Below are positions 1-64,000 of a DNA stretch of 64,000 nt, piece after piece; positions within the stretch are counted from its first letter, which is position 1, and the number at the start of each line of letters is the position of its first letter. The stretch comes from Syntrophaceae bacterium (lineage in GTDB: Bacteria; Desulfobacterota; BSN033; UBA1163), in assembly GCA_013388635.1 (NCBI GenBank), contig JACAEX010000067.1:1-64000 (forward strand), given 5' to 3'. The notes below the pieces were generated by a model, which saw only the letters and a list, made by a program, of their open reading frames with translations, searched no databases and was not told where the DNA came from. The translations under genes and the position numbers were made by a program.

Positions 1-284
1 ACAAGTACGGGGTAAACTTCGGCGGGAATCCAAGCTCCGTCCCTGCGTAGGCAGGGAACCAGGAACGTGTAAAACTGGGTTCCTGTTTTCACAGGAAACC
101 CTGGATTCCTGGTCAAGCCTGGAATGACAAAGCAAGGCGAGTGTCTATACAATTATGGACCGATTAGTAAATCCATATAATTTTTTTGGTCGAGTTTGTT
201 AAAAAAATCACTTTCCTATTGAAATTCCTCTGGTGAAGTGATAGAAGAGGGATGTTTATTTTTCCAGATCATCAGGAGGTAGAT
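1..284. other. Upstream non-coding region with a degenerate inverted repeat
   Basis: No gene is supported here. Bases about 35-135 contain repeated words such as ggttcctg and caggaaacc, and tggattcctggtc followed by caagcctggaatgac, which look like a degraded intergenic inverted repeat. A possible -10 (TATAAT at 176-181) has only a weak -35 (TTATGG at 153-158). It is the best promoter candidate for the following oadG-oadB genes. The promoter call is tentative. Confidence 0.35.
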
Positions 285-428
285 ATGGATAACTGGACAT
301 TTGGAATTACGATGATCGTAGTTGGCATGGGAGGCACACTCTTGACCCTGTGGATCTTGAGCCTGCTCATGATCGTCCTGAGAAATACCTTTCCATACCG
401 AAAAGAGGAGGAAGCCAAGGCAGAGTGA
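285..428 (+). CDS. OadG-like small subunit of a sodium-pump decarboxylase (47 aa)
   Basis: A short gene encoding 47 residues: a short N-terminus, one hydrophobic helix (about residues 7-32, TMIVVGMGGTLLTLWILSLL) and a charged Lys/Glu tail (YRKEEEAKAE). This is the layout of OadG/MmdD-type gamma subunits, single-span proteins that hold the membrane beta subunit to the carboxyltransferase in Na+-translocating decarboxylases. The ATG follows AGGAGG at 274-279. It lies 40 bp upstream of an oadB gene, which strongly supports the assignment, since length alone proves little. The usual gamma subunit has a longer soluble tail with zinc ligands, absent here. Confidence 0.65.
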   Translation: MDNWTFGITMIVVGMGGTLLTLWILSLLMIVLRNTFPYRKEEEAKAE

Positions 429-468
429 GGGATGAGTTAAGAGGTCATCTGTATTGGAGGAAAGAAAG

Positions 469-1608
469 ATGTTAGATGCAATAGGAAATGGATTATATGG
501 ACTGATTGCAGGATTTGCCAATCTTCACTGGTCCAATCCGGTCATGATCGGGATCGGATGCGTACTCCTTTATCTGGGAATCAAAAAGGATTTCGAACCG
601 TTGCTCCTTGTGCCGATCGGATTTGGATGCATTCTGGTCAATATCCCGCTGGCAGGATTGATGGAGGAGGAAGGGTTTCTCAGGATCATTTATGATGCAG
701 GGATCATGACAGAGCTCTTTCCTCTATTGATCTTCGTAGGAATCGGCGCCATGACCGATTTTGGACCTCTCCTTGAGAATCCGAAGATATTCCTCCTCGG
801 AGCAGCCGGGCAGTTCGGTATTTTTTTAACATTGGCCCTTGCCCTTGCCCTGGGTTTTTCGAAGCTCGATGCGGTTTCCATTGGCATTATCGGTGCCTGC
901 GATGGTCCGACAGCGATCTATGTCACCTCCAAGTATGCGCCCCATCTCTTAGGTGCGGTCTCAGTGGCGGCCTATTCGTATATGTCTCTGGTCCCGGTGA
1001 TCCAGCCGCCGATTATGAAACTCCTGACCACGAAAGAAGAGAAGATGATCAGTATGGGGGTGGTTAAAAAATCGGTTTCGAAGACGACCAAGATCCTCTT
1101 TCCTCTGGTCGTGACGGTCGTCGGTGGTCTTATTGCACCAAGGGGATTACCTCTTCTGGGAACAATCATGCTGGGGAATTTGATGAAGGAGTGCGGTGTG
1201 GTGGGCCGACTGGTGAAGGCTTCGGAGAATGAGATCCCGAATATCGTGACCCTTCTTCTTGGAATCTCCATCGGAGCCACCATGGATGGCAGAGTTTTTT
1301 TTAAATCCCAAACACTGATTGTGTTAGGCCTTGGCTTTTTGGCCATCTGCCTCGATACAGCCTGTGGCGTTCTGTTTGGCAAGGTGATGAAAATTATGAC
1401 AGGTGGGAGGGTCAATCCTCTCATCGGAGCCGCTGGCATCTCAGCCTACCCGATGTCGGCCAGGGTGGTTCAACGGGAAGGGCAGAGATATAATCCGAAG
1501 AATTACCTTCTGATGCATGCCATGGGAGCCAACACCGGCGGCCAGGTAGGCTCTGTGATGGCCGCAGCGGTCATGCTCTCCGTGCTGAAAGGGATGGGGG
1601 TGATTTGA
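469..1608 (+). CDS. oadB: Sodium ion-translocating decarboxylase beta subunit (OadB family)
   Basis: Polytopic inner-membrane protein of 379 aa, the usual length for OadB/GcdB/MmdB. In that family it decarboxylates carboxybiotin and exports Na+. The two diagnostic membrane motifs are intact: CDGPTAIYVTSK near residues 144-155, carrying the essential Asp, and GANTGGQVGSVMAA near the C-terminus. ATG at 469 follows GGAGG (456-460); an in-frame TTG at 454 lies before that site and is rejected. No alpha (carboxyltransferase) or biotin-carrier gene is in the window, so the partner must be upstream or elsewhere on the chromosome. It forms a likely transcription unit with the small gamma-like gene and the downstream permease. 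Confidence 0.9.
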   Translation: MLDAIGNGLYGLIAGFANLHWSNPVMIGIGCVLLYLGIKKDFEPLLLVPIGFGCILVNIPLAGLMEEEGFLRIIYDAGIMTELFPLLIFVGIGAMTDFGPLLENPKIFLLGAAGQFGIFLTLALALALGFSKLDAVSIGIIGACDGPTAIYVTSKYAPHLLGAVSVAAYSYMSLVPVIQPPIMKLLTTKEEKMISMGVVKKSVSKTTKILFPLVVTVVGGLIAPRGLPLLGTIMLGNLMKECGVVGRLVKASENEIPNIVTLLLGISIGATMDGRVFFKSQTLIVLGLGFLAICLDTACGVLFGKVMKIMTGGRVNPLIGAAGISAYPMSARVVQREGQRYNPKNYLLMHAMGANTGGQVGSVMAAAVMLSVLKGMGVI

Positions 1609-1663
1609 GTCAATGAATCAGGTTTTTTCTATAAAGGAAAATGTTTAAATAAGGATTTTGAGC

Positions 1664-2998
1664 ATGGAACCCATTCAACTGATTTCGAGCATCCTTTTCC
1701 TCGGTAGCATCATCTTGGTGATTACCGGTTGGATCGATAGCGTCATTGCGGCCATGCTGGGGATCATTGCCATGATCCTTTTCGGTGTGATGAGTGAGGT
1801 CCAGGCCTTTCAGTTTGTTGACTGGAACGTCATTCTGATCCTTCTCAGCATCTGGATCATCTCTGGCTATTTTGGAAAGTCGGGTGTGCCGGATTTCCTG
1901 GCCTCTATCGTTTTGAGAATGTCAAAGGGCAACGTGGCGATCTTTGTGACGGCCGTTGGGATGTTGGCAGGGTTTGTTTCGATGCTGATTGACAATGTCG
2001 TCGTTGTCCTGATGTTTGCGCCTGTCATTTTTCATGCCTGTCGGCGATTCCATTTCCCTTCGTTCGGCCCTGTTTTATACGTGGGCCTCTGTGCCAACAC
2101 TATGGGGACGGCCATGCTTTTGGGTGACCTCCCGCCCCAGATGCTCCATAGCGTTTCAGGCATTGAATTCGCAGGTTTTCTTTGGCATTCAGGCAGACCC
2201 TCCTCTTTCTTCGTTCTGTTGATCTCCTATATCGTCACAGTGGCCTTTTTCTACTGGAAATTCACGAAGACATACCGAGGGATAAGGATGGATCTCTCCA
2301 TCATGGGTGAAGCGAAACCCATTGACCACATCAAGGATAAGCCTTTCGCCATCGTGGTCTGCGTGATCTTTCTCCTGACCATCCTTGCCATGGCCTTTCG
2401 CCCAATTTTCGGTTACCCCCTCGGATTTATTGCGCTGTGGGGGGCGATCGCTTTAATCCTGTTCTTCGAGATTTTTAAAAGATCTTTTACATTGGAAATG
2501 CCCAATATGGAACAGGTCCTTTCTGAGCTTGACTGGAGGGCAATCTTTTTCTATGTCTCACTCTTCGCCCTGGTAGGGGGGCTGGAACATTCAGGGGTGA
2601 TCAAGCTGATTGCCAATGGGATGACCCCTCTCATCCAAAAAAGTCTCATAGCGGGCAGTTCTGTGCTCTTCTGGGTGACAGCCCCTATCGTTGGAGTGGT
2701 GGAACACGATGCCTATATTCTCACGATGCTCTATGTGATCAGGGATCTTGGGACCCTCCAGGGAATCAATCCGTGGCCTCTCTATTGGTCTCTTCTCTGG
2801 GCCGGTACATTGGGAAGCAACCTCACCATTGCGGGGGCCCCAGCCTTATTCGTGGCTAAGAATCTGGGCGAAAAAGAGGACCAAAGGAAAGTCAGCTTGA
2901 AGGAGTTCTTCAGCTACACGGTCCCATATGTGATCATCTCCCTTGTTTCCTGTTATATCCCCACCATGCTCATATGGGTCTTGCCTTTCGCAAAGTAG
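1664..2998 (+). CDS. SLC13/ArsB/NhaD-type ion transporter family permease
   Basis: About 444 residues with some 11-12 hydrophobic segments and the ion-transporter superfamily signatures: an early helix-loop ending in DWNVILILLSIWIISGYF, the re-entrant region SMLIDNVVVVLMFAPV (compare the D/N-rich segment of NhaD and ArsB), and a second repeat with EHDAYILTMLYV and GSNLTIAGAPALFVAK. Such proteins move arsenite, Na+/H+ or dicarboxylates; the substrate cannot be read from the sequence. ATG 1664 follows AAGGA at 1651-1655; a TTG two codons upstream is also possible. It sits 55 bp after oadB and 24 bp before the kinase-like gene, suggesting one operon tied to Na+ cycling or carboxylate exchange. 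Confidence 0.75.
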   Translation: MEPIQLISSILFLGSIILVITGWIDSVIAAMLGIIAMILFGVMSEVQAFQFVDWNVILILLSIWIISGYFGKSGVPDFLASIVLRMSKGNVAIFVTAVGMLAGFVSMLIDNVVVVLMFAPVIFHACRRFHFPSFGPVLYVGLCANTMGTAMLLGDLPPQMLHSVSGIEFAGFLWHSGRPSSFFVLLISYIVTVAFFYWKFTKTYRGIRMDLSIMGEAKPIDHIKDKPFAIVVCVIFLLTILAMAFRPIFGYPLGFIALWGAIALILFFEIFKRSFTLEMPNMEQVLSELDWRAIFFYVSLFALVGGLEHSGVIKLIANGMTPLIQKSLIAGSSVLFWVTAPIVGVVEHDAYILTMLYVIRDLGTLQGINPWPLYWSLLWAGTLGSNLTIAGAPALFVAKNLGEKEDQRKVSLKEFFSYTVPYVIISLVSCYIPTMLIWVLPFAK

Positions 2999-3022
2999 AA
3001 AAAGACTGATCGGGGAGGGGTT

Positions 3023-3871
3023 ATGGCAGTCCTGACCATAGCAAGGAAGTATGGAAGTGGCGCAAGAGAGATCGGGCAGGCCATCGCTCAACAGCTCAAA
3101 TACGACTATATCGATCGGGGAAGAATCCTCAATGACATGCGAGCCGAGGGTAAACAATGGGAAGAACGGGCCAAATATTTTGATGAAAACTATCCCGACC
3201 TGTGGGAAAGATATGATTGGTCTTTCAGGGGTTTTGTAGCACTGAACCAAAGCTATTTTTTGAATTACGCATTAAAGGACAGAGCCGTCATCATAGGAAG
3301 GGGAGGGAATTTTCTTCTTAAAGGCATACCTTTTGTACTCAGGGTTCGTATCGTCGCCCCGATTGAAAAGAGAATAGAGAGGGTGATGGAGAAGGAAGGC
3401 GTCAACAGTGAAAATGCACGTTGGTTGATAGAAAAAGCAGACCGTGAGATGGCAGGTGCCATCTATTTCATCTATGGAAGGGACTGGGATAACCCGGCAG
3501 AGTATGAGATGGTTTTTGATACAGGTGTTCAGACGCGCGATGAAATCATCACAGCCATTAAGAAGGGTCTTCTTGAGAAAGAGAAGTTGAATACCCCGGA
3601 GGCGAGGAAAATTCTTCAATTGAGGGCTCTTGCGGCAAAGATCAAAGCAGAGATCATCACCGACCCTCGATATTCAATCTCCGCGTTGGATGTCGATCCT
3701 AAGGAAGAAGGGCTGGTCGAGAAGGGTCTGATCCTCCGCGGGACCGTCCACAATCAAAACGATATCAAGCCGATTGAAGAAACCGCGAAGAGATTGGCTG
3801 GAGACGTGCCCGTCGAATGCGAGCTTCAATATCGATGGTACTCGAGGCTTGGCCCCAGGCAGTTTAAATAA
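3023..3871 (+). CDS. Cytidylate kinase-like protein with C-terminal BON-like domain
   Basis: 282 aa. Residues 1-190 match the cytidylate-kinase-like AAA_26 family: ARKYGSGAREIGQAIA replaces a strict Walker A, followed by YDYIDRGRI, RAVIIGRGGNFLL and an R-rich lid (RVRIVAPIEKRIERV). Residues about 205-275 look like a BON domain (RYSISALDVDP, then a VEKGLILRGTVHNQNDIKPI segment and a predicted beta strand near the end), normally linked to membrane or partner binding. True CMP kinases are about 220 aa and lack this tail, so it is probably not the housekeeping Cmk but a regulatory or specialised kinase. GGGGAGGGG precedes the ATG. It is the last gene of the oadG-oadB-permease run. Confidence 0.7.
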   Translation: MAVLTIARKYGSGAREIGQAIAQQLKYDYIDRGRILNDMRAEGKQWEERAKYFDENYPDLWERYDWSFRGFVALNQSYFLNYALKDRAVIIGRGGNFLLKGIPFVLRVRIVAPIEKRIERVMEKEGVNSENARWLIEKADREMAGAIYFIYGRDWDNPAEYEMVFDTGVQTRDEIITAIKKGLLEKEKLNTPEARKILQLRALAAKIKAEIITDPRYSISALDVDPKEEGLVEKGLILRGTVHNQNDIKPIEETAKRLAGDVPVECELQYRWYSRLGPRQFK

Positions 3872-3944
3872 CCCCCTTTAACCATTCCTTTTTCAGAAAT
3901 TCCAGGATGATTCCTCAGAAGTAGGTCGGAGGGAAAGAATAGAG

Positions 3945-6674
3945 ATGAATTGCCCTTCCAATCGTATCTGGCACGCCATCGAGATAGATCGCGCCCTGAA
4001 AGAGCTGGGTACAGACCCGCACAACGGGTTATCAGGAAATCAGGTTAAGGATCGTCTCGAGCAATATGGCTATAATGAGCTGAAAAAAGAGGAGAGGGTT
4101 TCCCCCCTCCTCCTCTTTTTTAATCAGTTTAAAAATGTCCTCATCCTCATCCTCCTGATCGCCATCGTCCTCTCCGCCGTGGTTGGAGAAGGGGTGAATG
4201 CTGCCATCATCGGCATCATCGTCGTATTCTGTGCGGTCCTCGGATTTGTTCAGGAGTATCGTGCAGAACGTGCACTGGAGGCACTCAAAGAGATGCTCTC
4301 CCCAACCATTACGGTTTTGAGGGAAGGGAAAGAGGAGGAAATTCCGTCAAAAGAGATCGTCCCAGGCGACCTCCTGCTTCTCGAAGCAGGGGATAAGATC
4401 CCTGCCGATGGCAGATTGGTCGAAAGCCATTCCCTGAGATGTGATGAAGCCTCCTTGACAGGAGAGTCCGTTCCGGTGGGGAAGGATATCAAGCCTCTCC
4501 CAGAAAATCTTCGGCTCAGCGATAGGAAAAATATGGTCTTCACAGGGACCACGGTCACCCATGGGAGAGGAAAGGCCGTTGTCACCTCCACAGGGATGAA
4601 TACAGAGTTTGGCAAGATTGCAGAAGAGGTGACAACCGTCGAGATTGAAAAATCTCCTCTTGAGAAAAGGACACAGGAGATAGGCAAGTGGCTCGGTGGC
4701 ATCGCCCTCGTGGTCTGCTTCCTTGTGGCGGGGGTAAGTGTGGTAAGGGAGGTTTTGGACGGAGGGAGGATTGACCTTCCGTTCCTCGTCACGATGATGA
4801 TGTTTGCCGTCTCCCTTGCCGTGGCCGCAGTTCCAGAGGCATTGGCAGCCATTGTCACGGGAGCCCTTGCCATCGGTATCCACCAGATGGCGAAAAGGAA
4901 TGCCCTGGTCAGGAAAATGCCTGCGGTGGAGACGTTGGGATGTACCACCGTGATCTGTTCGGACAAGACGGGTACGCTGACCAAAGGTGAGATGACGGTA
5001 AGAAGAATATTTACCGCTGGAAGGGATATGGAAGTGACGGGTGCTGGTTACGAACCCAAAGGAGAGTTTAAAGGGACTGAGATGAAGGTTAACAAGAGGA
5101 GTTCCCTTTCATTGCTTCTCCAGGGAGGGGTCCTCTGTAGCGATGCGGTCTTAGAAGAGAAAGAGGGCAAATGGTTTGTTAAAGGCGATCCTACCGAAGG
5201 GGCCTTGGTTGTGGCCGCGGTCAAGGCAGGCTACGACGAAAGGGAGATCAGGCTTGAAAACCCAAGGATTGAGGAGATTCCTTTCAGTTCTGAGAGAAAA
5301 CGGATGACCACCATCCATCAAATGGCAGATGGCAGAAGAATGGCCTTTATGAAGGGTGCTCCAGAGGTGGTCTTAGAGAGATGTTCTCATATTCTGGAAG
5401 ATTCAGAGATAACGGAACTGGATGAGACGAAAAGGGGCCAGATCTTAAAGGCGAATGAAGAGATGGCACAGGGGGCACTGAGAGTCCTTGGATTCGCTTA
5501 TCGAGATTGTCCCCATCCCATTGCATACACGGAGGAACACGTTGAACGGGACCTGGTTTTCCTCGGCCTTGCAGGGATGATGGACCCGCCCCGGGAAGAG
5601 GCCATCGAGGCCATCAAGGTATGCAAACAGGTGGGGATCAGACCGATCATGATCACCGGCGACCATCGGCTTACTGCGACAGCCATTGCAAAGGAAATAG
5701 GGATTTATCAAGAAGGCGATCGGGCATTGACCGGTGAAGAGTTAGAAAAAATGCCTCAGGAGGATCTTGAGAAGATCGTCGACCAGGTGACGGTCTATGC
5801 CAGGGTGTCGCCGATGGATAAGTTGAAGATTGTGAAGGCATGGAAGGCGAGGGGAGAAGTGGTGGCCATGACAGGCGATGGGGTCAATGACGCTCCGGCC
5901 CTGAAGCATGCTGATATTGGAGTGGCCATGGGAATCACCGGAACAGAGGTGACCAAAGAGGCGTCAGATATGGTGCTGAGCGATGATAACTTTGCCACCA
6001 TTGTGAAGGCGATCGAGAGGGGCAGATGGATCTATGATAACATAAAAAAATATCTCACCTATCTTCTCAGATGTAATCTTACGGAGGTGGTAGTCATAGG
6101 CGGAATCGTGTTGGTTTCCGGTCCTGAATATCTGCCCCTCCTGCCAGCCGCGATTTTATACATCAATTTGGTAACCGATGGACTGCCTGCCCTTGCTTTG
6201 GGCGTAGCTCCTCCGGACCCGGATATTATGGAGAGGCCGCCGAGGGACCCAAAGGAGAGCGTCTTTTCATGGGACGTCAGGGCATTCATTCTGCTAGCGC
6301 TCCTCATAGAGATCCCGTTCTTTTTCTTCCTCTTCTATTATGAACTCGGAGATATTAGCCATGCAAGAACGGAGCAGTTCTTCTTGTTTATCATCGTAGA
6401 ACTGATCATCGTCCTCAACTTCCGCTCGATGCGATACAGTGTGTTTAGGTCGCCTCCACATCGGTGGCTCATCCTTTCCATTCTATCGCAAATCATATTG
6501 ACAGCGGTACTCATTCAGATCCCATCAGTACGGAATGCCTTCGGCGTCACGAAGCCCTCTGCGTCAGACCTCGGGATCATCATAGGCTTCGGGATGGTCG
6601 TGTTTATCTCCATGGAGGTGATCAAAGCGATTTTGAGAAGAAAGATGGCTGTTGGAAGAAGGGTGTCTGCTTGA
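3945..6674 (+). CDS. Calcium-transporting P-type ATPase (type IIA, SERCA-like)
   Basis: 909 aa, full length for type II P-ATPases. In order: cation-ATPase N-terminal domain (1-75), actuator loop with LTGESVP (about 171-177), phosphorylation motif DKTGT (Asp about 340), nucleotide domain with KGAPE, hinge MTGDGVNDAPALKHAD (about 642-657) and ten predicted membrane spans. Membrane helix 4 reads VPEALAA and helix 6 reads NLVTDGLPALALG (741-753), the Ca2+-binding signature of SERCA/PMR1 pumps. Function is export of Ca2+ (possibly Mn2+) across the inner membrane with ATP. ATG 3945 follows GGAGGG at 3928-3933. It looks like a single-gene unit and is followed by a family A intergenic repeat. Confidence 0.9.
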   Translation: MNCPSNRIWHAIEIDRALKELGTDPHNGLSGNQVKDRLEQYGYNELKKEERVSPLLLFFNQFKNVLILILLIAIVLSAVVGEGVNAAIIGIIVVFCAVLGFVQEYRAERALEALKEMLSPTITVLREGKEEEIPSKEIVPGDLLLLEAGDKIPADGRLVESHSLRCDEASLTGESVPVGKDIKPLPENLRLSDRKNMVFTGTTVTHGRGKAVVTSTGMNTEFGKIAEEVTTVEIEKSPLEKRTQEIGKWLGGIALVVCFLVAGVSVVREVLDGGRIDLPFLVTMMMFAVSLAVAAVPEALAAIVTGALAIGIHQMAKRNALVRKMPAVETLGCTTVICSDKTGTLTKGEMTVRRIFTAGRDMEVTGAGYEPKGEFKGTEMKVNKRSSLSLLLQGGVLCSDAVLEEKEGKWFVKGDPTEGALVVAAVKAGYDEREIRLENPRIEEIPFSSERKRMTTIHQMADGRRMAFMKGAPEVVLERCSHILEDSEITELDETKRGQILKANEEMAQGALRVLGFAYRDCPHPIAYTEEHVERDLVFLGLAGMMDPPREEAIEAIKVCKQVGIRPIMITGDHRLTATAIAKEIGIYQEGDRALTGEELEKMPQEDLEKIVDQVTVYARVSPMDKLKIVKAWKARGEVVAMTGDGVNDAPALKHADIGVAMGITGTEVTKEASDMVLSDDNFATIVKAIERGRWIYDNIKKYLTYLLRCNLTEVVVIGGIVLVSGPEYLPLLPAAILYINLVTDGLPALALGVAPPDPDIMERPPRDPKESVFSWDVRAFILLALLIEIPFFFFLFYYELGDISHARTEQFFLFIIVELIIVLNFRSMRYSVFRSPPHRWLILSILSQIILTAVLIQIPSVRNAFGVTKPSASDLGIIIGFGMVVFISMEVIKAILRRKMAVGRRVSA

Positions 6675-6781
6675 CTCGGATCGTCGAAACCATTTTACCG
6701 TTTAAATTATGCCTTTTCTTTTCCGTGGCGGGTGGGCTTTTTATTCTCTTGTGAAATTTATGGTAATTTTTTAAGATAAAG

Positions 6782-6925
6782 ATTAAATGGCAAATTCGAA
6801 GCACGAGATCCTGAATTCTAAACGATCTCAAATATTCAAAATTCGAATGTTCCAAACATAAGTTTTAAATTTTGATATTTGAATGATTTGTTTCGGGTTT
6901 CGATATTCGGATTTAGGATTTTAAT
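6782..6925. repeat. Family A intergenic repeat, copy 1
   Basis: AT-rich imperfect inverted repeat between the Ca-ATPase and purE. The left arm has aaattcgaagcacgagatcc and caaaattcgaatg; the right arm has ttcgggtttcgatattcgga followed by tttaggatttt. The same words recur in five other gaps of this window. It ends just before the purE ribosome binding site. Confidence 0.6.
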
Positions 6926-6941
6926 TTGATGAGGGGGGTTT

Positions 6942-7442
6942 ATGAAGAGGCCTTTGGTGGGAATTCTGATCGGAAGCGAGAGCGATCTGCGGGTTATGGA
7001 GAAGGCGGCTGAGGTTTTGAGGGAGATGGGGATCCCCTATGAGATGGAACTTAGCTCAGCTCATCGACTGCCTGAGAAGACAGCGAAATATGCCAAAGGT
7101 GCAAGGAAGCGCGGGATTGAAGTATTGATTGCCGGTGCAGGAATGGCCGCCCACCTTGCCGGGGTTCTGGCCAGCCATACCACACTCCCCATCATCGGTG
7201 TTCCGATCAAATCGGGAGCGCTTGATGGCGTGGACGCCCTCTACTCCACCGTTCAGATGCCTCCAGGTGTTCCGGTGGCGACGGTTGGGATCGATGGGGC
7301 GAAGAATGCGGCCTACTTAGCCTGCGAGATCCTCTCGATCAAGCACCCCGAGGTCACTAAGAAATTGGAGGAGTTCAGATCCCGGATGAGAAAATTACTG
7401 GAGGAAAAATCGAAGGCTATAAAAAAGGGAAAATCGGGATGA
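6942..7442 (+). CDS. purE: N5-carboxyaminoimidazole ribonucleotide mutase
   Basis: 166 aa class I PurE, which moves the carboxyl group of N5-CAIR to C4 in de novo purine synthesis. Recognised by the N-terminal GSESDLRVMEKAAEVL (substrate phosphate site), SSAHRLPEKT with the catalytic His, AGAGMAAHLAGVLAS, and GVPIKSGALDGVDALYSTVQ, all colinear with E. coli PurE. The start has a strong GAGGGGGG site. The purE stop overlaps the tsaC start (ATGA), so the two are translationally coupled. purK is not in the window, so whether the substrate is N5-CAIR or AIR plus CO2 rests on the residues only. Confidence 0.95.
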   Translation: MKRPLVGILIGSESDLRVMEKAAEVLREMGIPYEMELSSAHRLPEKTAKYAKGARKRGIEVLIAGAGMAAHLAGVLASHTTLPIIGVPIKSGALDGVDALYSTVQMPPGVPVATVGIDGAKNAAYLACEILSIKHPEVTKKLEEFRSRMRKLLEEKSKAIKKGKSG

Positions 7443-8392
7443 AGGATTCTGAGGTGATTCACCGGGCCGCGGAGATCATCCGAGAGGGAGGGATCGTAGC
7501 CTTTCCCACAGAGACGGTTTATGGACTGGGGGCGAATGCCTTCGACCCTCTTGCTGTAGCCCGGATCTTTGAGGTGAAGAGAAGGCCCCTTTTTGACCCC
7601 TTGATCATCCATATCGCCCGTCCTTCCGATGTGAGAAAGATCGTTTTAAAGATTCCAACAAAAGCCAAGCACTTAATCGACCGCTTCTGGCCAGGGCCGC
7701 TGACCGTTGTTCTTCTCAAGAGACCTGAGGTCCCTGATATCGTGACGGCAGGACTTCCAACGGTTGCAGTGCGAATGCCCGATCATCCTTTGGCATTGCG
7801 TCTGATTGAGGAAGCAGATTGCCCGATCGCTGCGCCAAGCGCCAATCTCTTCGGTTATCTGAGCCCGACCACAGCCGATCATGTGAGAGACCAATTGGGC
7901 GATCAGGTCGATCTGATCCTCGATGGAGGTCCTTGTGAGGTGGGTCTGGAATCGACGATCCTTTCGGTGGTAGAAGAAAGGCCCGTGCTGTTGAGGCCGG
8001 GTGGAGTGCCGCTCGAGGAGATCGAATCCATCATCGGAGAAGTCGACAGGGCCCTGGTCGAAGAGGATAAGCCCACTGCTCCTGGAATGCTTCGCAGGCA
8101 CTATGCCCCTCGAACCCCGATCGTCCTCGACTGGTGCGAAGATAACCTTGATTTCTGCCGAGGGAAGAGAATCGGATTGCTTGCCTTCCAGGAGCCAAAA
8201 AATTTTTTAAAATTTGATCAGATCGAAGTTCTATCGAAAAAGGGAGATTTCAGAGAAGCAGCCGCCAGCCTCTTCTCCGCCATTCGTCGATTGGATGCCC
8301 TAAATTTAGATCTGATATTGGCTGAAGCCGTTCCTGAAGTTGGATTGGGACGGGCGATCATGGACCGTCTCCGTCGCGCCAGCCATACATAA
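7439..8392 (+). CDS. tsaC: L-threonylcarbamoyladenylate synthase, Sua5 type
   Basis: 317 aa: YrdC/TsaC domain (about 1-190) plus the C-terminal Sua5 domain. It makes threonylcarbamoyl-AMP from Thr, bicarbonate and ATP, the first step of t6A37 modification of ANN-decoding tRNAs. Visible motifs are PTETVYGLGANA near residue 22, KRRPLFDPLIIHI (the K-R basic site), and APSANLFGYLSPT (the S-x-N active-site segment). HYAPRTPI opens the Sua5 domain. The ATG overlaps the purE stop. This is the long Sua5 form rather than short TsaC; the gene name follows common usage. Confidence 0.9.
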   Translation: MKDSEVIHRAAEIIREGGIVAFPTETVYGLGANAFDPLAVARIFEVKRRPLFDPLIIHIARPSDVRKIVLKIPTKAKHLIDRFWPGPLTVVLLKRPEVPDIVTAGLPTVAVRMPDHPLALRLIEEADCPIAAPSANLFGYLSPTTADHVRDQLGDQVDLILDGGPCEVGLESTILSVVEERPVLLRPGGVPLEEIESIIGEVDRALVEEDKPTAPGMLRRHYAPRTPIVLDWCEDNLDFCRGKRIGLLAFQEPKNFLKFDQIEVLSKKGDFREAAASLFSAIRRLDALNLDLILAEAVPEVGLGRAIMDRLRRASHT

Positions 8393-8407
8393 AGGAGCAA
8401 TGAATTA

Positions 8408-8977
8408 ATGAAAAAAATTATTATAAGCCTCTTCATTCTCCTTTCACCTTTTACCATTCACCTTCCACCTTGTTTCGGATTGCCGGCAGAGGATGTCCAG
8501 CTGGTGACCGATGCCCAGTATTTTGGGGTGGCAAAGAGGATGATCCAGGAGGCCAAGGCCTCGGTTCGGGTGATGATGTTTGAGATGGGATACTATGAGA
8601 AGTTCCCAAACACGCCCTCCAACCTTCTCATCAAAGAGCTGATCGAGGCGAAGAAGAGAGGGGTAAACGTTCAGGTTATCTTAGAAGTGAAGGAGGGCAG
8701 AGATCGTACGACCGAGAGAAATCGAGACGCTGGGAGGATTTTGTCGGGCGGGGGCGTGGAGGTGACTTACGATCCACTCTTTAAAACGATGCATGCCAAA
8801 TGGGTGCTGGTGGATGGAGAACTGAGCCTCATCGGAAGCACCAACTGGACCTATTATGCCCTGACCAACAACAACGAAGTCTCGGTCCTCATCCGATCGA
8901 AAGAGTTGGCCAAAGCATTGGTCGACTATTTTAATCAGGTGAAAGCCGCCGGCACTAAATCTCAAAAGAAGGAATGA
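8408..8977 (+). CDS. Secreted phospholipase D-family nuclease (Nuc-like)
   Basis: 189 aa with an N-terminal signal peptide (KK then ISLFILLSPFTIHLPP, cleavage likely before the LPAED segment). One HKD motif is present, HAKWVLVDG, followed by SLIGSTNWT, as in the Nuc/PLDc_2 endonuclease family, where two single-HKD subunits form one active site. Likely role: periplasmic or extracellular DNA/RNA hydrolysis, although phospholipid cleavage cannot be excluded. It lies 15 bp after tsaC. The signal peptide is encoded by a tandem-like pyrimidine stretch (cctttcaccttttaccattc) that resembles intergenic repeats elsewhere in the window. Confidence 0.8.
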   Translation: MKKIIISLFILLSPFTIHLPPCFGLPAEDVQLVTDAQYFGVAKRMIQEAKASVRVMMFEMGYYEKFPNTPSNLLIKELIEAKKRGVNVQVILEVKEGRDRTTERNRDAGRILSGGGVEVTYDPLFKTMHAKWVLVDGELSLIGSTNWTYYALTNNNEVSVLIRSKELAKALVDYFNQVKAAGTKSQKKE

Positions 8978-9068
8978 TGGAATGTTGGAATAAATGGTTT
9001 AGATAGAAAACTATTTTAATTAAGATTTCACCCAATCTTCCAATATTCCATTATTCCAGTGTTCCAAT
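8975..9068. repeat. Family C intergenic repeat, copy 1
   Basis: Imperfect inverted repeat between the PLD nuclease and tatD. The left arm contains gatggaatgttggaataaat, the right arm ccaatattccattattccag. The same two arms recur near 10.5 kb and 27.45 kb. Confidence 0.6.
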
Positions 9069-9076
9069 CTTTGGTT

Positions 9077-9847
9077 ATGCTCATCGACTCTCACGCCCAT
9101 TTAGAGATGCCTGAGTTTAAGAGGGATCTGAACGAAGTGATCCAGAGGGCGAAAGAGTCGGGAGTAGGTTATATCTTTACCGTCGGGACGGAAAAAAAGG
9201 ATTGGAAGCGGGCCCTTGAGATCGCCAACTCTTACCCTTCGGTTTATGCGATCTTGGGCGTTCATCCTCACCGTGCAAAGGAGATTGATGACCAGACTTA
9301 TCCAACCTTGAGAGAACTCTGCCGGGATGGGAAAGTGAAGGCCTATGGTGAGATTGGATTGGATTTCTACAGGAATCTCTCTCCGAGAGAGGTCCAGATC
9401 AAGAGATTTCGAGAACAGGTCGGTGTAGCCAAGGAGCTGGGGCTCCCCATTGTGGTTCATGACCGGGAGGCTCATCAGGAGACCCTGGAGGTTTTAAGAT
9501 CTGAAAGGGCAGAGGAGTGCGGAGGGATCATCCACTGTTTTTCCGGTGATTATGAGATGGCCAGGTCGTGCATCGATATGGGATTTTTTATCTCCATTCC
9601 CGGGAGCATCACGTTTAAGAATGCGGAGGGGTTTAGGGAGATCGCCAAGAGGCTTCCCCTGGAGTCTCTTCTGGTGGAGACCGATGCTCCCTTTTTAACT
9701 CCAGAACCCTTTCGGGGGAAGAGGAACGAGCCTGTTTATGTTCGGTACACAGCCCAGAAATTGGCAGAGATCAAGAAGGTTTCTTTTGAAAAGGTGGCTG
9801 AGGCAACGTCAGCGAATGCATTGAGGGTTTATAGGTTAAAATTTTGA
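9077..9847 (+). CDS. tatD: TatD-family metal-dependent DNase
   Basis: 256 aa TIM-barrel hydrolase of the TatD/YcfH family. Metal ligands are visible as DSHAHLE (residues 4-10), GEIGLDFYRN, VVHDREAHQE, IHCFSGDYE and ETDAPFLTPEPFRGKRNEP, in the usual order. Family members are 3'-5' exonucleases or deoxyribonucleases linked to DNA repair and D-aminoacyl-tRNA metabolism. ATG 9077 is chosen because residue 1 then leads straight into the barrel; an in-frame GTG at 9059 lies in the repeat. Start strength is modest: no good Shine-Dalgarno is evident. Confidence 0.88.
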   Translation: MLIDSHAHLEMPEFKRDLNEVIQRAKESGVGYIFTVGTEKKDWKRALEIANSYPSVYAILGVHPHRAKEIDDQTYPTLRELCRDGKVKAYGEIGLDFYRNLSPREVQIKRFREQVGVAKELGLPIVVHDREAHQETLEVLRSERAEECGGIIHCFSGDYEMARSCIDMGFFISIPGSITFKNAEGFREIAKRLPLESLLVETDAPFLTPEPFRGKRNEPVYVRYTAQKLAEIKKVSFEKVAEATSANALRVYRLKF

Positions 9848-9905
9848 CCCGAAGTTTTAATGATGATTTGAGAGAGGTGAAGGATTTTTTGGAGAAAGGA
9901 CCGTT

Positions 9906-10466
9906 GTGAAACCGGCCGTCATCGTGGTGGATATGTTGAAAGATAATCTGAAGGAAAGCCCCCGGAACCCATACCTTCAAGAGGGAAGGGCGATCATCCC
10001 TAATCTTCAAAGGCTTTTGGGGGAGGGTCGAAAGAGAGGCTTTCCTATTATTTTTGCCTGCGACAGTTTTTTGGAGGGGGATTTCATCTTTAAAGGAAGG
10101 ATGAAGGTCCATTCCCTTCGTGGGACGAAGGGCTCCGAGGTCGCGGATGAATTGAAGCCAGAGCCGAGCGATATCCTCCTGCCCAAGAGGCGATTCAGCG
10201 CCTTCTTCAAGACAGATCTCGATCAGACATTGCGGACGTTGGGCGTCGATACGATCGTGGTCACCGGCATGACGACGGAGGTCTGTGTCCTGACGACAGC
10301 CCTGGAAGGCCTCAGCCATGATTTTTCAGTCATCCTCTTAGAAGATTGCTCAGCCAGCCGCAACAAGGAGTTTCGTGAAGGATGTCTTCGTCTCTATCGG
10401 GATTTTGCCCTTTATCCATTGCTGAGAATCATGACCCTTGATGAGTTTCTAAAGGAAATATCCTGA
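9906..10466 (+). CDS. Isochorismatase-family cysteine hydrolase
   Basis: 186 aa. The catalytic triad of the isochorismatase/nicotinamidase fold is present: Asp in VIVVDMLKDN (about residue 9), Lys in LPKRRFSAF, and Cys in VTGMTTEVCVLTTA. Substrates in the family include nicotinamide, isochorismate, N-carbamoyl compounds and ureido groups, and nothing visible here settles which. A GTG start at 9906 is favoured by GAAAGG just upstream. It is 58 bp after tatD and is followed by a family C repeat; no pathway partner is adjacent. Confidence 0.8.
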   Translation: MKPAVIVVDMLKDNLKESPRNPYLQEGRAIIPNLQRLLGEGRKRGFPIIFACDSFLEGDFIFKGRMKVHSLRGTKGSEVADELKPEPSDILLPKRRFSAFFKTDLDQTLRTLGVDTIVVTGMTTEVCVLTTALEGLSHDFSVILLEDCSASRNKEFREGCLRLYRDFALYPLLRIMTLDEFLKEIS

Positions 10467-10566
10467 TTGGAATAATGGAAAACCGGAATGACGGGTTTAG
10501 GGAGCCTATGAAAACTTCTTCTCATCTTTATTAACCATTGTGTCAATATTTCATCATTCCATTTTA
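10465..10566. repeat. Family C intergenic repeat, copy 2
   Basis: Spans the gap between the isochorismatase-family gene and the Nudix gene. The left side has attggaataatggaaaaccg, the right side atttcatcattccatttt. It is more diverged than copies 1 and 3 but has the same general arm order. Confidence 0.45.
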
Positions 10567-10578
10567 GCGGTAGTTGGG

Positions 10579-11154
10579 ATGAAACGTTGCGAAAAAGATT
10601 TTGTTGATAAGATACGGCACATCCTCTGCTCAAGAGAAAGAAAGGTGATTGAATATGCTTCCTTTGCTCGTGCGGCTGTCCTTCTTCCAATCTTTCAGAA
10701 AGAGGAGGAATGTCATCTCCTTCTTACGAGAAGGACCGAGCAGGTAAAGTACCATAAAGGGGAGATCTCCTTTCCAGGGGGAGCCTTTGACAAAGAGGAT
10801 TCCGTATTGGAAAAGACAGCTCTTCGGGAGGCCTTTGAGGAGATCGGACTTAAAGAGAACGATGTCGAGATTATCGGAGTGTTAGACGACATCGTCACCG
10901 TTACGCAATTTATCGTCACCCCCTTTGTCGGTCACTTCCCTTACCCCTATTCCTTCAAGACCAGCCCGGTTGAGATTGCTGATCTGATCGAAGTTCCTTT
11001 TTCGCACCTTTTGGGAGAGAATTGTTTCAGTGAGAGGGAGATCCTCCGGATGGGTCGAAGAGAACGGGTCTACGCCTATCAATACGGCGAGCATATCATC
11101 TGGGGAGCCACGGCCCGGATCCTGAAACAGTTTTTGGATTTGGTCTGTGAATAG
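10579..11154 (+). CDS. Nudix hydrolase, CoA pyrophosphatase (NudL) type
   Basis: 191 aa from the ATG at 10579. The UPF0035 signature LLTRRTEQVKYHKGEISFPG is followed directly by the Nudix box, GGAFDKEDSVLEKTALREAF then EEIGL. That pairing identifies the CoA-specific Nudix branch, which splits CoA or acyl-CoA to 3',5'-ADP and (acyl-)phosphopantetheine. The protein is cytoplasmic. An upstream TTG at 10540 would add 13 residues coded by the repeat and is rejected. Activity toward CoA is inferred from the signature only. Confidence 0.82.
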   Translation: MKRCEKDFVDKIRHILCSRERKVIEYASFARAAVLLPIFQKEEECHLLLTRRTEQVKYHKGEISFPGGAFDKEDSVLEKTALREAFEEIGLKENDVEIIGVLDDIVTVTQFIVTPFVGHFPYPYSFKTSPVEIADLIEVPFSHLLGENCFSEREILRMGRRERVYAYQYGEHIIWGATARILKQFLDLVCE

Positions 11155-11161
11155 TTTCTTC

Positions 11162-11189
11162 TTGAAATTTTATTCTTTTGCGACATAAT
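11162..11189 (+). promoter_or_regulatory. Candidate sigma-70 promoter for the DapA-family gene
   Basis: TTGAAA (11162-11167) and CATAAT (11184-11189) are separated by 16 bases, ahead of a strong AAAGGAGG ribosome site and the ATG at 11229. The Nudix gene ends just upstream, so this would start a separate monocistronic unit. Confidence 0.45.
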
Positions 11190-11228
11190 AGGAAAAGGTC
11201 GAGTGCGGAGTGAAAGGAGGATGGGCCA

Positions 11229-12254
11229 ATGAGGCTTGAAAGATTTGAAGGATGTTGGACGGCAATGGTCACCCCTTTTGATCGGAAGCGAGAGGTCGAT
11301 TTTGAGGGACTCGAGAAGAACATCCGGTTTCAGATAGAGAACGGAGCTAACCTTGTGCCAACTGGAACGACGGGGGAGTCCCCCACGCTGGATTGGAAGG
11401 AGCATGATCGAGTGATCACCCGAACGGCCAAGTTGGCTAAAGGCAAAGTCTTTGTCATGGCGGGCACAGGTTCAAACTCCACAAAGGAGGCGATCAGGGG
11501 GACGAAACATGCCATCGAAGTGGGAGCACAGGGTGCCCTGCTTGTGGATTGTTACTATAATGGGCCATCCTCCCTTGAGCTGAGAACGGAGTACTACGAG
11601 GTGATTGCAAAGGCCTTCCGGAGGGCGTTTGTCATGCCCTATGTGATCCCTGGAAGGACAGGGACGAAATTAGAGGTTGAGGATCTGGCCATCCTCCATC
11701 GTAAGTACAGGAATGTAAGGTCGGTGAAGGAGGCAACCGGAGACCTCGAGCGGATGGCTAAGACAAGGAGGCTCTGCGGAGAGGATTTCGATATCCTCTC
11801 AGGCGATGACGATAAGACCTTTGAGATGATGACCCGGAGCGATATTCGGGCCTCTGGCGTGGTCTCGGTCATGTCGAACATCGTTCCTGGTCCCATTGGC
11901 GAGATGGTCAAGGCGATCCTGAGCGGAGATATGGAGAAGGCCAACCGGCTGAAAGAGGTGCTGGATCCTCTCTTCAAGGTGGTGACGGTCAACACGATCG
12001 AGTCTTACGAGGGATTTGAGGTCCCAGCCAAGTTCAGAAATCCCCTGGCGATCAAGACGATGATGAAGGGTCTTGGGTTGCCATCGGGCCCCTGCCGGCA
12101 GCCCCTTGGAAAGATGACGCCCAAGGGAGTGGAGGTCGTGAGGAATGCCCTGAAAGAAGTCTATGAGAAGGACAGAGGGGTGTTCATGCCCCTTCAGGAT
12201 TTTTACAAGATCAATATTGAGGAGCGCCTCTCGGACGACCGTTACTGGAAGTAG
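11229..12254 (+). CDS. Dihydrodipicolinate synthase (DapA) family lyase
   Basis: 341 aa class I aldolase-type TIM barrel. Key positions are recognisable: PTGTTGESPTLDW (carboxylate-binding GTTGES), DCYYNGPS, YVIPGRTGTKL (catalytic Tyr) and VKEATGDLERM (Schiff-base Lys). Lysine-pathway DapA is about 290 aa; this protein has some 45 extra C-terminal residues (PLQDFYKINIEERLSDDRYW). No other lysine gene is nearby, so it may be a 2-oxoacid aldolase or dehydratase rather than true DapA. Very good Shine-Dalgarno. A terminator lies 26 bp downstream. Confidence 0.78.
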   Translation: MRLERFEGCWTAMVTPFDRKREVDFEGLEKNIRFQIENGANLVPTGTTGESPTLDWKEHDRVITRTAKLAKGKVFVMAGTGSNSTKEAIRGTKHAIEVGAQGALLVDCYYNGPSSLELRTEYYEVIAKAFRRAFVMPYVIPGRTGTKLEVEDLAILHRKYRNVRSVKEATGDLERMAKTRRLCGEDFDILSGDDDKTFEMMTRSDIRASGVVSVMSNIVPGPIGEMVKAILSGDMEKANRLKEVLDPLFKVVTVNTIESYEGFEVPAKFRNPLAIKTMMKGLGLPSGPCRQPLGKMTPKGVEVVRNALKEVYEKDRGVFMPLQDFYKINIEERLSDDRYWK

Positions 12255-12280
12255 AGGAGGGGTATAATTAAGAAATGAAG

Positions 12281-12312
12281 GGGCCTGCCCCTGCTTTGGG
12301 ACAGGCCCTTTT
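12281..12312 (+). terminator. Intrinsic terminator between convergent genes
   Basis: gggcctgccc (12281-12290) pairs with gggacaggccc (12298-12308) around a seven-base loop, with one mismatch, and is followed by TTTT. It ends the DapA-family transcript and lies three bases before the stop codon of the convergent atoE gene. Confidence 0.75.
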
Positions 12313-12314
12313 CA

Positions 12315-13736
12315 TTACCAGTTGGGGATGAAGAAGAGGAAAGCCAGGGAGGTGATGATGAAGTAGAGGAAGAAGACCATGAGCAGCCAGCCCATGATGT
12401 CCCTGAAGTTTAGCTTTGCCACTGCCAACATCGCAATCGCCCAGAATGGCTGGATCATATCGGTCATCATATCAGACCAGGCAAACGTGACCACGGTCGT
12501 GCCCATCCCAACCCCTAACTGCTTTGCCGCCGGGATGATGTACGGCGAGACCACTGCCCACTCACCGCCCCCGGAGGGAATAAGGTAGTTCAGAAGCCCT
12601 CCGTACCAGTAGATAAAGAGCGGAAAGGTCTGCGGATTCGAGATTGCGACGAAGGCATTGGTGAACGCCTGGGAGAGCATGGTGAATCTGAAGAGGCCGA
12701 AGATTCCCGCATAGAATGGGAACTGGATGACGATTCCCCAGACCGCCTTTCCAGCATCCTCCGTGGCCTTCAAGAATGACCAGGGCCTCCAGTGAAAGAG
12801 GATCCCTAGCATGAGCATGGCAAAATTGATCACGTTGAGGGTCAATTCGAGACCCCTGGTCGAGAAGTGCCAGATCAACCAGATCAGCCCTCCGATAAAG
12901 ATGATAATATTGAACCCGGGCCACCAGTTCATCCAGTCGGAGGGGCTTTCCCACTTGGCCGGCTTTGGAGGTGCCTCATAAAGCTTGAGTTGATTCATCA
13001 ACTCAGGCTTCACCACAAAGGCCTTCTCTGCTCTTGGGTGCATCAGGGCCATCAGAATGGTGACCACGGCCACGATGACGACTGTGAGAATGATATTGAA
13101 AGGATGGAAGATCGTATTGGATACCGGAATCACAGCGTCCAAAAGTTTTCCTTTGATTAAAAAATTATCCGGAGTTGCAACAAGCAATGTCGCTGAGCCC
13201 GAGAGGCCAGAGTGCCAGGTGCAACCGAGTCCCAAGTAGGCGGCAGCAACGAGCAATCGGTAGTCAACCTTTGGATTTCTTCTCACAATGAAAAGGGCCA
13301 GCATGGCGCTGCCGATCAGGCTCAATCCCCAGTTGAGCCAAGCCAGGATCATCGAAAAAAGGGACATGACGAGGATGGCCTGCCAGGGCTTTTCGGGGTT
13401 GGACCAACCGGAGATTCCATCCATCAATCTTCGAACAGGAGGGGAGCAGGCCAGGATGTAGCCGGTCATCATAATCAGGCACATCTGCATCGCAAATTCG
13501 AGCAGGACCCAGAACCCCTTTCCCCATGCCTGAATCGACTGATAGGCTCGTGAACCGAGGCCGACCTCTGGCTTAAATCCCCAGATGAGGGCTAACACAT
13601 AGGTCACAAGGGTCAGGACGATGACGATCACCAGGGCATCAGGGATCCACCGTTCTGTCCAGCGAGTCAGTGCATCACCCCAGTCTCTGAGAAACTCAAA
13701 GGTTCCTCGGACTTCTTCTTTCTTCTTCTCGTTCAT
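12315..13736 (-). CDS. atoE: Short-chain fatty acid transporter, AtoE family
   Basis: 473 aa membrane protein of the AtoE/TIGR00366 family, about 12 hydrophobic spans. Matching features are the N-terminal amphipathic segment with WTERWIPDALVIVIVLT, the conserved GYILACSPPVRRLMDGI, LNWGLSLIGSAMLAL, CTWHSGLSGSATLLVATP and, late, NYLIPSGGGEWAVVSPYI. In E. coli AtoE imports acetoacetate and butyrate. The start has a strong AAGGAGGTGG site. It stands alone on this strand, with a good promoter about 170 bp upstream. Uptake or release of butyrate-sized acids fits an organism with several acyl-CoA synthetases. Confidence 0.88.
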   Translation of the reverse strand: MNEKKKEEVRGTFEFLRDWGDALTRWTERWIPDALVIVIVLTLVTYVLALIWGFKPEVGLGSRAYQSIQAWGKGFWVLLEFAMQMCLIMMTGYILACSPPVRRLMDGISGWSNPEKPWQAILVMSLFSMILAWLNWGLSLIGSAMLALFIVRRNPKVDYRLLVAAAYLGLGCTWHSGLSGSATLLVATPDNFLIKGKLLDAVIPVSNTIFHPFNIILTVVIVAVVTILMALMHPRAEKAFVVKPELMNQLKLYEAPPKPAKWESPSDWMNWWPGFNIIIFIGGLIWLIWHFSTRGLELTLNVINFAMLMLGILFHWRPWSFLKATEDAGKAVWGIVIQFPFYAGIFGLFRFTMLSQAFTNAFVAISNPQTFPLFIYWYGGLLNYLIPSGGGEWAVVSPYIIPAAKQLGVGMGTTVVTFAWSDMMTDMIQPFWAIAMLAVAKLNFRDIMGWLLMVFFLYFIITSLAFLFFIPNW

Positions 13737-13901
13737 ATGAAGCCACCTCCTTTTAGTAAGTTGGTTAGAAGAAATGGAACCCTCAGGCGACGAATTGGAA
13801 AGTGACCGGAGGCTTAAAGAAGTATCACCTCCTTTCTCGAGGGAATTGAGAATCCTGTAGAAAGTTGAAACTCTTTACGAAGGGCAATCCTAACCAGCTT
13901 G

Positions 13902-13930
13902 TTCATATCTAAAACAGGCCGGTTTGTCAA
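13902..13930 (-). promoter_or_regulatory. Candidate sigma-70 promoter of atoE
   Basis: On the minus strand, TTGACA (13930-13925) and TATGAA (13907-13902) are separated by exactly 17 bases. It lies in the 328-bp divergent gap between atoE and thpR and would give a leader of about 160 bases before the atoE ATG. The rest of this gap shows no gene. Confidence 0.55.
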
Positions 13931-13972
13931 GAAAAATCACCCGGTTCAGGCTTATGCAAGCCCCTTTTCTCA

Positions 13973-14000
13973 TTGACTTTTTTTTCAATTATGTTAGCAT
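13973..14000 (+). promoter_or_regulatory. Candidate promoter for the thpR-recA block
   Basis: TTGACT (13973-13978), a T-rich 16-base spacer, then TAGCAT (13995-14000). The same TTGAC...tgttagcat arrangement occurs upstream of the lytic transglycosylase gene at 38461-38490, which supports it as a promoter type used by this organism. Confidence 0.4.
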
Positions 14001-14064
14001 GGATGGTGGATAATTTTTCCCTACCTCCTTATATAAAAGGAGGGATTGCAAAGGGGTTTTCTGA

Positions 14065-14661
14065 TTGATCCGATCCTTTCTGGCAATCCAACTTCCCAAG
14101 ACGATCCTGAAGAAGATCGACGAGATCCAAGAGGACCTGAAGTCATCCCGGGCAGATGTGAAATGGGTGAATTCCGACCACATCCATCTCACTCTAAAAT
14201 TCTTCGGGAATATCGAGGAATCAAGGATCGACCCCATTGTCAAATCGATTGAAAGGCTAATTCAGAACAGATCACCCTTTTCACTCAAGGTTCGAGGGAT
14301 GGGGGCCTTTCCCCATGCAAAGAACCCGAGGGTGATCTGGATGGGATTGGCCGATGGAAAGGAGATCTTGGCCGGTTTTCAGAGAGAACTGGAGATGAGG
14401 CTTCAAGAGATCGGGTTTGAAACAGAGGGAAGACCCTTTCGTCCTCATCTGACCTTGGGAAGGATGAGGTCAGCCAAAGGGAAGGATGAGCTGATCGGGA
14501 GGATGGAAAAGTATCGAGAGGGCGAGTTTGGAGACTTTCAGGTGGAGAGGATCGTCCTGTTTAGAAGCGATTTGAGGCCGGCCGGACCGATCTACACGCC
14601 ACTGAGGCAGATGATGTTGGGCACTGGTTCTTTTGGAGAAGGAGGAGAGTATAAATTCTAA
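14065..14661 (+). CDS. thpR: RNA 2',3'-cyclic phosphodiesterase (LigT family)
   Basis: 198 aa two-histidine phosphoesterase. Both HxTx motifs are present, HIHLTLKF near residue 40 and RPHLTLGR near residue 130, and the N-terminal RSFLAIQLP strand is typical. The enzyme opens 2',3'-cyclic phosphates on RNA ends. The start is a TTG at 14065, following AAAGGGG at a somewhat long spacing; no ATG is available upstream of the conserved first strand. It is the first gene before recA, an association common in deltaproteobacteria. Confidence 0.85.
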   Translation: MIRSFLAIQLPKTILKKIDEIQEDLKSSRADVKWVNSDHIHLTLKFFGNIEESRIDPIVKSIERLIQNRSPFSLKVRGMGAFPHAKNPRVIWMGLADGKEILAGFQRELEMRLQEIGFETEGRPFRPHLTLGRMRSAKGKDELIGRMEKYREGEFGDFQVERIVLFRSDLRPAGPIYTPLRQMMLGTGSFGEGGEYKF

Positions 14662-14795
14662 GCACGAAATCCGAAATTCGAAATAGATTCGAATGACCAA
14701 AATCCAAAACGTTTTCCTCCTTGGAATTTGAAGATTTGAACTTGCGTTTTGTTTAGGGTTTCGACATTCGGATTTCGAATTTCCTCCCGGCTGGG
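14655..14795. repeat. Family A intergenic repeat, copy 2
   Basis: Between thpR and recA. The left arm reads taagcacgaaatccgaaatt, the right arm gtttcgacattcggatttcg. The left arm starts at the last codons of thpR and the right arm ends shortly before the recA ribosome site (GGGAGGGAGGAGG). Confidence 0.65.
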
Positions 14796-14810
14796 AGGGA
14801 GGAGGACAAG

Positions 14811-15827
14811 ATGAAGACTGACTCAAGCAAAGAGAAGGCAGTCGATCTGGCCGTCACCCAGATCGAAAGGCAATATGGAAAGGGGGCGATCATGAAGTTG
14901 GGCACGGAGGCAATGCCTGGCGAGATCCCTGTCCTCCCCACGGGATCCCTCTCTTTAGACCTTGCCTTAGGCGTAGGAGGATTGCCCAGGGGAAGGGTGG
15001 TGGAGATCTATGGTCCAGAGGCATCGGGGAAGACGACCCTGGCCCTCCACGTGATCGCAGAGGCCCAGAAGAGGGGCGGCGTGGCCGCCTTCATCGATGC
15101 GGAGCACGCTTTGGATGTCCAGTATGCAAAGCGACTGGGTGTGAAGATTGATGACCTTCTCATCTCGCAGCCCGATACTGGAGAACAGGCCTTGGAGATC
15201 GCAGAGATCCTGATCCGAAGCGGTGCGGTCGATGTGATCGTCATCGATTCAGTAGCCGCTTTGGTTCCGAAGGCGGAGATCGAAGGGGAGATGGGCGATG
15301 CCCATATGGGACTTCAGGCAAGGCTGATGTCGCAGGCCTTAAGGAAGCTGACCGCCACCATCAGCAAGTCTCATACCATCCTGATCTTTGTGAATCAGAT
15401 CCGGATGAAGATCGGGGTGATGTTCGGGAACCCGGAGACGACCACCGGAGGGAATGCCTTGAAGTTCTACTCCTCTGTTCGACTGGATATCCGACGGATC
15501 GCCTCCATCAAACAGGGCCAGGAGGTGATCGGGAGCCGGACCAAGGTTCGGGTGGTGAAGAACAAAGTGGCCCCTCCTTTCAAGGAGGTGGAGTTTGACA
15601 TCATCCACGGAGAGGGAATTTCGAGAGAGGGAGATATCGTCGATTTAGCGGTGGAGAGGAATATCATGGAGAAGAGTGGGACCTGGTATGCGTATCAGGG
15701 TCAGCGGATCGGCCAGGGTCGAGAGAATGCAAAACAGTTTCTGAAAGAGAATCCCAAGATGGTCGAGCAGATTGAGAAGGAGATCCTCGAAAATTTCCGC
15801 ATGTCCAAGACGGGAGCAACGAGTTGA
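14811..15827 (+). CDS. recA: DNA recombination/repair protein RecA
   Basis: 338 aa. Walker [11 protein letters not shown] (68-77), MAW-like [16 protein letters not shown], Walker [11 protein letters not shown], loop L1 [20 protein letters not shown], and loop L2 [20 protein letters not shown], all standard. RecA filaments drive strand exchange and stimulate LexA self-cleavage. ATG 14811 follows GGAGGAGG. It overlaps nothing but is only 19 bp from pilT, so the two are probably co-transcribed. No recX follows, and no LexA box was recognised upstream. Confidence 0.98.
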
Positions 15828-15846
15828 GCAGGAAGGGGAGGAAGCG

Positions 15847-17067
15847 ATGGATTTAAATCAGATCTTAGTGGATGCCCTCTCGCAGGGAGCCTCGGATGTC
15901 CACCTCAAGGAAGGGGCTCCTCCGATCTTCAGGATCCATGGGGCGTTGAAACCCTGGAATAAGTTTAAACCCTTCGAGCAGGCTGACCTCTCGAAGATGG
16001 CCCTCGGCCTGATGAACGATTGGCAGAAGGATCGGTTCATCAAAAACCGGGAGGTCGATATGGGTTATGAGGTCTACGGCCTGGGCCGGTTTCGGGTCAA
16101 TGTCTTCCAGCAGAGGGGGAAGCTCAGGATTGCGCTCCGGATCGTACCCTATCAGATCAAAAGCCTGAAGGAGCTTAACCTCCCTCCGGTCATCGGCAAT
16201 ATCGCCATGGAGCAGAGGGGCCTCATCCTGGTCACGGGGACGACCGGTAGTGGCAAGTCTACGACACTGGCCTCGATGATCGACATCATCAACAGTAACC
16301 GGAACTGCCATATCATCACCATTGAGGACCCGATCGAATTTGTCCACGAAGACAAGAGATCGATCGTCGATCAGAGGGAGATCGGCTCGGACACGAGCAG
16401 CTTTGCCAGTGCCTTGCGGGCTGCGCTCCGTCAGGACCCGGATGTTGTCTTGGTGGGTGAGATGAGGGATTTTGAGACGATCGAGACCGCCCTGACGGCT
16501 GCCGAGACCGGCCACCTGGTCATGTCCACGCTCCACACGTTGAACGCTACGGAGACGATCACCCGTATCATCTCCGTCTTTCCTCCCTATCACCAGAAGC
16601 AGGTCCGGCTTCAACTGGCTGGCGTCCTCAAGGGCGTGATCTCCCAGAGACTGGTGCCCAGGGCGGATGGCACGGGAAGGGTGCCGGCGGTTGAAATTCT
16701 GGTCTCCACGGCAAGGGTAAGGGAGTGCGTCATCGAAAAGGACAAGACCAATGAGATTAACGATGCGATCAGCCGCGGGACGACCACCTACGGGATGCAA
16801 TCCTTCGATCAATCGCTCCTGAATCTCTTGCAGGAGAAGCTGATCACCTATGAGGAGGCCCTCAAACACTGTTCCAATGCGGATGACTTCGCCCTCAGGG
16901 TCAAGGGAGTTCTTGCCACCAGCGACACCACCTGGGAGGACTTCGAACGCTTTGAGAAGGAGCGGCAGAAAAAGAGAGAAGAGGAGGAGAAGGAGAGGTT
17001 GAGGGCCATGAGGCCGACGGATTCGAGAATGGATTCAAAGGTGTCTGGCAAAGGGAGAGGGGCTTAA
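15847..17067 (+). CDS. pilT: Type IV pilus retraction ATPase, PilT/PilU family
   Basis: 406 aa hexameric ATPase that depolymerises type IV pili. It has the N-terminal PAS-like region (DLNQILVDALSQGASDVHLK), Walker A GTTGSGKSTT (131-140), Asp box ITIEDPIEFVHEDKRS, Walker B PDVVLVGEMRD and His box TGHLVMSTLHT. The C-terminus is an unusual charged tail (KKREEEEKERLRAM). The longer reading frame opens inside recA at 15772, but the ATG at 15847 follows AGGAAGGGGAGG and begins the conserved domain. It lies between recA and alaS, replacing the recX often found there. Pilin and assembly genes are elsewhere. Confidence 0.92.
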   Translation: MDLNQILVDALSQGASDVHLKEGAPPIFRIHGALKPWNKFKPFEQADLSKMALGLMNDWQKDRFIKNREVDMGYEVYGLGRFRVNVFQQRGKLRIALRIVPYQIKSLKELNLPPVIGNIAMEQRGLILVTGTTGSGKSTTLASMIDIINSNRNCHIITIEDPIEFVHEDKRSIVDQREIGSDTSSFASALRAALRQDPDVVLVGEMRDFETIETALTAAETGHLVMSTLHTLNATETITRIISVFPPYHQKQVRLQLAGVLKGVISQRLVPRADGTGRVPAVEILVSTARVRECVIEKDKTNEINDAISRGTTTYGMQSFDQSLLNLLQEKLITYEEALKHCSNADDFALRVKGVLATSDTTWEDFERFEKERQKKREEEEKERLRAMRPTDSRMDSKVSGKGRGA

Positions 17068-17071
17068 GGGT

Positions 17072-19696
17072 ATGACCTCTGATGAGATCCGAAGGGCCTT
17101 TCTCAGTTACTTTGAGGAGAGGGACCACAGGGTGGTCCGAAGCTCCTCACTCGTCCCGAAAAACGATCCCAGTCTGCTCTTCACCAATGCAGGAATGGTT
17201 CAATTCAAAGGGGTCTTCTTAGCTGAAGAGACCCGGGACTATTGCCGGGCTGTCTCCTCCCAGAAGTGCGTGCGTGCAGGAGGGAAACACAATGATCTGG
17301 AGAACGTAGGGAAGACCGCACGGCATCACACCTTCTTTGAGATGTTGGGAAACTTCTCTTTCGGAGACTATTTCAAAAAAGAGGCCATTGAGATGGGATG
17401 GGATCTTCTGATCCATCAGTGGGGATTGCCCCCGGAGCGGATGTGGATCACCATCTATCATGAGGACGATGAGGCCTTCGAACTCTGGAAAAGGATCGGG
17501 ATCAGAGCGGATCGAATTGTCCGGATGGGAGAGAAGGACAACTTCTGGGCGATGGGAGAGACCGGGCCCTGTGGTCCCTGCTCAGAGATTGTGATCGATC
17601 AGGGAGAAGAAGTGGGGTGCGGCAGGCCGGATTGCAGGGTGGGATGTGACTGCGACCGTTTTCTGGAGCTCTGGAACCTCGTCTTTATGCAGTTCAGTCG
17701 CGATTCGGAGGGAAGGCTTCGCCCTCTTAGCAGACCGTGCATCGACACGGGCATGGGTCTCGAGCGGATCTCCGCCATCCTGCAGGGTGTCCGGAGCAAC
17801 TTTGAGACCGACCTCTTCATCCCCATCATCAAAGAGATCGAGACCATCAGCTCAGTTGTTTATGGCAGGAACCCGCAATCCGACATCTCCATGCGAGTGA
17901 TCGCTGACCATAGCCGGGCCGTCACCTTTCTGATCAATGACGGGGTGCTTCCTTCGAATGAGGGAAGGGGATATGTCCTGCGTCGAATCATGAGAAGGGC
18001 GATGAGGCATGGAAAGATGCTCGGGATTGACGCTCCCTTCCTCCACCGGACCTCTTCGAAGGTCGTCGAGTTGATGAAGGAGGCCTATCCTGAGCTGAGG
18101 GAGACGCAGGACTTCGTTTCAAAAGTGATTCAGAACGAGGAGGAGCGTTTCTCTGAGACCCTCGATTCTGGGCTGAAGATTTTGCAGGAAGAGATGGAGA
18201 GGCTGAGGGAGGCAGGGGGCAAGGTCCTCTCTGGCGAAGTGGCCTTCCGTCTTTATGACACCTTTGGATTCCCCCTTGACCTGACCTCAGACATCCTTCA
18301 GGAAGAAGGGATGACCTACGATGAAGAAGGGTTCAGGGCCCAGATGGAAGGACAACGCCTGAAGAGCAAACAGGCGTGGCAGGGGATTGGCGAGGGAAAG
18401 ACAAAGGAGATCTACCGCCGGATGGTGGCGGAGGGGGTTAGAACCGAATTCACAGGATATGAAGAGACGCAATGCGACTCGAAGATCCTGAGGTTGATCA
18501 AGGACGAAGGCTTAGTCTCTTCTGCTGGAGAGGGGGAAGAGGTTGAAGTGATTACAGAGAGGAGCCCGTTCTACGGCGAGGCAGGTGGCCAGGTGGGAGA
18601 CCGGGGCCTCATCTTTCACGAGAAGTTCTCCCTGGAAGTGGAGAATAGCCTGAGGCCCACAGAGGAGCTGATCATCCACAGGGCAAGGGTCAAGCGGGGA
18701 ACGGTGAGAGAAGGGATGGAGGCGACGCTCCGTGTGGATGCGGAGCGGCGGAGGGCCACAGCTCTCAACCATACAGCCACCCACCTGCTTCAGGCGGTAT
18801 TAAGAGAGACCTTGGGCCAGCATGTTCGGCAGGCAGGGTCTTTGGTCTCTCCGGATCGGCTGAGATTCGACTTCACCCATTTCACTCCGATTGGAGAGGA
18901 AGTTCTCGGCCGTATCGAGGCCGCGGTCAATCAGAAGGTTCGTGAGAATCTGAAGGTCGAGACAAAGATCATGCCCCTGGAGGAGGCGCTTCAAACCGGG
19001 GCCATGGCCCTCTTTGGAGAGAAGTACGGCGAGAAGGTGAGGGTGGTCAAGGTGGCGGATTTCAGCATCGAGCTCTGCGGAGGGACCCACACCTCGAGGA
19101 CCGGGGATATCGGCCTCTTCAAGATTGTGAATGAGACAGGGGTGGCCGCCGGTGTGAGAAGGATCGAGGCCCTGACCGGAGAAGGTGCTTACCGATTTGT
19201 GATCGAGGAGGAGCAGGAGCTGCGACAGATCGCAAGCCTTCTCAAATCAGGTCCCGGAGAAGTCCGCTCAAGGGTGGAGCGGCTGCTTCAACGAGAGAGA
19301 GAGCTGGAGCGAGAGCTTCAGTCCTTTCACGACAAGGCGTCCGGCCAGGAGATTTTGGAGCTCCTCAGATCTGTGCGAGAGGTGAAGGGCGTCAAGCTCC
19401 TCACGGCCAAGCTTGACGCAAAGAGCCAGAAGCATTTGCGGGAGTTTGTTGACCAGTTGAAGATGAGAATCGGTTCTGGTATCATCCTTCTCGGAAGCCA
19501 GAGCCAGGGAAAGGTCTCCCTGATCATGGGTGTGACTCCAGACCTCACCCATCGGTTCAATGCGAACGATTTGATCAAGAAGATCGCTCTTCATGTGGGA
19601 GGGACGGGTGGCGGTCGGCCTGACTTTGCGCAGGCAGGCGGAACCGATTCTGAAAAATTGGACGAGGCGATCAAGGCCATTGACCAGCTTATTTGA
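17072..19696 (+). CDS. alaS: Alanine--tRNA ligase
   Basis: 874 aa, normal for AlaRS. Catalytic core begins TSDEIRRAFLSYFEERDHRV; class II motif 2 region NVGKTARHHTFFEMLGNFSF is intact. Editing-domain zinc ligands appear as NHTATHLLQ and CGGTHTSRTGDIG; a coiled-coil segment (LLQRERELERELQSF) follows, then the DHHA1 domain ending GGTGGGRPDFAQAGG. It charges tRNA-Ala and hydrolyses mischarged Ser/Gly. It starts four bases after pilT, so is likely in the same transcript. Downstream is a terminator-like hairpin before gltX. Confidence 0.98.
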   Translation: MTSDEIRRAFLSYFEERDHRVVRSSSLVPKNDPSLLFTNAGMVQFKGVFLAEETRDYCRAVSSQKCVRAGGKHNDLENVGKTARHHTFFEMLGNFSFGDYFKKEAIEMGWDLLIHQWGLPPERMWITIYHEDDEAFELWKRIGIRADRIVRMGEKDNFWAMGETGPCGPCSEIVIDQGEEVGCGRPDCRVGCDCDRFLELWNLVFMQFSRDSEGRLRPLSRPCIDTGMGLERISAILQGVRSNFETDLFIPIIKEIETISSVVYGRNPQSDISMRVIADHSRAVTFLINDGVLPSNEGRGYVLRRIMRRAMRHGKMLGIDAPFLHRTSSKVVELMKEAYPELRETQDFVSKVIQNEEERFSETLDSGLKILQEEMERLREAGGKVLSGEVAFRLYDTFGFPLDLTSDILQEEGMTYDEEGFRAQMEGQRLKSKQAWQGIGEGKTKEIYRRMVAEGVRTEFTGYEETQCDSKILRLIKDEGLVSSAGEGEEVEVITERSPFYGEAGGQVGDRGLIFHEKFSLEVENSLRPTEELIIHRARVKRGTVREGMEATLRVDAERRRATALNHTATHLLQAVLRETLGQHVRQAGSLVSPDRLRFDFTHFTPIGEEVLGRIEAAVNQKVRENLKVETKIMPLEEALQTGAMALFGEKYGEKVRVVKVADFSIELCGGTHTSRTGDIGLFKIVNETGVAAGVRRIEALTGEGAYRFVIEEEQELRQIASLLKSGPGEVRSRVERLLQRERELERELQSFHDKASGQEILELLRSVREVKGVKLLTAKLDAKSQKHLREFVDQLKMRIGSGIILLGSQSQGKVSLIMGVTPDLTHRFNANDLIKKIALHVGGTGGGRPDFAQAGGTDSEKLDEAIKAIDQLI

Positions 19697-19717
19697 ATTT
19701 CTCAGTGAGGAACCGAT

Positions 19718-19762
19718 CCCCCCTCGCCCCGATTTCCCAAAGGGGGCAGAGGGGATTTTTTT
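19718..19762 (+). terminator. Terminator-like hairpin with T-tract between alaS and gltX
   Basis: CCCCTCGCCCC (19720-19730) can pair with GGGGGCAGAGGGG (19742-19754), with two mismatches, and is followed by TTTTTTT (19756-19762). It fits an intrinsic terminator, yet the run of T ends only 15 bases before the gltX start codon. It also looks like a member of a C/G-rich palindromic repeat class. Confidence 0.55.
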
Positions 19763-19777
19763 ATTCTTCGAGCAGGG

Positions 19778-21223
19778 ATGAGAGAGGTGAGGACACGATT
19801 CGCACCCAGCCCCACGGGAGATCTCCATATCGGAGGGGCGAGAACGGCGTTGTTCAACTGGTTATTGGCACGCCATCATCACGGGAGATTCATCCTTCGC
19901 ATTGAGGATACGGACGTCGCCCGATCCACCCAGGAGTCGATCCAGGTGATCTTAGATGCCATGACCTGGTTGGGGATGGATTGGGATGAAGGTCCCTTCT
20001 ACCAGAGCCAGCGCCTCGCCATCTATCGGGACGAAGCGGAGAGGCTTTTGAGAGAGGGAAAGGCTTACCGATGCTTCTGTACCCCAGAAGAGCTGGAGGC
20101 AAAGCGGGAGGCCGCGCTCAAGGCCGGGATCAAGCCGAAATACGATCGCACCTGTCTTCATCGCAGGCCTCCCTATCCAGAGAGGCCCTTCGCCATCCGA
20201 TTCCTTTCTCCTGATGAGGGAGGCACCGTGGTGGAGGATCTGATTCAGGGCAGGGTCGAATTTGACAATGCCGAGCTGGACGATCTGATCATCCTCAGGA
20301 GTGATGGGCTGCCCACTTACAATTTCTCAGTGGTGGTCGATGATGCTAGGATGGCCATCACCCATGTGATCCGAGGCAATGACCACCTCAACAACACCCC
20401 ACGGCAAATCCAGATCTATCAAGCCCTGGGTTACCCATTACCCAAATTTGGCCATGTCTCAATGATCTTAGGTCCGGACAGGAAGAAGCTCTCCAAACGG
20501 CACGGAGCCCAATCGGTCATGGAGTACAAGAAGATGGGCTACCTTCCCGAGGCCGTGGTCAATTACCTCGTCCGTTTGGGATGGTCTCACGGAGATCAGG
20601 AGGAATTCACCCGGGACGAGTTGATTGAGAAGTTCAGCCTGGAAGCCGTGGGAAAGTCGCCAGCCGCCATCAACCCGGGAAAGCTCGATTGGCTCAATTC
20701 CGAATATATCAAGAAGATCCCTCTGGAGGATCTGACGCAGAGGGTCCTCCCCTTCCTGGAAGCGAGGGGCTATGGGGTTACAGATCTCAACTTTTTGAAA
20801 AAGGTCGTCTCCTCTCTCCGAGAGCGGGTCAAGACGCTGGCCGAGATGGCTGTGCTTGCAGAATTCTACTTCCTCGAAGAGGTCGCTTATGACGAGAAGG
20901 CCGCAGAGAAGTTCCTGGGCCCGGCCTCTGCAGTGATTTTTGACGAGATCATCGGCCATCTGTCGAAAGAGGCAATGGTCAGCAGGGAAGTTGCGCATCG
21001 CCTGATCCAGCAGTTGGCTGAGGCTCGGGGAGAAGCCTTGGTCAAGATTGCCCAGCCTCTTCGGGTGGCCCTGACCGGCAAGACCGTCAGCCCTCCGATT
21101 GACGAAGTGATGGAGGTGCTGGGCAAGGCAAAGGTGATCCGAAGGCTCCAGAGAGCGATTGAGTATATCAGGAAATCCGAAATTCGAATATCGAGATCCG
21201 AAACAGATCCGAAATCCAAATGA
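19778..21223 (+). CDS. gltX: Glutamate--tRNA ligase
   Basis: 481 aa class I synthetase. HIGH-type motif RFAPSPTGDLHIGGARTALF (7-26) and KMSKS-type KKLSKRHG (about 239-246) are intact; the anticodon-binding helical domain follows. A Cys motif (YRCFCTPEE, CLHRR) is partial. It may be discriminating or may also charge tRNA-Gln; gatCAB is not visible here. The last 20 or so residues (RKSEIRISRSETDPKSK) are encoded by a family A repeat rather than family-conserved sequence. The nearest upstream feature is a terminator-like hairpin, so gltX may need its own promoter. Confidence 0.95.
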   Translation: MREVRTRFAPSPTGDLHIGGARTALFNWLLARHHHGRFILRIEDTDVARSTQESIQVILDAMTWLGMDWDEGPFYQSQRLAIYRDEAERLLREGKAYRCFCTPEELEAKREAALKAGIKPKYDRTCLHRRPPYPERPFAIRFLSPDEGGTVVEDLIQGRVEFDNAELDDLIILRSDGLPTYNFSVVVDDARMAITHVIRGNDHLNNTPRQIQIYQALGYPLPKFGHVSMILGPDRKKLSKRHGAQSVMEYKKMGYLPEAVVNYLVRLGWSHGDQEEFTRDELIEKFSLEAVGKSPAAINPGKLDWLNSEYIKKIPLEDLTQRVLPFLEARGYGVTDLNFLKKVVSSLRERVKTLAEMAVLAEFYFLEEVAYDEKAAEKFLGPASAVIFDEIIGHLSKEAMVSREVAHRLIQQLAEARGEALVKIAQPLRVALTGKTVSPPIDEVMEVLGKAKVIRRLQRAIEYIRKSEIRISRSETDPKSK

Positions 21224-21345
21224 CCAAATTTCCAAACCATTTTCGTCCATAAATGAATTTTGCATTCCGGTTATTTGAAATTGTTACGAATTCCCTACCG
21301 TTTTTACGGGCTAGGGATTTCGTGCTCCGGATTTAAAATTAACCG
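21168..21345. repeat. Family A intergenic repeat, copy 3, overlapping the gltX 3' end
   Basis: Left arm ggaaatccgaaattcgaata lies inside gltX and supplies its last codons; the right arm gggatttcgtgctccggatt ends just before the smc ribosome site. The arms are far apart, with ccaaatgaccaaatttcc and an additional short hairpin (ctaccgtttttacgggctag) in between. It is the longest copy seen. Confidence 0.6.
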
Positions 21346-21355
21346 AGGGGATTTC

Positions 21356-24300
21356 ATGAAACTTAAGTCTTTGGAAGTGATCGGATTCAAATCCTTTGTG
21401 GATCGTCTCCATCTCTCCTTTCCCGAGGGGATCACCACCATCGTCGGCCCCAACGGCTGCGGGAAGTCCAATATTGTGGACGCTGTGCTCTGGGCCATTG
21501 GTGAGCGGAGCGCCAAGCACCTGCGAGGAAGATCGATGGAGGATGTCATCTTCAACGGGACAGACGGCAGAAAACCTTTGGGGATGGCAGAGGTGAACCT
21601 GAGCTTCTCCAACGAAGATGGATCAGCCCCGCAGGAGTATGGACAGTATAGCGAGATCACCATCACCCGTCGGCTCTATCGATCCGGAGAGAGCGAGTAC
21701 CTCATCAACAACGTGCCTTGTCGGTTGCGGGATATCACCGATCTTCTCTTAGATACGGGCATCGGGGTCAACGGTTACGCCATTGTGGAACAGGGCCGGG
21801 TGGAACATCTGATCCGCGCCAATCCCCAGGACCGGCGTTTCTTAATTGAGGAGGCTGCAGGCATCGCCAAATATAAGGAGAGAAAGAGGCTCGCGCTGAT
21901 GAAGATGGAGGCCACCCAGCAGAATCTGGTCCGGATTCAGGACATCATCGCTGAGGTGAAACGACAGATCGTCTCCCTGGAAAGACAGGTGAAACGGGCA
22001 GAGGAGTACAAAGCGATCCGGAGGGAGATCAAGGAGATCGAGATTCGGTTTGCCCTCCAGGAGTACGGTGAGCTCTCAGAAAAAGGGGAGGCTGCCAAAG
22101 GTTACCTCAAGGCCCTTCGGGAGCGGGAGGTGGAGATCTCGGCCGAGACGGTGAAGAAAGAGGCATTGATCGAAGAGATGAAGCTCAAAAGCATGGAGGA
22201 AGAGGAGAGGCTTCGCATCCTCCAGCAGGAGGTTTTTGAACTGGGCCAGAAGATTCAAAGGATGGAGAGCGAGGTTGAGCTCTTCAGAAGGGAGAGGCTG
22301 AATCTTCAGAGGCAGGAGGCCCAGATGGCAGGAGAGGTGAGGGAGGAGCTACAAGCCTGGAGAGGAGCCCATAGGCAGCGAAGGCGGATAGAAGAGTCGA
22401 AGAGGGAGCTTGAAAAAGAACACGCTGAGAACGAAGAGATCCTGAAGGAATGGGAGACTCTGTTCAACGATTTCAGGGCGACCTTTCAGGAGGTTTCAGA
22501 TCAATTGGAGGCCGAGAAGGGAGGTTTGATTGAGACGCTCACCCAGATGACCTCTCTTAAGAATCGCCAGTCCCATTTTGAAGAGAGGAAGGAGGATCTT
22601 CAGAGAAGGATTCGCTCCCATGAGAAGGAGTCTGAGGAGATGAGGGGCAACCTCGCTCGCCTGGAGGAGGATCTCTCAAGGATCGCAAAGGAAAGGGAGA
22701 TCAACCTCTCCCTCCGGACCGGCCTTGAGGAGGAGAAAGACCGGTGGGAGAGGGAGACCGAGGGATTGAAAGAGGTCTGGCGGCAGAAAAGAGCGGAACG
22801 GCTGGAGATGGAGGAGGCGATGCGTCAAGATCGCTCCCGTTTCCTCTCTCTTAAGGAACTTCAGGACAATTATGAGGGTTTTGAGAGAGGCGTCAAGTCC
22901 ATTCTCCTTAACAAGAGGGAGGAAGCAGAGAAGTGGCAACGCCTCTTGGGCGTGGTGGCCGACATTTTCGAACCCGAACCGAAATATGAAATTCCCTTGG
23001 AAGCGGTTTTGGGGCAGCGATTGCAATATCTGATCGTTGAAGGCGAAGAGGATGCCAGGGAGGCCATCGCCTTCCTAAAAAGGGAGTCTCTGGGGCGAGG
23101 AAGTTTCATCCCCCTCGGGATGAAGGCCGATCGGAATCGTGATCCATTTTCCCTGGAAGGGGAGGGAAGGAATCCCATGCCTCTTCTGCAGTTCGTCAGG
23201 GTGAAGGAAGGCTTTGCTCCGCTTGCCGAATTCCTGATAGGCGATGTAGGCGTGGTGGAGCGTTTGGAGGAAGCCCTCCGCCAGATAAAAGAGGAGAAGG
23301 CCTTTGGAGCCCTTGTCACACTCGAAGGGGAAGTGGTGGAACGGTCCGGAGTCGTCTCCGGCGGAAGCCTCGACCAAGGTCTCAGCATCCTGGAGAGGAG
23401 GAGGGAGATCAGAGAGTTAGAGAAAAGGATTGGAGAGGAAGAGGAGATTTGTCGAAAGGCCTATGAAGAGGAGGGGCTTCTCGAGAAGGAGATTGCCGAA
23501 AGAGAAGAAGATCTGGAGAGGAGGAAGAGGGAGATTCAGGAGAAGGAGATTGAACTCCTCCATCAAGAAAGGGACGTGGAGGGATTGAAGAAGGAGATCT
23601 CCCGGCTCCAGCAGCAGATGGAAGTCCTCCGGTTTGAGAGAGAGGATCTCAGAGCAGAAGAGCGGGATGTGGAAGAAGAGATGAGGTTTGTCTTAGCCCA
23701 GATGGAAAGAGAGGAGCGGGTGAAACTGGAGAAAGAGGAGGCCCTTCGGTCATTGAAGAGGATCGTGGAAGAGGTGAGGGAAGGGACAGAGGAGTTAGGA
23801 GGCAGGATCACGGAGAAGAAGGTCTTCTCAGCCTCCCTTGATGAGAAGCGAAGAGGGATGGAAGGCCAGATCATCCATCTCACCGAAAATGTGAAGACGC
23901 TGAAAGAGATGATCTTGAAGAAAGTGGCAGGGATCAGGGAGTACAGGAGAGAAGCTGCCTCCCTGCAGGATAGAATCGATCAATGGGAGAAGGGGTTGGA
24001 GGAGAACCTCAAAGAGTACCATCGAAAAGAAGAGACTCTCACAGGGCAGAAGGAGAAGGTGGAAGGCCTGACCCATGCATGGAAGGAGGCAGAGGCCTCC
24101 TCCAAGTATCTGCGCCAGGAACTGGAGGAGCTCCGGCAGAAGATCTATGAGGAGGAGATTCGCGCCTCCGAGATTCAACTGAAGCTCTCCCATCTTCAGG
24201 AGTCGATGAGGGAGAAGTATGGGACTACCCTTGGAGTTGACCCGGCAACGGGAAGAGGAGAGTTCCCGAGAGAGGAGATGTCAAAGCGGTTGGAGGAGCT

Positions 24301-24913
24301 GAAGGCTGCCATGGAAGGATTTGGTGAGGTCAACCTGATGGCCCTCGAAGAGTATCAGGAGTTGAAGCAGCGGCACGATTTCCTGACCGAGCAGCAGACT
24401 GATCTTCTCCACGCCCTCGATGCGCTAAGGAAAGCGATCGTCCGCATCAACCGGACAACGACGAAGCGGTTCTTGGAGACGTTCCATCTGGTCAATGAGA
24501 AGTTTAGGGAGGTTTTTGTGAGGCTCTTCAAAGGCGGCCAGGCGAGCCTTGTCCTTGTCGATGAACAGGATCCCTCTACCACAGGGATCGACATCTTCGC
24601 CCAACCTCCCGGGAAGAGACTCCAGAACATCGACCTCCTCTCGGGCGGGGAGAAGGCCCTGGTCGCCGTGGCCTTGCTCTTTGGGCTCTTCATGATCAAA
24701 CCTACCCCGTTCTGCTTGCTCGACGAGGTGGACGCGCCCCTCGATGATGCCAATATCAATCGGTTCATCGAATTGGTCAAGGACTTTTCCAAAACCTCTC
24801 AATTCATTATGATTACCCACAATAAGAAGACGATGGAGATGGCCAACACCCTGTACGGGATCACCATGGAGACCCCTGGCGTCTCAAAGGTCGTCTCAGT
24901 CCGACTCAATTAA
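21356..24913 (+). CDS. smc: Chromosome segregation protein SMC
   Basis: 1185 aa, normal for bacterial SMC. Walker A GPNGCGKSNIVDAV (31-44), long coiled coils (about 165-500 and 670-1000), a hinge domain (about 510-660, from FERGVKSILL to VVSGGSLDQG), then the C-terminal signature LLSGGEKALVAVAL and Walker B FCLLDEVDAPLDDANI. It organises and condenses chromosomes with ScpA/ScpB. ATG 21356 follows GAGGGG; the reading frame upstream runs through a repeat and is rejected. Reads in the same direction as gltX. A 441-bp gap follows. Confidence 0.97.
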   Translation: MKLKSLEVIGFKSFVDRLHLSFPEGITTIVGPNGCGKSNIVDAVLWAIGERSAKHLRGRSMEDVIFNGTDGRKPLGMAEVNLSFSNEDGSAPQEYGQYSEITITRRLYRSGESEYLINNVPCRLRDITDLLLDTGIGVNGYAIVEQGRVEHLIRANPQDRRFLIEEAAGIAKYKERKRLALMKMEATQQNLVRIQDIIAEVKRQIVSLERQVKRAEEYKAIRREIKEIEIRFALQEYGELSEKGEAAKGYLKALREREVEISAETVKKEALIEEMKLKSMEEEERLRILQQEVFELGQKIQRMESEVELFRRERLNLQRQEAQMAGEVREELQAWRGAHRQRRRIEESKRELEKEHAENEEILKEWETLFNDFRATFQEVSDQLEAEKGGLIETLTQMTSLKNRQSHFEERKEDLQRRIRSHEKESEEMRGNLARLEEDLSRIAKEREINLSLRTGLEEEKDRWERETEGLKEVWRQKRAERLEMEEAMRQDRSRFLSLKELQDNYEGFERGVKSILLNKREEAEKWQRLLGVVADIFEPEPKYEIPLEAVLGQRLQYLIVEGEEDAREAIAFLKRESLGRGSFIPLGMKADRNRDPFSLEGEGRNPMPLLQFVRVKEGFAPLAEFLIGDVGVVERLEEALRQIKEEKAFGALVTLEGEVVERSGVVSGGSLDQGLSILERRREIRELEKRIGEEEEICRKAYEEEGLLEKEIAEREEDLERRKREIQEKEIELLHQERDVEGLKKEISRLQQQMEVLRFEREDLRAEERDVEEEMRFVLAQMEREERVKLEKEEALRSLKRIVEEVREGTEELGGRITEKKVFSASLDEKRRGMEGQIIHLTENVKTLKEMILKKVAGIREYRREAASLQDRIDQWEKGLEENLKEYHRKEETLTGQKEKVEGLTHAWKEAEASSKYLRQELEELRQKIYEEEIRASEIQLKLSHLQESMREKYGTTLGVDPATGRGEFPREEMSKRLEELKAAMEGFGEVNLMALEEYQELKQRHDFLTEQQTDLLHALDALRKAIVRINRTTTKRFLETFHLVNEKFREVFVRLFKGGQASLVLVDEQDPSTTGIDIFAQPPGKRLQNIDLLSGGEKALVAVALLFGLFMIKPTPFCLLDEVDAPLDDANINRFIELVKDFSKTSQFIMITHNKKTMEMANTLYGITMETPGVSKVVSVRLN

Positions 24914-25354
24914 GACCCGGCCAGAATTCAATAAAATGGGAAGGCTTAGACCTGTTCAAAAAGCAGTCTTCTTCGGACATCCAGGCCCTGAGAACATTCG
25001 TGAAATTTTTTACTTGCAATATTTTTTTGGATATGTACAATAAATTCTGGCTGGGGTATTCCTTCTTCGTATTTCCTTTTCAGAGAGAGAAGTCTGTTAT
25101 CTTCACAGGAGTTACCTTCTGATCTTCAAGGAGGGCGATTCTCCAGGCTTTTATTCCATTTGGGTGATAATTGAACTGCCTTTTACTCAATCTCAAGCCC
25201 GATGAGTCTTTCTTCTTAAGACCCGTTGAGAAAGGAGGTGGATGGGGCATAAACTTCCGCAGTTAGGAAGGGGTGGGAGCACGGTCTTTCAGCAAGGTCA
25301 TGGTAAGGTTTTCTGATTACTAAATTTAAACAAGAAAAAAACTGGAGGTAACTT
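24914..25354 (+). promoter_or_regulatory. liv operon promoter and long leader region
   Basis: No gene is evident in this 441-bp gap. A good promoter sits at 25014-25041: TTGCAA, 16 bases, TACAAT preceded by TATG. The predicted transcript has about 300 untranslated bases before livK, containing small inverted repeats such as gtctttcttcttaagac and an AAGGAGG not followed by a sensible reading frame. I recognised no known riboswitch. The livK site (CTGGAGG) is near the end of the region. Confidence 0.5.
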
Positions 25355-26557
25355 ATGAAGAAGATGATTATTTTTGCAATCATTCTGGGGGTGATCTGTT
25401 TCAGTTTTATTCCAAGTGGAGCGCAGCCCATCAAGATAGGGGCGGTGATCAATCTCACTGGTCCAGCCTCCACCTGGGGTCAATTCCATGCCAAAGGCCA
25501 TCGGGATTATATCAACTATGTGAATGACGTGAAAGGCGGGATTGCGGGTAGAAAGATCGATTTAGAGATCGTGGATCATGCTTACAAGGTCCCTGAAGGC
25601 GTTAAATTTGTGAAGAAGTTCTGTGAGGAGAAGAAGGATATGATCGCCACCTGGGACGCAGGGACAGGGATCCAGATAAAACCGATCATCCAGGAATATA
25701 AGATACCTACGATTAACTACTCCACCTATCAGGGGATTCTTAAGCCTCCCCTCGCCTACATGTACCTGCCATTTGGGAGTTATATCTTAGACTCCTACGC
25801 TGTTCTGGAGTATATCCGAAGCATCCACAAGGGAAAGGATGCTCCCAAGGTGGGCCTTCTCACTTATAACAATGTTTACGGAAGGTCGATTCATGATCCG
25901 AGCAAGGAATACGCATCCAAGAATAATATCAATATCGTAACAATTGAGGAATTCCCACCGGCCACTGTCGATCTGACCACAGAGATGCTTCGCCTGAAGG
26001 GGAAGGGGGCGGAATATGTCTTCATGCAGATCCTTCCTGCGGCCATTATTACGGCGCTCAAGGCAGCGGATAAGGTGGGTTACAATGTCCCCTTCTTTGG
26101 GACCTGGACCTCGACAGACCCCGACTTTTTCAAACTGGGAAAAGGGTTGATCCGGGATCGAGTCTTCATGCAATTTTGTGGGGTTCTCCCAGGAGATAAG
26201 GCATGGGGAAATGAGTTGTTGGAAAAGCTGATGGCGAAGTACAAGACAGTCGATAAGTTCGATACCTCTTACTGGGAAGGCGTGGTGGTGGCCATGATTC
26301 AGGAGAGGGCGATCCACCGGGCGAGTGGACTTTACAAGACAATCAACGCAGAGACGATCAATCGGGCGATGGAGACCTTCAAAAACGAAGACTTTGGAGG
26401 ACTTGTTCCTTATGTGACCTATACGAAAGATGATCACGAGGGCTCGTTCAAAGGAAGGATCGTCAAGATCAATGAGGATGCCACCTATGCCCCGATGACC
26501 AATTTCTACGTTCCCGGAAAAGAGAAGGTTCAGGTGTTGAAGACTCCCAAGATGTAA
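25355..26557 (+). CDS. livK: ABC transporter substrate-binding protein, LivK family
   Basis: 400 aa periplasmic binding protein. The signal peptide MKKMIIFAIILGVICFSFIP is followed by the Peripla_BP_6 opening (IKIGAVINLTGPASTWGQFH) and two alpha/beta lobes. Family members bind branched-chain amino acids, amides, aromatic acids or other small carboxylates. Its ligand is unknown, but two acyl-CoA synthetases in the same operon point to an organic acid. It is first in the operon, 24 bp before livG, and usually the most highly expressed gene. The GGAGG site is well placed. Confidence 0.88.
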   Translation: MKKMIIFAIILGVICFSFIPSGAQPIKIGAVINLTGPASTWGQFHAKGHRDYINYVNDVKGGIAGRKIDLEIVDHAYKVPEGVKFVKKFCEEKKDMIATWDAGTGIQIKPIIQEYKIPTINYSTYQGILKPPLAYMYLPFGSYILDSYAVLEYIRSIHKGKDAPKVGLLTYNNVYGRSIHDPSKEYASKNNINIVTIEEFPPATVDLTTEMLRLKGKGAEYVFMQILPAAIITALKAADKVGYNVPFFGTWTSTDPDFFKLGKGLIRDRVFMQFCGVLPGDKAWGNELLEKLMAKYKTVDKFDTSYWEGVVVAMIQERAIHRASGLYKTINAETINRAMETFKNEDFGGLVPYVTYTKDDHEGSFKGRIVKINEDATYAPMTNFYVPGKEKVQVLKTPKM

Positions 26558-26581
26558 AACCCAAGGCCAAGGGGGGAACGG

Positions 26582-27409
26582 ATGAAGGCATTCCGAGGTC
26601 AGCCGAGCATCTTCGCCTCTGCTCAGCCTGGGGTCCGCCAGGCTGAGCTGGAGGTGAGGAACGTATTTCTGAGTTTCGGGGGTGTGATGGCCCTCCATGA
26701 CGTCGATCTCACTGTTCATACCGGAGAGCTGGTTAGCATCATCGGGCCCAATGGTGCAGGGAAGACCAGCCTTCTGAACTGTATCACAGGTTATTATCAT
26801 CCCCAAAGAGGGCAGATCATTTTCAACGGAGAAGAGGTCACCGGCCTCTCTCCCCATCAGATCACCAAGAGAGGGATCGGAAGGACATATCAGAATATTG
26901 AGCTCTTCCCGGGGATCACCGTATTGGCCAATATGCTTTTGGCCCGGCATCTCTACTGTGACTATGGCATTGGAAAGGCTTCTCTCTTCTCCCCATCGGT
27001 TCGCAAGGAAGAGGTTCGTCACCGCCAGGTCTTGGAAGAGCTGATCGATTTTCTTGAGATGCAGTCCATTCGTAAGAAGACGGTCGGCTCCCTGCCTTAT
27101 GGATTACGGAAAAGGGTTGAACTGGGTCGGGCATTAGCGCTGGAACCCAAGCTTCTGGTCCTCGACGAACCCTTTGCCGGCATGACCCTTGAAGAGAAGG
27201 AGGACATGGTCAGGTTTTTGCTCGAGTTGAACTCGGCATGGGGGCAGACCATCATCCTGGTCGAGCACGATATGTCGGTCGTGATGAGCATCTCGCAGCG
27301 CATTATGGTTTTGAATTTTGGAGAGAAGATCGCAGAGGGTGCTCCGGAGGTGATCCAGAACCATCCTGAAGTGATCAAGGCCTATCTGGGTGAGACGACA
27401 AAATTCTAA
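26582..27409 (+). CDS. livG: ABC transporter ATP-binding protein, LivG family
   Basis: 275 aa. Walker A GPNGAGKTSL, the ABC signature region SLPYGLRKRVELGRALA (LPYG in place of LSGG, as is usual in LivG), Walker B KLLVLDEPFAGM and the H-loop LVEHDMSVVMSI are all present. The N-terminus has about 20 extra residues before the nucleotide-binding fold. It pairs with LivF to power uptake through LivH/LivM. A family C repeat separates it from the acyl-CoA synthetase. Confidence 0.9.
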   Translation: MKAFRGQPSIFASAQPGVRQAELEVRNVFLSFGGVMALHDVDLTVHTGELVSIIGPNGAGKTSLLNCITGYYHPQRGQIIFNGEEVTGLSPHQITKRGIGRTYQNIELFPGITVLANMLLARHLYCDYGIGKASLFSPSVRKEEVRHRQVLEELIDFLEMQSIRKKTVGSLPYGLRKRVELGRALALEPKLLVLDEPFAGMTLEEKEDMVRFLLELNSAWGQTIILVEHDMSVVMSISQRIMVLNFGEKIAEGAPEVIQNHPEVIKAYLGETTKF

Positions 27410-27505
27410 ATGGAATGTTGGAATATTGGAATGATGGTTGAAAAAATCTTTTGAGAGATTGTAACTTGCACCCAATATTCCGGCCTTCCATTATTCCGAA
27501 CCATT
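27408..27505. repeat. Family C intergenic repeat, copy 3
   Basis: Clearest copy: left arm aatggaatgttggaatattg, right arm cacccaatattcc followed by ttccattattccg. It lies within the liv operon between livG and the first acyl-CoA synthetase gene. Confidence 0.65.
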
Positions 27506-27528
27506 AATTGGAGTGGAGCTGGATCGAT

Positions 27529-29475
27529 ATGGCAGTTGAAAAGAGAGAGCGGGTCGAGCAGGATACTTTGTCCTCCTTAACTCAACATACCCTTCCGCAG
27601 ATCTTATTCAAACAGGCCAATCGGTTGGGATCGGATCACATCGCGATCCGGGAGAAGATGTACGGGAGATGGCTGGCGTATAGCTGGGAGGACTATCTCC
27701 GTTACACGAAACATACGGCTTTGGGTTTGTTGGCCATCGGCCTCAGACGGGGCGAAAACATCGGCATCATCACCGACAACCATCCGGAGTGGCTCTTCAC
27801 CGAGATGGGAGCCCAAGCCATCGGTGCGATCACGGTCAATCTCTTTACCTCCTCCATTGCCAAGGAACTGGCGGTGATGCTCAATCGTATTCAAGCGGTC
27901 TATGTGATCGCTCAAGACCAGGAGCAGGTCGATAAGCTCCTGGAGACGAAAGAAGAACTGCCCCATGTGAGAAAGGTGATCTATATCGATCCCACGGGCA
28001 TGAGGAGTTATTCCGGTAACCCCTGGCTGATGAGCTTTCAGGAGCTTCTCAAACTGGGTGAGAAATTGGAGAAGGCCGAGCCCCATCGGTTCGAAGAGGA
28101 GCTATGGAAGGGAAGACCGGAAGAGGTAGCCTTGATGATCATGACCTCCGGGACAACCGGGATACCAAAACTGGCCATGATCTCCCATCGCAGTTTCACC
28201 GAGATCGCACGGAAATGGGTTGAGACAGCGCCCATCGGGCCCGGGGATAACTGGATTTCCATCACCCCGACGGCATGGATTGTGGATCAGATGTGGGGAA
28301 TGGGCGTTTCGCCGCTGACCGGCATGACCATGAACTTCCCTGAGACCCTGGAGACCCAGGCGGAGGATTTTCGCGAGATCGGACCGGTCGTGGTCATCAC
28401 CTCTTCAAGGTTTTGGGAAGAACTGGCCTCCAAGATCAGAGTAAAGATTGCTGACGCAAGTTTCATCAAACGAAGACTCTTCGGGCTGGGCGAAAGGATC
28501 GGAGGCGCAGTGGTGGATCGGGAGTCTAAAAAGGAGGCGGTGCCGTCCTATTTGCACCTGCTTCATAGAATGTTTTCTAAGATCGTCTATCGTCCGTTAC
28601 TGGATCGGGTGGGATGTTCCCAGATCCGCGCGGCCATTACCGGAGGGCATCCGATCAGTCCGGATGTGATACGATTCTTTCGTGCGAAGGGACTGAATCT
28701 GAAACACGCCTATGGCCTCACAGAGGGAGGAGGAGTCTTTCAAGTTCAACCGGATAAAGAGGTCAAACCGGAGACGGTTGGGAAACCCCTGCCTCGAACC
28801 GAGATCAGGATTGCAGAGGATCAGGAAGTCCTTGTCAGGACCCCCTCCTGTTTCGTGGGCTATTATCAGGACCAAGAGGCCACGAATAAGGCCCTGAGGG
28901 ATGGCTGGCTTCATACGGGGGATGCGGGTTATATCGACGACGATGGCCATCTTCTCATCATCGGCCGCAAGGAAGAGATCATGCGGACCAGAGGAGGGGA
29001 GGCCTTTTCACCCGACTTTATTGAGACGAGGCTGAAATTCAGCCCCTTTATTAAAGAGGCCGTTGTTTTTGGCGAAGGCCGTGACTATATCACAGGGTTC
29101 ATCAATATCGATTTTGGAAACGTTGGGAGCTGGGCAGAGGATCGGATGATCCCCTATACGACCTATACCGACCTCTCTCAACAACCGCCGGTGGAGGAGC
29201 TGATCCTCGGTGAGGTCCGCCAGGTGAATACCCAACTTCCAAGGCCGATGAGGATTAAGAAGATCATTCTCCTCTACAAGCTCCTCGACGCGGACGATGA
29301 GGAGCTGACCCGAACGGGAAAGGTGCGGAGAAAGTTCGTCTATGAACAGTACCTCAAGCTGATCGAGGCGATGTATAGGGATGAAAAGGAGTTGGAGGTG
29401 ACCGGGAAGGTTCGCTACCGGGACGGGCATGTTGGGACCATTACGACGAAAGTAAAGATATTAACGGTGGAATAG
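27529..29475 (+). CDS. Long-chain-type acyl-CoA synthetase (AMP-binding)
   Basis: 648 aa, the long FadD15/ACSL form. The P-loop-like motif MIMTSGTTGIPKLAM (near residue 208), YGLTEGGGVF and the hinge DGWLHTGDAGYIDDDGH with IGRKEEIMRTRGGE are intact, followed by a C-terminal subdomain. It converts a carboxylic acid, ATP and CoA to acyl-CoA. ATG 27529 has GGAG upstream; a TTG at 27508 is in frame but less convincing. Lying between livG and livH, it probably activates whatever the transporter imports. The exact substrate is not readable. Confidence 0.85.
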   Translation: MAVEKRERVEQDTLSSLTQHTLPQILFKQANRLGSDHIAIREKMYGRWLAYSWEDYLRYTKHTALGLLAIGLRRGENIGIITDNHPEWLFTEMGAQAIGAITVNLFTSSIAKELAVMLNRIQAVYVIAQDQEQVDKLLETKEELPHVRKVIYIDPTGMRSYSGNPWLMSFQELLKLGEKLEKAEPHRFEEELWKGRPEEVALMIMTSGTTGIPKLAMISHRSFTEIARKWVETAPIGPGDNWISITPTAWIVDQMWGMGVSPLTGMTMNFPETLETQAEDFREIGPVVVITSSRFWEELASKIRVKIADASFIKRRLFGLGERIGGAVVDRESKKEAVPSYLHLLHRMFSKIVYRPLLDRVGCSQIRAAITGGHPISPDVIRFFRAKGLNLKHAYGLTEGGGVFQVQPDKEVKPETVGKPLPRTEIRIAEDQEVLVRTPSCFVGYYQDQEATNKALRDGWLHTGDAGYIDDDGHLLIIGRKEEIMRTRGGEAFSPDFIETRLKFSPFIKEAVVFGEGRDYITGFINIDFGNVGSWAEDRMIPYTTYTDLSQQPPVEELILGEVRQVNTQLPRPMRIKKIILLYKLLDADDEELTRTGKVRRKFVYEQYLKLIEAMYRDEKELEVTGKVRYRDGHVGTITTKVKILTVE

Positions 29476-29487
29476 GAGGCTCGAGAC

Positions 29488-29610
29488 GATACAATTCCAA
29501 TAACCAAATTTCAATTACCAAACGATGATTTTAAGAAATGAGTTTGGGTATTAATCGATTGGTGATTGGAAATTAGTTGATTATTGGTGCTTGATGTTTG
29601 GAATTTGTCC
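29488..29610. repeat. Family B intergenic repeat, copy 1
   Basis: Left arm attccaataaccaaatttca, right arm attattggtgcttgatgttt, with a central gattggtgattggaaat. It lies within the liv operon ahead of livH. The same vocabulary recurs near 41.3, 59.85 and 62.8 kb. Confidence 0.6.
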
Positions 29611-29624
29611 CAAAGGGGGTTGTT

Positions 29625-30503
29625 ATGGAATTTTTTCTTCAACTCTTGATTCAGGGATTGTCCGTGGGTTTCCTCTACGCCCTTGCTGCCCTCGGCTTTG
29701 TCATGATTTTTAAGTCCTCGAGCGTCCTCAATTTTGCTCATGGGGAGTTACTGGCGATCGGGGCTTTCATCTTCCTGGTCTTCTCCGTCCGGCTGAACCT
29801 CCCGATCCCCATCGCCTTTCTATTCACGCTGGCCGGGACCTTTGCGATGGGATTTGTGATCGAGCGTCTCTTTTTGCGGCCCTTGATCGGTGAGGCGCTG
29901 ATCGAAGTGATCATGCTCACCGTGGGGCTGGCCGCCATGTTCAAAGGGCTCCTGCTGGTCATCTTCGGAGGGAATCTATTTAATTATCCTGACTTCCTTC
30001 CCAAAGCCCTGACCATCGAGTGGGGGGCGATCACGATTCCGCCCGTCTATGTCGCTTCCTTTATCATCGGTATCATCTTCCTTTCGATCTTCGGATTCTT
30101 TTTCAAGTACTCGTCTCAGGGGATTTATATGAGGTCTGTGGCGGATAATCAGCCTGCTGCCCTCTCCTTAGGGGTCCATGTGAGGAGGGTCTTTGCCATG
30201 TCCTGGGCGATCGCGGCGCTGGTTTGTGCGCTCAGCGGGATCATTCTGGGGATCATGAACGGGATCAACGTCCACGATATCAGCATCATGGGCCTGAAGG
30301 TCTTCCCGGTCGTCATTCTCGGAGGACTGGAGAGCATTGGCGGAGCGATCATCGGAGGGCTGATCATCGGGTTGCTCGAAACCTTTACGGGCGGCTATCT
30401 CTCCACTTCGCTCAAGGAGGTCATCCCTTACGTGGTCCTCGTATTCATCTTGCTGGTGAAACCCTATGGGCTTTTTGGGCTGGTGGAGATTGAGCGGGTG
30501 TAA
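29625..30503 (+). CDS. livH: Branched-chain-type ABC permease LivH
   Basis: 292 aa with about eight hydrophobic segments. Typical LivH features are LIQGLSVGFLYALAALGFVM at the start, FAHGELLAIGAF, the coupling region VADNQPAALSLGV and LKVFPVVILGGLESIGGAII. It forms the membrane channel with LivM. ATG 29625 follows AAAGGGGG at 29612-29619; the frame is open further upstream but only through repeat sequence. A 122-bp gap with a strong hairpin separates it from livM. Confidence 0.9.
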   Translation: MEFFLQLLIQGLSVGFLYALAALGFVMIFKSSSVLNFAHGELLAIGAFIFLVFSVRLNLPIPIAFLFTLAGTFAMGFVIERLFLRPLIGEALIEVIMLTVGLAAMFKGLLLVIFGGNLFNYPDFLPKALTIEWGAITIPPVYVASFIIGIIFLSIFGFFFKYSSQGIYMRSVADNQPAALSLGVHVRRVFAMSWAIAALVCALSGIILGIMNGINVHDISIMGLKVFPVVILGGLESIGGAIIGGLIIGLLETFTGGYLSTSLKEVIPYVVLVFILLVKPYGLFGLVEIERV

Positions 30504-30540
30504 ACATGAAGGATAAGGAGATAGAGCGATTAAGAGAACG

Positions 30541-30606
30541 ATGGACGTTAAACGATGAACCATAAAGAAAAAACAAGGCGTTCATGGTTCATCGTTCATT
30601 GTCCAT
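30541..30606. repeat. Long hairpin between livH and livM
   Basis: A 23-base arm (30541-30563, starting atggacgttaaacgatgaac) pairs with 30584-30606 (atggttcatcgttcattgtc onward) with only three mismatches, around a 20-base loop. It has no T-tract, so it looks like an RNA structure or repeat, not a terminator. Confidence 0.7.
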
Positions 30607-30624
30607 AGTTACGAGGTTAAAAGA

Positions 30625-31695
30625 ATGCGGAGACTGAGATTTCATCCCTGTGGAAATTTTAAGGAGCGGTACGAGGAGGAGCTGACCATCTTCACAACCG
30701 ACTTCGGAAGGTTCTGGTTACTGGTCGGGCTCCTCATCCTCTTTGTGGTCATCCCCTTCCTCAGCAAGCCCTACCTTTTATATGTCATCAATCACATCGG
30801 GATGGCTGCCATTGCTGCCATCGGCCTCAACATCCTGATCGGATATACCGGCCAGATCTCCCTTGGCCATGGTGCTTTTTTCGGTGTGGGGGCGTATGCA
30901 GCCGCTATTCTTGGAACAGCTGGAGGTTTTCCATTCTGGCTTTCGGTGATCGCTGCAGGTGTGATCACCGCATGGGTGGGTATGCTCTTCGGGATTCCAT
31001 CGGTTCGTCTCAAGCACCTCTACCTGACGATTGCCACCCTGGCTGGCCAGTTCATTCTTCAATACCTCTTTGTCCAGTGGGAAAGCCTGACCAAAGGGCC
31101 TGAAGGGATCATGCTGCCCCGGGCGACCCTCTTCGGAGTCGATGTGAAAGGGGATCGGGCTTTCTATTATGTGATCTTCGTCTCTTTTGTCATCCTGACG
31201 TGGATCGCTGTCAACCTCGTGCGCACCCGATATGGCCGTGCCTTTATCGCGATCCGAGACAATGATAGGGCAGCCGAGGGCATGGGCATCCCCATCTTTC
31301 GTTACAAGCTTCTCTCTTTCGCCATCAGCTCCTTCTACGCCGGGTTCGCCGGAGGGCTTTCGGCCTACTACATCGGCAGCATCACTCCCGAGCCGTATAC
31401 GTTATTTCTCTCCGTAGAGTACATAGCGATGATCATCATCGGAGGCCTGGGGAGTATCCCGGGTTCTGTGTTCGGCGCGATCTTCATCACCCTTTTAAAT
31501 GAGTTGCTAAGCCATGCCACGGAGTTCTTTATGAATATCGGGGCCCTCACCAAGATCGCCCTTACCATTGCACCTCTAAGGGAGTTCGTCTTTGGATTGG
31601 CGATCGTCTTTTTTATCATCTTTGAACCCAAAGGCTTGGCAGAGGTATGGCGAATCATCAAGTCGAGCTTTAAACTCTGGCCCTTTTCCTATTGA
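30625..31695 (+). CDS. livM: Branched-chain-type ABC permease LivM
   Basis: 356 aa with about nine membrane segments after a 40-residue hydrophilic N-terminus. Family motifs: AIAAIGLNILIGYTGQISLG, HGAFFGVGAYAAAILG, the cytoplasmic coupling segment RTRYGRAFIAIRDNDRAAEG, and YIAMIIIGGLGSIPGSVFGA. It completes the liv permease pair. The gap of 250 bp to livF is unusually long for this operon and shows no recognisable feature. Confidence 0.9.
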   Translation: MRRLRFHPCGNFKERYEEELTIFTTDFGRFWLLVGLLILFVVIPFLSKPYLLYVINHIGMAAIAAIGLNILIGYTGQISLGHGAFFGVGAYAAAILGTAGGFPFWLSVIAAGVITAWVGMLFGIPSVRLKHLYLTIATLAGQFILQYLFVQWESLTKGPEGIMLPRATLFGVDVKGDRAFYYVIFVSFVILTWIAVNLVRTRYGRAFIAIRDNDRAAEGMGIPIFRYKLLSFAISSFYAGFAGGLSAYYIGSITPEPYTLFLSVEYIAMIIIGGLGSIPGSVFGAIFITLLNELLSHATEFFMNIGALTKIALTIAPLREFVFGLAIVFFIIFEPKGLAEVWRIIKSSFKLWPFSY

Positions 31696-31945
31696 GATCT
31701 CGGTCTCCTCCTTATCGCTTGGAGGCTGTGTCGTAATTGTGATAAGAGACGGATGTCGGCAGGACAGGCAGTCAGGCTTCTCAGCTTTAGGATGCGGTCG
31801 TTTAGAGTCATCGGTCATCATCCTTCTTAGGGATGAAATGCTTTTCATGGGCTTGGGGCTGAGAAATTGAACCAATAAAAGGTTTCCGCCCTAAGGCTTT
31901 GTCACCTGATCGCCTGTCCCATTTTGGAACAGAGGTGAGGCTCTT

Positions 31946-32749
31946 ATGGAAGACAATATCCTGCTTCAGCTCAATAACATTTCCGTCGTTTACTCCGATG
32001 TGATCCAGGTGCTCAAAGGGGTTTCGCTGGTCGTTAAGAAAGGGCAGATCGTCTCCCTGCTCGGCAGCAATGGCGCCGGCAAGACCACGACCCTGAAGGC
32101 GATCTCCGGGCTGCTCAAGCCGGAGAATGGGAAGGTGACAGAGGGCAACATCGTTTACGAAGGCCATCTGATCCAGAATTCAGCTCCCGAACAGATCACC
32201 CGGCTTGGGATCATTCAGGTTTTAGAGGGCCGCCAACCCTTTAAGTATCTGACGGTTGAAGAGAATCTGCGGGTGGGGACAGCCACGCGATGGGGTAAGC
32301 CTTACAAGAAGGATCTTGAACTGGTCTACCACTACTTTCAACCCCTGGTGGCTCGGAAAAACAGGTTGGCCGGATATTGCAGCGGGGGTGAACTCCAGAT
32401 GCTCGTCATGGGACGAGCCCTGATGGCCCACCCCAAACTCCTGTTGCTGGATGAACCGTCGCTGGGTTTGGCCCCTTTTCTGGTCAGGGAGATTTTTGAG
32501 ATCGTGAAGAGGATCAACGAAGAACAACGGACCACCATTATGCTGGTGGAGCAGAATGCCAACATGGCCCTCCTGATCGCCCACTACGGATATGTGATGG
32601 AAAATGGCAAGATTGTGATGGAGGATGAGGCCAAAAAGTTGAGGGAGAATCCGGATGTGAAGGAATTTTATCTCGGAACAGCAGCCTCAGGAGTGCTCAA
32701 GTCCTATAAAGAGGTGAAGTCTTATAAGAGGCGTAAGCGCTGGCTATGA
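31946..32749 (+). CDS. livF: ABC transporter ATP-binding protein, LivF family
   Basis: 267 aa. Walker A GSNGAGKTTT, Q-loop, signature YCSGGELQMLVMGRALM, Walker B KLLLLDEPSLGL and H-loop MLVEQNANMAL are present. About 20 residues past the normal end (VLKSYKEVKSYKRRKRWL) are basic and not conserved in the family. It works with LivG. The second acyl-CoA synthetase begins 169 bp later. Confidence 0.9.
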   Translation: MEDNILLQLNNISVVYSDVIQVLKGVSLVVKKGQIVSLLGSNGAGKTTTLKAISGLLKPENGKVTEGNIVYEGHLIQNSAPEQITRLGIIQVLEGRQPFKYLTVEENLRVGTATRWGKPYKKDLELVYHYFQPLVARKNRLAGYCSGGELQMLVMGRALMAHPKLLLLDEPSLGLAPFLVREIFEIVKRINEEQRTTIMLVEQNANMALLIAHYGYVMENGKIVMEDEAKKLRENPDVKEFYLGTAASGVLKSYKEVKSYKRRKRWL

Positions 32750-32918
32750 TACGGATGGAGGCTGAAGGAGCATCCCGATAGAAAGGGACTTGAGGTGAGA
32801 GGTGAAGCGGTTCCTCCTCAAACCTTGCCCTGAAAAGCTTTCCAATGAAAGGCCCTCAAGAAGACCGACCCATCATTTCGCTATTCCATTATTCCCCTCT
32901 TGCCGGAGGAGAGGTCTG

Positions 32919-34499
32919 ATGAACAGTCTGGATATCCATATCGGAGAGATGTTGGCGAGAAATGCACGGTTGTATCCCGAAGAGGTGGCCCTGATCGAGA
33001 GAAATCCCACCGAGCGTAAGAGAAGGGAGATCACGTGGAGGCAGTTCGATGAGCAGGCCAACCGATTTGCCAATGTCCTTCTGAAGAAAGGGATAAAGAA
33101 GGGCGACCGGGTGATCCATCTCATGATGAACTCCCTGGAGTGGCTGATCGCTTACTTCGGCATCGTTCGCACAGGGGCGTGGGCCGTCCCTCTCAACTTT
33201 CGATTTACGGCCGGGGATATTAAATACTGTTGCGATGTGGCAGAACCTCAAGGTCTGATCTTCGGCGAGGAGTTTATCGATCGGATCGATCAGATCAAGG
33301 ATGAGCTTCCTACCGTCAAGCATTACATCTCTGTCGGTAAAGAGGGCCCAAATTATGCAGAGCCTTTCGATCGGATAGTTGAAAAATCTACTCCCACGCC
33401 TCCCAGTGTTGAGATCCTTCTCAGCGATCCCTGTGGCCTCTACTTTACCTCCGGTACCACGGGTCAACCGAAACCCATTCTGCTGACCCATAAGAACATG
33501 GTCTGCGCCTCCATTACGGAGAACGCTCATCATCATCAGACCAGAAAGGATAATTTCATCCTGATCCCTCCCCTCTATCATACCGGGTCGAAGATGCATT
33601 GGTTCGGAAGCCTGATTGTCGGAGGGAAGGCAGTGATTCTGAAAGGGATTTCACCGGAGGCGATTCTGGAGGCCATCAGCGAAGAGAAGGCGACGCTGAT
33701 CTTCCTTCTCGTCCCATGGGCTCGAGACATCCTTTTAAAACTTGACAGCGGAGAGCTGAAGCTGAAGGACTATCAGCTCAGCCAATGGAGGCTCATGCAT
33801 ATTGGGGCTCAGCCTGTTCCGCCCTCATTGGTCAAGCACTGGAAAGAGTACTTCCCAAAGATGGCCTATGATACGAACTACGGTTTGAGTGAATCGACCG
33901 GACCGGGCTGCGTCCATCTGGGCATAGAGAATGAGCATAAGGTCGGAGCGATCGGTCTTCCTGGGTTCAACTGGGAGGCTCGGATTGTGGACACAGAGGG
34001 AAACCCGGTCACCATGGGAGAGGTGGGAGAACTGGTCGTCCGCGGGGATGGGGTGATGAGGGAGTACTACAAAAACCCTGAGGCCACAGCCAGGACCCTC
34101 AGGGACGGATGGTTGTACACTGGCGATATGGCCAAACAGGATGAAGAGGGTTTTATCTATCTCGTCGATCGAAAAAAGGATCTGATCATCTGCGGTGGCG
34201 AGAATGTCTTTCCCGTCGAGGTGGAAGACTTTCTCCACAGCCATCCGAGCGTGAAGGATGTGGCAGCCATCGGATTCCCGGATGAACGTCTGGGTGAGGT
34301 GGTGGGGGTGATCATTGAGGTCGTTCCAGGAAAGGTTCTGACTGAAGAGGAGGTCAGCCGGTATTGCGAGCAACTGCCGAAGTATAAGAGACCGAAGAAG
34401 ATCCTCTTCGGTGAGGTCCCCCGCAACCCAACAGGAAAGATCGAGAAGCCGAAGCTGCGAAAGAAGTATATCGGAACAGAAGAGGCCTTCAAGATATAA
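32919..34499 (+). CDS. Acyl-CoA synthetase (AMP-binding, medium-chain/aryl type)
   Basis: 526 aa class I adenylate-forming enzyme. Motifs: YFTSGTTGQPKPILLTHKN, the aromatic NYGLSESTGPG, DGWLYTGDMAKQDEEGF, the hinge VDRKKDLIICGGENVFP, and the catalytic Lys in PRNPTGKIEKPKLRKKY. It is shorter than the first synthetase and closer to benzoate/cyclohexane-carboxylate or short/medium-chain ligases. ATG 32919 follows GGAGGAGAGG; 39 codons upstream in frame are repeat-like and lack a good site. Last gene of the liv cluster. Confidence 0.85.
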   Translation: MNSLDIHIGEMLARNARLYPEEVALIERNPTERKRREITWRQFDEQANRFANVLLKKGIKKGDRVIHLMMNSLEWLIAYFGIVRTGAWAVPLNFRFTAGDIKYCCDVAEPQGLIFGEEFIDRIDQIKDELPTVKHYISVGKEGPNYAEPFDRIVEKSTPTPPSVEILLSDPCGLYFTSGTTGQPKPILLTHKNMVCASITENAHHHQTRKDNFILIPPLYHTGSKMHWFGSLIVGGKAVILKGISPEAILEAISEEKATLIFLLVPWARDILLKLDSGELKLKDYQLSQWRLMHIGAQPVPPSLVKHWKEYFPKMAYDTNYGLSESTGPGCVHLGIENEHKVGAIGLPGFNWEARIVDTEGNPVTMGEVGELVVRGDGVMREYYKNPEATARTLRDGWLYTGDMAKQDEEGFIYLVDRKKDLIICGGENVFPVEVEDFLHSHPSVKDVAAIGFPDERLGEVVGVIIEVVPGKVLTEEEVSRYCEQLPKYKRPKKILFGEVPRNPTGKIEKPKLRKKYIGTEEAFKI

Positions 34500-34534
34500 T
34501 CCATGATATCGCTCTCGCAATAAAGAGGGGTTTG

Positions 34535-34554
34535 GACAGAGGGTCTCCTCTGTC
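34535..34554. other. Eight-base-pair perfect hairpin downstream of the liv cluster
   Basis: gacagagg (34535-34542) and cctctgtc (34547-34554) pair perfectly around GTCT. There is no T-run immediately after on the plus strand, so it is a weak terminator at best. It lies 36 bases after the last liv-cluster stop. Confidence 0.45.
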
Positions 34555-34677
34555 TGCAAGGTTCTGTTTACGGCCTACCCTGAGTTTTAGCTCAATCAGG
34601 TCTTGAATCGAAACAGCTGGTATCTTCTCGTCCTTGAGTTCAACCTTAATCGGCCTGCTTTTCAGCTCCCACCCTGC
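34552..34677 (-). pseudogene. Possible remnant of a nucleotidyltransferase-like protein
   Basis: In the 315-bp gap before priA, the minus strand reads ELKSRPIKVELKDEKIPAVS, then IQDLIELKLRVGRKQNLAD. This resembles the C-terminal segment of nucleotidyltransferase/DUF6036-type proteins, where I-P-V-S-x-x-D-L-I-x-L-K-x-x-x-G-R-x-x-D-L-A-D is common. A stop codon (34678-34680) lies just upstream and there is no start, so at most this is a decayed fragment. Identification rests on one short motif. Confidence 0.35.
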
Positions 34678-34814
34678 TCAGTTCTTTAAATATGTTTGAG
34701 GTTTCGGCTCCGTTAATCAAACCCGCCTGAAGAGTCGAGACCAATCTATCAGAGGCAGCGGGAAAGCCCGGTGGGATTTGACAAAGTTGAGCAAAAGCGG
34801 ATAATTTGGAGAAG

Positions 34815-37238
34815 ATGAAGGAGATCGTCGAAGTCGCTGTTGGCCTTCCTGTGTCCAGGAGGTTTCATTACCGGATCCCTGAAGAGATGAGAAATTCTCT
34901 TCAGGTCGGGATGAGGGTGCTTCTTCCTTTTAAGGGAAGGAAGGTCACAGGTTTTGCCATTGACCTTCTCGACCGTCCTCCCAAAGAGGCAGAGGAGAAG
35001 TTACGAGAAGTAGAGGACATCCTCGATGAGGTCCCCCTGATCGACCCGAAGATGCTTAGCTTCTACTGCTGGATTGCGGATTACTACCTCTATCCGTTGG
35101 GTGAGGTGATCAAGACCGGTCTTCCCCCGGGTCTTCATCTGAAGAGCGAACCGATCCTCAGCCTCACCCGGCTTGGAAAGGAATCGTTGTCTCGAAAGGG
35201 TTTGGGACCGACCGAAGAGAGGGTATTCGGAGAGGTTGAGAGATTTGGGAAGGTATCGTTGAGAAAGATTTTGAAAAAGTTCTCTGGAGAGGTGACCAGA
35301 TCTCAACTCTTTTCATGGAAGAAGAGAGGCCTTCTCAATATTGATCCGGGCCTGGAGGATAAGGAGGTAAGACCCAAAATAGAGAAGGTGATCCAGTATC
35401 GAGGGGCCGCACCAGAGGGATCTCTGCCGAGAAAGCAGGCAGAGATTCTGAAATGGTTGGAGGAGAGGAAAGAGGTCTCCTATTCCGAATTGTGCAAAAG
35501 GTTTGGATCGCCATCCAGGACGATCCAATCCCTCCATGCCAAGGGATTCGTGGATATCTCTCACAGGGAGGTCTATCGCGATCTCTCTCTTCAACCCGAA
35601 TTGAGGCCGTACCCAAGACCTGAACTCACTTCTGAGCAAGAGGCCGCCCTCGAGGAGATCTTGAACGGGGTTCGTGAGAGACGATTCGCCCCTTACCTGA
35701 TCCACGGTGTGACAGGGAGTGGAAAGACCGAGATCTACCTTCGGGCTATCGAAGAGGTTCTAAACCAGGGCAGGGAGGCCATCGTCCTCGTTCCGGAAAT
35801 CTCCTTGACCCCCCAGCTCCTCTCCCGATTTCAGAATCGCTTTGGAGAAAGACTGAGCCTCCTTCACAGCAGGCTTGGGAGAGGAGAACGCTATGACCAA
35901 TGGAGAAAGATCTGGAAGGGTGAGGTGAAGATTGCCCTCGGTGCTCGGTCTGCCATTTTCGCACCCTTCAAGAATGTCGGCATCATCATTGTGGACGAAG
36001 AACACGACCCATCCTACAAACAGGAGGAGAAGTTAAAATATCATGCGAGGGATCTGGCAGTCGTTCGGGCCCAAAGGGATGAGGCCACGCTCCTTCTGGG
36101 ATCGGCCACTCCTTCGTTAGAATCTTTTCATAACGCAGAGAAAGGAAAATTCCGGCTTCTCACAATCTTAGAGAGAATCGAGGGAAGGCCCCTTCCTAAG
36201 GTTGAGATAGTCGATATGAGGGGAGAAAAGGGTCTTCTTTCGGAAAAGTTGAGGGCAGCGCTCCAAAAGAATATCGAAGAGAAGAGGCAGAGCCTCCTCT
36301 TCCTCAACCGGCGGGGGTTTGCCAATTTCATTCTCTGTCCGGATTGTGGGAACACCTTTAAGTGTCCGAATTGCAGTGTCACCCTGACCTACCATCTTCG
36401 GGATCGTTCTCTTCAATGCCACTATTGTGACTACCGGGTCCCGGCCCCAGGAGACTGTCCGAAATGCGGAGGCCATCGGCTCCAGGGAATGGGAGTGGGG
36501 ACAGAACGCCTGGAGCAGGAGATCCGATCCCTCTTCCCGATGGCTGAGGTGGGAAGAATGGATCGGGATACGACCTCTCGGAAGCGTTCTCACCAGGAGA
36601 TTCTCAAGGGTCTGGAATCGGGAAAGACCGACATCTTGGTAGGGACCCAGATGATCGTCAAAGGGCATGACTTCCCAAATGTGACCCTTGTGGGCGTTGT
36701 CTCTGCAGATACGTCCCTCCATTTTCCCGACTTCCGTTCAAGCGAGAGAACCTTTCAGCTTCTCACCCAGGTGGCAGGAAGGGCAGGAAGGGGAGAGGCC
36801 TTTGGAGAGGTGGTGGTTCAGACCTTCAACCCGGAACATTACAGTATTCAGAGGGCAAAGGATCACGACTTCATCGGATTTTATCAGGAAGAGAGCCAAT
36901 TCAGAAGGGCTCTGGGCTATCCCCCCTTCTCCCGGCTCATCAATTTCAGACTGTTTGGGAATAGCGAGAAGAAGACAGAGGTCGTTTCAGAGAAGATGGG
37001 CAGGATCGCACGAGATCTATTGAAGAGTGGCTATGGGAAGGGAGTGGAGATCTTAGGACCGAGCGTTGCACCCTTTGCCAAGATGAAAGGAAAATTTCGG
37101 TGGCAGATGTTGGCCAAAGGCAAGAGCCCATCCTTTCTGCACCAATTTGCACAAGAATTGGCCGTTCGATTGGAGAAAGAAGCCAAAGAGAAAGGGGTGA
37201 CCCTGGATATTGATGTCGATCCGGTGTTCATTCTATAA
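34815..37238 (+). CDS. priA: Primosomal replication restart helicase PriA
   Basis: 807 aa. The N-terminal 3'-DNA-binding domain (VEVAVGLPVSRRFHYRIP) is followed by a winged-helix region and superfamily 2 helicase motifs: Walker A GVTGSGKTE, DEEHDPSYKQEEK and GSATPSLESF. Eight zinc-binding cysteines lie in CPDCGNTFKCPNC, CHYCDYR and CPKCGG. It reloads the replicative helicase at stalled forks. ATG 34815 is preceded by TTGGAGA. The promoter was not recognised; the upstream gap holds a possible pseudogene remnant. Confidence 0.95.
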   Translation: MKEIVEVAVGLPVSRRFHYRIPEEMRNSLQVGMRVLLPFKGRKVTGFAIDLLDRPPKEAEEKLREVEDILDEVPLIDPKMLSFYCWIADYYLYPLGEVIKTGLPPGLHLKSEPILSLTRLGKESLSRKGLGPTEERVFGEVERFGKVSLRKILKKFSGEVTRSQLFSWKKRGLLNIDPGLEDKEVRPKIEKVIQYRGAAPEGSLPRKQAEILKWLEERKEVSYSELCKRFGSPSRTIQSLHAKGFVDISHREVYRDLSLQPELRPYPRPELTSEQEAALEEILNGVRERRFAPYLIHGVTGSGKTEIYLRAIEEVLNQGREAIVLVPEISLTPQLLSRFQNRFGERLSLLHSRLGRGERYDQWRKIWKGEVKIALGARSAIFAPFKNVGIIIVDEEHDPSYKQEEKLKYHARDLAVVRAQRDEATLLLGSATPSLESFHNAEKGKFRLLTILERIEGRPLPKVEIVDMRGEKGLLSEKLRAALQKNIEEKRQSLLFLNRRGFANFILCPDCGNTFKCPNCSVTLTYHLRDRSLQCHYCDYRVPAPGDCPKCGGHRLQGMGVGTERLEQEIRSLFPMAEVGRMDRDTTSRKRSHQEILKGLESGKTDILVGTQMIVKGHDFPNVTLVGVVSADTSLHFPDFRSSERTFQLLTQVAGRAGRGEAFGEVVVQTFNPEHYSIQRAKDHDFIGFYQEESQFRRALGYPPFSRLINFRLFGNSEKKTEVVSEKMGRIARDLLKSGYGKGVEILGPSVAPFAKMKGKFRWQMLAKGKSPSFLHQFAQELAVRLEKEAKEKGVTLDIDVDPVFIL

Positions 37239-37356
37239 TGAACAATCTTCCTCTTTTTGATGAGCGGGATGTTTCCCTATTCATCCTTTCTGTGAGGAAA
37301 GGGAGTTTCACTACAGGAGACGTGGTTACAGAGAAACCAAGAGATGGAGGTTTGGA

Positions 37357-37860
37357 GTGGTTGAAGCAAGGGTTAAGGTCGGAGGCATCATGTCCAATGC
37401 AAGCCTGGCAATGGTGAATATTTACTCAATCCGGGGAAGGCCTGATGTGCCGAGCATTGTTCTCCATACTCTTGGAGAGAAGAACATCAATATCGAATTC
37501 ATTGTCCATACCCTTGATCTTGAGGGAAACGGAAACCTCACCTTCTGCATCGATCGCAAAGACCTGGAGCCAACCTTGGAGTTGCTCGAAGGGATTAAAT
37601 CTCTGATGGAAGCGAAGGCGATCTCCTCTCGTCCTGATGTGGCCGTGGTCAGCGTTTTTGGCCCCCACTTCAGGGAAAAACCTTTCATCTCTGGCCTCAT
37701 CTTGAATGCCTTAGGGATATCGGGAATCCATATCTTGGCGATCAGCACTTCGATCTCAAGTTGTTCCTGTTTGATTCAGGTGGATCAGTTGGAGGATGCC
37801 ATGAGGGCCCTTCATCAGACCTTTGAGGCTCCCCACCAGGTCACGAGGTTTGCACCGTGA
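37357..37860 (+). CDS. Stand-alone tandem ACT-domain protein (aspartokinase regulatory-like)
   Basis: 167 aa. Two ACT-type units are visible: about 20-85 (MVNIYSIRGRPDVPSIVLHT, then LGEKNINIEFIVHTLD) and about 90-155 (VAVVSVFGPHFREKP, then LNALGISGIHILAISTSISS). The order and SIS motif resemble the C-terminal regulatory half of aspartate kinase, yet there is no kinase domain and the gene starts cleanly with GTG after GGAGG. It may bind amino acids and act on a partner, or be the equivalent of a LysC beta subunit. Neighbours (priA, a small unknown gene) give no hint of the partner. Confidence 0.7.
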   Translation: MVEARVKVGGIMSNASLAMVNIYSIRGRPDVPSIVLHTLGEKNINIEFIVHTLDLEGNGNLTFCIDRKDLEPTLELLEGIKSLMEAKAISSRPDVAVVSVFGPHFREKPFISGLILNALGISGIHILAISTSISSCSCLIQVDQLEDAMRALHQTFEAPHQVTRFAP

Positions 37861-37863
37861 GCA

Positions 37864-37970
37864 GGTAAATTCACGAAACCCGAAACGAGCCCGAGTGTTC
37901 AAAATAATAATGACCCAAACGGATAAGATAGTTTTGAATTTCGATGCTTGGATTTCGGATTTTTATAGGG
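37864..37970. repeat. Family A intergenic repeat, copy 4
   Basis: Left arm taaattcacgaaacccgaaa, right arm gaatttcgatgcttggattt followed by cggatttttatagg. It fills the gap between the ACT gene and a small conserved-looking gene. Confidence 0.55.
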
Positions 37971-37976
37971 GATTTT

Positions 37977-38261
37977 ATGGAAAAAGCACTTGAGAGATTG
38001 GCTGAGCAGATCCTTTCTTTCGATGAGGCCTCCCTTGCCAACCTGAGGGAGAAGTACCGGTTGAGGATTGAGGATTTTGATGGCACAAAGGATTGGGAGA
38101 GGGCGGTCATCATTTACTGCTTGATCAATGCGGTCAGCATGAAGAACACCCTCTTTAACGAAAATGTACTAAAGAGGATGAAGGAGAGGGAACGGGAGTC
38201 ATCCCGGTCCGGCCCCCGGGGTAAAAGGCAAGAGCGTCCTGATTTGAAGCGAATCAAATAA
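37977..38261 (+). CDS. Small helical protein of unknown function (94 aa)
   Basis: I do not recognise this protein. It has 94 residues: a mostly helical, acidic first half (LAEQILSFDEASLANLREKY) with a WERAVIIYCLINAVSMKN segment, then a strongly basic disordered tail (SRSGPRGKRQERPDLKRIK). The tail suggests nucleic-acid or ribosome binding, but this is a guess. ATG 37977 has AGGGGA upstream and regular codon use. It follows the ACT gene in the same direction, with a family A repeat in between. Confidence 0.6.
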   Translation: MEKALERLAEQILSFDEASLANLREKYRLRIEDFDGTKDWERAVIIYCLINAVSMKNTLFNENVLKRMKERERESSRSGPRGKRQERPDLKRIK

Positions 38262-38460
38262 TGAGACTTCTTCCACTTCCCTTTCCCATGGAGAGGCAGG
38301 AGGGTTGATCGCTGACCATTTTAGCTTTCAGGCTGGGATATTGCTGGTCGGGGTTTTGACGACCTTATCCTCTGGTTTTGTCAGATTCTTGGGAAGGGCA
38401 GGTATGGAGTGAAGATAAGCCCATTCGGTAGAGGCCGACGTATCCGGATGAACTTTTAGC

Positions 38461-38490
38461 TTGACATTTTTAGTTTTTTTGTGTTAGCAT
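38461..38490 (+). promoter_or_regulatory. Candidate promoter for the lytic transglycosylase
   Basis: TTGACA (38461-38466), an 18-base T-rich spacer and TAGCAT (38485-38490), in the 280-bp gap after the small gene. The same tgttagcat hexamer environment is found at 13991-14000. An AAGGAGG lies at 38530-38536 before the start codon. The remainder of the gap shows no feature. Confidence 0.5.
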
Positions 38491-38541
38491 GTGAAATGTC
38501 ATCACAAGGAGGCGTGATGAAATTGTTCCAAGGAGGCAGGT

Positions 38542-39177
38542 ATGGAGATCAGATTACCAGATATACGTGTGGACCACCCCCCCCATCGGTACCATTACAA
38601 AAAGAATCGTAGCCACTTCCTCCCAATACTCTCCAAGGCAACCCTCTTCATCATCGTCTTTCTCCTCTGCTTTCACCTCCCAGATTTCGTTTCCGGACAA
38701 TACGGCCGGAAGCAGACCATCCAGGAGATTCTATCGGTTTTGGAGAGGCACCAGACAGGGCTTGCGGCGATAACAAAGGAGGAGCTTGCCGAGGTGATTT
38801 ATGAGGAGGCTGTCCGTCACAACCATGACCCGAAATTAATCATGGCCCTCATCTACACTGAAAGCGAGTTCTTCAACTGGGCTGTCTCGGAGAAGGGAGC
38901 CAAGGGGTTAATGCAGATCATGCCTTATGTGGCGGAGTCGATTGCCAAAGAGCTGGGCATTGAATGGGCTGGCGACAGAACCCTTTTCAACCCCTATCTC
39001 AATATAAGGATGGGAATTTACTACCTTTCCCGGCTGATTCTCGATTTTAGGGACCTGAAGGTTGCCCTGACTGCCTATAATTATGGTCCCACCTATGTGA
39101 AGGGCCTTATTGAGAGGAGGGAGCGAATCCCGGGCAACTATTACCGCAGAGTCGTTGATACCTATCGAAATATTTAG
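38542..39177 (+). CDS. Lytic transglycosylase (SLT domain), membrane-anchored or exported
   Basis: 211 aa. An N-region of some 28 polar residues precedes a hydrophobic helix (ATLFIIVFLLCFHLPDFVSG), then a family 1 SLT domain: catalytic Glu in LIYTESEFFNWAVSEKGAKG, LMQIMPYVAESIAKEL, NPYLNIRMGIYYLSRL and ALTAYNYGPTYV. It cleaves peptidoglycan glycan strands to 1,6-anhydromuropeptides. Start supported by AAGGAGG. A run of eight C at 38577-38584 lies in codons 12-15, so slippage could switch the gene off. Confidence 0.85.
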   Translation: MEIRLPDIRVDHPPHRYHYKKNRSHFLPILSKATLFIIVFLLCFHLPDFVSGQYGRKQTIQEILSVLERHQTGLAAITKEELAEVIYEEAVRHNHDPKLIMALIYTESEFFNWAVSEKGAKGLMQIMPYVAESIAKELGIEWAGDRTLFNPYLNIRMGIYYLSRLILDFRDLKVALTAYNYGPTYVKGLIERRERIPGNYYRRVVDTYRNI

Positions 39178-39373
39178 TCTTCCGGAAGGGGGGATTCATC
39201 CGCCCGGAGCAGGCGAGCAAGAATCCCCTCTCCACCCTCGCGGCCCGAAACTGAGGTTTCCCGCACCTGTAAATCTGATCCCCTTCCAAATTGAACAGAT
39301 AGAATCTGTTATGATTTTATGGTAAGTTATAATTGAGCCGAGAAGATTCTGAGCCCGAGGGGAGAGCAAAAAG

Positions 39374-40279
39374 ATGGCCTTTCGTCCTTCTTACCTCAGC
39401 CTTTTCGAGAAAGGGGAGTTGAAGAGACGAATCAGCCGGCTTGAGGAGTTCCTTCGAGAATGTCGGCTCTGCCCGAGGGAGTGTCGGGTCGACCGCTCGA
39501 ATGGAGAGCTGGGCTACTGTGGAGCTCCCTCAGAGCTGATGGTCTCGAGCGCTTTTCCCCATTTTGGCGAGGAGCCCCCCCTGGTCGGGCGTCACGGTTC
39601 GGGAACGATCTTCCTCACCCACTGCAACCTTCGCTGCGTCTTCTGCCAGAATTATGACATCAGCCATTTTGGCAGGGGTGAACGGATCACCTCCTCTGAG
39701 ATGGCACGGGCTATGGTGAGACTTCAGGAGATGGGCTGTCACAACATCAACTTCGTCACCCCCACCCACTATGCCCCTCAGATCGTCGCCTCCCTTTTAG
39801 AGGCGATTGAGATGGGGCTTCGGCTGCCCCTCGTGTACAACTGCTCTGGATACGAATCGATAGAGGTGATCCAGCTCTTGGAGGGGGTGATCGATATCTA
39901 CATGCCGGATGCAAAATATATGGATCCGAAATTTTCAGAGAAGTTCTCCAATGCGCCAGACTACCCCGAGGTCTTAAGGAAGGTCCTGAAGGAGATGCAC
40001 CGTCAGGTGGGGGATCTGAAGATCAATGCCTCCGGGATTGCTGAAAGGGGCCTCCTGATCAGACACTTAGTGATGCCAAATGGCATCGCCTCTTCTGAGG
40101 CAGTCCTCAAGTTTATCGCTGAGGAGGTCTCTCCGCACTCCTATGTCAATATCATGGCACAATACCGGCCGGAGTATAAGGCGCATGAGTACCCGGAGAT
40201 CGACCATCGGGTCACCCATAAGGATTATTTGGAGGCCATCCAGATCGCAAAACGGTTCCGTCTCTATCGAGGGTTTTAA
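39374..40279 (+). CDS. Radical SAM protein, PflX/PFL-activase-like
   Basis: 301 aa. N-terminal cysteine cluster CRLCPRECRVDRS, and GYCG, then the radical SAM motif CNLRCVFCQNYDIS (CxxxCxxC, near residues 89-96). TPTHYAPQIV, IYMPDAKYMDP and GIAERGLLIRHLVMPNG match the COG1313 (PflX) family of iron-sulfur proteins, whose substrate is unknown. A glycyl-radical enzyme is not encoded next door. The ATG has GGGGAG upstream. It is likely transcribed alone or with the downstream gene (81 bp gap). Confidence 0.85.
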   Translation: MAFRPSYLSLFEKGELKRRISRLEEFLRECRLCPRECRVDRSNGELGYCGAPSELMVSSAFPHFGEEPPLVGRHGSGTIFLTHCNLRCVFCQNYDISHFGRGERITSSEMARAMVRLQEMGCHNINFVTPTHYAPQIVASLLEAIEMGLRLPLVYNCSGYESIEVIQLLEGVIDIYMPDAKYMDPKFSEKFSNAPDYPEVLRKVLKEMHRQVGDLKINASGIAERGLLIRHLVMPNGIASSEAVLKFIAEEVSPHSYVNIMAQYRPEYKAHEYPEIDHRVTHKDYLEAIQIAKRFRLYRGF

Positions 40280-40360
40280 CTCTTAGGCAGGGCTGGATCT
40301 GCGCATCACGGTAATCCATTCGAAATCATATCCAGGTCCATGCCTGTTAGAGGAGATCGA

Positions 40361-41248
40361 ATGGGATCAGACAAGATCCTGCGAGAGATCCGATCCCTTA
40401 AGAAAAGGGTTGAGCAGCTCTCCAAAGAGATTGAATCGATCAAGGCCGCTTCCTCGGAAGAGTCCTCCGTCGAGAAGATCCTCAGGATGAGAGGGATCGA
40501 GGTCTTCCGGAAAGACCCTAAGGATCGGCTCTTCTTTCCTCCTGATCTCTCTGTCTTTGACCAGACCCGATTCTATGAGATGATGAAGAGATACTCCTTT
40601 CGGCTCGTATTGAGAGATATGATCAAACATCAGGAGGGGTTTCGGGTTCCAGATCTGACGCACTACTGCTCACCAAGGGTGGCGAAGGGGTACTGTGAGG
40701 TGCTCTGTGAGGTGGGAGCGATCGTAAAAAATGGGAAGGAGAATTACCGCACCCGGGTCTCTCCTCTTTATAGTTTCGGTCCGACCCTGGAGTGGTTTAT
40801 CGCAGAGATGTTTAAAAGGGAATTTGCCTCGCCTGCGATTTACGGGGTGAACCTGAAGAAGACCGCCTCGGGTGGTGACTACGATGTCATCGCCTCGTGG
40901 AATCAAAGGCTGGTCTATGTCGAAGTGAAGTCTTCTCCACCGAGGGGCGTTGAACCGAGCGAGATCTCCACATTCTTTTCCAGAATGGAAGACCTCCTGC
41001 CGGAGGTGGCCATCCTCTTCAACGATACCCAGCTCAGGATGAAGGATAAGCTGGTCGTGATGTTTGAGGAGGAATTGGAGAGGAGGTACGGGAACGAGTC
41101 AGGGACCCTTTATCCCGTCAAAAGGCTGGTGGAGGAACTCTTTCATGTCCGGCATCGCCTCTTCATTGTGAACAGCAAGAAGGATGTGGTTGAGAATTTC
41201 CAGACCTGTCTCAAAGATTATTTAAGATACATAGGAGGAATGCCGTGA
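40361..41248 (+). CDS. Uncharacterised protein with coiled coil and PD-(D/E)XK nuclease-like motif
   Basis: 295 aa. Residues 1-35 form a charged coiled coil (LREIRSLKKRVEQLSKEIES); residues about 75-140 resemble a winged-helix (RFRLVLRDMI-like helix, DLTHYCSPRVAKGYCEVLCE); then GGDYDVIASWNQRLVYVEVK gives the D-x(n)-E-x-K pattern of restriction-endonuclease-like folds, with an upstream Glu (WFIAEMFKRE). Later, LLPEVAILFNDTQLRMKDK continues the fold. It could be a nuclease or a DNA-binding relative. ATG 40361 follows AGGAG (40351-40355); another ATG 21 bases upstream is less likely. The adjacent polX is suggestive of DNA repair. Confidence 0.6.
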   Translation: MGSDKILREIRSLKKRVEQLSKEIESIKAASSEESSVEKILRMRGIEVFRKDPKDRLFFPPDLSVFDQTRFYEMMKRYSFRLVLRDMIKHQEGFRVPDLTHYCSPRVAKGYCEVLCEVGAIVKNGKENYRTRVSPLYSFGPTLEWFIAEMFKREFASPAIYGVNLKKTASGGDYDVIASWNQRLVYVEVKSSPPRGVEPSEISTFFSRMEDLLPEVAILFNDTQLRMKDKLVVMFEEELERRYGNESGTLYPVKRLVEELFHVRHRLFIVNSKKDVVENFQTCLKDYLRYIGGMP

Positions 41249-41256
41249 ACCTCAAA

Positions 41257-41382
41257 GGTTCTAAAATTCCAAATCACAAATAAACTCAAACCGCCAATTT
41301 CAAATACCCAAATAGATTTTTTTCGAATTTAGGTGATTGGAATTTATTTGGAATTTGGTGCTTGGGATTTGGTGCTTCCATC
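41257..41382. repeat. Family B intergenic repeat, copy 2
   Basis: Left arm aaaattccaaatcacaaata, right arm ttggaatttggtgcttggga, with a central aggtgattggaatttat. It fills the gap before polX. Confidence 0.6.
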
Positions 41383-41443
41383 TGGCCATATCCGAAGCAT
41401 CACATCGCAGCTCAATCTTTTATCGCTCATATGGGAGTTGAGG

Positions 41444-43156
41444 ATGAAGAATAAAGAACTGGCTGACCTTTTTGGGAAGATGGCAGACATCTTGGAGTTT
41501 AAGAATGACAATCCCTTTAAGATCAGTGCCTACCGAAAGGCCTCCCGGATCATCGGCGATCTCACAGAGGATATTGAGGAGATTGCTGAGAGCGGAAAGC
41601 TCAAGGATGTCCCGGGGATCGGGCAGGGGATGGCTGAGAAGATTGTCGAATATCTGAAGACCGGAAAGGTTTCCAAATATGAGGAGGTGAAAAAAGGGGT
41701 ATCGGATGAGCTGATTGCCATCATGGAGATTCCTGGCATGGGGCCAAAGACCCTTTCGATGATCCATAAGGAGAAGGGGATCGGTAATCTCTCCGAACTG
41801 GAGAAGGCCTTGGAGGATGGGTCCCTGATCGGACTTCCTGGAATTGGTGAGAAGAAGGTCGAAAATATAAAACGGGGGATTCAGCTCCTTAAGCAGAGCA
41901 AGGGCAGGATGAGTCTGGGCATCGCCTTTCCTGTGGCCAGGCGCATTGTCCAGGCCCTGAGGGAGAAGACCGGATCACAAAAGATTGAGTGGGCAGGTTC
42001 GCTGCGAAGGATGCGGGAGAGTATCGGAGACATCGACATCCTGGCCACTGGCCCGGATCGAGAAAAGATCGTTCATACCTTCACCCATCTTCCCGAGGTC
42101 AGAGAGGTCCTGGCCTCTGGAGAGACGAAGGCCTCTGTGATTGTGGAGGGAGGCATCCAGATCGACCTCCGGGTCGTTGAGGAGGATTCCTACGGCGCAG
42201 CCCTTCAATACTTCACAGGATCGAAGGCTCATAACATCCATCTGAGAGGGATTGCTAAGACCAAAGGGATCAAGATCAACGAGTATGGAATTTTTAAGGG
42301 TGAGAAGAGGATCGGAGGAAAAGAAGAAGAAGATGTCTACCGTGGCCTCGGAATGGAGTGGATCGAACCCGAACTCCGGGAGGACCGCGGAGAGATTGAG
42401 GCCGCTCAGGAGAGGCGACTCCCCAAACTGGTTGAAGAACCCCAAATCAAAGGAGACCTTCACGTCCACTCAAAATGGAGCGATGGGACGTCGTCCATTG
42501 AAGAGATCGCCCGAGCGGCTCAGAAGAGAGGCTATCAATACGTGGCGATCTGTGACCACTCGAAGTCCCTGAAGATCACCCATGGTCTTGATGAGTCGAG
42601 ATTGATGAAACAGATGGAGGAGATCGATCGGATCAATGAAAGATTGAAGGGGTTCCAGATTCTCAAAGGGACAGAGGTCGATATCCTCAGCGATGGAAGA
42701 CTGGACTTATCGGAAAAGGTGTTAGAGAAACTGGATCTTGTGGTCGCAGCCGTTCACAGCGGGTTCAAACAGGACAGGGAGAGGATCACAAAAAGGATCG
42801 TGCGAGCTTTGGAAAATCCCCTCGTCCATATCTTCGCCCACCCCTCCGGACGGTTGTTAGGAGCGAGGGACCCCTATGAGGTTGAGATCGAGGAGGTGAT
42901 GGAGGCTGCGAGACGATACGGAAAGGCATTGGAGATCAATGCCTACTTTGAGCGGCTCGATCTCGATGACATCCGCTGTCGCAAAGCAAAAGAGATGGGG
43001 GTCCGGATGGCCATCGGGACCGACGCTCACCACCTCGACCAGATGTGGATGATCAGTCTGGGAGTGGCCGTTGCCAGACGGGGATGGCTCGAAAGCAGAG
43101 ATGTGCTCAACACCATGTCCCTCAAAGAAATCCTAAAATGGTGCCAGAGGAAATAA
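41444..43156 (+). CDS. polX: DNA polymerase/3'-5' exonuclease PolX
   Basis: 570 aa. N-terminal 8-kDa-like domain with helix-hairpin-helix (DVPGIGQGMAEKIVEYL), fingers/palm of a family X polymerase with GSLRRMRESIGDIDIL (catalytic Asp pair) and IQIDLRV (third Asp), then a C-terminal PHP domain: DLHVHSKWSDG, AICDHSKS, HIFAHPSGRLLG and IGTDAHHLDQM supply metal ligands. Bacterial PolX fills gaps in base-excision repair and proofreads with the PHP nuclease. ATG 41444 follows GGGAG; the longer frame starts within the repeat and is rejected. Same orientation as the PD-(D/E)XK-like gene. Confidence 0.92.
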   Translation: MKNKELADLFGKMADILEFKNDNPFKISAYRKASRIIGDLTEDIEEIAESGKLKDVPGIGQGMAEKIVEYLKTGKVSKYEEVKKGVSDELIAIMEIPGMGPKTLSMIHKEKGIGNLSELEKALEDGSLIGLPGIGEKKVENIKRGIQLLKQSKGRMSLGIAFPVARRIVQALREKTGSQKIEWAGSLRRMRESIGDIDILATGPDREKIVHTFTHLPEVREVLASGETKASVIVEGGIQIDLRVVEEDSYGAALQYFTGSKAHNIHLRGIAKTKGIKINEYGIFKGEKRIGGKEEEDVYRGLGMEWIEPELREDRGEIEAAQERRLPKLVEEPQIKGDLHVHSKWSDGTSSIEEIARAAQKRGYQYVAICDHSKSLKITHGLDESRLMKQMEEIDRINERLKGFQILKGTEVDILSDGRLDLSEKVLEKLDLVVAAVHSGFKQDRERITKRIVRALENPLVHIFAHPSGRLLGARDPYEVEIEEVMEAARRYGKALEINAYFERLDLDDIRCRKAKEMGVRMAIGTDAHHLDQMWMISLGVAVARRGWLESRDVLNTMSLKEILKWCQRK

Positions 43157-43361
43157 GGTGGATAAAGGGATAGGGTGATGGGGAGATCAGGTGAAAAAAG
43201 GAGTGGATTGGTTGATGGTAGATTTCAGATGCTGGAATTTGGTAAAAGTGCTTGTCTTTAGAGTACTTACTGCCGACATAAAATAGAAATGCTCTTGATG
43301 TTATTTTCGAGTAATGCAATAATGAAATCAACAAGCCTCTGATACTCCGGGGAATAATTTG

Positions 43362-43685
43362 ATGAAGATGAAAAAGAAGGTTCGTCAACTTATCGATTGT
43401 CTGCTTGCCTACGAACCCGAACGGTTATATCTTTTTGGTTCCTGGGCTCGGGGGGAAGAGGATGAATTAAGCGATATGGACCTCGTCGTGATCAAGAGCA
43501 CACCTTCTCCTTTCTTTGCACGTTTGGAGGAAGTTTCTGATTTCATTCCTCCGGAGGTAGGAGGATTGGATATCTTGGTGTATACCCCGGAGGAATTTGC
43601 AGAGATGTTAAAGGAAGGGAATGCTTTTGCAGAAATGATTGCAGAGGAGGCTTCTCTTATTTATGATCGGCAAACGAAAATCTGA
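43362..43685 (+). CDS. MNT-type nucleotidyltransferase (antitoxin-like)
   Basis: 107 aa minimal nucleotidyltransferase. LFGSWARGEEDELSDMDLVV carries the GSx10DxD signature. In HEPN/MNT toxin-antitoxin systems the MNT protein neutralises the HEPN RNase, in studied cases by adding AMP to it. It overlaps the HEPN gene downstream by 23 bases, a typical arrangement. The start could be ATG 43362 or 43368. A weak promoter is suggested by TTGATG at 43295-43300 and AATAAT at 43318-43323. Forms one of two such pairs here. Confidence 0.82.
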   Translation: MKMKKKVRQLIDCLLAYEPERLYLFGSWARGEEDELSDMDLVVIKSTPSPFFARLEEVSDFIPPEVGGLDILVYTPEEFAEMLKEGNAFAEMIAEEASLIYDRQTKI

Positions 43686-44112
43686 AGCTAAACGCTGGTT
43701 TCAACAGGCCTATTATGATCTTCACGCGGCTCGCTGGAATATCAAGGGAGGATTCTACGATACAGCATGTTTTTTAGCGCAGCAGGCTGGTGAGAAAGCA
43801 CTGAAATCTCTTCTATATTATGAGGGAACACGGAGAATAGCACTGTTGACACACTCACTTGTTGAGATGATTCGAGAAGGAGAAAAAAGGGTGAAATCAT
43901 TGGCTCCTCTTTTAGATCAAGCACGGGAGCTTGACCTTCATTACATCCCCTCTCGTTATCCCAATGGGCTACCCAGTGGATATCCTCACCAGTTTTATGG
44001 GAAGAAAGTTGCCCAGGAAGCTGTGACTGCTGCTGAGAAAATTTTTTCAGCTATTCGGAGCTTTTATCAGACAAAGGAAGAAAAAGAAATTTTGCAGATC
44101 GACGAAAAGTAA
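43663..44112 (+). CDS. HEPN-domain protein (toxin-like), pair 1
   Basis: 149 aa from ATG 43663, preceded by GAGGAGGC. HEPN features: an N-terminal helix with AKRWFQQAYYDLHAARWN, CFLAQQAGEKALKSLLYYEG, then RRIALLTHSLVEMI, and DLHYIPSRYPNGLPSGYP, the Y-x-x-x-R-Y-P segment shared with pair 2. RIALLTH satisfies R(x5)H, the spacing of HEPN RNase motifs, but the following residues are S-L, not x-Y as in AMPylated toxins. Activity is therefore plausible, not proven. Partner is the overlapping upstream MNT gene. Confidence 0.78.
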   Translation: MIGKRKSEAKRWFQQAYYDLHAARWNIKGGFYDTACFLAQQAGEKALKSLLYYEGTRRIALLTHSLVEMIREGEKRVKSLAPLLDQARELDLHYIPSRYPNGLPSGYPHQFYGKKVAQEAVTAAEKIFSAIRSFYQTKEEKEILQIDEK

Positions 44113-44182
44113 AAATAGAACGGATTCCTAATTTGAAGTTATTCACCCCTATTAATAGATTCTTTTAACCTTTTGAACTTTC

Positions 44183-44518
44183 TTATTCGTTTGACTTCGC
44201 CGCAAGACGGGCGATTTGAATCACCAGATTTTTAGAAGTGTTGATTTTAATTTTCCTGAAATACCTCAACAACTTGTTTTCCTCAGCAGATAGGTAAGGC
44301 GTAGGTTTCTCTGAGATTGCAGATGTTTTATGAGATTCAAAGAAATATGAAACAGGTACTGAAAGGGCATCTGCGACCACCTGGATATTTTCCACATTTA
44401 GTCTGTTTCTCCCATTTTCATACCTCTGCACCTGCTGATAGGTAACACCGAGTATTTCGGCCAGTTCTTCCTGCGATATTGGAAGCTCTATACGCCTCTT
44501 TTTAATCCTTTCACCAAT
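44183..44518 (-). CDS. XRE-family HTH protein without an ordinary start codon
   Basis: The frame reads IGERIKKRRIELPISQEELA, EILGVTYQQVQRYENGRNRL, then NVENIQVVADALSVPVSYFF and an acidic/basic tail; this is a clear five-helix Xre/Cro fold of the type that opens with IGxRIxxRR. From the upstream stop (44642-44644) to this point there is no ATG, GTG or TTG in frame; only ATT (44518) or CTG (44560) are available. The only GTG is inside the recognition helix. A palindromic repeat cluster occupies the region where the start should be, so the gene may have lost its 5' end. Coordinates are from the ATT and are uncertain. Confidence 0.5.
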   Translation of the reverse strand: MGERIKKRRIELPISQEELAEILGVTYQQVQRYENGRNRLNVENIQVVADALSVPVSYFFESHKTSAISEKPTPYLSAEENKLLRYFRKIKINTSKNLVIQIARLAAKSNE

Positions 44519-44560
44519 TTCTCTGCTCGTCGTTATATTTTGTTTATAAAAATATGCCAG

Positions 44561-44740
44561 AATACCTCCCAGCTCTGCTGGGAGGATGAATGGCCCCCCT
44601 CTCCCCTGGTGGGAGAGGGTTAGGGTGAGGGGAAGATGATCTTATCATCACCCCCACCTCAATCCTCCCCCATCAAGGGGGAGGAAAGTTTTTGAGAGAA
44701 TTGGATGCCTCGCAGCTCTGCTGCGGGGTACTTCACTTTG
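44561..44740. repeat. Cluster of C/G-rich palindromic repeats
   Basis: Three consecutive elements: cctcccagctctgctgggag (44565-44584), a hairpin; ccctctcccctggtgggaga with gggttagggtgagggg after it, matched later by cacccccacctcaatcctcc and catcaagggggagg; and gcctcgcagctctgctgcgg. The second is a type of palindrome seen in many bacterial genomes. It sits directly upstream of the XRE frame on the minus strand and about 125 bases before the second HEPN gene end. Confidence 0.6.
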
Positions 44741-44866
44741 AGGCATTTGGATTTTATTAGTCCCCAATTCAGAACCAATGAAAGACTTGTTTGAATTCGT
44801 CCACGAATTGGGGGAAGGGGGCAGGAGTGAAGAAAACAAAGAAAAAATTGGGGATGGGTTCCTATT

Positions 44867-45268
44867 TTATAGTTGTTCGATTTGGGATTCGGCCCAAGCT
44901 ACCACTGCCTCAGCAATTCGGAGGGCTTTCTTAAACTCTTCCTCAGTGACGGGTTCAAACGGACCTGGATATCTACTTTCCACAGAGTAATCGGTAAGCT
45001 CTGCCGAAGCCTTTATCTCTTCCGGTAGGATAATGCCTTGATTTTCGAGGAGGGTGATCAATTCAGCGATATCATGAACAAATCGAAAGGAAATTCCTCG
45101 TGCAAGGAGTACTGCTTTTAAGGCTTTTTCCACTGCCTGCTGGGTATCGAAACAGAGGTCTTCCCAAAGTACTTCCTCGGGCTTTGGTTGTTTTGACCGA
45201 ATGAGATTGCTTTTGGCTCTTGTTAACCAAACACGAGGTGTGCCAAGCTTGCTTAGGTCACGCGGCAT
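44867..45268 (-). CDS. HEPN-domain protein (toxin-like), pair 2
   Basis: 133 aa. Helices with VWLTRAKSNLIRSKQP and DLCFDTQQAVEKALKAVLLA are followed by RFVHDIAELITLLENQ and TDYSVESRYPG, the standard HEPN core. Here the R-to-H spacing is only two (RFVH), so the canonical R(x4-6)H RNase motif is not satisfied; it may be a non-catalytic or variant member. It overlaps the upstream MNT gene by 11 bases and faces pair 1. Confidence 0.78.
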   Translation of the reverse strand: MPRDLSKLGTPRVWLTRAKSNLIRSKQPKPEEVLWEDLCFDTQQAVEKALKAVLLARGISFRFVHDIAELITLLENQGIILPEEIKASAELTDYSVESRYPGPFEPVTEEEFKKALRIAEAVVAWAESQIEQL

Positions 45269-45581
45269 AAAGGACTCTTCCCTCTTTAAGTGCTGGTTGG
45301 ATCACCATCCCCACATGATCTCTAAATTGCTCTATATCATCTTCTGTAACAACGATAATATCTGCCGCAAAGCCCACTCCTATTAAATTGCGGTAAATAG
45401 TTTGTGCAGTCTTACGCCGGTGTCCTCCAGAAGCAATAACTACGAGAAGATCAATATCACTATCTGGCCCCATTTTTCCATGCGTAGCGGACCCGAATAA
45501 AATAATTTTTTTCGGGTTCACACATTGGACGATCCTTCGCACGGTCTCAGCTAAAATTTCATCCGTAAAAAGAATATCCAT
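45258..45581 (-). CDS. MNT-type nucleotidyltransferase, pair 2
   Basis: 107 aa. KKIILFGSATHGKMGPDSDI followed by DLLVVI is the GSx10DxD motif, with His replacing the usual Arg after GSA. The C-terminus has FRDHVGMVIQPALKEGRVLY as in the MJ0435/antitoxin-type family. It lies before the HEPN gene in the same operon. The two MNT proteins differ enough in sequence that a recent duplication is unlikely. Confidence 0.8.
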   Translation of the reverse strand: MDILFTDEILAETVRRIVQCVNPKKIILFGSATHGKMGPDSDIDLLVVIASGGHRRKTAQTIYRNLIGVGFAADIIVVTEDDIEQFRDHVGMVIQPALKEGRVLYAA

Positions 45582-45642
45582 ATCTCAACTCCTATTACCT
45601 TTTTTATATACACTTAAATGAGGAGAATGTAAATGGCTTCAT

Positions 45643-46461
45643 TCAAAGCCAGCGAAAGGTCTGTTTGATCTCTTCGACGAATTGGGGGAAGGGGGCAGGA
45701 GTGAAGGAGAGGATAAAGGCGAGGAAGGCGATCCCTCCAAGCAGCTTTCTCTTCCCGTCGAGGGGGGTTTGGTCATCCAATGGTGCTGGATGTCGGAAGC
45801 CGAAGAGGATGATCAGGATGAGCAGGAGAAGCCATCCGGGGTTGTAAAAGATGGTGATGAATGCCATGACCGCGATCGACATGAGAAAGATCGCTCGACT
45901 CCTTCTTCCGAAGAGGGCATAGGCAATATGGCCGCCATCCAATTGTCCAACCGGAAGGAGGTTCAGGGCAGTGACGAAGAGGCCCACCCACCCCGCATAT
46001 CCGATGGGATGAAGAAGGACATCATAATTCTCAGGGACGTCGGCCATGACCAGACGCTGGATGAAAGAGAAGAGGAGCGGGTCTCCCAAGCGGATCGTCC
46101 CTTCCCTGAGCTGGGAGGCAGGGATCACCTCGGAGAGTTTTAGACCGATGACGATGGCAGGGAGGCTGAGCAGAAGGCTTGTCAAAGGTCCTGCCACACC
46201 CGTATCAAAAAGCGTCCTCCGCGAGGAGATCGTGCCCTGCATCCGGATGACTGCGCCCAGTGTTCCAAAAGGTGAAAAGGGGAATGGGAGAAAGAAGGGC
46301 AGGGTGGCCCTCATTCCATACCTCCGGGACATGAGATAGTGGCCCGTCTCATGCCCCAGAAGGATGAACATGATCGTGATCGAATAGGCAGGCCCTCCGA
46401 CGACCATGGTGGAGGCCACTGTCAGGATGAAAAGCACGATATGGATGATGTTATGTCGCAT
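45643..46461 (-). CDS. Site-2 protease family membrane metalloprotease (M50)
   Basis: 272 aa with about six to seven hydrophobic segments. The zinc motif is HETGHYLM (HExxH) in an early helix, and the third ligand region is NLLPVGQLDGGHIAYAL (N-x-x-P-x-x-x-x-D-G). Such proteases cut transmembrane substrates, for example anti-sigma factors. The conserved PDZ domain of RseP is absent; this is the compact FtsH-less, SpoIVFB/plant EGY-like branch. It is followed upstream on the same strand by the tiny basic gene. Confidence 0.85.
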   Translation of the reverse strand: MRHNIIHIVLFILTVASTMVVGGPAYSITIMFILLGHETGHYLMSRRYGMRATLPFFLPFPFSPFGTLGAVIRMQGTISSRRTLFDTGVAGPLTSLLLSLPAIVIGLKLSEVIPASQLREGTIRLGDPLLFSFIQRLVMADVPENYDVLLHPIGYAGWVGLFVTALNLLPVGQLDGGHIAYALFGRRSRAIFLMSIAVMAFITIFYNPGWLLLLILIILFGFRHPAPLDDQTPLDGKRKLLGGIAFLAFILSFTPAPFPQFVEEIKQTFRWL

Positions 46462-46467
46462 GATGAA

Positions 46468-46560
46468 TCATTTCTTCTTCTTGTGACGGTCCCGGTCCAA
46501 CATCTTTTTGTGTTTGTGCTTTCTCATCTTCTTTCTCCGTTTCTTGACGACACTCCCCAT
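46468..46560 (-). CDS. AURKAIP1/COX24-like tiny basic protein (30 aa)
   Basis: A 30-residue gene on the minus strand: it starts MGSVVKKRRKKMRKHKHKKM and ends with a LDRDRHKKKK tail. That is the AURKAIP1/COX24 domain, found at the C-terminus of mitochondrial ribosomal small-subunit proteins and as very short bacterial proteins. AAGGAGG lies six bases before the ATG. The likely role is ribosome-associated; in bacteria it remains mostly unstudied. It is probably co-transcribed with the M50 protease seven bases downstream. Confidence 0.8.
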   Translation of the reverse strand: MGSVVKKRRKKMRKHKHKKMLDRDRHKKKK

Positions 46561-46615
46561 GGTTCCCTCCTTGATAGAAAATCGATAAGCGCTCTGCGCA
46601 AAGCGGAATTCGTTA

Positions 46616-46849
46616 TCAATCCACGATCACATTGGTCTGAGTCCTCAGGACACCGGAGAGCCCTTGAATCTTGGTTACGATGAAGTCCCCGAGGACATTG
46701 ATGTCGGGCGCCTCCACCAAAACGATCACATCATAAGGCCCGGTCGTCGAATTCGCTCGCTTCACTCCTGGTATCTGAGATACCTCTTTTGCCACCTGCC
46801 TGGCAGCGCCTGCCGTACATTCGATAAAGACATAAGCCGAAATCGCCAT
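46616..46849 (-). CDS. Stand-alone Lrp/AsnC ligand-binding (RAM) domain protein
   Basis: 77 aa: the RAM/AsnC-type alpha-beta sandwich (AYVFIECTAGAARQVAKEVS, then YDVIVLVEAPDINVLGDFIV), without a DNA-binding domain. Small members oligomerise and bind amino acids. ATG 46849 follows GGAGGTGG. A longer frame begins further upstream but has no ribosome site. Adjacent gap upstream is AT-rich and holds the divergent regulator promoter. Confidence 0.8.
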   Translation of the reverse strand: MAISAYVFIECTAGAARQVAKEVSQIPGVKRANSTTGPYDVIVLVEAPDINVLGDFIVTKIQGLSGVLRTQTNVIVD

Positions 46850-47024
46850 AAGACCACCTCCTTCACCAGATAAGTTATCCCAAACCAGGTCTAATTTCAA
46901 GCTTAAAATTTGCGGATGCGTAATGTGTCGTTCTTGCGTGGAAGCCCACTGGGATCGGGCAGGTCCGAGGGGCTTATGAAAAATTTGATATAATCAAAAA
47001 AATTTAAATTTAAATAAAAAATAC

Positions 47025-47053
47025 TTGACAGCCTTTTTAAAGGGGTCTATAAA
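47025..47053 (+). promoter_or_regulatory. Near-consensus sigma-70 promoter producing a leaderless transcript
   Basis: TTGACA (47025-47030), 17 bases, TATAAA (47048-47053). The ATG of the regulator starts at 47060, seven bases after the -10, where transcription would normally begin. An A/T-rich stretch (aatttaaatttaaat) lies just upstream and could act as an UP element. No Shine-Dalgarno sequence exists in front of the ATG. Confidence 0.75.
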
Positions 47054-47059
47054 GAACGT

Positions 47060-47656
47060 ATGGTCTCCGACGAGATCAAACATGAGGTAAGGAAGCTTCA
47101 TATCGGGAAGAAGATCCGGGAGCTTCGTAAGAGAGCGGGCCTGATCCTCCAGGATCTCTCTGATCGAACCGGCCTCTCCAAACCTCTTCTCTCCCAGATA
47201 GAAAAAGAGGTGGTCTCGCCTCCCATTGCCACGCTGCTCAAGATTTCGAAGGCCTTAAACGTTGATATCGGCTTCTTCTTTCAGGACAGTTCCCATGAGG
47301 AGAAGGTCGTATTCGTGAGAAGAGATGAGAGCAGAGCAATCGATTCAAGGTCCTTCGGCCGGGAGGAGGGCGGTTATTATTATGAGGCCCTTGCATATAA
47401 GAAATCGAAAAAATACATGGAACCGTTTTTAGTGGAGTTTAAGAGGAAGAGGGTTGAGAAATTATCCTTTTTAAGCCACGATGGCGAAGAGTTCATCTAC
47501 CTCTTAGAAGGCACCCTGGAATTCAGGACAGAGAATGGACGATACATCCTTCAACCGGGAGATTCCCTCTATTTCGAGTCCTCAATCCCCCATGCCTATC
47601 GGTCACTGGAACGGAGGAATGCGAAGGCATTGACGGTCGTCTATCCGGCGCGATGA
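47060..47656 (+). CDS. XRE-family transcriptional regulator with cupin domain
   Basis: 198 aa. HTH_3 domain (about 17-72) GKKIRELRKRAGLILQDLSD, SKPLLSQIEKEVVSPPIATL, and a C-terminal cupin_2 domain (about 120-195) with LEGTLEFRTENG and GDSLYFESSIPHAYRS. This architecture (PuuR/SutR-like) senses small ligands. It lies 89 bp upstream of the 2-oxoacid oxidoreductase operon in the same orientation and may control it. The mRNA is predicted to begin at its ATG (see the promoter). Confidence 0.85.
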   Translation: MVSDEIKHEVRKLHIGKKIRELRKRAGLILQDLSDRTGLSKPLLSQIEKEVVSPPIATLLKISKALNVDIGFFFQDSSHEEKVVFVRRDESRAIDSRSFGREEGGYYYEALAYKKSKKYMEPFLVEFKRKRVEKLSFLSHDGEEFIYLLEGTLEFRTENGRYILQPGDSLYFESSIPHAYRSLERRNAKALTVVYPAR

Positions 47657-47745
47657 GATTTCCGAAAAAGAATGCTTGGGATGGCGGGTTCTCTGATCAC
47701 ACAGATTTTTGACGAAGGGAACGGAAAAAGGCTGAGGCGAAGAAG

Positions 47746-48357
47746 ATGATCGAGATCCGATTTCATGGAAGGGGCGGACAGGGGGCTCAGGTTGCCTCCA
47801 AAGTCCTGGCGGTCGCATTTTTCCACGAGGGCTACTACGTCCAGTCCTTCCCTGCCTTTGGGGTGGAGCGGCGAGGAGCGCCGGTCATGGCGTTTCTGAG
47901 GGCCGACCAGAGGCCTGTCCAGCTGAGGGTCAATATTTATGAGCCCGACCATGTCGTCGTGCTTGATCCCACACTGATCGGAGCGGTGGACGTAACCTCA
48001 GGTCTTAAACCGAATGGGTGGATCCTGATCAATTCGCACCAAGCCCCTGACGCATTTGATCACCTGGGGAATTTTCAAGTTGCCACGGTACACGCCACCT
48101 CCATTGCCATCCGCAATGGGTTGGGTTCACGGACGAACCCAATTGTCAACACCGCCATTTTGGGAGCCTTTTCAAAGGCAACAGGGCTCGTCGGGATCGA
48201 TTCGGTCGCCTTAGCCATCCGTGAAGAGCTTCAGGGAAAGAAGGATGAGAACGCCAAGGCGGCAAGAGAAGCCTATCACGAAGTCAAATACGAAATTCGA
48301 AGCACGAAATCCGAAACGGACACAAATTTTCAAAATAAAGATGACCTCGGCGAATAG
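47746..48357 (+). CDS. porC: 2-oxoacid:ferredoxin oxidoreductase, gamma subunit
   Basis: 203 aa PorC/KorC-type subunit. GRGGQGAQVASKVLAVAFFH, SFPAFGVERRGAPVMAFLRA, and NIYEPDHVVVLDPTLI match the family. With alpha and beta subunits it makes the complex that oxidises 2-oxoacids with CoA to acyl-CoA plus CO2. The last about 20 residues (EIRSTKSETDTNFQNKDDL) are encoded by a family A repeat and are not conserved. It is followed by the FAD-ferredoxin fusion 59 bp later. Confidence 0.9.
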   Translation: MIEIRFHGRGGQGAQVASKVLAVAFFHEGYYVQSFPAFGVERRGAPVMAFLRADQRPVQLRVNIYEPDHVVVLDPTLIGAVDVTSGLKPNGWILINSHQAPDAFDHLGNFQVATVHATSIAIRNGLGSRTNPIVNTAILGAFSKATGLVGIDSVALAIREELQGKKDENAKAAREAYHEVKYEIRSTKSETDTNFQNKDDLGE

Positions 48358-48376
48358 AAGTCTTTCGAATTCAATA
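48282..48376. repeat. Family A repeat, copy 5, overlapping the porC 3' end
   Basis: Left arm aaatacgaaattcgaagcac followed by gaaatccgaaacg, within porC; a weaker right side (agtctttcgaattcaataaa) follows the stop. The coding frame is the same as in the gltX copy, giving matching EIR...SETD peptides. Confidence 0.6.
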
Positions 48377-48416
48377 AAGGATGCTGTATTACCCAATGCA
48401 TAGTTAAAGGTAAAAG

Positions 48417-50162
48417 ATGGCCAAACAAATTCATTTCAATAAAGCCTCTGAGATGCCGGATGTCTCCACCTCCCTTGGGGATATGGACTGGAATAAGACA
48501 GGGGCATGGAGGACACAGCGTCCTTTTTATGAGGATAAGACCCCTCCTTGTAGTGTTGCGTGCCCGGTGGGGAATGACATTGCCGGGTTCATCCAGAAGA
48601 TTGCGCAGGGAGATGTGGAGGGGGCCTGGAATCTGGTCAAGGAGGAGAACCCTTTTCCAGGGGTCTGTGGCCGGGTCTGTTTCCATCCCTGCGAGTCGAA
48701 ATGTAATCGGGGGAGGTATGATGAGCCGATCTCCATCCACGGCTTAGAGAGGTTCGTCTCAGATTTTGCTTCGAGTCTGGGTCGGAAGATAAAAAAAGGA
48801 TCGGGAGCGAGAAAGGAGAAGGTGGCTGTTATAGGGTCCGGGCCTGCGGGTTTGAGTTGTGCTTATCATCTGACAAGGCTTCATTATGAGGTCACGGTGT
48901 TTGAGTCGTCATCCTTCACAGGAGGGATGTTGAGGATAGGCATCCCTTCCTATCGATTGCCAAAGGAGGTTCTGGATAGGGAAATCTCGGAGATTGAGAC
49001 CTTAGGGGTGGAGATCCGGACAGGAATTCCATTAGGAGAAGATTTGGGACTGGATGACTTGAGGGATTATCAAGCCGTCTTCATCGCCACGGGAGCCCAT
49101 CGCAGTAGAGGCCTTCATATCCCGGGAGAGAAAGGAAGGGCCGTCCTCAGCGGTCTGGATCTCCTGCGACAGATCAACCTGGGCAAGCACGTCAGATTGG
49201 GAGATAAGATTGCGATCATCGGTGGGGGCAATACCGCCATCGATGTGGCACGATCCGTCATCCGGCTGGGAAAGAGGGCGACCCTTCTTTACCGTCGTTC
49301 AAGGGAGGAGATGCCCGCCTTTGAGGATGAGGTCATGGAAGCCCTCGAAGAGGGGGTGAAGATCAGATATCTGGTCAATCCCATCCGGATTGGACAGATC
49401 GATGGACTGAAGCGTCTGGAATGTCTGCGAATGGAACTGGGAGAGAAGGATGAGAGTGGTCGGAGAAGGCCCGTTCCCATCGCCGGTTCCAATTTTTTCA
49501 TCGAAGCGGATAGCGTGGTGATTGCAGCAGGAGAGGAGATCGAGGTCTCATTTCTTCCAAGAGGGATGGAGAGGAGGGATGGGCTTGTCCTCACTGAGAG
49601 AGACGGAAGCACCGGCGTCAAAGGAATCTTTGCAGGAGGAGATCTCACTTCCAGCCAGCGAACCGTGGCTCATGCCATTGGTTCAGGAAAGAAAGCTGCG
49701 TTGGCGATCGATTGTTACCTGAGAGGCAAAGACTCCGAAGAGGCAATCCGTCAAATTCTAATAGGAGAAGGTCCGGCGATCTCGATCTTCCGATACCTCC
49801 ATCCCGACGAAAGGCCGAGGAGTCCCCATGTCGTCACTTTTGAAGAATTGAACATGGACTACTTCGAACCTTCAAAGAGGCGCAGGGAGCCCAGAAATCC
49901 GATCAAGAAAAGGATCAGAGGGTTTGGAGAGGTGACCTCCACCTTTCCGGAGGGCATCGCCCTTGAGGAGGCGGAGAGGTGTTTCAGCTGTGGGAGATGT
50001 AATGAATGCGAGAACTGCTATGTTTTTTGTCCGGATGCCTCCATCCTGAAAAGGGAAGGGATCTTCTCCCGTCAGGTGGATTACGATTTTTGTAAAGGTT
50101 GTGGGATCTGTTTTTTTGAGTGTCCCAGGGGGGCCATCTCTTTACAAGAGGAGGCGAGATGA
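48417..50162 (+). CDS. FAD/NAD(P)-binding oxidoreductase fused to a 2x[4Fe-4S] ferredoxin (PorD-like) domain
   Basis: 581 aa. N-terminal GltD/NfnB-type iron-sulfur segment (CSVACPVGNDIAGF, CGRVCFHPCESKC), FAD-binding VAVIGSGPAGLSCAYHLTR, then NAD(P)-binding KIAIIGGGNTAIDVARSVIR, GGDLTSSQRTVAHAIGSGKK, and at the C-terminus CFSCGRCNECENC with CKGCGICFFECPRGAI. The final ferredoxin corresponds to PorD. It takes the place of a separate delta subunit and could pass electrons from the oxidoreductase to NAD(P). The gene overlaps the alpha gene by four bases. Confidence 0.88.
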   Translation: MAKQIHFNKASEMPDVSTSLGDMDWNKTGAWRTQRPFYEDKTPPCSVACPVGNDIAGFIQKIAQGDVEGAWNLVKEENPFPGVCGRVCFHPCESKCNRGRYDEPISIHGLERFVSDFASSLGRKIKKGSGARKEKVAVIGSGPAGLSCAYHLTRLHYEVTVFESSSFTGGMLRIGIPSYRLPKEVLDREISEIETLGVEIRTGIPLGEDLGLDDLRDYQAVFIATGAHRSRGLHIPGEKGRAVLSGLDLLRQINLGKHVRLGDKIAIIGGGNTAIDVARSVIRLGKRATLLYRRSREEMPAFEDEVMEALEEGVKIRYLVNPIRIGQIDGLKRLECLRMELGEKDESGRRRPVPIAGSNFFIEADSVVIAAGEEIEVSFLPRGMERRDGLVLTERDGSTGVKGIFAGGDLTSSQRTVAHAIGSGKKAALAIDCYLRGKDSEEAIRQILIGEGPAISIFRYLHPDERPRSPHVVTFEELNMDYFEPSKRRREPRNPIKKRIRGFGEVTSTFPEGIALEEAERCFSCGRCNECENCYVFCPDASILKREGIFSRQVDYDFCKGCGICFFECPRGAISLQEEAR

Positions 50163-51313
50163 GAAGGGTGATCACAGGAAATCAAGCTGTGGCCTACGGG
50201 GTGATCCTGAGCCGGGTCGATGTCATCTCCGCCTACCCCATCACTCCGCAGACGACGATCGTGGAAGAGCTCTCAGAGCTCATCGGAAGCGGTCGCCTGA
50301 ACACCCGATTCTTAAAGGTGGAGTCTGAGCATTCGGCCATGGCCGCTCTGATCGGAGCCTCCACTGGCGGGGTGAGGTGCTTTACAGCTACCTCCTCTCA
50401 AGGATTGGCCTATATGCATGAGATGCTCCACTGGGCCTCTGGGGCTCGCCTTCCCATTGTGCTGGTCAATGTCAATCGGGCCCTCGCCCCACCCTGGAAT
50501 ATCTGGAGCGATCAGAGCGACTCTCTCTCTCAACGGGATACGGGATGGATTCAGCTCTATTGCGAAAACAACCAAGAGGTCCTCGATACGATTCTCCAGG
50601 CTTATCGGATTGCAGAAGCGGTCAGGCTTCCTGTGATGGTTGTGCTCGATGCCTATGTCCTTTCCCATACCTCCGAGCCTGTGGAGATTCCCACGATGGA
50701 GGAGGCTGACTCGTTCTTGCCACCTTACCGTCCGGAACACCCTCTCCATACCGGGCAACCAGAGGCCTTTTCAATGATCGCCACGCCAGAGCATTTTATG
50801 GAGTTTCGGTACAAAATGCAGAAGGCGATGGAACAGGTTCCCGCGATAGCCAAGACCGTGGATGAGGAATTCAGATCCCGATTTGGCCGCGGCTATGGCA
50901 GCATCGAAAGGTATGGAGAAGGAGAGGCCGAAGTACTCTTGATCACCTCGGGCACGGTGACCAGCACCTCAAGGATCGTCATCCAGAGACTGATGGAGAG
51001 GGGAGTGAGCGTTGCCGGAATAAAGGTCAAGAGATTTCGCCCCTTTCCATCCGAGGAGATTTATGAAGAGATCAGAGGGGCAAAGAAGGTGGCGGTCATC
51101 GATCGAAATCTGTCCGCAGGAGTGGGAGGCATCTTTGCCCAGGAATTGCGGGCGTCTTTATACTCCAAAGAGGAGAGACCCCAGGTCTTTGGTTTTGTCT
51201 CGGGCCTGGGTGGAAGGGACATCACCCCGGAACTGATTGAAGAAGCGATCCGATGCACGATCGAGCATCACCGGCCCGAAGAGGAGATTTTGTGGTTAGG
51301 GCTTAAAAGGTAA
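50159..51313 (+). CDS. porA: 2-oxoacid:ferredoxin oxidoreductase, alpha subunit
   Basis: 384 aa PorA-type. NQAVAYGVILSRVDVISAYP, ITPQTTIVEELSELI, ESEHSAMAALIGASTGGVRC, and TATSSQGLAYMHEMLHW mark the pyrimidine domain; domain II appears later (VAGIKVKRFRPFPSEEIYEE). It binds TPP together with the beta subunit. ATG 50159 overlaps the upstream stop (ATGA), with AGAGGAGG before it; the longer frame is rejected. It is closest to pyruvate- or 2-ketoisovalerate-type enzymes, and the substrate is uncertain. Confidence 0.9.
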   Translation: MRRVITGNQAVAYGVILSRVDVISAYPITPQTTIVEELSELIGSGRLNTRFLKVESEHSAMAALIGASTGGVRCFTATSSQGLAYMHEMLHWASGARLPIVLVNVNRALAPPWNIWSDQSDSLSQRDTGWIQLYCENNQEVLDTILQAYRIAEAVRLPVMVVLDAYVLSHTSEPVEIPTMEEADSFLPPYRPEHPLHTGQPEAFSMIATPEHFMEFRYKMQKAMEQVPAIAKTVDEEFRSRFGRGYGSIERYGEGEAEVLLITSGTVTSTSRIVIQRLMERGVSVAGIKVKRFRPFPSEEIYEEIRGAKKVAVIDRNLSAGVGGIFAQELRASLYSKEERPQVFGFVSGLGGRDITPELIEEAIRCTIEHHRPEEEILWLGLKR

Positions 51314-51392
51314 ATTCGAAGCACGAAATCCGGGGTCTGGGAAATTTGTGTTTTGAAAATTCAGATTTGTTTCGGATTTCGGATTTTTATGA
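51312..51392. repeat. Family A intergenic repeat, copy 6
   Basis: Left arm taaattcgaagcacgaaatc, right arm ttgtttcggatttcggattt. This is the clearest palindromic copy. It lies between porA and porB and includes the porA stop codon. Confidence 0.7.
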
Positions 51393-51430
51393 TGAGGATC
51401 AAGAAATAACAAAAGCCTCAAGGAGGGTAA

Positions 51431-52309
51431 ATGAGGAAGACAGAGATACCCGTTTCAGAAAATTTAGGCCGTGGTCATCTGGCCTGTGCTGGATGTGGGG
51501 CAGCGGTGGGCATGCGGCTCACCCTGAAGGCCCTCGGAGAGAAGACGGTCATGGTCTTTCCTGCCTCCTGCTGGTCTATCATTCCAGGGTTTTGGCCCTA
51601 CTCGAGTTTGCGGATACCGGTTGTTCATGCTGGCTTTGTCACGGGCGGGTCAACGGCCTCGGGTGTGAGGGCTGCCTTGGATATCCGGGGTGATCATGAG
51701 GCCCTCGTGGCAGTGTGGGCAGGGGATGGAGGGACCTTTGATATTGGGATTCAGGCCCTCTCCGGAGCGGCAGAGCGGAATGAAGATTTCATCTATATCT
51801 GTAATGACAATGAGGGTTACATGAACACAGGCACGCAGCGGAGCTCCGCCACCCCTCTGTTCGCCTGGACGACGACCACCCCGGTCACCAGGCCCAACGA
51901 AAATCCGAAGAAGGATATGATGGCGATTATGGCTGACCATCATATCCCCTATGCCGCGACGGCAACGATCGCCTATCCAGAGGATTTGTTAAGAAAGATG
52001 GAGAAGGCGAAAAGGATTCGGGGCACCCGGTTCATCCATCTGCTCTCGCCCTGCCCTCCCGGATGGAGGATCCCTTCAGAGCGGACTATCCAGGTGTCGA
52101 GGTTGGCTGTCCGTTGCCGAGTCTTCCCTCTCTACGAAATCGAAAATGGGATCTCCTATACTATTCAAGAACAATCCCGTGCTGTTCCTGTGAAAGAATA
52201 TCTAAAGCTCCAGGGCCGTTTCAGCCATCTCACAGACCAGGAGATCGACAGGATTCAGGAGAGGGTGGATGACGAATGGCAACACCTCCTCCGGAAAGCC
52301 CGCTGCTAA
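51431..52309 (+). CDS. porB: 2-oxoacid:ferredoxin oxidoreductase, beta subunit
   Basis: 292 aa. LACAGCGAAVGMRL provides cluster cysteines, WAGDGGTFDIGIQALSGAAE and ICNDNEGYMNTGTQRSS form the TPP-Mg site. Later a cysteine (LLSPCPPGWRIPSE) is conserved as a cluster ligand. Completes the alpha-beta-gamma core. ATG 51431 follows AAGGAGGG. Last gene of the operon; a short hairpin (52367-52385) lies after it. Confidence 0.92.
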   Translation: MRKTEIPVSENLGRGHLACAGCGAAVGMRLTLKALGEKTVMVFPASCWSIIPGFWPYSSLRIPVVHAGFVTGGSTASGVRAALDIRGDHEALVAVWAGDGGTFDIGIQALSGAAERNEDFIYICNDNEGYMNTGTQRSSATPLFAWTTTTPVTRPNENPKKDMMAIMADHHIPYAATATIAYPEDLLRKMEKAKRIRGTRFIHLLSPCPPGWRIPSERTIQVSRLAVRCRVFPLYEIENGISYTIQEQSRAVPVKEYLKLQGRFSHLTDQEIDRIQERVDDEWQHLLRKARC

Positions 52310-52628
52310 CAAACAATAACAAAACTGAACGCGACGGGATTGTTCCAGAAGCATGAACGAAAAGAGGGAGCCTTGTTCAGGCTCCGTTTCAAAGCGGGCT
52401 CTGCTTCGTTCAAATATATCGAATGCTATGTTTTGCGCCGGCGCCGGAAATGAAAGCGGTTTTTATTGAACTTAGGCAATTTGTCTTAGCCACATTAGGC
52501 TAAGGAGATAGGTGAATATACGGAAATCAAATTGATGCTTTTGTGAGGAGCAGAAAATAGAAGGTTTATAGCAGATAGTGTGCCTCACGAAAGAGGGAGG
52601 TCGAGCTTGCTATTCAGTTCACGGTATT
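52310..52628. other. Non-coding region after porB with a small hairpin
   Basis: No gene recognised. ggagcc (52367-52372) and ggctcc (52380-52385) form a six-base-pair stem with loop ttgttca followed by gtttc; it may end the oxidoreductase transcript. Base composition shifts from here into the following region. An ATG at 52632-52630 on the minus strand with an upstream GGAGGAG opens a 15-codon frame only, and is not called. Confidence 0.4.
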
Positions 52629-52816
52629 TCATAGGTCTCCTCCTTGCCATTGGTATCCGACACCCGTCGTCCCGTCTTCAGTGGTAATGAACACGATCGG
52701 CATATAGATGTGGCTTACCGGATCGCCCTTCTTACCGCTGGGAGACCCAGCTGCATTAGGCGTGGCAGAGGCATACGCAATAATTCGGTTTTCACTTCGG
52801 CAATACGGATGATCAT
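52629..52816 (-). pseudogene. Mandelate racemase/muconate lactonizing (enolase) family N-terminal fragment
   Basis: Minus strand: MIIRIAEVKTELLRMPLPRL followed by MQLG in one frame, then, after a one-base shift near 52740-52755, SGKKGDPVSHIYMPIVFITT and EDGTTGVGYQWQG. This is the N-terminal capping domain of MR/MLE enzymes (L-P-L-x-R-P-M, then P-I-V-x-I-x-T-D-D-G-x-x-G-x-G-Y). The barrel is absent; a stop follows. The gene is therefore both shifted and truncated. Its place after dctM suggests it was once a sugar-acid or hydroxy-acid dehydratase in the same cassette. Confidence 0.65.
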
Positions 52817-52835
52817 CTTTTCTCCTTTGAGGGTT

Positions 52836-52970
52836 CTGTTTTATATGTTTGCCTTGGCGAACAGCGCGTTTGTCCCTCCACTTCCTTCAGACGACCCCTC
52901 GCGGTGGCACCCTTGCGAGTTGTTCCATCTTCCCCTCTATCCGGTTGGGGAGAGGACTTGCACCTCCAAG
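52836..52970 (-). mobile_element. Group II intron domain I remnant
   Basis: Minus-strand words ggaggtgcaagtcctc, aactcgcaagggtgccaccg, cgaggggtcgtctgaaggaa, and gtggagggacaaacg, in this order, match the 5' domain I of bacterial group II introns (GTGCAAGTCC..., CGCAAGGGTG...CGTGAGG, CTGAAGGAAG...GGCAAA). No reverse transcriptase and no domain V/VI is present, so it is a 5' fragment only. It precedes the enolase-family fragment on the same strand. Identification is by pattern memory and needs a covariance search. Confidence 0.5.
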
Positions 52971-53091
52971 CTGTCGAGCATGCTTGGCACACGTGACCCT
53001 GCGGCAGGGGCTGTCGCGCTGCCGCTGAGATCGAGGGCGCGCTGGTCCGATGGTCCAGTCACATCCTAAACGGCGTCTCTTTTTCGGTTTT

Positions 53092-54366
53092 CTACTTCAG
53101 CGCATTCGGCAACCACATCGTTATGGACGGGAAATAGGTGACGATCACCTGCAGCACGATCAGCATTACGATGAAGCTCAGGAGGGACCGAGACATCTTG
53201 GCGATCGAGACACCGGAAATACTGGAGGCAACGAACAGATCGACCCCGACCGGCGGTGTCAGGCACCCGATCGCCAGATTCGTCGTCATGATCACGCCGA
53301 AGAAAATCGGGTCGATTCCGAGCTGAATGACGATGGGCACGAGAATCGGTGTCAGGATGGTGATCGCGGCCGACGTGTTGATGAAGCATCCGATCACTAA
53401 AAGCAGCACGTTGATCAGCATCAGAAAGATGATCGGGTTCCTCGTCAGGCTGATGAAGTAGGCCGCGAGATGGTTTGGAAACTGTTCCCGGGTGATCACC
53501 CAACTGAAAAGTCCGGCTGCGTTCATGATAAACATGACGATCGTCGTACCAATGACGGTCGTTTCGAAAATCTCGGGCAAGTGCGAGATCTTGAGATCCT
53601 TGTAGATGAAGAAACCGACGAAGAACCCGTAGGCAACGGCGACGACCGCGGCCTCGGTGGGGGTGAAAATACCGCCGTAAATTCCGCCGAGAATGATGAC
53701 CGGCATGGCCAGGCCCCAGGCGGCACCGCGGAAGGACCTCCAGATGTTTCGCACCCCTTTGAATTTGTCGCCGCCGTATCCCTTCTTCTTCGAAATATGA
53801 TAGATCAGGAAACAGAGGGAAATGCCCATGAGCAGACCGGGAGTAACGCCGCCGAGAAACAGATCGCCGATCGACACACCGGCGATTACTCCGTACACGA
53901 CGAGCGATACGCTCGGCGGGATGATGATCCCGGTCTCGCCGGCGGCGGCGATGATCGCGGCCGAAAAGCTGCGGTCGTAACCGCGCTTCTCCATTTCCGG
54001 GAAGAGGACGCCGCCGACCGCCGCCGTCGTCGCCGCCGATGATCCAGAAATGGCGGAAAAGAAGACACCTGTCAGCTTCGCGACAATGCCCAGCCCCCCG
54101 GTCATCCAACCGAAGAGGGAATCAGCGAAGGCAACCAGCCTCTTCGATACGCCGCCATGCGTCATGACCGACCCGGCCAGGATGAAAAACGCTATGGCCA
54201 TAAAAGGGAAGGAATCGTTCGACACGACCATGCGCTGGACGAGCAGGGTCAACGGCAAGCCCGAATAAAGGACGGCGAGCCCCGTGGCGAGTCCCAGCGC
54301 AACCGCTATCGGCACACCCATGACCAGTAGAATCGCGAACGCGACGAACAGGATGGTGACGGTCAT
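53092..54366 (-). CDS. dctM: TRAP transporter large permease, DctM
   Basis: 424 aa, about 12 membrane segments, DctM family: ILFVAFAILLVMGVPIAVAL, PFMAIAFFILAGSVMTHGG, FSAISGSSAATTAAVGGVLF, PEMEKRGYDRSFSAAIIAAA and GETGIIIPPSVSLVVYGVIA. Uses the Na+ gradient to import a carboxylate delivered by DctP. It overlaps dctQ by four bases (ATGA). Richer in G and C at wobble positions than neighbouring blocks, which suggests transfer. The enolase fragment follows. Confidence 0.93.
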   Translation of the reverse strand: MTVTILFVAFAILLVMGVPIAVALGLATGLAVLYSGLPLTLLVQRMVVSNDSFPFMAIAFFILAGSVMTHGGVSKRLVAFADSLFGWMTGGLGIVAKLTGVFFSAISGSSAATTAAVGGVLFPEMEKRGYDRSFSAAIIAAAGETGIIIPPSVSLVVYGVIAGVSIGDLFLGGVTPGLLMGISLCFLIYHISKKKGYGGDKFKGVRNIWRSFRGAAWGLAMPVIILGGIYGGIFTPTEAAVVAVAYGFFVGFFIYKDLKISHLPEIFETTVIGTTIVMFIMNAAGLFSWVITREQFPNHLAAYFISLTRNPIIFLMLINVLLLVIGCFINTSAAITILTPILVPIVIQLGIDPIFFGVIMTTNLAIGCLTPPVGVDLFVASSISGVSIAKMSRSLLSFIVMLIVLQVIVTYFPSITMWLPNALK

Positions 54367-54875
54367 TTTTCTGCCCTCCTATCGCTCGATTCTGTGCGAA
54401 CCTCGCTGCCGAGATACTTTTCGAGGAAATTGGCGATTTCGCAAACGAACAGGACGATTCCGGACGACGGAATCGCCAGATAGACGTAGCCCATCGGCAG
54501 CAGAAGCGCGGGAGATAGTTGGTCCATGGTCGCGCCGACCATGACGAAGCCGTACGAGACCAGCAGTCCGAAAAACAGGAGATTGAACAGGCTGCCGGCG
54601 ATCTCGACCTTGTCGCGGACACGGACTGGGAGCCACTCGACAAAGACTTCTACGCCGATGTGCTGACGCTTTCTGAGCGCCAGCGCCGATCCCATCGCGA
54701 CGGACCAGACAAACATGTAGCGTGCCAGTTCTTCTGAGAAGCTTAACGGTGCCTTGATCACGTAGCGGAATATGACCTGAAGAAAGATCATGATGGTCAT
54801 GATCACTGCGGTGACAATGGCGGACCACTTCGCCAAGCCGACCAAAATCTTCGTGATTGCCATGAGCGCTTTCAT
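54363..54875 (-). CDS. dctQ: TRAP transporter small permease, DctQ
   Basis: 170 aa, four hydrophobic helices with the DctQ features FLQVIFRYVIKAPLSFSEEL, ARYMFVWSVAMGSALALRKR and QHIGVEVFVEWLP. It forms the membrane complex with DctM. Overlaps dctM and is 58 bp downstream of dctP. Operon order on the minus strand: dmlA-like, dctP, dctQ, dctM. Confidence 0.92.
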   Translation of the reverse strand: MKALMAITKILVGLAKWSAIVTAVIMTIMIFLQVIFRYVIKAPLSFSEELARYMFVWSVAMGSALALRKRQHIGVEVFVEWLPVRVRDKVEIAGSLFNLLFFGLLVSYGFVMVGATMDQLSPALLLPMGYVYLAIPSSGIVLFVCEIANFLEKYLGSEVRTESSDRRAEK

Positions 54876-54933
54876 GTTTACTCCAGTCGAAAGAGGGCAG
54901 TCCGAAGATTGCCCTCTTTATACACTTTTGGAC

Positions 54934-55923
54934 CTACTTCGTGTTCTGGATCTTCTGGATCAGGTCCTTTCCGATCTTATCCGCAAACATGTCCCAGACG
55001 GGCATCATTTTTTCCTGGAACATCTTCTTCTGTTGAGGCGAAAGGATGGTCACGACCATGCCCTTTTCCTTACATTTCTGGATGTAGTCCTGTTGTAGGC
55101 TCGCATTGAGCTCACGATTGTACTTCCTCGCTTCGGCACTGGCCTTGAGGATAGCCGCCTGATAGTTCGCGGGGATCTTCTTCCAGGTGGCGAGGCTGAA
55201 CACGACAGGTTCAGGCGAGTAGGTGTGCCCACTCAACGTAATGTACTTCTGAACCTCGTAGAAGCGCGAGGTATAGGTTTGGCCTATGGGGTTGTCCTGG
55301 GCATCGACGGTTCCGGTCTGCAGGGCGGTAAAGAGCTCTCCGCGGGCCATGGGGGTGGGTTCCGCTCCCAGCGCCTTGAACATCTCGATGTACATCTTGT
55401 TTTCCATCACCCGGATCTTGATGCCCTTCATGTCGTCGGGCTTTTCGATCGGTCGTTTATTGTTTGAGATGTCCCTAAATCCGTTTTCCCAGCTGTCGAT
55501 GACCTTCATCTTCTTCTGCTCGTCCCCAGCATAGATATCCTTGGCCAGGGGACCGTCGACGACTTTGTAGACATGCGCGGCGTCTCGGAATATGAAAGGC
55601 AGGTCGAATACCAGAGTCCTGGGAAGGAAGCCCGACAGAACAGCAGAGCTGGTCAACGTAATATCAACTGTGCCCAGCTGCACTCCTTCGAGCAAGTCCC
55701 GTTGGTTGCCGAGCAGGCTGTTCGGAAAAACCTGAACTTGAACGTTGCCGTCGGTGTAATTTTTGACCCGTTCGGCGAATAGCACGGCCGCCTTGGCATA
55801 GGACTCCTCGGCGGGAGCGACATGGCCCAGCTTGAGCTGGATGACGCCCGCTTGGGCCGTGACGGGCAGAATCAAGGCCAGGGCACCGACGACGAGAATG
55901 GAAAGTACTGCTGTTTTTTTCAT
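54934..55923 (-). CDS. dctP: TRAP transporter solute-binding protein, DctP
   Basis: 329 aa with signal peptide MKKTAVLSILVVGALALILP and cleavage near AQAG. The mature part begins IQLKLGHVAPAEESYAKAA, typical of DctP (TIGR00787). IKIRVMENKMYIEMFKALGA includes the conserved Arg that binds a carboxylate, with MARGELFTALQTGTVDAQDN following. AGGAGGG upstream. Ligand is presumably a C4 acid such as malate or tartrate, in line with the adjacent dehydrogenase; the ligand itself is not proven. Confidence 0.92.
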   Translation of the reverse strand: MKKTAVLSILVVGALALILPVTAQAGVIQLKLGHVAPAEESYAKAAVLFAERVKNYTDGNVQVQVFPNSLLGNQRDLLEGVQLGTVDITLTSSAVLSGFLPRTLVFDLPFIFRDAAHVYKVVDGPLAKDIYAGDEQKKMKVIDSWENGFRDISNNKRPIEKPDDMKGIKIRVMENKMYIEMFKALGAEPTPMARGELFTALQTGTVDAQDNPIGQTYTSRFYEVQKYITLSGHTYSPEPVVFSLATWKKIPANYQAAILKASAEARKYNRELNASLQQDYIQKCKEKGMVVTILSPQQKKMFQEKMMPVWDMFADKIGKDLIQKIQNTK

Positions 55924-56008
55924 GACTTAACCCTCCTTTCTTATTACCCCGAGCCCGTCGAGGGCCGGGGGGCTCCAGACATCCATTTGACAAGAACTCG
56001 CTTTGGCC

Positions 56009-57085
56009 TTAGCTAAATACCATTGCGCGCATTTTTGCAACAATCGCGGACGTTACTTCCTTTGTCTTTGCAGTGCCTCCCAAATCCGGTGTCAACGTAC
56101 GCCCCTCCGCGGTCACGGCTCTGATCGCAGAATCAATCAATTTCGCGGCTTTCTTGTGGCCAAGGAAATCGAGCATCATCGCGCCGCACCAAATCATGCC
56201 GATCGGGTTCGCGATGCCTTTTCCCGCGATGTCGGGGGCTGAACCGTGAACCGGTTCGAACATAGAGGGATACTCACGTTCAGGGTTAATGTTGCCGCTC
56301 GGCGCAATGCCCATGCTCCCGCTGATTGCCGCTGCGATATCGGTGAGAATGTCGCCGTGGAGATTCGTTGCGACAACCACGTCGAGCGATTCAGGTTGTA
56401 AAATGAACCGCGCCGAAAGGGCATCGATCAACACCCGCTCGACGCTCACATCGGGAAATTCCTTACCCACCTCCTTCACCACTTCATCCCAAAAGGTCAG
56501 TGAATGCTGTTGTGCATTCGATTTCGTCGCGCTAATCAGCTTTTTACGGCGGTTTTGTGCAAGTCTATAGGAGTACCGCACGACCCGCTCTATGCCGATG
56601 CGCGTAAATACGGACGTTTCAACCGCAACCTCAATCGGCAAGCCGTGGTGCGCTCGGCCCCCCGCGCCGGTATACTCGCCTTCGGTATTTTCGCGGACGA
56701 CGACGAAATTAAAGTCCCCCGCTTTCTTGTCTGCGAGCGGTGTTTTGATCCCGGGCAGCAGTTCGCATGGACGGTAGCAGACATACTGCTCGAACCCCTG
56801 GCAAATCGGCAGCCGCAAGCCGCGTAAAGAAATGTGATCAGGCACGGTAGGAAAACCGACCGCACCGAAATAAATCGCATCAAACGGTTTGAGGATCTTG
56901 AGACCGTCATCCGCCATCATCCTGCCGTGCTTGAGATAATAATTGCATCCGTACGGGAAATATTCATATCTAAACTTATACTCCCCCGTCAATTCACCGG
57001 CAACATCTAACACCTTTACTCCTTCAGGGGTGACTTCTTCGCCGATCCCGTCTCCTGGTATGACTGCAATGTTGTGGTGTTTCAT
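56009..57085 (-). CDS. dmlA: D-malate/tartrate dehydrogenase, isopropylmalate dehydrogenase family
   Basis: 358 aa beta-decarboxylating dehydrogenase. [20 protein letters not shown], the [20 protein letters not shown] segment, [27 protein letters not shown], and [20 protein letters not shown] match E. coli DmlA (361 aa) along its length. It oxidises D-malate to pyruvate and CO2 with NAD+; related enzymes use tartrate or isopropylmalate. No leu genes are nearby. It is divergent from a dmlR-like gene, as dmlA and dmlR are in E. coli. ATG 57085 follows GAGGG. Confidence 0.85.
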
Positions 57086-57361
57086 ACTTGCCCTCGCTTC
57101 AAAATATGGATTTAGGTCACAGCCATATCAGCCCTTCTCTGTGTCTTCACAACGGTGTCCCAATGTGCTGAATCTTCAGAAGGTCGCGGCAAGGTAAAGC
57201 TTCCGAGGGACTACCCCAGACCTGACATGGATTGCTGCGCCGTAACGCTCACTCGACATCATCCCCATGGCCAATTCCGTCGCTGAGTTTCACAGAAAAC
57301 AAGTTATCATTTGCATTTTGTAAAATAAATGGCTAAAATATAAATTATTAGTACACGAACC
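57086..57361. promoter_or_regulatory. Divergent dmlA/dmlR-like control region
   Basis: 276 bp between the divergent genes. The end near the regulator is A/T-rich and holds the near-palindrome attttgtaaaat (57315-57326) and TATAAA (57339-57344). These are candidates for operator and -10 of the regulator. Nothing in this region could be matched to a known DmlR site. Confidence 0.35.
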
Positions 57362-58318
57362 GTGAATAATCTCCCTCCTATCGAAGATCTGAAACTGTTC
57401 TGCGCGGTGGTGCGCAAGTTGAGTTTTGTGGCCACTGCCAATGAATGGGGTTGTTCGCCCGCATTCGTCACCAAGAGGATTTCGCTGTTGGAGTCCACCC
57501 TACGAGTGCGGCTCCTGCACCGCACGACCCGCCGCGTCAGCGTGACCGAAGACGGCCATACAGTATTTCGGTGGGCCCAGAGGATACTCGAAGATTTCGA
57601 TGAAATGAGCCGGGCGATCTCCTCGTCAAGGACGGTCCCGCGTGGGCTGCTTCGCATCAGCACGAGTTCGGGATTCGGGCGAAAAAGAGTTGCGCCGGTC
57701 CTTTCGGAACTTGCGGGGCTTTACCCATCCCTACGAATACACCTTGAGTTGCTGGACCGCCCTGTCGACATGCTGGGCGAGGGGTTCGACATCGATGTGC
57801 GTATAGCTGGAGAGTACGAACCACATTTCATCGTCAAGCGGATCAGCGCAAATCGCCGAGTACTTTGCGCTGCTCCCGCATATCTCGATCGCCATGGAAC
57901 GCCGCGGGAGCTGTCGGATTTGGGTAAGCATCAATGCATCGTGAACAGGGAACGTGATCTTCCGATGGGCGTATGGCGTTTAACGGGTCCCGAAGGTTTG
58001 AAGACCGTGAAGGTGGGTGGTCCGCTTTCGTCAAATAACGGGGAGATCATTTACTAGTGGGCCCTGGATGGGCATGGGATCATCTTGCGATCGACCTGGG
58101 ATGTGAACGCCAGCTTGAGGACCGGGCGCCTGGTCAGGGTGCTTCCTGAATACTATCAGGATGCCCCGGTGTGTGCAGTGTACCCATCACGCCTGGCCGA
58201 ATCGGCAAAAGTGAGGGTGTGCGTTCAATTCCTGTATGAGAAGCTGAAGTCGGAACACGACGATGTCAATGACAGCGGCTCTCCTGGGACTTTGCATTGT
58301 CCAGACGTGCTATTGTAG
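57362..58318 (+). pseudogene. dmlR: dmlR-like LysR regulator interrupted by an amber codon
   Basis: The frame is open for 318 codons apart from TAG at 58055-58057 (codon 232). N-terminus FCAVVRKLSFVATANEWGCS, PAFVTKRISLLESTLRVRLL, HRTTRRVSVTEDGH is a LysR HTH; before the stop GPLSSNNGEIIY, and after it WALDGHGIILRSTWDVNASL, VLPEYYQDAPVCAVYPSRLA. E. coli DmlR reads GEIVHQWCLDGQGIALRS at this place, so the TAG replaces a Gln codon (CAG to TAG). The start is a GTG without a clear ribosome site. The effector domain would be truncated unless the codon is suppressed. Confidence 0.85.
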
Positions 58319-58515
58319 TTCCTGGCCCACCGGTTTCATCACCGCCCCGTTTTAGTTTTAAATTCAAGCGCCGGATATCTTGCCACTATTCATCCCTGCC
58401 AAAAGGTGGCGATATGGAAGACATATCACAGCCTTGAAGACATTGACGAGGTCAACTTTCTTACCTTTCCCAGAAATATCGAATTCCCCGGTTCAATAAT
58501 ATGTAGCCATAGGGT

Positions 58516-59772
58516 CTAAATCATTCGAACTAAAAGGAGAAGGGTGAAGCCGATGATGATGATCGCGGTCACCCAGGCAATGGCGTTGAAGATGGGGCCA
58601 TTGGTGTATTGCATCATCAGCTTCTTATCGTTGATGAGGAGGAGCATGAAGATGAGGACGATGGGCAGTACCATGCCATTGATCACCTGAGAGAGGTACA
58701 TGATCGGGATCAGAGGGACGTTTGGATAGAGGATGATCCCTGCCCCCAAAAAGATCATCAGCGAATAGAATCCGTAAAACTGAGGGGCCTCCACAAATTT
58801 CTTATCGATCCCTGCTTCCCAGCCCAGTCCTTCACAGATGAGATAGGTTGTCGATAAAGGAAGGATCGAAGCGGCAAAAAGAGAGGCATTGACCAGACCG
58901 AATGCAAAGAGAAAGGTGCAGTATTTTCCTGCCAGGGGCTTGAGGGAAAGGGCTGCATCCTTGGCCGTCTCGATCCGGACCCCGTTTTTGAAAAGGGTCT
59001 CTGCACAGACCAGGATGATGAAGAAGGCGACGATATGGACGACGACCGACCCCAGAACCACATCGAATCGGGCGAACTTATACTCCTCTATCTTAATCCC
59101 CTTCTCCACAATCGAGGCCTGAAGATAGAACTGCATCCACGGCGCAATCGTTGTTCCCACCAGGCCGATGACCATGGTCATCTCCGAGGGGTCGAGGCTC
59201 AGATGGGGTCTGAGGAACTGCTCGAAGACATGGCCCCAGTCGGGTTTTACAATAATCCCGGTAATGATATAGGAGATATAGAATACGCATGCCACGAGGA
59301 AGGCCTTTTCAACGAAACGGTAGGTTCCTTTTACCACCATCCACCAGACGAGGAATGCGCTGATGGGGACGGAGATAAATTTGTTGACCCCGAAGACCTC
59401 CATCCCAGCCGCAACCCCTGCAAAATTGGAGAGGGCATTTCCCATATTGGTCAAGAAGAGGCCGATCATCAGGTAGAAGGTGATCTTGGCACCAAACTTT
59501 TCCCGGATCAGGTCGGAGAGACCTTTCCCCGTCACCACCCCCATTCGGGCGCACATCTCCTGAATGACGATCAAGGCGATCATGATCGGGATCAGGGACC
59601 AGATCAGTTTGAGTCCGAATTGGGCACCGGCCAAGGAGTAGGTGGTGATACCACCCGCATCATTATCGACATTGGAGGTGATGATGCCCGGCCCCATCAG
59701 AATGAAGAAGAGACCCACTGTCCTCCAGAGGGAACGTCGAGTGCTCGAAACCCATTTCTTATAATCAGCCAC
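58516..59772 (-). CDS. Nramp-family divalent metal transporter
   Basis: 418 aa, about 11 membrane segments. Metal-binding helix 1 NVDNDAGGITTYSLAGAQFG is a variant: canonical Nramp has DPGN, here D-N-D-A-G-G, which occurs in a wider Nramp-related (NRMT/Mg2+-type) clade. VIQEMCARMGVVTGKGLSDL matches the helix 6 A/M-x-x-E-M region in general form. Start chosen at GTG 59772, after GAAGGT; a longer frame lies in a family B repeat. The pairing with a PRC-MgtE_N-CBS gene upstream on the same strand suggests Mg2+ or Mn2+ uptake. Confidence 0.82.
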   Translation of the reverse strand: MADYKKWVSSTRRSLWRTVGLFFILMGPGIITSNVDNDAGGITTYSLAGAQFGLKLIWSLIPIMIALIVIQEMCARMGVVTGKGLSDLIREKFGAKITFYLMIGLFLTNMGNALSNFAGVAAGMEVFGVNKFISVPISAFLVWWMVVKGTYRFVEKAFLVACVFYISYIITGIIVKPDWGHVFEQFLRPHLSLDPSEMTMVIGLVGTTIAPWMQFYLQASIVEKGIKIEEYKFARFDVVLGSVVVHIVAFFIILVCAETLFKNGVRIETAKDAALSLKPLAGKYCTFLFAFGLVNASLFAASILPLSTTYLICEGLGWEAGIDKKFVEAPQFYGFYSLMIFLGAGIILYPNVPLIPIMYLSQVINGMVLPIVLIFMLLLINDKKLMMQYTNGPIFNAIAWVTAIIIIGFTLLLLVRMI

Positions 59773-59797
59773 AATCGTACCTTCAAACCCTATAAGA

Positions 59798-59942
59798 AAT
59801 TCCAATTACCAATTTCCCTGCCTACCGACAGGCAGGCAAGCTCCAAATAAATCCCAATCTCCAATTACCAAACAATAAGACGATCTTTGGATTTTTGGAT
59901 ATTGGTTATTATTTGGGTTATTGGGATTTGGTGATTGGTGCT
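59798..59942. repeat. Family B intergenic repeat, copy 3
   Basis: Left arm (plus strand) attccaattaccaatttccc and aaataaatcccaatctccaa, right arm ggttattgggatttggtgat followed by tggtgctt. In the middle lies a small hairpin tgcctaccgacaggcaggca. It lies between the Nramp gene and its CBS-domain partner. Confidence 0.65.
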
Positions 59943-59946
59943 TAAA

Positions 59947-61200
59947 TTATCCTGCATCAGGCGCCAGCACTTCTAAGACACTTCGGAAGCTGATCACGCC
60001 TTTCAGATGGTTTCCTTCGTCCACCACAGGGATCGCCCGGAACCCGTACTTTGCAAATGCCTCGACCACCTCATCCTGGTGCTCTTCCAGTTTTACGCTC
60101 ACCACCCTCGGGGCCTGAATTTCAGAGAGGGTTTGGTGGGAGTGGGCTGTGAGGAGATCCCGGATGCTCACCACACCCAGGAGCACCTGCTCTTCGTCTA
60201 TGACGTAGAGGTAGTCGACAATGTCCAGATGGGGGGCCTCTGCCTTCAGCCGGGCCATGGCGGCTTCTACGGTCACATCCGGTGTCAGGCTGAGGTAAGC
60301 CGTGGTCATCAACCCGCCTGCGGTCTCTTCGGGGTGGATGAGGAGCTCCCTCAAATCCTCTGCCTTTTCTTCTTCCATGCCCTCGAGGATCTCCTCGGCC
60401 CTCTCTTCGGGAAGGTCGGCCAGGAGATCGGCAGCATCACTGGGCGACATCTCCTCCACAATATCTGAGGCCTTCTCCACAGGGATTGTCTCGATCAGGG
60501 CCTTCTGAATCTTCGGATCGATCTCCTCCAAGGCCTCGGCAGCGGTTTCCGTATCCAGGGCATGGAAGATGGCCGATCGGTCCCTGCCGCTCAGATCTTC
60601 GATGATATCCGCGAGATCAGCGGGATGGAGATGGGAGAGCCCTTTTTGGGAGACGCTCAATCGAAGGAGGTCGGAGCCGGACAGGAGTTGGACATATTTC
60701 CATGAGATAAATTGATTAGGAAGGTCGTAGGAGAAGAGCCAGCGAAGAATCCGATCCATCACCCCCTCCAGCCCCACCCTTCTCATCAGACCCCGGAACC
60801 CAACGTCGACGTGGACAAGTCTGAGATGGGTGTCGATCCGGAGGAAGTGGAGGTCGTTGACCCTCACCACCTTGGCTCCAAAGGTATCGACGATCTGTTT
60901 ATCCATCACCTCCTCCTGGAGGAGGATGATATCTCTCTCAGGAACGGATGCCTGGAGAGCACGTTGCTCATCTTCGGAGAGGATGAGCTCGGGCTCGATT
61001 CGGACGATCTTATCCCACGGGAGATAGAACCTTTTTCTTCTTCTCCTTGCTCGGGCCACAAGCCCGATGATCATCGGATAGGGCTCTGCCCTCTCGGCAA
61101 CCAGATCGGAGATCCGGCCCACCACCTGGCCGGAAGGGTTATAGACCCTGCGGTTCAGGAAGTCGCTGAAGAAGTAGAAGTCTTTGAGGTTCTGATTCAT
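59947..61200 (-). CDS. PRC-barrel / MgtE N-terminal / CBS-pair soluble regulator
   Basis: 417 aa with no membrane segment. Residues about 10-170: PRC-barrel-like units (RVYNPSGQVVGRISDLVAER). About 185-285: MgtE_N superhelix (HPADLADIIEDLSGRDRSAI, VEEMSPSDAADLLADLPEER). About 300-417: two CBS domains (MTTAYLSLTPDVTVEAAMAR, EHQDEVVEAFAKYGFRAIPV). In MgtE these modules gate a Mg2+ channel; here the channel is missing and an Nramp transporter lies next door. ATG 61200 follows GGAAGGT. Likely a metal-sensing partner of that transporter. Confidence 0.82.
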   Translation of the reverse strand: MNQNLKDFYFFSDFLNRRVYNPSGQVVGRISDLVAERAEPYPMIIGLVARARRRRKRFYLPWDKIVRIEPELILSEDEQRALQASVPERDIILLQEEVMDKQIVDTFGAKVVRVNDLHFLRIDTHLRLVHVDVGFRGLMRRVGLEGVMDRILRWLFSYDLPNQFISWKYVQLLSGSDLLRLSVSQKGLSHLHPADLADIIEDLSGRDRSAIFHALDTETAAEALEEIDPKIQKALIETIPVEKASDIVEEMSPSDAADLLADLPEERAEEILEGMEEEKAEDLRELLIHPEETAGGLMTTAYLSLTPDVTVEAAMARLKAEAPHLDIVDYLYVIDEEQVLLGVVSIRDLLTAHSHQTLSEIQAPRVVSVKLEEHQDEVVEAFAKYGFRAIPVVDEGNHLKGVISFRSVLEVLAPDAG

Positions 61201-61292
61201 CAGACCTTCCATCCGTCACAGTTTCACCGTGAACCGTTAAGATTGACCGTGTTGGTTCTTCAGGTACTTTATAGCCGCTTAAAGAAGGAGTG

Positions 61293-62153
61293 TCAAACGG
61301 AAAGTGTTTTGAACTCACCCTCTCTCAGGCCTTGAAGGCCTGCCTTTATCAAACTCAATAACTCGGCCTTCAGGTCTTTAGAGGAATGGACAGGGATGAG
61401 CAGGCATTTGAGTTTCGAATATCCCAGCCTTTCGATCAGCGCCTTGAACTTGCTCTCCACTTCCAATGGATCGATCTCCCTCAGATGGGTGAGAAGCCCG
61501 CGGAGCTCCTCTCGTGTGTATCGCTCCAAAACGTCGTGTTCTCTCAGTTGGATGCGAGACTGAAGGGCATCGATCAACCCTGGATCTCCCGAGATGACGA
61601 AGAGGGTGAGGCTTCGTGGCCTATCCTCTGAAATCTCTCTTCTCTCTCCGATCTTCGGGTCGGCTGGTCTCTCATAATCCAGCTGGTCGAGGATTCGCAG
61701 ATTTCTTATGAAGGTGGCCTGGTTCTCCTTGGAGTGAAACCAATGGGAAGGTATTCCCCTCATCTCTCCCCTGAGAGCGGTTTCCCTCTCCCTGGCCGCT
61801 TTTTGTGCCTCTCTCTGGATCATCGTGAACTCGAATTTGGAGTAACAGTTCTTTGCAATGAATCCAAATTCCAAGACCTCCTTTGCCCGCAGAGGGTCCC
61901 GGCGATAAAACTGGCGATATTTTCCTTGGAGGAGCTGTTCAATCGCCTTGATCTCCGTCAGGCGGCTCCGGATCTCTTTATACATCTCACGGATGTCGAG
62001 GATGATCTCTGGAGGGATGTGCTTCCTTTCGGGGGTGACCAGGAGACACATCTCTTGAAAGTCCTTCACCTTCTCCTTCAGGTAATGATAGTTGTTCTGG
62101 ATGGTCGCCTCTAAGCTTTTGGCGTACCTTTCGCCCGATCCCTTCTCCATCAT
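61293..62153 (-). CDS. Uncharacterised soluble protein (286 aa)
   Basis: I do not recognise the family. The first half is helical with an alternating charged pattern (NNYHYLKEKVKDFQEMCLLV, IKAIEQLLQGKYRQFYRRDP, FTMIQREAQKAARERETALR); the second half has alpha/beta character (LTLFVISGDPGLIDALQSRI, LKCLLIPVHSSKDLKAELLS). No signal peptide or membrane helix. ATG follows GGAG. The gene stands on the same strand as the CBS-Nramp pair, 92 bp upstream of it; a link to that pair is possible but unproven. Confidence 0.6.
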   Translation of the reverse strand: MMEKGSGERYAKSLEATIQNNYHYLKEKVKDFQEMCLLVTPERKHIPPEIILDIREMYKEIRSRLTEIKAIEQLLQGKYRQFYRRDPLRAKEVLEFGFIAKNCYSKFEFTMIQREAQKAARERETALRGEMRGIPSHWFHSKENQATFIRNLRILDQLDYERPADPKIGERREISEDRPRSLTLFVISGDPGLIDALQSRIQLREHDVLERYTREELRGLLTHLREIDPLEVESKFKALIERLGYSKLKCLLIPVHSSKDLKAELLSLIKAGLQGLREGEFKTLSV

Positions 62154-62285
62154 CTATCTCCAAGTTGATTGTACTCCAATCCCGATCTTTTTCCAAGATG
62201 AATCATGAAAATGGGGTCACGACTACGGTGAGCAATTTATTTTCTGGGGAGGAGAAAGGGGATGAAAACATGCTCTGATATTTAA

Positions 62286-62678
62286 TCATTTTCTTAAAGA
62301 AGAGAGACGCCTACGAATGGGATCGTCTGCTGACGGCATGGACAATCCGTTCAGTTCCTCAAGATTAACCCATCGGAGATCCCGACACCCAAGGGGTTTG
62401 AGAAGGCCTCTCTCAATCCTGCACTGATAAGCCAAGAGAAGAATGGGAAAACTGGGATAGGGATGGAAGACGGCCTCAAAGATTCTCCCGACCTCCACCT
62501 CAATATCGAGTTCCTCCTTTAGCTCCCTTCGCAAGGCCACCCTCGGCTCTTCACCCTCTTTCACCTTCCCGCCTGGGAATTCCCAAAGAAGGCCGTGAGC
62601 AGAGCCTTCCTTTCTCTGGGTGACGAGGACTTTTCCATGATCAATGATCACCGCGGCAGCGACGATGAGGGTCTTCAT
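62286..62678 (-). CDS. MutT-type Nudix hydrolase (8-oxo-dGTP diphosphatase-like)
   Basis: 130 aa. AAVIIDHGKVLVTQRKEGSA, then LLWEFPGGKVKEGEEPRVAL and RRELKEELDI, which is the full Nudix box in a MutT context (W-E-F-P-G-G). Removes oxidised nucleotides from the pool; length and motifs match MutT. CTP-pyrophosphatase-like activity is an alternative. No unusual feature. Confidence 0.85.
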   Translation of the reverse strand: MKTLIVAAAVIIDHGKVLVTQRKEGSAHGLLWEFPGGKVKEGEEPRVALRRELKEELDIEVEVGRIFEAVFHPYPSFPILLLAYQCRIERGLLKPLGCRDLRWVNLEELNGLSMPSADDPIRRRLSSLRK

Positions 62679-62741
62679 CCCGTCCCTCTATTCATGTACC
62701 TCTTCAATCCTTTCAGGTTGGTCTTCGTACCCAACCAGATC

Positions 62742-62890
62742 TTGAAATTCCAAATCCCAATAACCAAATCCCAATAACCAAATCCCAAATAATTACCAAT
62801 TCCTAAATGACCAAAAAAACCTACTTCGGTCATTGTTGGAAATTTGGTTATTATTTGATTATGGGTGCTTGGAATTTGGCGCTTATATAA
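62742..62890. repeat. Family B intergenic repeat, copy 4
   Basis: Left arm aaattccaaatcccaataac, with two tandem repeats of aaccaaatcccaa; right arm ggaaatttggttattatttg and gggtgcttggaatttggcgc. It lies between the Nudix gene and nrdG. Confidence 0.65.
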
Positions 62891-62933
62891 CCGAGGTAAA
62901 TCAGGTTTAGCCCTATTTAAAGGGTAGATTTCA

Positions 62934-63614
62934 TTATATCATCCCCTGAACTTCTCTTTCCATCTCCTTCAACACCTTTGGGTCGTAGGGGGGGATCTCT
63001 TTGAAGGACGGGTCGAGCGGATTCTCTGGATTGAAGTTTTGGAGAACGAGTCTTCTGCCAGATCTCAACTGGTTGGCCAGCGTGGAGATGTCTTCCTTCC
63101 GGTGAAGCGCTGGAACGACGGTCATTCTGAACTCATACTCCACCATCCCTCTCTTCAGGATATCGATCGACCTCAAAATGGAGTTGAGATCGATGGGAAG
63201 GCCGGCTGAACGGCGATAGCTAAAGGGATCCAGAGGCGCTTTCACATCCATGGAGACAAAGTCGACCAGCCGAGCCTCGATCAGCTTTTCCAGCATCTCC
63301 GGATTTGAACCATTGGTATCCAATTTGACCATGAATCCGTTTCTTCTTATCTCTTCAATGAGAAAGGGAAGATCCCTGTGAAGCGTGGGTTCCCCACCGG
63401 TTAAGCAGACCCCATCGATCCAGTCTTTAAACGGCTGGATACGGTTCAAAATGTCTTTCAGCGAGATGGAGGAGTACTGCTCCGGAGAGAAGACGAGGGG
63501 GTGGTTATGGCAGTAAGGGCAGCGAAAGTTGCAATGGGGAAGGAAGAGGACAGAGCAGATCTTTCCAGGCCAATCCACGAAGGAAGTCTCCAGAAATCCC
63601 TTGATTTCCGCCAT
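62934..63614 (-). CDS. nrdG: Anaerobic ribonucleotide reductase-activating protein (NrdG2 type)
   Basis: 226 aa radical SAM activase. FVDWPGKICSVLFLPHCNFR precedes CPYCHN, which includes the CxxxCxxC motif, and GVCLTGGEPTLHRD is the SAM-binding GGE. This is the TIGR02495-like branch (IKGFLETSF-x-DWPG). It generates the glycyl radical in class III NrdD. ATG 63614. NrdD itself is presumably beyond the window's right end; the small CxxC protein upstream belongs to the same unit. Confidence 0.85.
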   Translation of the reverse strand: MAEIKGFLETSFVDWPGKICSVLFLPHCNFRCPYCHNHPLVFSPEQYSSISLKDILNRIQPFKDWIDGVCLTGGEPTLHRDLPFLIEEIRRNGFMVKLDTNGSNPEMLEKLIEARLVDFVSMDVKAPLDPFSYRRSAGLPIDLNSILRSIDILKRGMVEYEFRMTVVPALHRKEDISTLANQLRSGRRLVLQNFNPENPLDPSFKEIPPYDPKVLKEMEREVQGMI

Positions 63615-63707
63615 TGTTCTTAGAGATAGTTAGAGATAAAAGATGATCGGGATGATGGATTCGTCAACGCTGAAGAGTCCGATCATAATCGCCAGTGAGT
63701 CACACCC

Positions 63708-63977
63708 TCACGAGTTGGCTCCGAAGAGGACCTGCTTCACCTCCTGAAGGGAGGGGACCACCCCTCTCCAGCTTATCACTTCCCTCTCCTCATCATCCTC
63801 AATAATAATGGATGGGGTGGAGAGGACGCTATAATAGGATGCCTCGGCCAGTCCTTCAATGGTGTCCAGATCATAGTGAAAGACCGGAATCCCCTCTTTC
63901 TTCAGTTCCATACCGATCTCTTTAACCGCCGGACATTTTGGGCATTTCGCCTTGACAAAGATCTTTATCGATCCCAT
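63708..63977 (-). CDS. Glutaredoxin/thioredoxin-like CxxC protein
   Basis: 89 aa. KIFVKAKCPKCPAVKEIGME has the active site CPKC; VLSTPSIIIEDDEEREVISW carries the cis-Pro. Small proteins of this type reduce the class III reductase system (NrdH-like role). ATG 63977 follows GGAGGAG. It precedes nrdG on the same strand by 93 bp. Its reductant specificity is unknown. Confidence 0.75.
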   Translation of the reverse strand: MGSIKIFVKAKCPKCPAVKEIGMELKKEGIPVFHYDLDTIEGLAEASYYSVLSTPSIIIEDDEEREVISWRGVVPSLQEVKQVLFGANS

Positions 63978-64000
63978 CCCTGCTCCTCCAATTCGCCAAG

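Follow-up and report, generated by a model that had tools for sequence, protein, structure and literature searches.

Can2, Card1, Cdn1 and VC1899 are DUF1887 proteins (PF09002, Card1_endonuc), ancillary nucleases of type III CRISPR systems. The CARF domain of Can2 is given as residues 3-151 and its nuclease as residues 166-366, with E276 and D278 in the active site (PMC7969007), and Cdn1 is described as having a linker at residues 151-157, with E308, E310, E323 and K325 in the modelled metal and substrate site (PMC12825302). When cyclic oligoadenylate (cOA) binds to the CARF dimer of Can2 and Cdn1, the two nuclease domains change their arrangement and the site becomes complete (PMC7969007, PMC12825302). 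Makarova and colleagues report that in most CARF families the CARF domain is followed by a wHTH (PMC4012209). Another described arrangement of this kind is DUF4143 (PF13635), the C-terminal half of AAA-type ATPases, in which a wHTH is followed by a PD-(D/E)XK core.

Here we compare with these systems a gene of a Syntrophaceae bacterium (assembly GCA_013388635.1), located on contig JACAEX010000067.1; the window referred to below is the whole stretch of DNA analysed, i.e., positions 1 to 64,000 of this contig. The initial annotation, made from the DNA letters alone, had proposed a new PD-(D/E)XK protein with a coiled coil and a winged-helix-like segment, belonging to no named family, lying 5' of polX and acting in repair or DNA defence.

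The gene and its protein

In the window genome the candidate nuclease gene was found at a single place. Its plus-strand frame is open from 40340 to 41248 of the window, within which the ATG at 40361 looks like the better start, because AGAGGAGATCGAATG puts a Shine-Dalgarno-like stretch, AGAGGAGAT, immediately 5' of it. It is to be noted that the homologue starts were picked near the same point and thus offer no independent confirmation of this choice. The parts of the gene and its two immediate neighbours are collected in Table 1; the segment with the putative metal site, residues 171-190, reads GGDYDVIASWNQRLVYVEVK.

Table 1 Position of the candidate nuclease gene, its parts and its adjoining genes in the window
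Feature	Position	Strand	Basis and remarks
Candidate nuclease gene	40361..41248	+	295 aa plus stop; ORF, homologues
N-terminal coiled-coil helix, residues 3-33	40367..40459	+	Helix in AlphaFold2 model; heptad spacing
Linker helix and short strand, residues 36-50	40466..40510	+	AlphaFold2 model, structure matches
Winged-helix-like segment, residues 65-131	40553..40753	+	Model, structure matches, alignment; includes YSFRLxLRD (78-86)
Predicted PD-(D/E)XK core, residues 140-221	40778..41023	+	Helix-strand-strand-strand-helix-strand; model, structure matches
E144, acidic residue of first core helix	40790..40792	+	Invariant, 105/105 rows
D173-Y-D175, putative metal-site motif	40877..40885	+	105/105 rows; profile alignment; Can2 and Cdn1 papers
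E188-V-K190, ExK motif	40922..40930	+	E in 105/105, K in 104/105 rows; Cdn1 paper
C-terminal extension, residues 222-292	41024..41236	+	Model, alignment; includes DTxLRxxDK (222-230)
Radical-SAM gene, directly upstream	39374..40279	+	Radical_SAM match; 22/59 loci
polX, downstream neighbour	41444..43156	+	NF006375, 557 bits; adjoins in 17/59 loci, 16 of them same-strand

Conservation was read from a family alignment of 105 rows, which are not independent, as at least four genomes appear twice. The catalytic-type residues E144, D173, D175 and E188 are found in every row and K190 in all except one, in which it is replaced by T. This exception is a long-branch Nitrospirota member (L210:1250-2146), which has ExT (VEMTASPP) for ExK and sits at the end of the longest terminal branch in the gene tree; judging by this replacement, its activity has possibly been lost. 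A second signature, consisting of Y78-x-x-R81 and D222-T223-x-L225-R226-x-x-D229-K230, is invariant in the same alignment, save for K230 (104/105).

The N-terminal residues 3-33 of the window protein form one helix in the structural model, and hydrophobic residues at 6, 10, 13, 17, 20, 24 and 27 follow the 4-3 heptad spacing, in agreement with the coiled coil that was originally claimed. By eye, such a coiled coil is present in many members of the family and absent or unclear in several distant ones, of which L201, L202 and L207 start close to the linker; it therefore cannot be the general dimerisation element. The winged-helix-like segment was also borne out, since residues ~64-156 match ArsR/MecI-type regulators with Z-scores of 7-8 in VIA-align, a range that is weak alone and may reflect merely a common arrangement, and since the segment also falls inside the higher-scoring match to Can2 described below. 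In one homologue (L013:7974-9047; the same gene is in L046), the wing of this segment carries an in-frame insert of ~47 residues with a VIPAKAGIQ stretch, which we take to be typical of translated dispersed repeats; from its sequence, the insert looks like a repeat that came to lie in the gene and left the frame intact.

Predicted structure and likeness to CARF nucleases

The AlphaFold2 model, computed with a 23-row alignment, had a pLDDT of 90.2 and a pTM of 0.84. Its core elements (H140-154, E159-166, E173-180, E183-190, H199-212 and E216-221) follow one another in the order alpha-beta-beta-beta-alpha-beta, i.e., a predicted PD-(D/E)XK fold with an E/D-x-D/E and E-x-K site. When the model was searched with Foldseek, all 10 matches at E <= 0.001 were chains of VC1899, Can2 or Cdn1. 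VIA-align gave its best match to Can2 (7bdv_B; Z 13.9, 194 aligned residues, rmsd 4.0), followed by Cdn1 (9u49; Z 12.6, 214 aligned, rmsd 3.9), VC1899 (1xmx; Z 12.3, 208 aligned, rmsd 4.1), Can1 (6sce; Z 11.0, 175 aligned, rmsd 4.2) and Card1 (6xl1; Z 9.5, 188 aligned, rmsd 5.4). AF1548 and AgeI matched more weakly (Z 7.6-7.7), and the winged-helix regulators came after the CARF nucleases in the same list (Z 7-8.2). In the BFVD structure search there was one match at E <= 0.001, and among the best 50 listed were generic nucleases with TM-scores of up to 0.55. The PD-(D/E)XK core of the initial annotation is indeed present in the predicted structure, and its D, E and K residues are indeed conserved in the homologues, as detailed above.

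The matches to Can2, VC1899, Cdn1 and Card1 span model residues ~34-290, which correspond to the part of those enzymes downstream of their CARF domain. Where there is a single CARF, the first matched residue of the chain is 130-154, at the CARF end or in the linker, and that of the model is 34-36, within or just before the linker helix of the candidate nuclease; on the Can2 chain it starts at residue 140 and thus takes in the CARF end, the linker and the nuclease part. A CARF domain of ~150 residues at the N-terminus is absent from the model, as only ~33 residues, forming one helix, precede the matched part and leave no room for it. Since the match begins at the CARF end or linker and covers the wHTH plus nuclease layout, the candidate nuclease resembles the effector half of the CARF enzymes without the CARF sensor. 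The putative metal site also agreed in its spacing, in that D173, D175, E188 and K190 are separated by 2, 13 and 2 residues, exactly as are residues 308, 310, 323 and 325 of Cdn1 (PMC12825302). The counterparts of D173-Y-D175 are E276-x-D278 in Can2 and E308-x-E310 in Cdn1, and that of E188-V-K190 is E323-x-K325 in Cdn1. What is common to the candidate family and the DUF1887 nucleases is therefore the predicted fold, the metal-site spacing and a weak profile similarity; it differs from Can2 and Card1 in the missing CARF domain, in having D-x-D where the compared Can2 set has E-x-D, in the extra DTxLRxxDK, and in being clade-stable and having no Cas10 association. The Foldseek TM-scores to the Can2-type chains were low (0.3-0.5) and the identity in the structure matches was 8-15%, so that common descent with Can2 is not proven against a shared wHTH-nuclease layout.

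Relationship to described families

Searches of Pfam, NCBIfam, PADLOC and PHROGs returned no significant family for the window protein (in PADLOC there were two weak matches, the better at E 0.019), and neither did a sequence search of the PDB or a profile search of PDB sequences. Specifically for PF09002, the window protein had no match at E <= 1, the family was not among the best 25 of 27 families listed for 23 family members, and a PF09002 search of its genome did not pick up the window gene at E <= 0.1. For DUF4143 (PF13635) the window protein likewise had no match at E <= 1; 9 of the 23 members showed weak matches (best E 0.0018), and the one with a known bit score, L047, reached 12.7 bits against a gathering score of 28.1 bits. 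No AAA ATPase domain was found in the candidate nuclease, either by Pfam or in the AlphaFold2 model.

Profile-profile comparison by hhalign, using the 105-row family alignment, gave 89.8% with DUF4143 (E 1.8e-6, 123 columns, winged helix and core in register; the DUF4143 set consisted of 22 rows screened by motif search), 60.5% with 16 Card1/Can2 sequences (E 8.4e-5, 107 columns) and 33.9% with UPF0102 (33 columns), and none of 60 column shuffles reached any of the three scores. The Card1 result varied with the sets compared: a narrower family alignment of 69 rows gave 2.4% against Card1, with the winged helix misaligned, and 0.2% against a second Card1-type set of six divergent sequences (L159, L184-L188), with which the 105-row family gave 0.7%. 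With UPF0102/YraN (PF02021), the candidate nuclease shares the short core motif G-x-x-D-x-I-A ... E-V-K, beyond which nothing aligns; a separate UPF0102 gene is also present in the window genome. CoCoNuTs, the coiled-coil nuclease tandems of type IV restriction, likewise have a coiled coil plus a nuclease, but they are described as linked to McrBC systems, and no such partner was recognised for the candidate nuclease.

As a structural control, the model of a whole DUF4143 protein was searched in the same way. Its matches were filled by ATPases, with no Can2-type row among the best 50 listed; this outcome was dominated by the ATPase half and says nothing on the nuclease half. Overall, the predicted structure favours Can2, whereas the sequence profiles favour DUF4143. 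As it has neither the CARF domain and PF09002 match of the one nor the AAA domain and PF13635 score of the other, the candidate family is placed in neither. In the open-licence literature on DUF4143, VC1899 and CARF-less, stand-alone or unnamed nucleases, as far as the accessible portions of the papers extend, nothing is evidently on this family. PD-(D/E)XK nucleases as such and a layout like that of Can2 are already known; what we did not find in the libraries or in those portions of the literature is a CARF-free, vertically inherited, clade-stable version. The unnamed family of the initial annotation has thus stood, in that none of the four family libraries searched names it, but its supposedly novel architecture has not: coiled coil aside, it is like that of the Can2/Card1 effector half (PF09002), and DUF4143 proteins have the same wHTH-nuclease layout in their C-terminal half.

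Distribution and inheritance

A profile built from 23 members was searched against sampled genomes of two phyla, and the family was found in 72 of the 395 genomes of the window's phylum and in 61 of the 245 of the phylum to which L022, a locus titled Nitrospirota, belongs. The homologues collected by a scan of genome contigs with short exact peptide patterns had the organism titles Deltaproteobacteria, Thermodesulfobacteriota, Syntrophaceae, Syntrophobacterales and Nitrospirota/Nitrospiraceae, and in a few cases vaguer ones. A few hits were fragments or split genes (G091, G107, G209, G416 and G584). Three of these are gene fragments (G091:C148, G107:C20 and G584:C85), two with internal stops (G091 and G584), which suggest recent decay in single lineages.

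In the set of 99 genomes used for the tests that follow, 28 GTDB families are represented at least twice, and presence was all-or-none in 26 of them. Outside the window's own family (f1), 35 of 36 within-family pairs were concordant, against a shuffle mean of 20.6, and this value was reached in none of 5000 shuffles. Cas10, subjected to the same test, was concordant in 24 of 36 pairs, with a shuffle mean of 22.2, and 1503 of 5000 shuffles reached the observed value; PF09002, over its cut-off in 3 of the 99 genomes, was too rare for the test (34 of 36 pairs, shuffle mean 34.3). Cas10 was scored in 26 genomes at E < 1e-15, a cut chosen since the E. coli control also matched the profile, with what we took for GGDEF proteins. 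There was no association of the family with Cas10 in these genomes, the latter being present in 12 of the 41 with the family and 14 of the 58 without it (p 0.65). In both the pair and the association tests G091 was counted as absent, notwithstanding the fragment that the profile search found there. The window genome itself carries a Cas10 gene on another contig (G000:C77:53066) and no PF09002 effector over the cut-off. Some known DUF1887 members are likewise reported not to be CRISPR-linked (PMC4012209).

The gene tree, made by a quick method and with some long branches, largely keeps GTDB families together, and the two phyla are split by one change with a support of 85, which is below the 95 mark. 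No match was found in viral contigs by the scan of contigs with short exact peptide patterns, nor in plasmids and phages by tblastn with the window protein, in collections that may contain few elements of these two phyla. This looks like a chromosomal gene with a long history of vertical inheritance and not like a mobile defence gene.

Genomic neighbourhood

Of 65 loci, 59 retained the target ORF after mechanical gene picking; the neighbour counts are lower bounds, as some loci are cut off by contig ends. The commonest neighbour is the radical-SAM gene directly upstream on the same strand (22/59), which in the window is presumably PflX/COG1313-like. In 16 loci polX follows immediately, in the same orientation; every one of these comes either from the window's own family or from one other family of its class. 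It is convergent in one Nitrospirota group (L229; L107 is the same genome), and short flanks add four more Nitrospirota genomes with polX (L108, L109, L111 and L114); L112, from the same part of the tree, has no polX within its flanks. Over the 99 genomes, polX was present in 29 of the 41 with the family and 19 of the 58 without it (p 0.0002), but outside f1 the figures were 13 of 25 and 19 of 57 (p 0.14), and counted by GTDB family the p value was 0.03; the 48 polX-positive genomes are 50 less two with fragments (G043 and G044), and one of them (G089) is under the curated cut-off. The polX adjacency noted initially thus holds in the window and is partly conserved elsewhere. As a defining partner polX was rejected, since the adjacency is local and the co-occurrence weakens outside f1; it remains a hint.

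In one locus (L226) a gene for a RarA-like AAA ATPase, under the NCBIfam cut-offs, overlaps upstream. Other neighbours elsewhere include ThiC, YjbQ, a bisphosphate nucleotidase, a CoA-transferase-like protein, CvpA (Colicin_V) and PspA; no cas gene and no recognised RNA-linked gene was among the annotated neighbours. The presence of polX in two lineages and of a RarA-like ATPase in one is a hint of repair, to which the radical-SAM neighbour, ThiC, YjbQ, bisphosphate nucleotidase and others do not point. Elsewhere in the window there are two MNT-HEPN gene pairs, each made up of NTP_transf_2 and HEPN, one at 43359-44112 on the plus strand and the other at 44867-45581 on the minus strand; such pairs are a kind known as toxin-antitoxin modules. 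A small gene at 37944-38261, of 105 aa and with no significant Pfam or NCBIfam match, is kept between an ACT-domain gene and a lytic transglycosylase gene in related genomes.

Discussion

For this family we have computed conserved catalytic residues, a predicted fold, the lack of room for a CARF domain, a clade-stable distribution and the absence of an association with type III CRISPR. Our best explanation, to which we give a probability of about 0.5, is an unnamed family of predicted nucleases with a nuclease half like that of Can2/Card1 but no CARF sensor, vertically inherited on the chromosome and not switched by cOA. In Can2 it is the CARF pair that joins two nuclease domains. We infer that the enzyme would act as a homodimer, held by the N-terminal coiled coil in those members that have one or by the winged-helix region, and that D173, D175, E188 and K190 would form a metal-dependent PD-(D/E)XK site, through which it would act as a nuclease. 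Having no cyclic oligoadenylate switch, it would either be constantly active, with a particular DNA (or RNA) structure as its target, or depend for its control on a partner or on the structure of the nucleic acid. As to its role, we tentatively put replication or repair of the chromosome first, with slightly less than even confidence, ahead of RNA processing and, further down, defence.

The most serious competitor is a kinship with the C-terminal half of DUF4143 proteins, of which the protein would be a stand-alone relative without the ATPase; its likeness to Can2 would then be due to the shared layout only. This would explain why the DUF4143 profile was the strongest match, aligned in register over winged helix and core, and why weak DUF4143 matches recur among the 23 members; it has to contend with the window protein having none at E <= 1, with a member whose score is less than half of that required, with the missing AAA domain, and with Can2, VC1899 and Cdn1 leading the structure search, albeit from lists that showed no solved DUF4143 structure and with a control model dominated by its ATPase. 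We consider it doubtful, and clearly less probable than the CARF-free, Can2-like reading. That the family processes RNA is less likely again: Cdn1 is described as a ribonuclease (PMC12825302) and Can2 as cutting both RNA and DNA (PMC7969007), but the annotated neighbours offer no recognised RNA-linked gene.

A defence nuclease was the other half of the original suggestion of repair or defence; it could be restriction-like, or else a type III CRISPR effector that has escaped recognition and partners a separate CARF protein. The nearest structures are mostly antiviral effectors and a different contig of the host genome carries a Cas10 gene; set against these are the clade-stable distribution with no Cas10 association, the lack of matches on plasmids, phages and viral contigs, the housekeeping neighbours where annotated, PADLOC without a significant match, and the gene tree. 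We therefore put defence low, as very improbable; the repair part of the suggestion is the likelier one. A bolder variant of the CARF-free reading is that the family represents an old housekeeping lineage, predating the present families of the two phyla, and the CARF-free chassis of Can2/Card1, which would today be a structure-specific chromosome-maintenance nuclease of an undescribed kind; the type III CRISPR effectors Can2/Card1 would then have been made by adding a cyclic-oligoadenylate sensor to it. We regard this as a long shot, somewhat less likely than RNA processing and a little less remote than defence.

Overall, the locus belongs to a family of predicted nucleases with invariant catalytic residues, spread over two phyla and unnamed in the four family libraries searched. 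Should descent account for its tie to Can2/Card1, the CARF-free enzyme would let the nuclease half be studied without the cOA switch, and the family would be a case of an immune effector domain common to an ordinary cellular gene.
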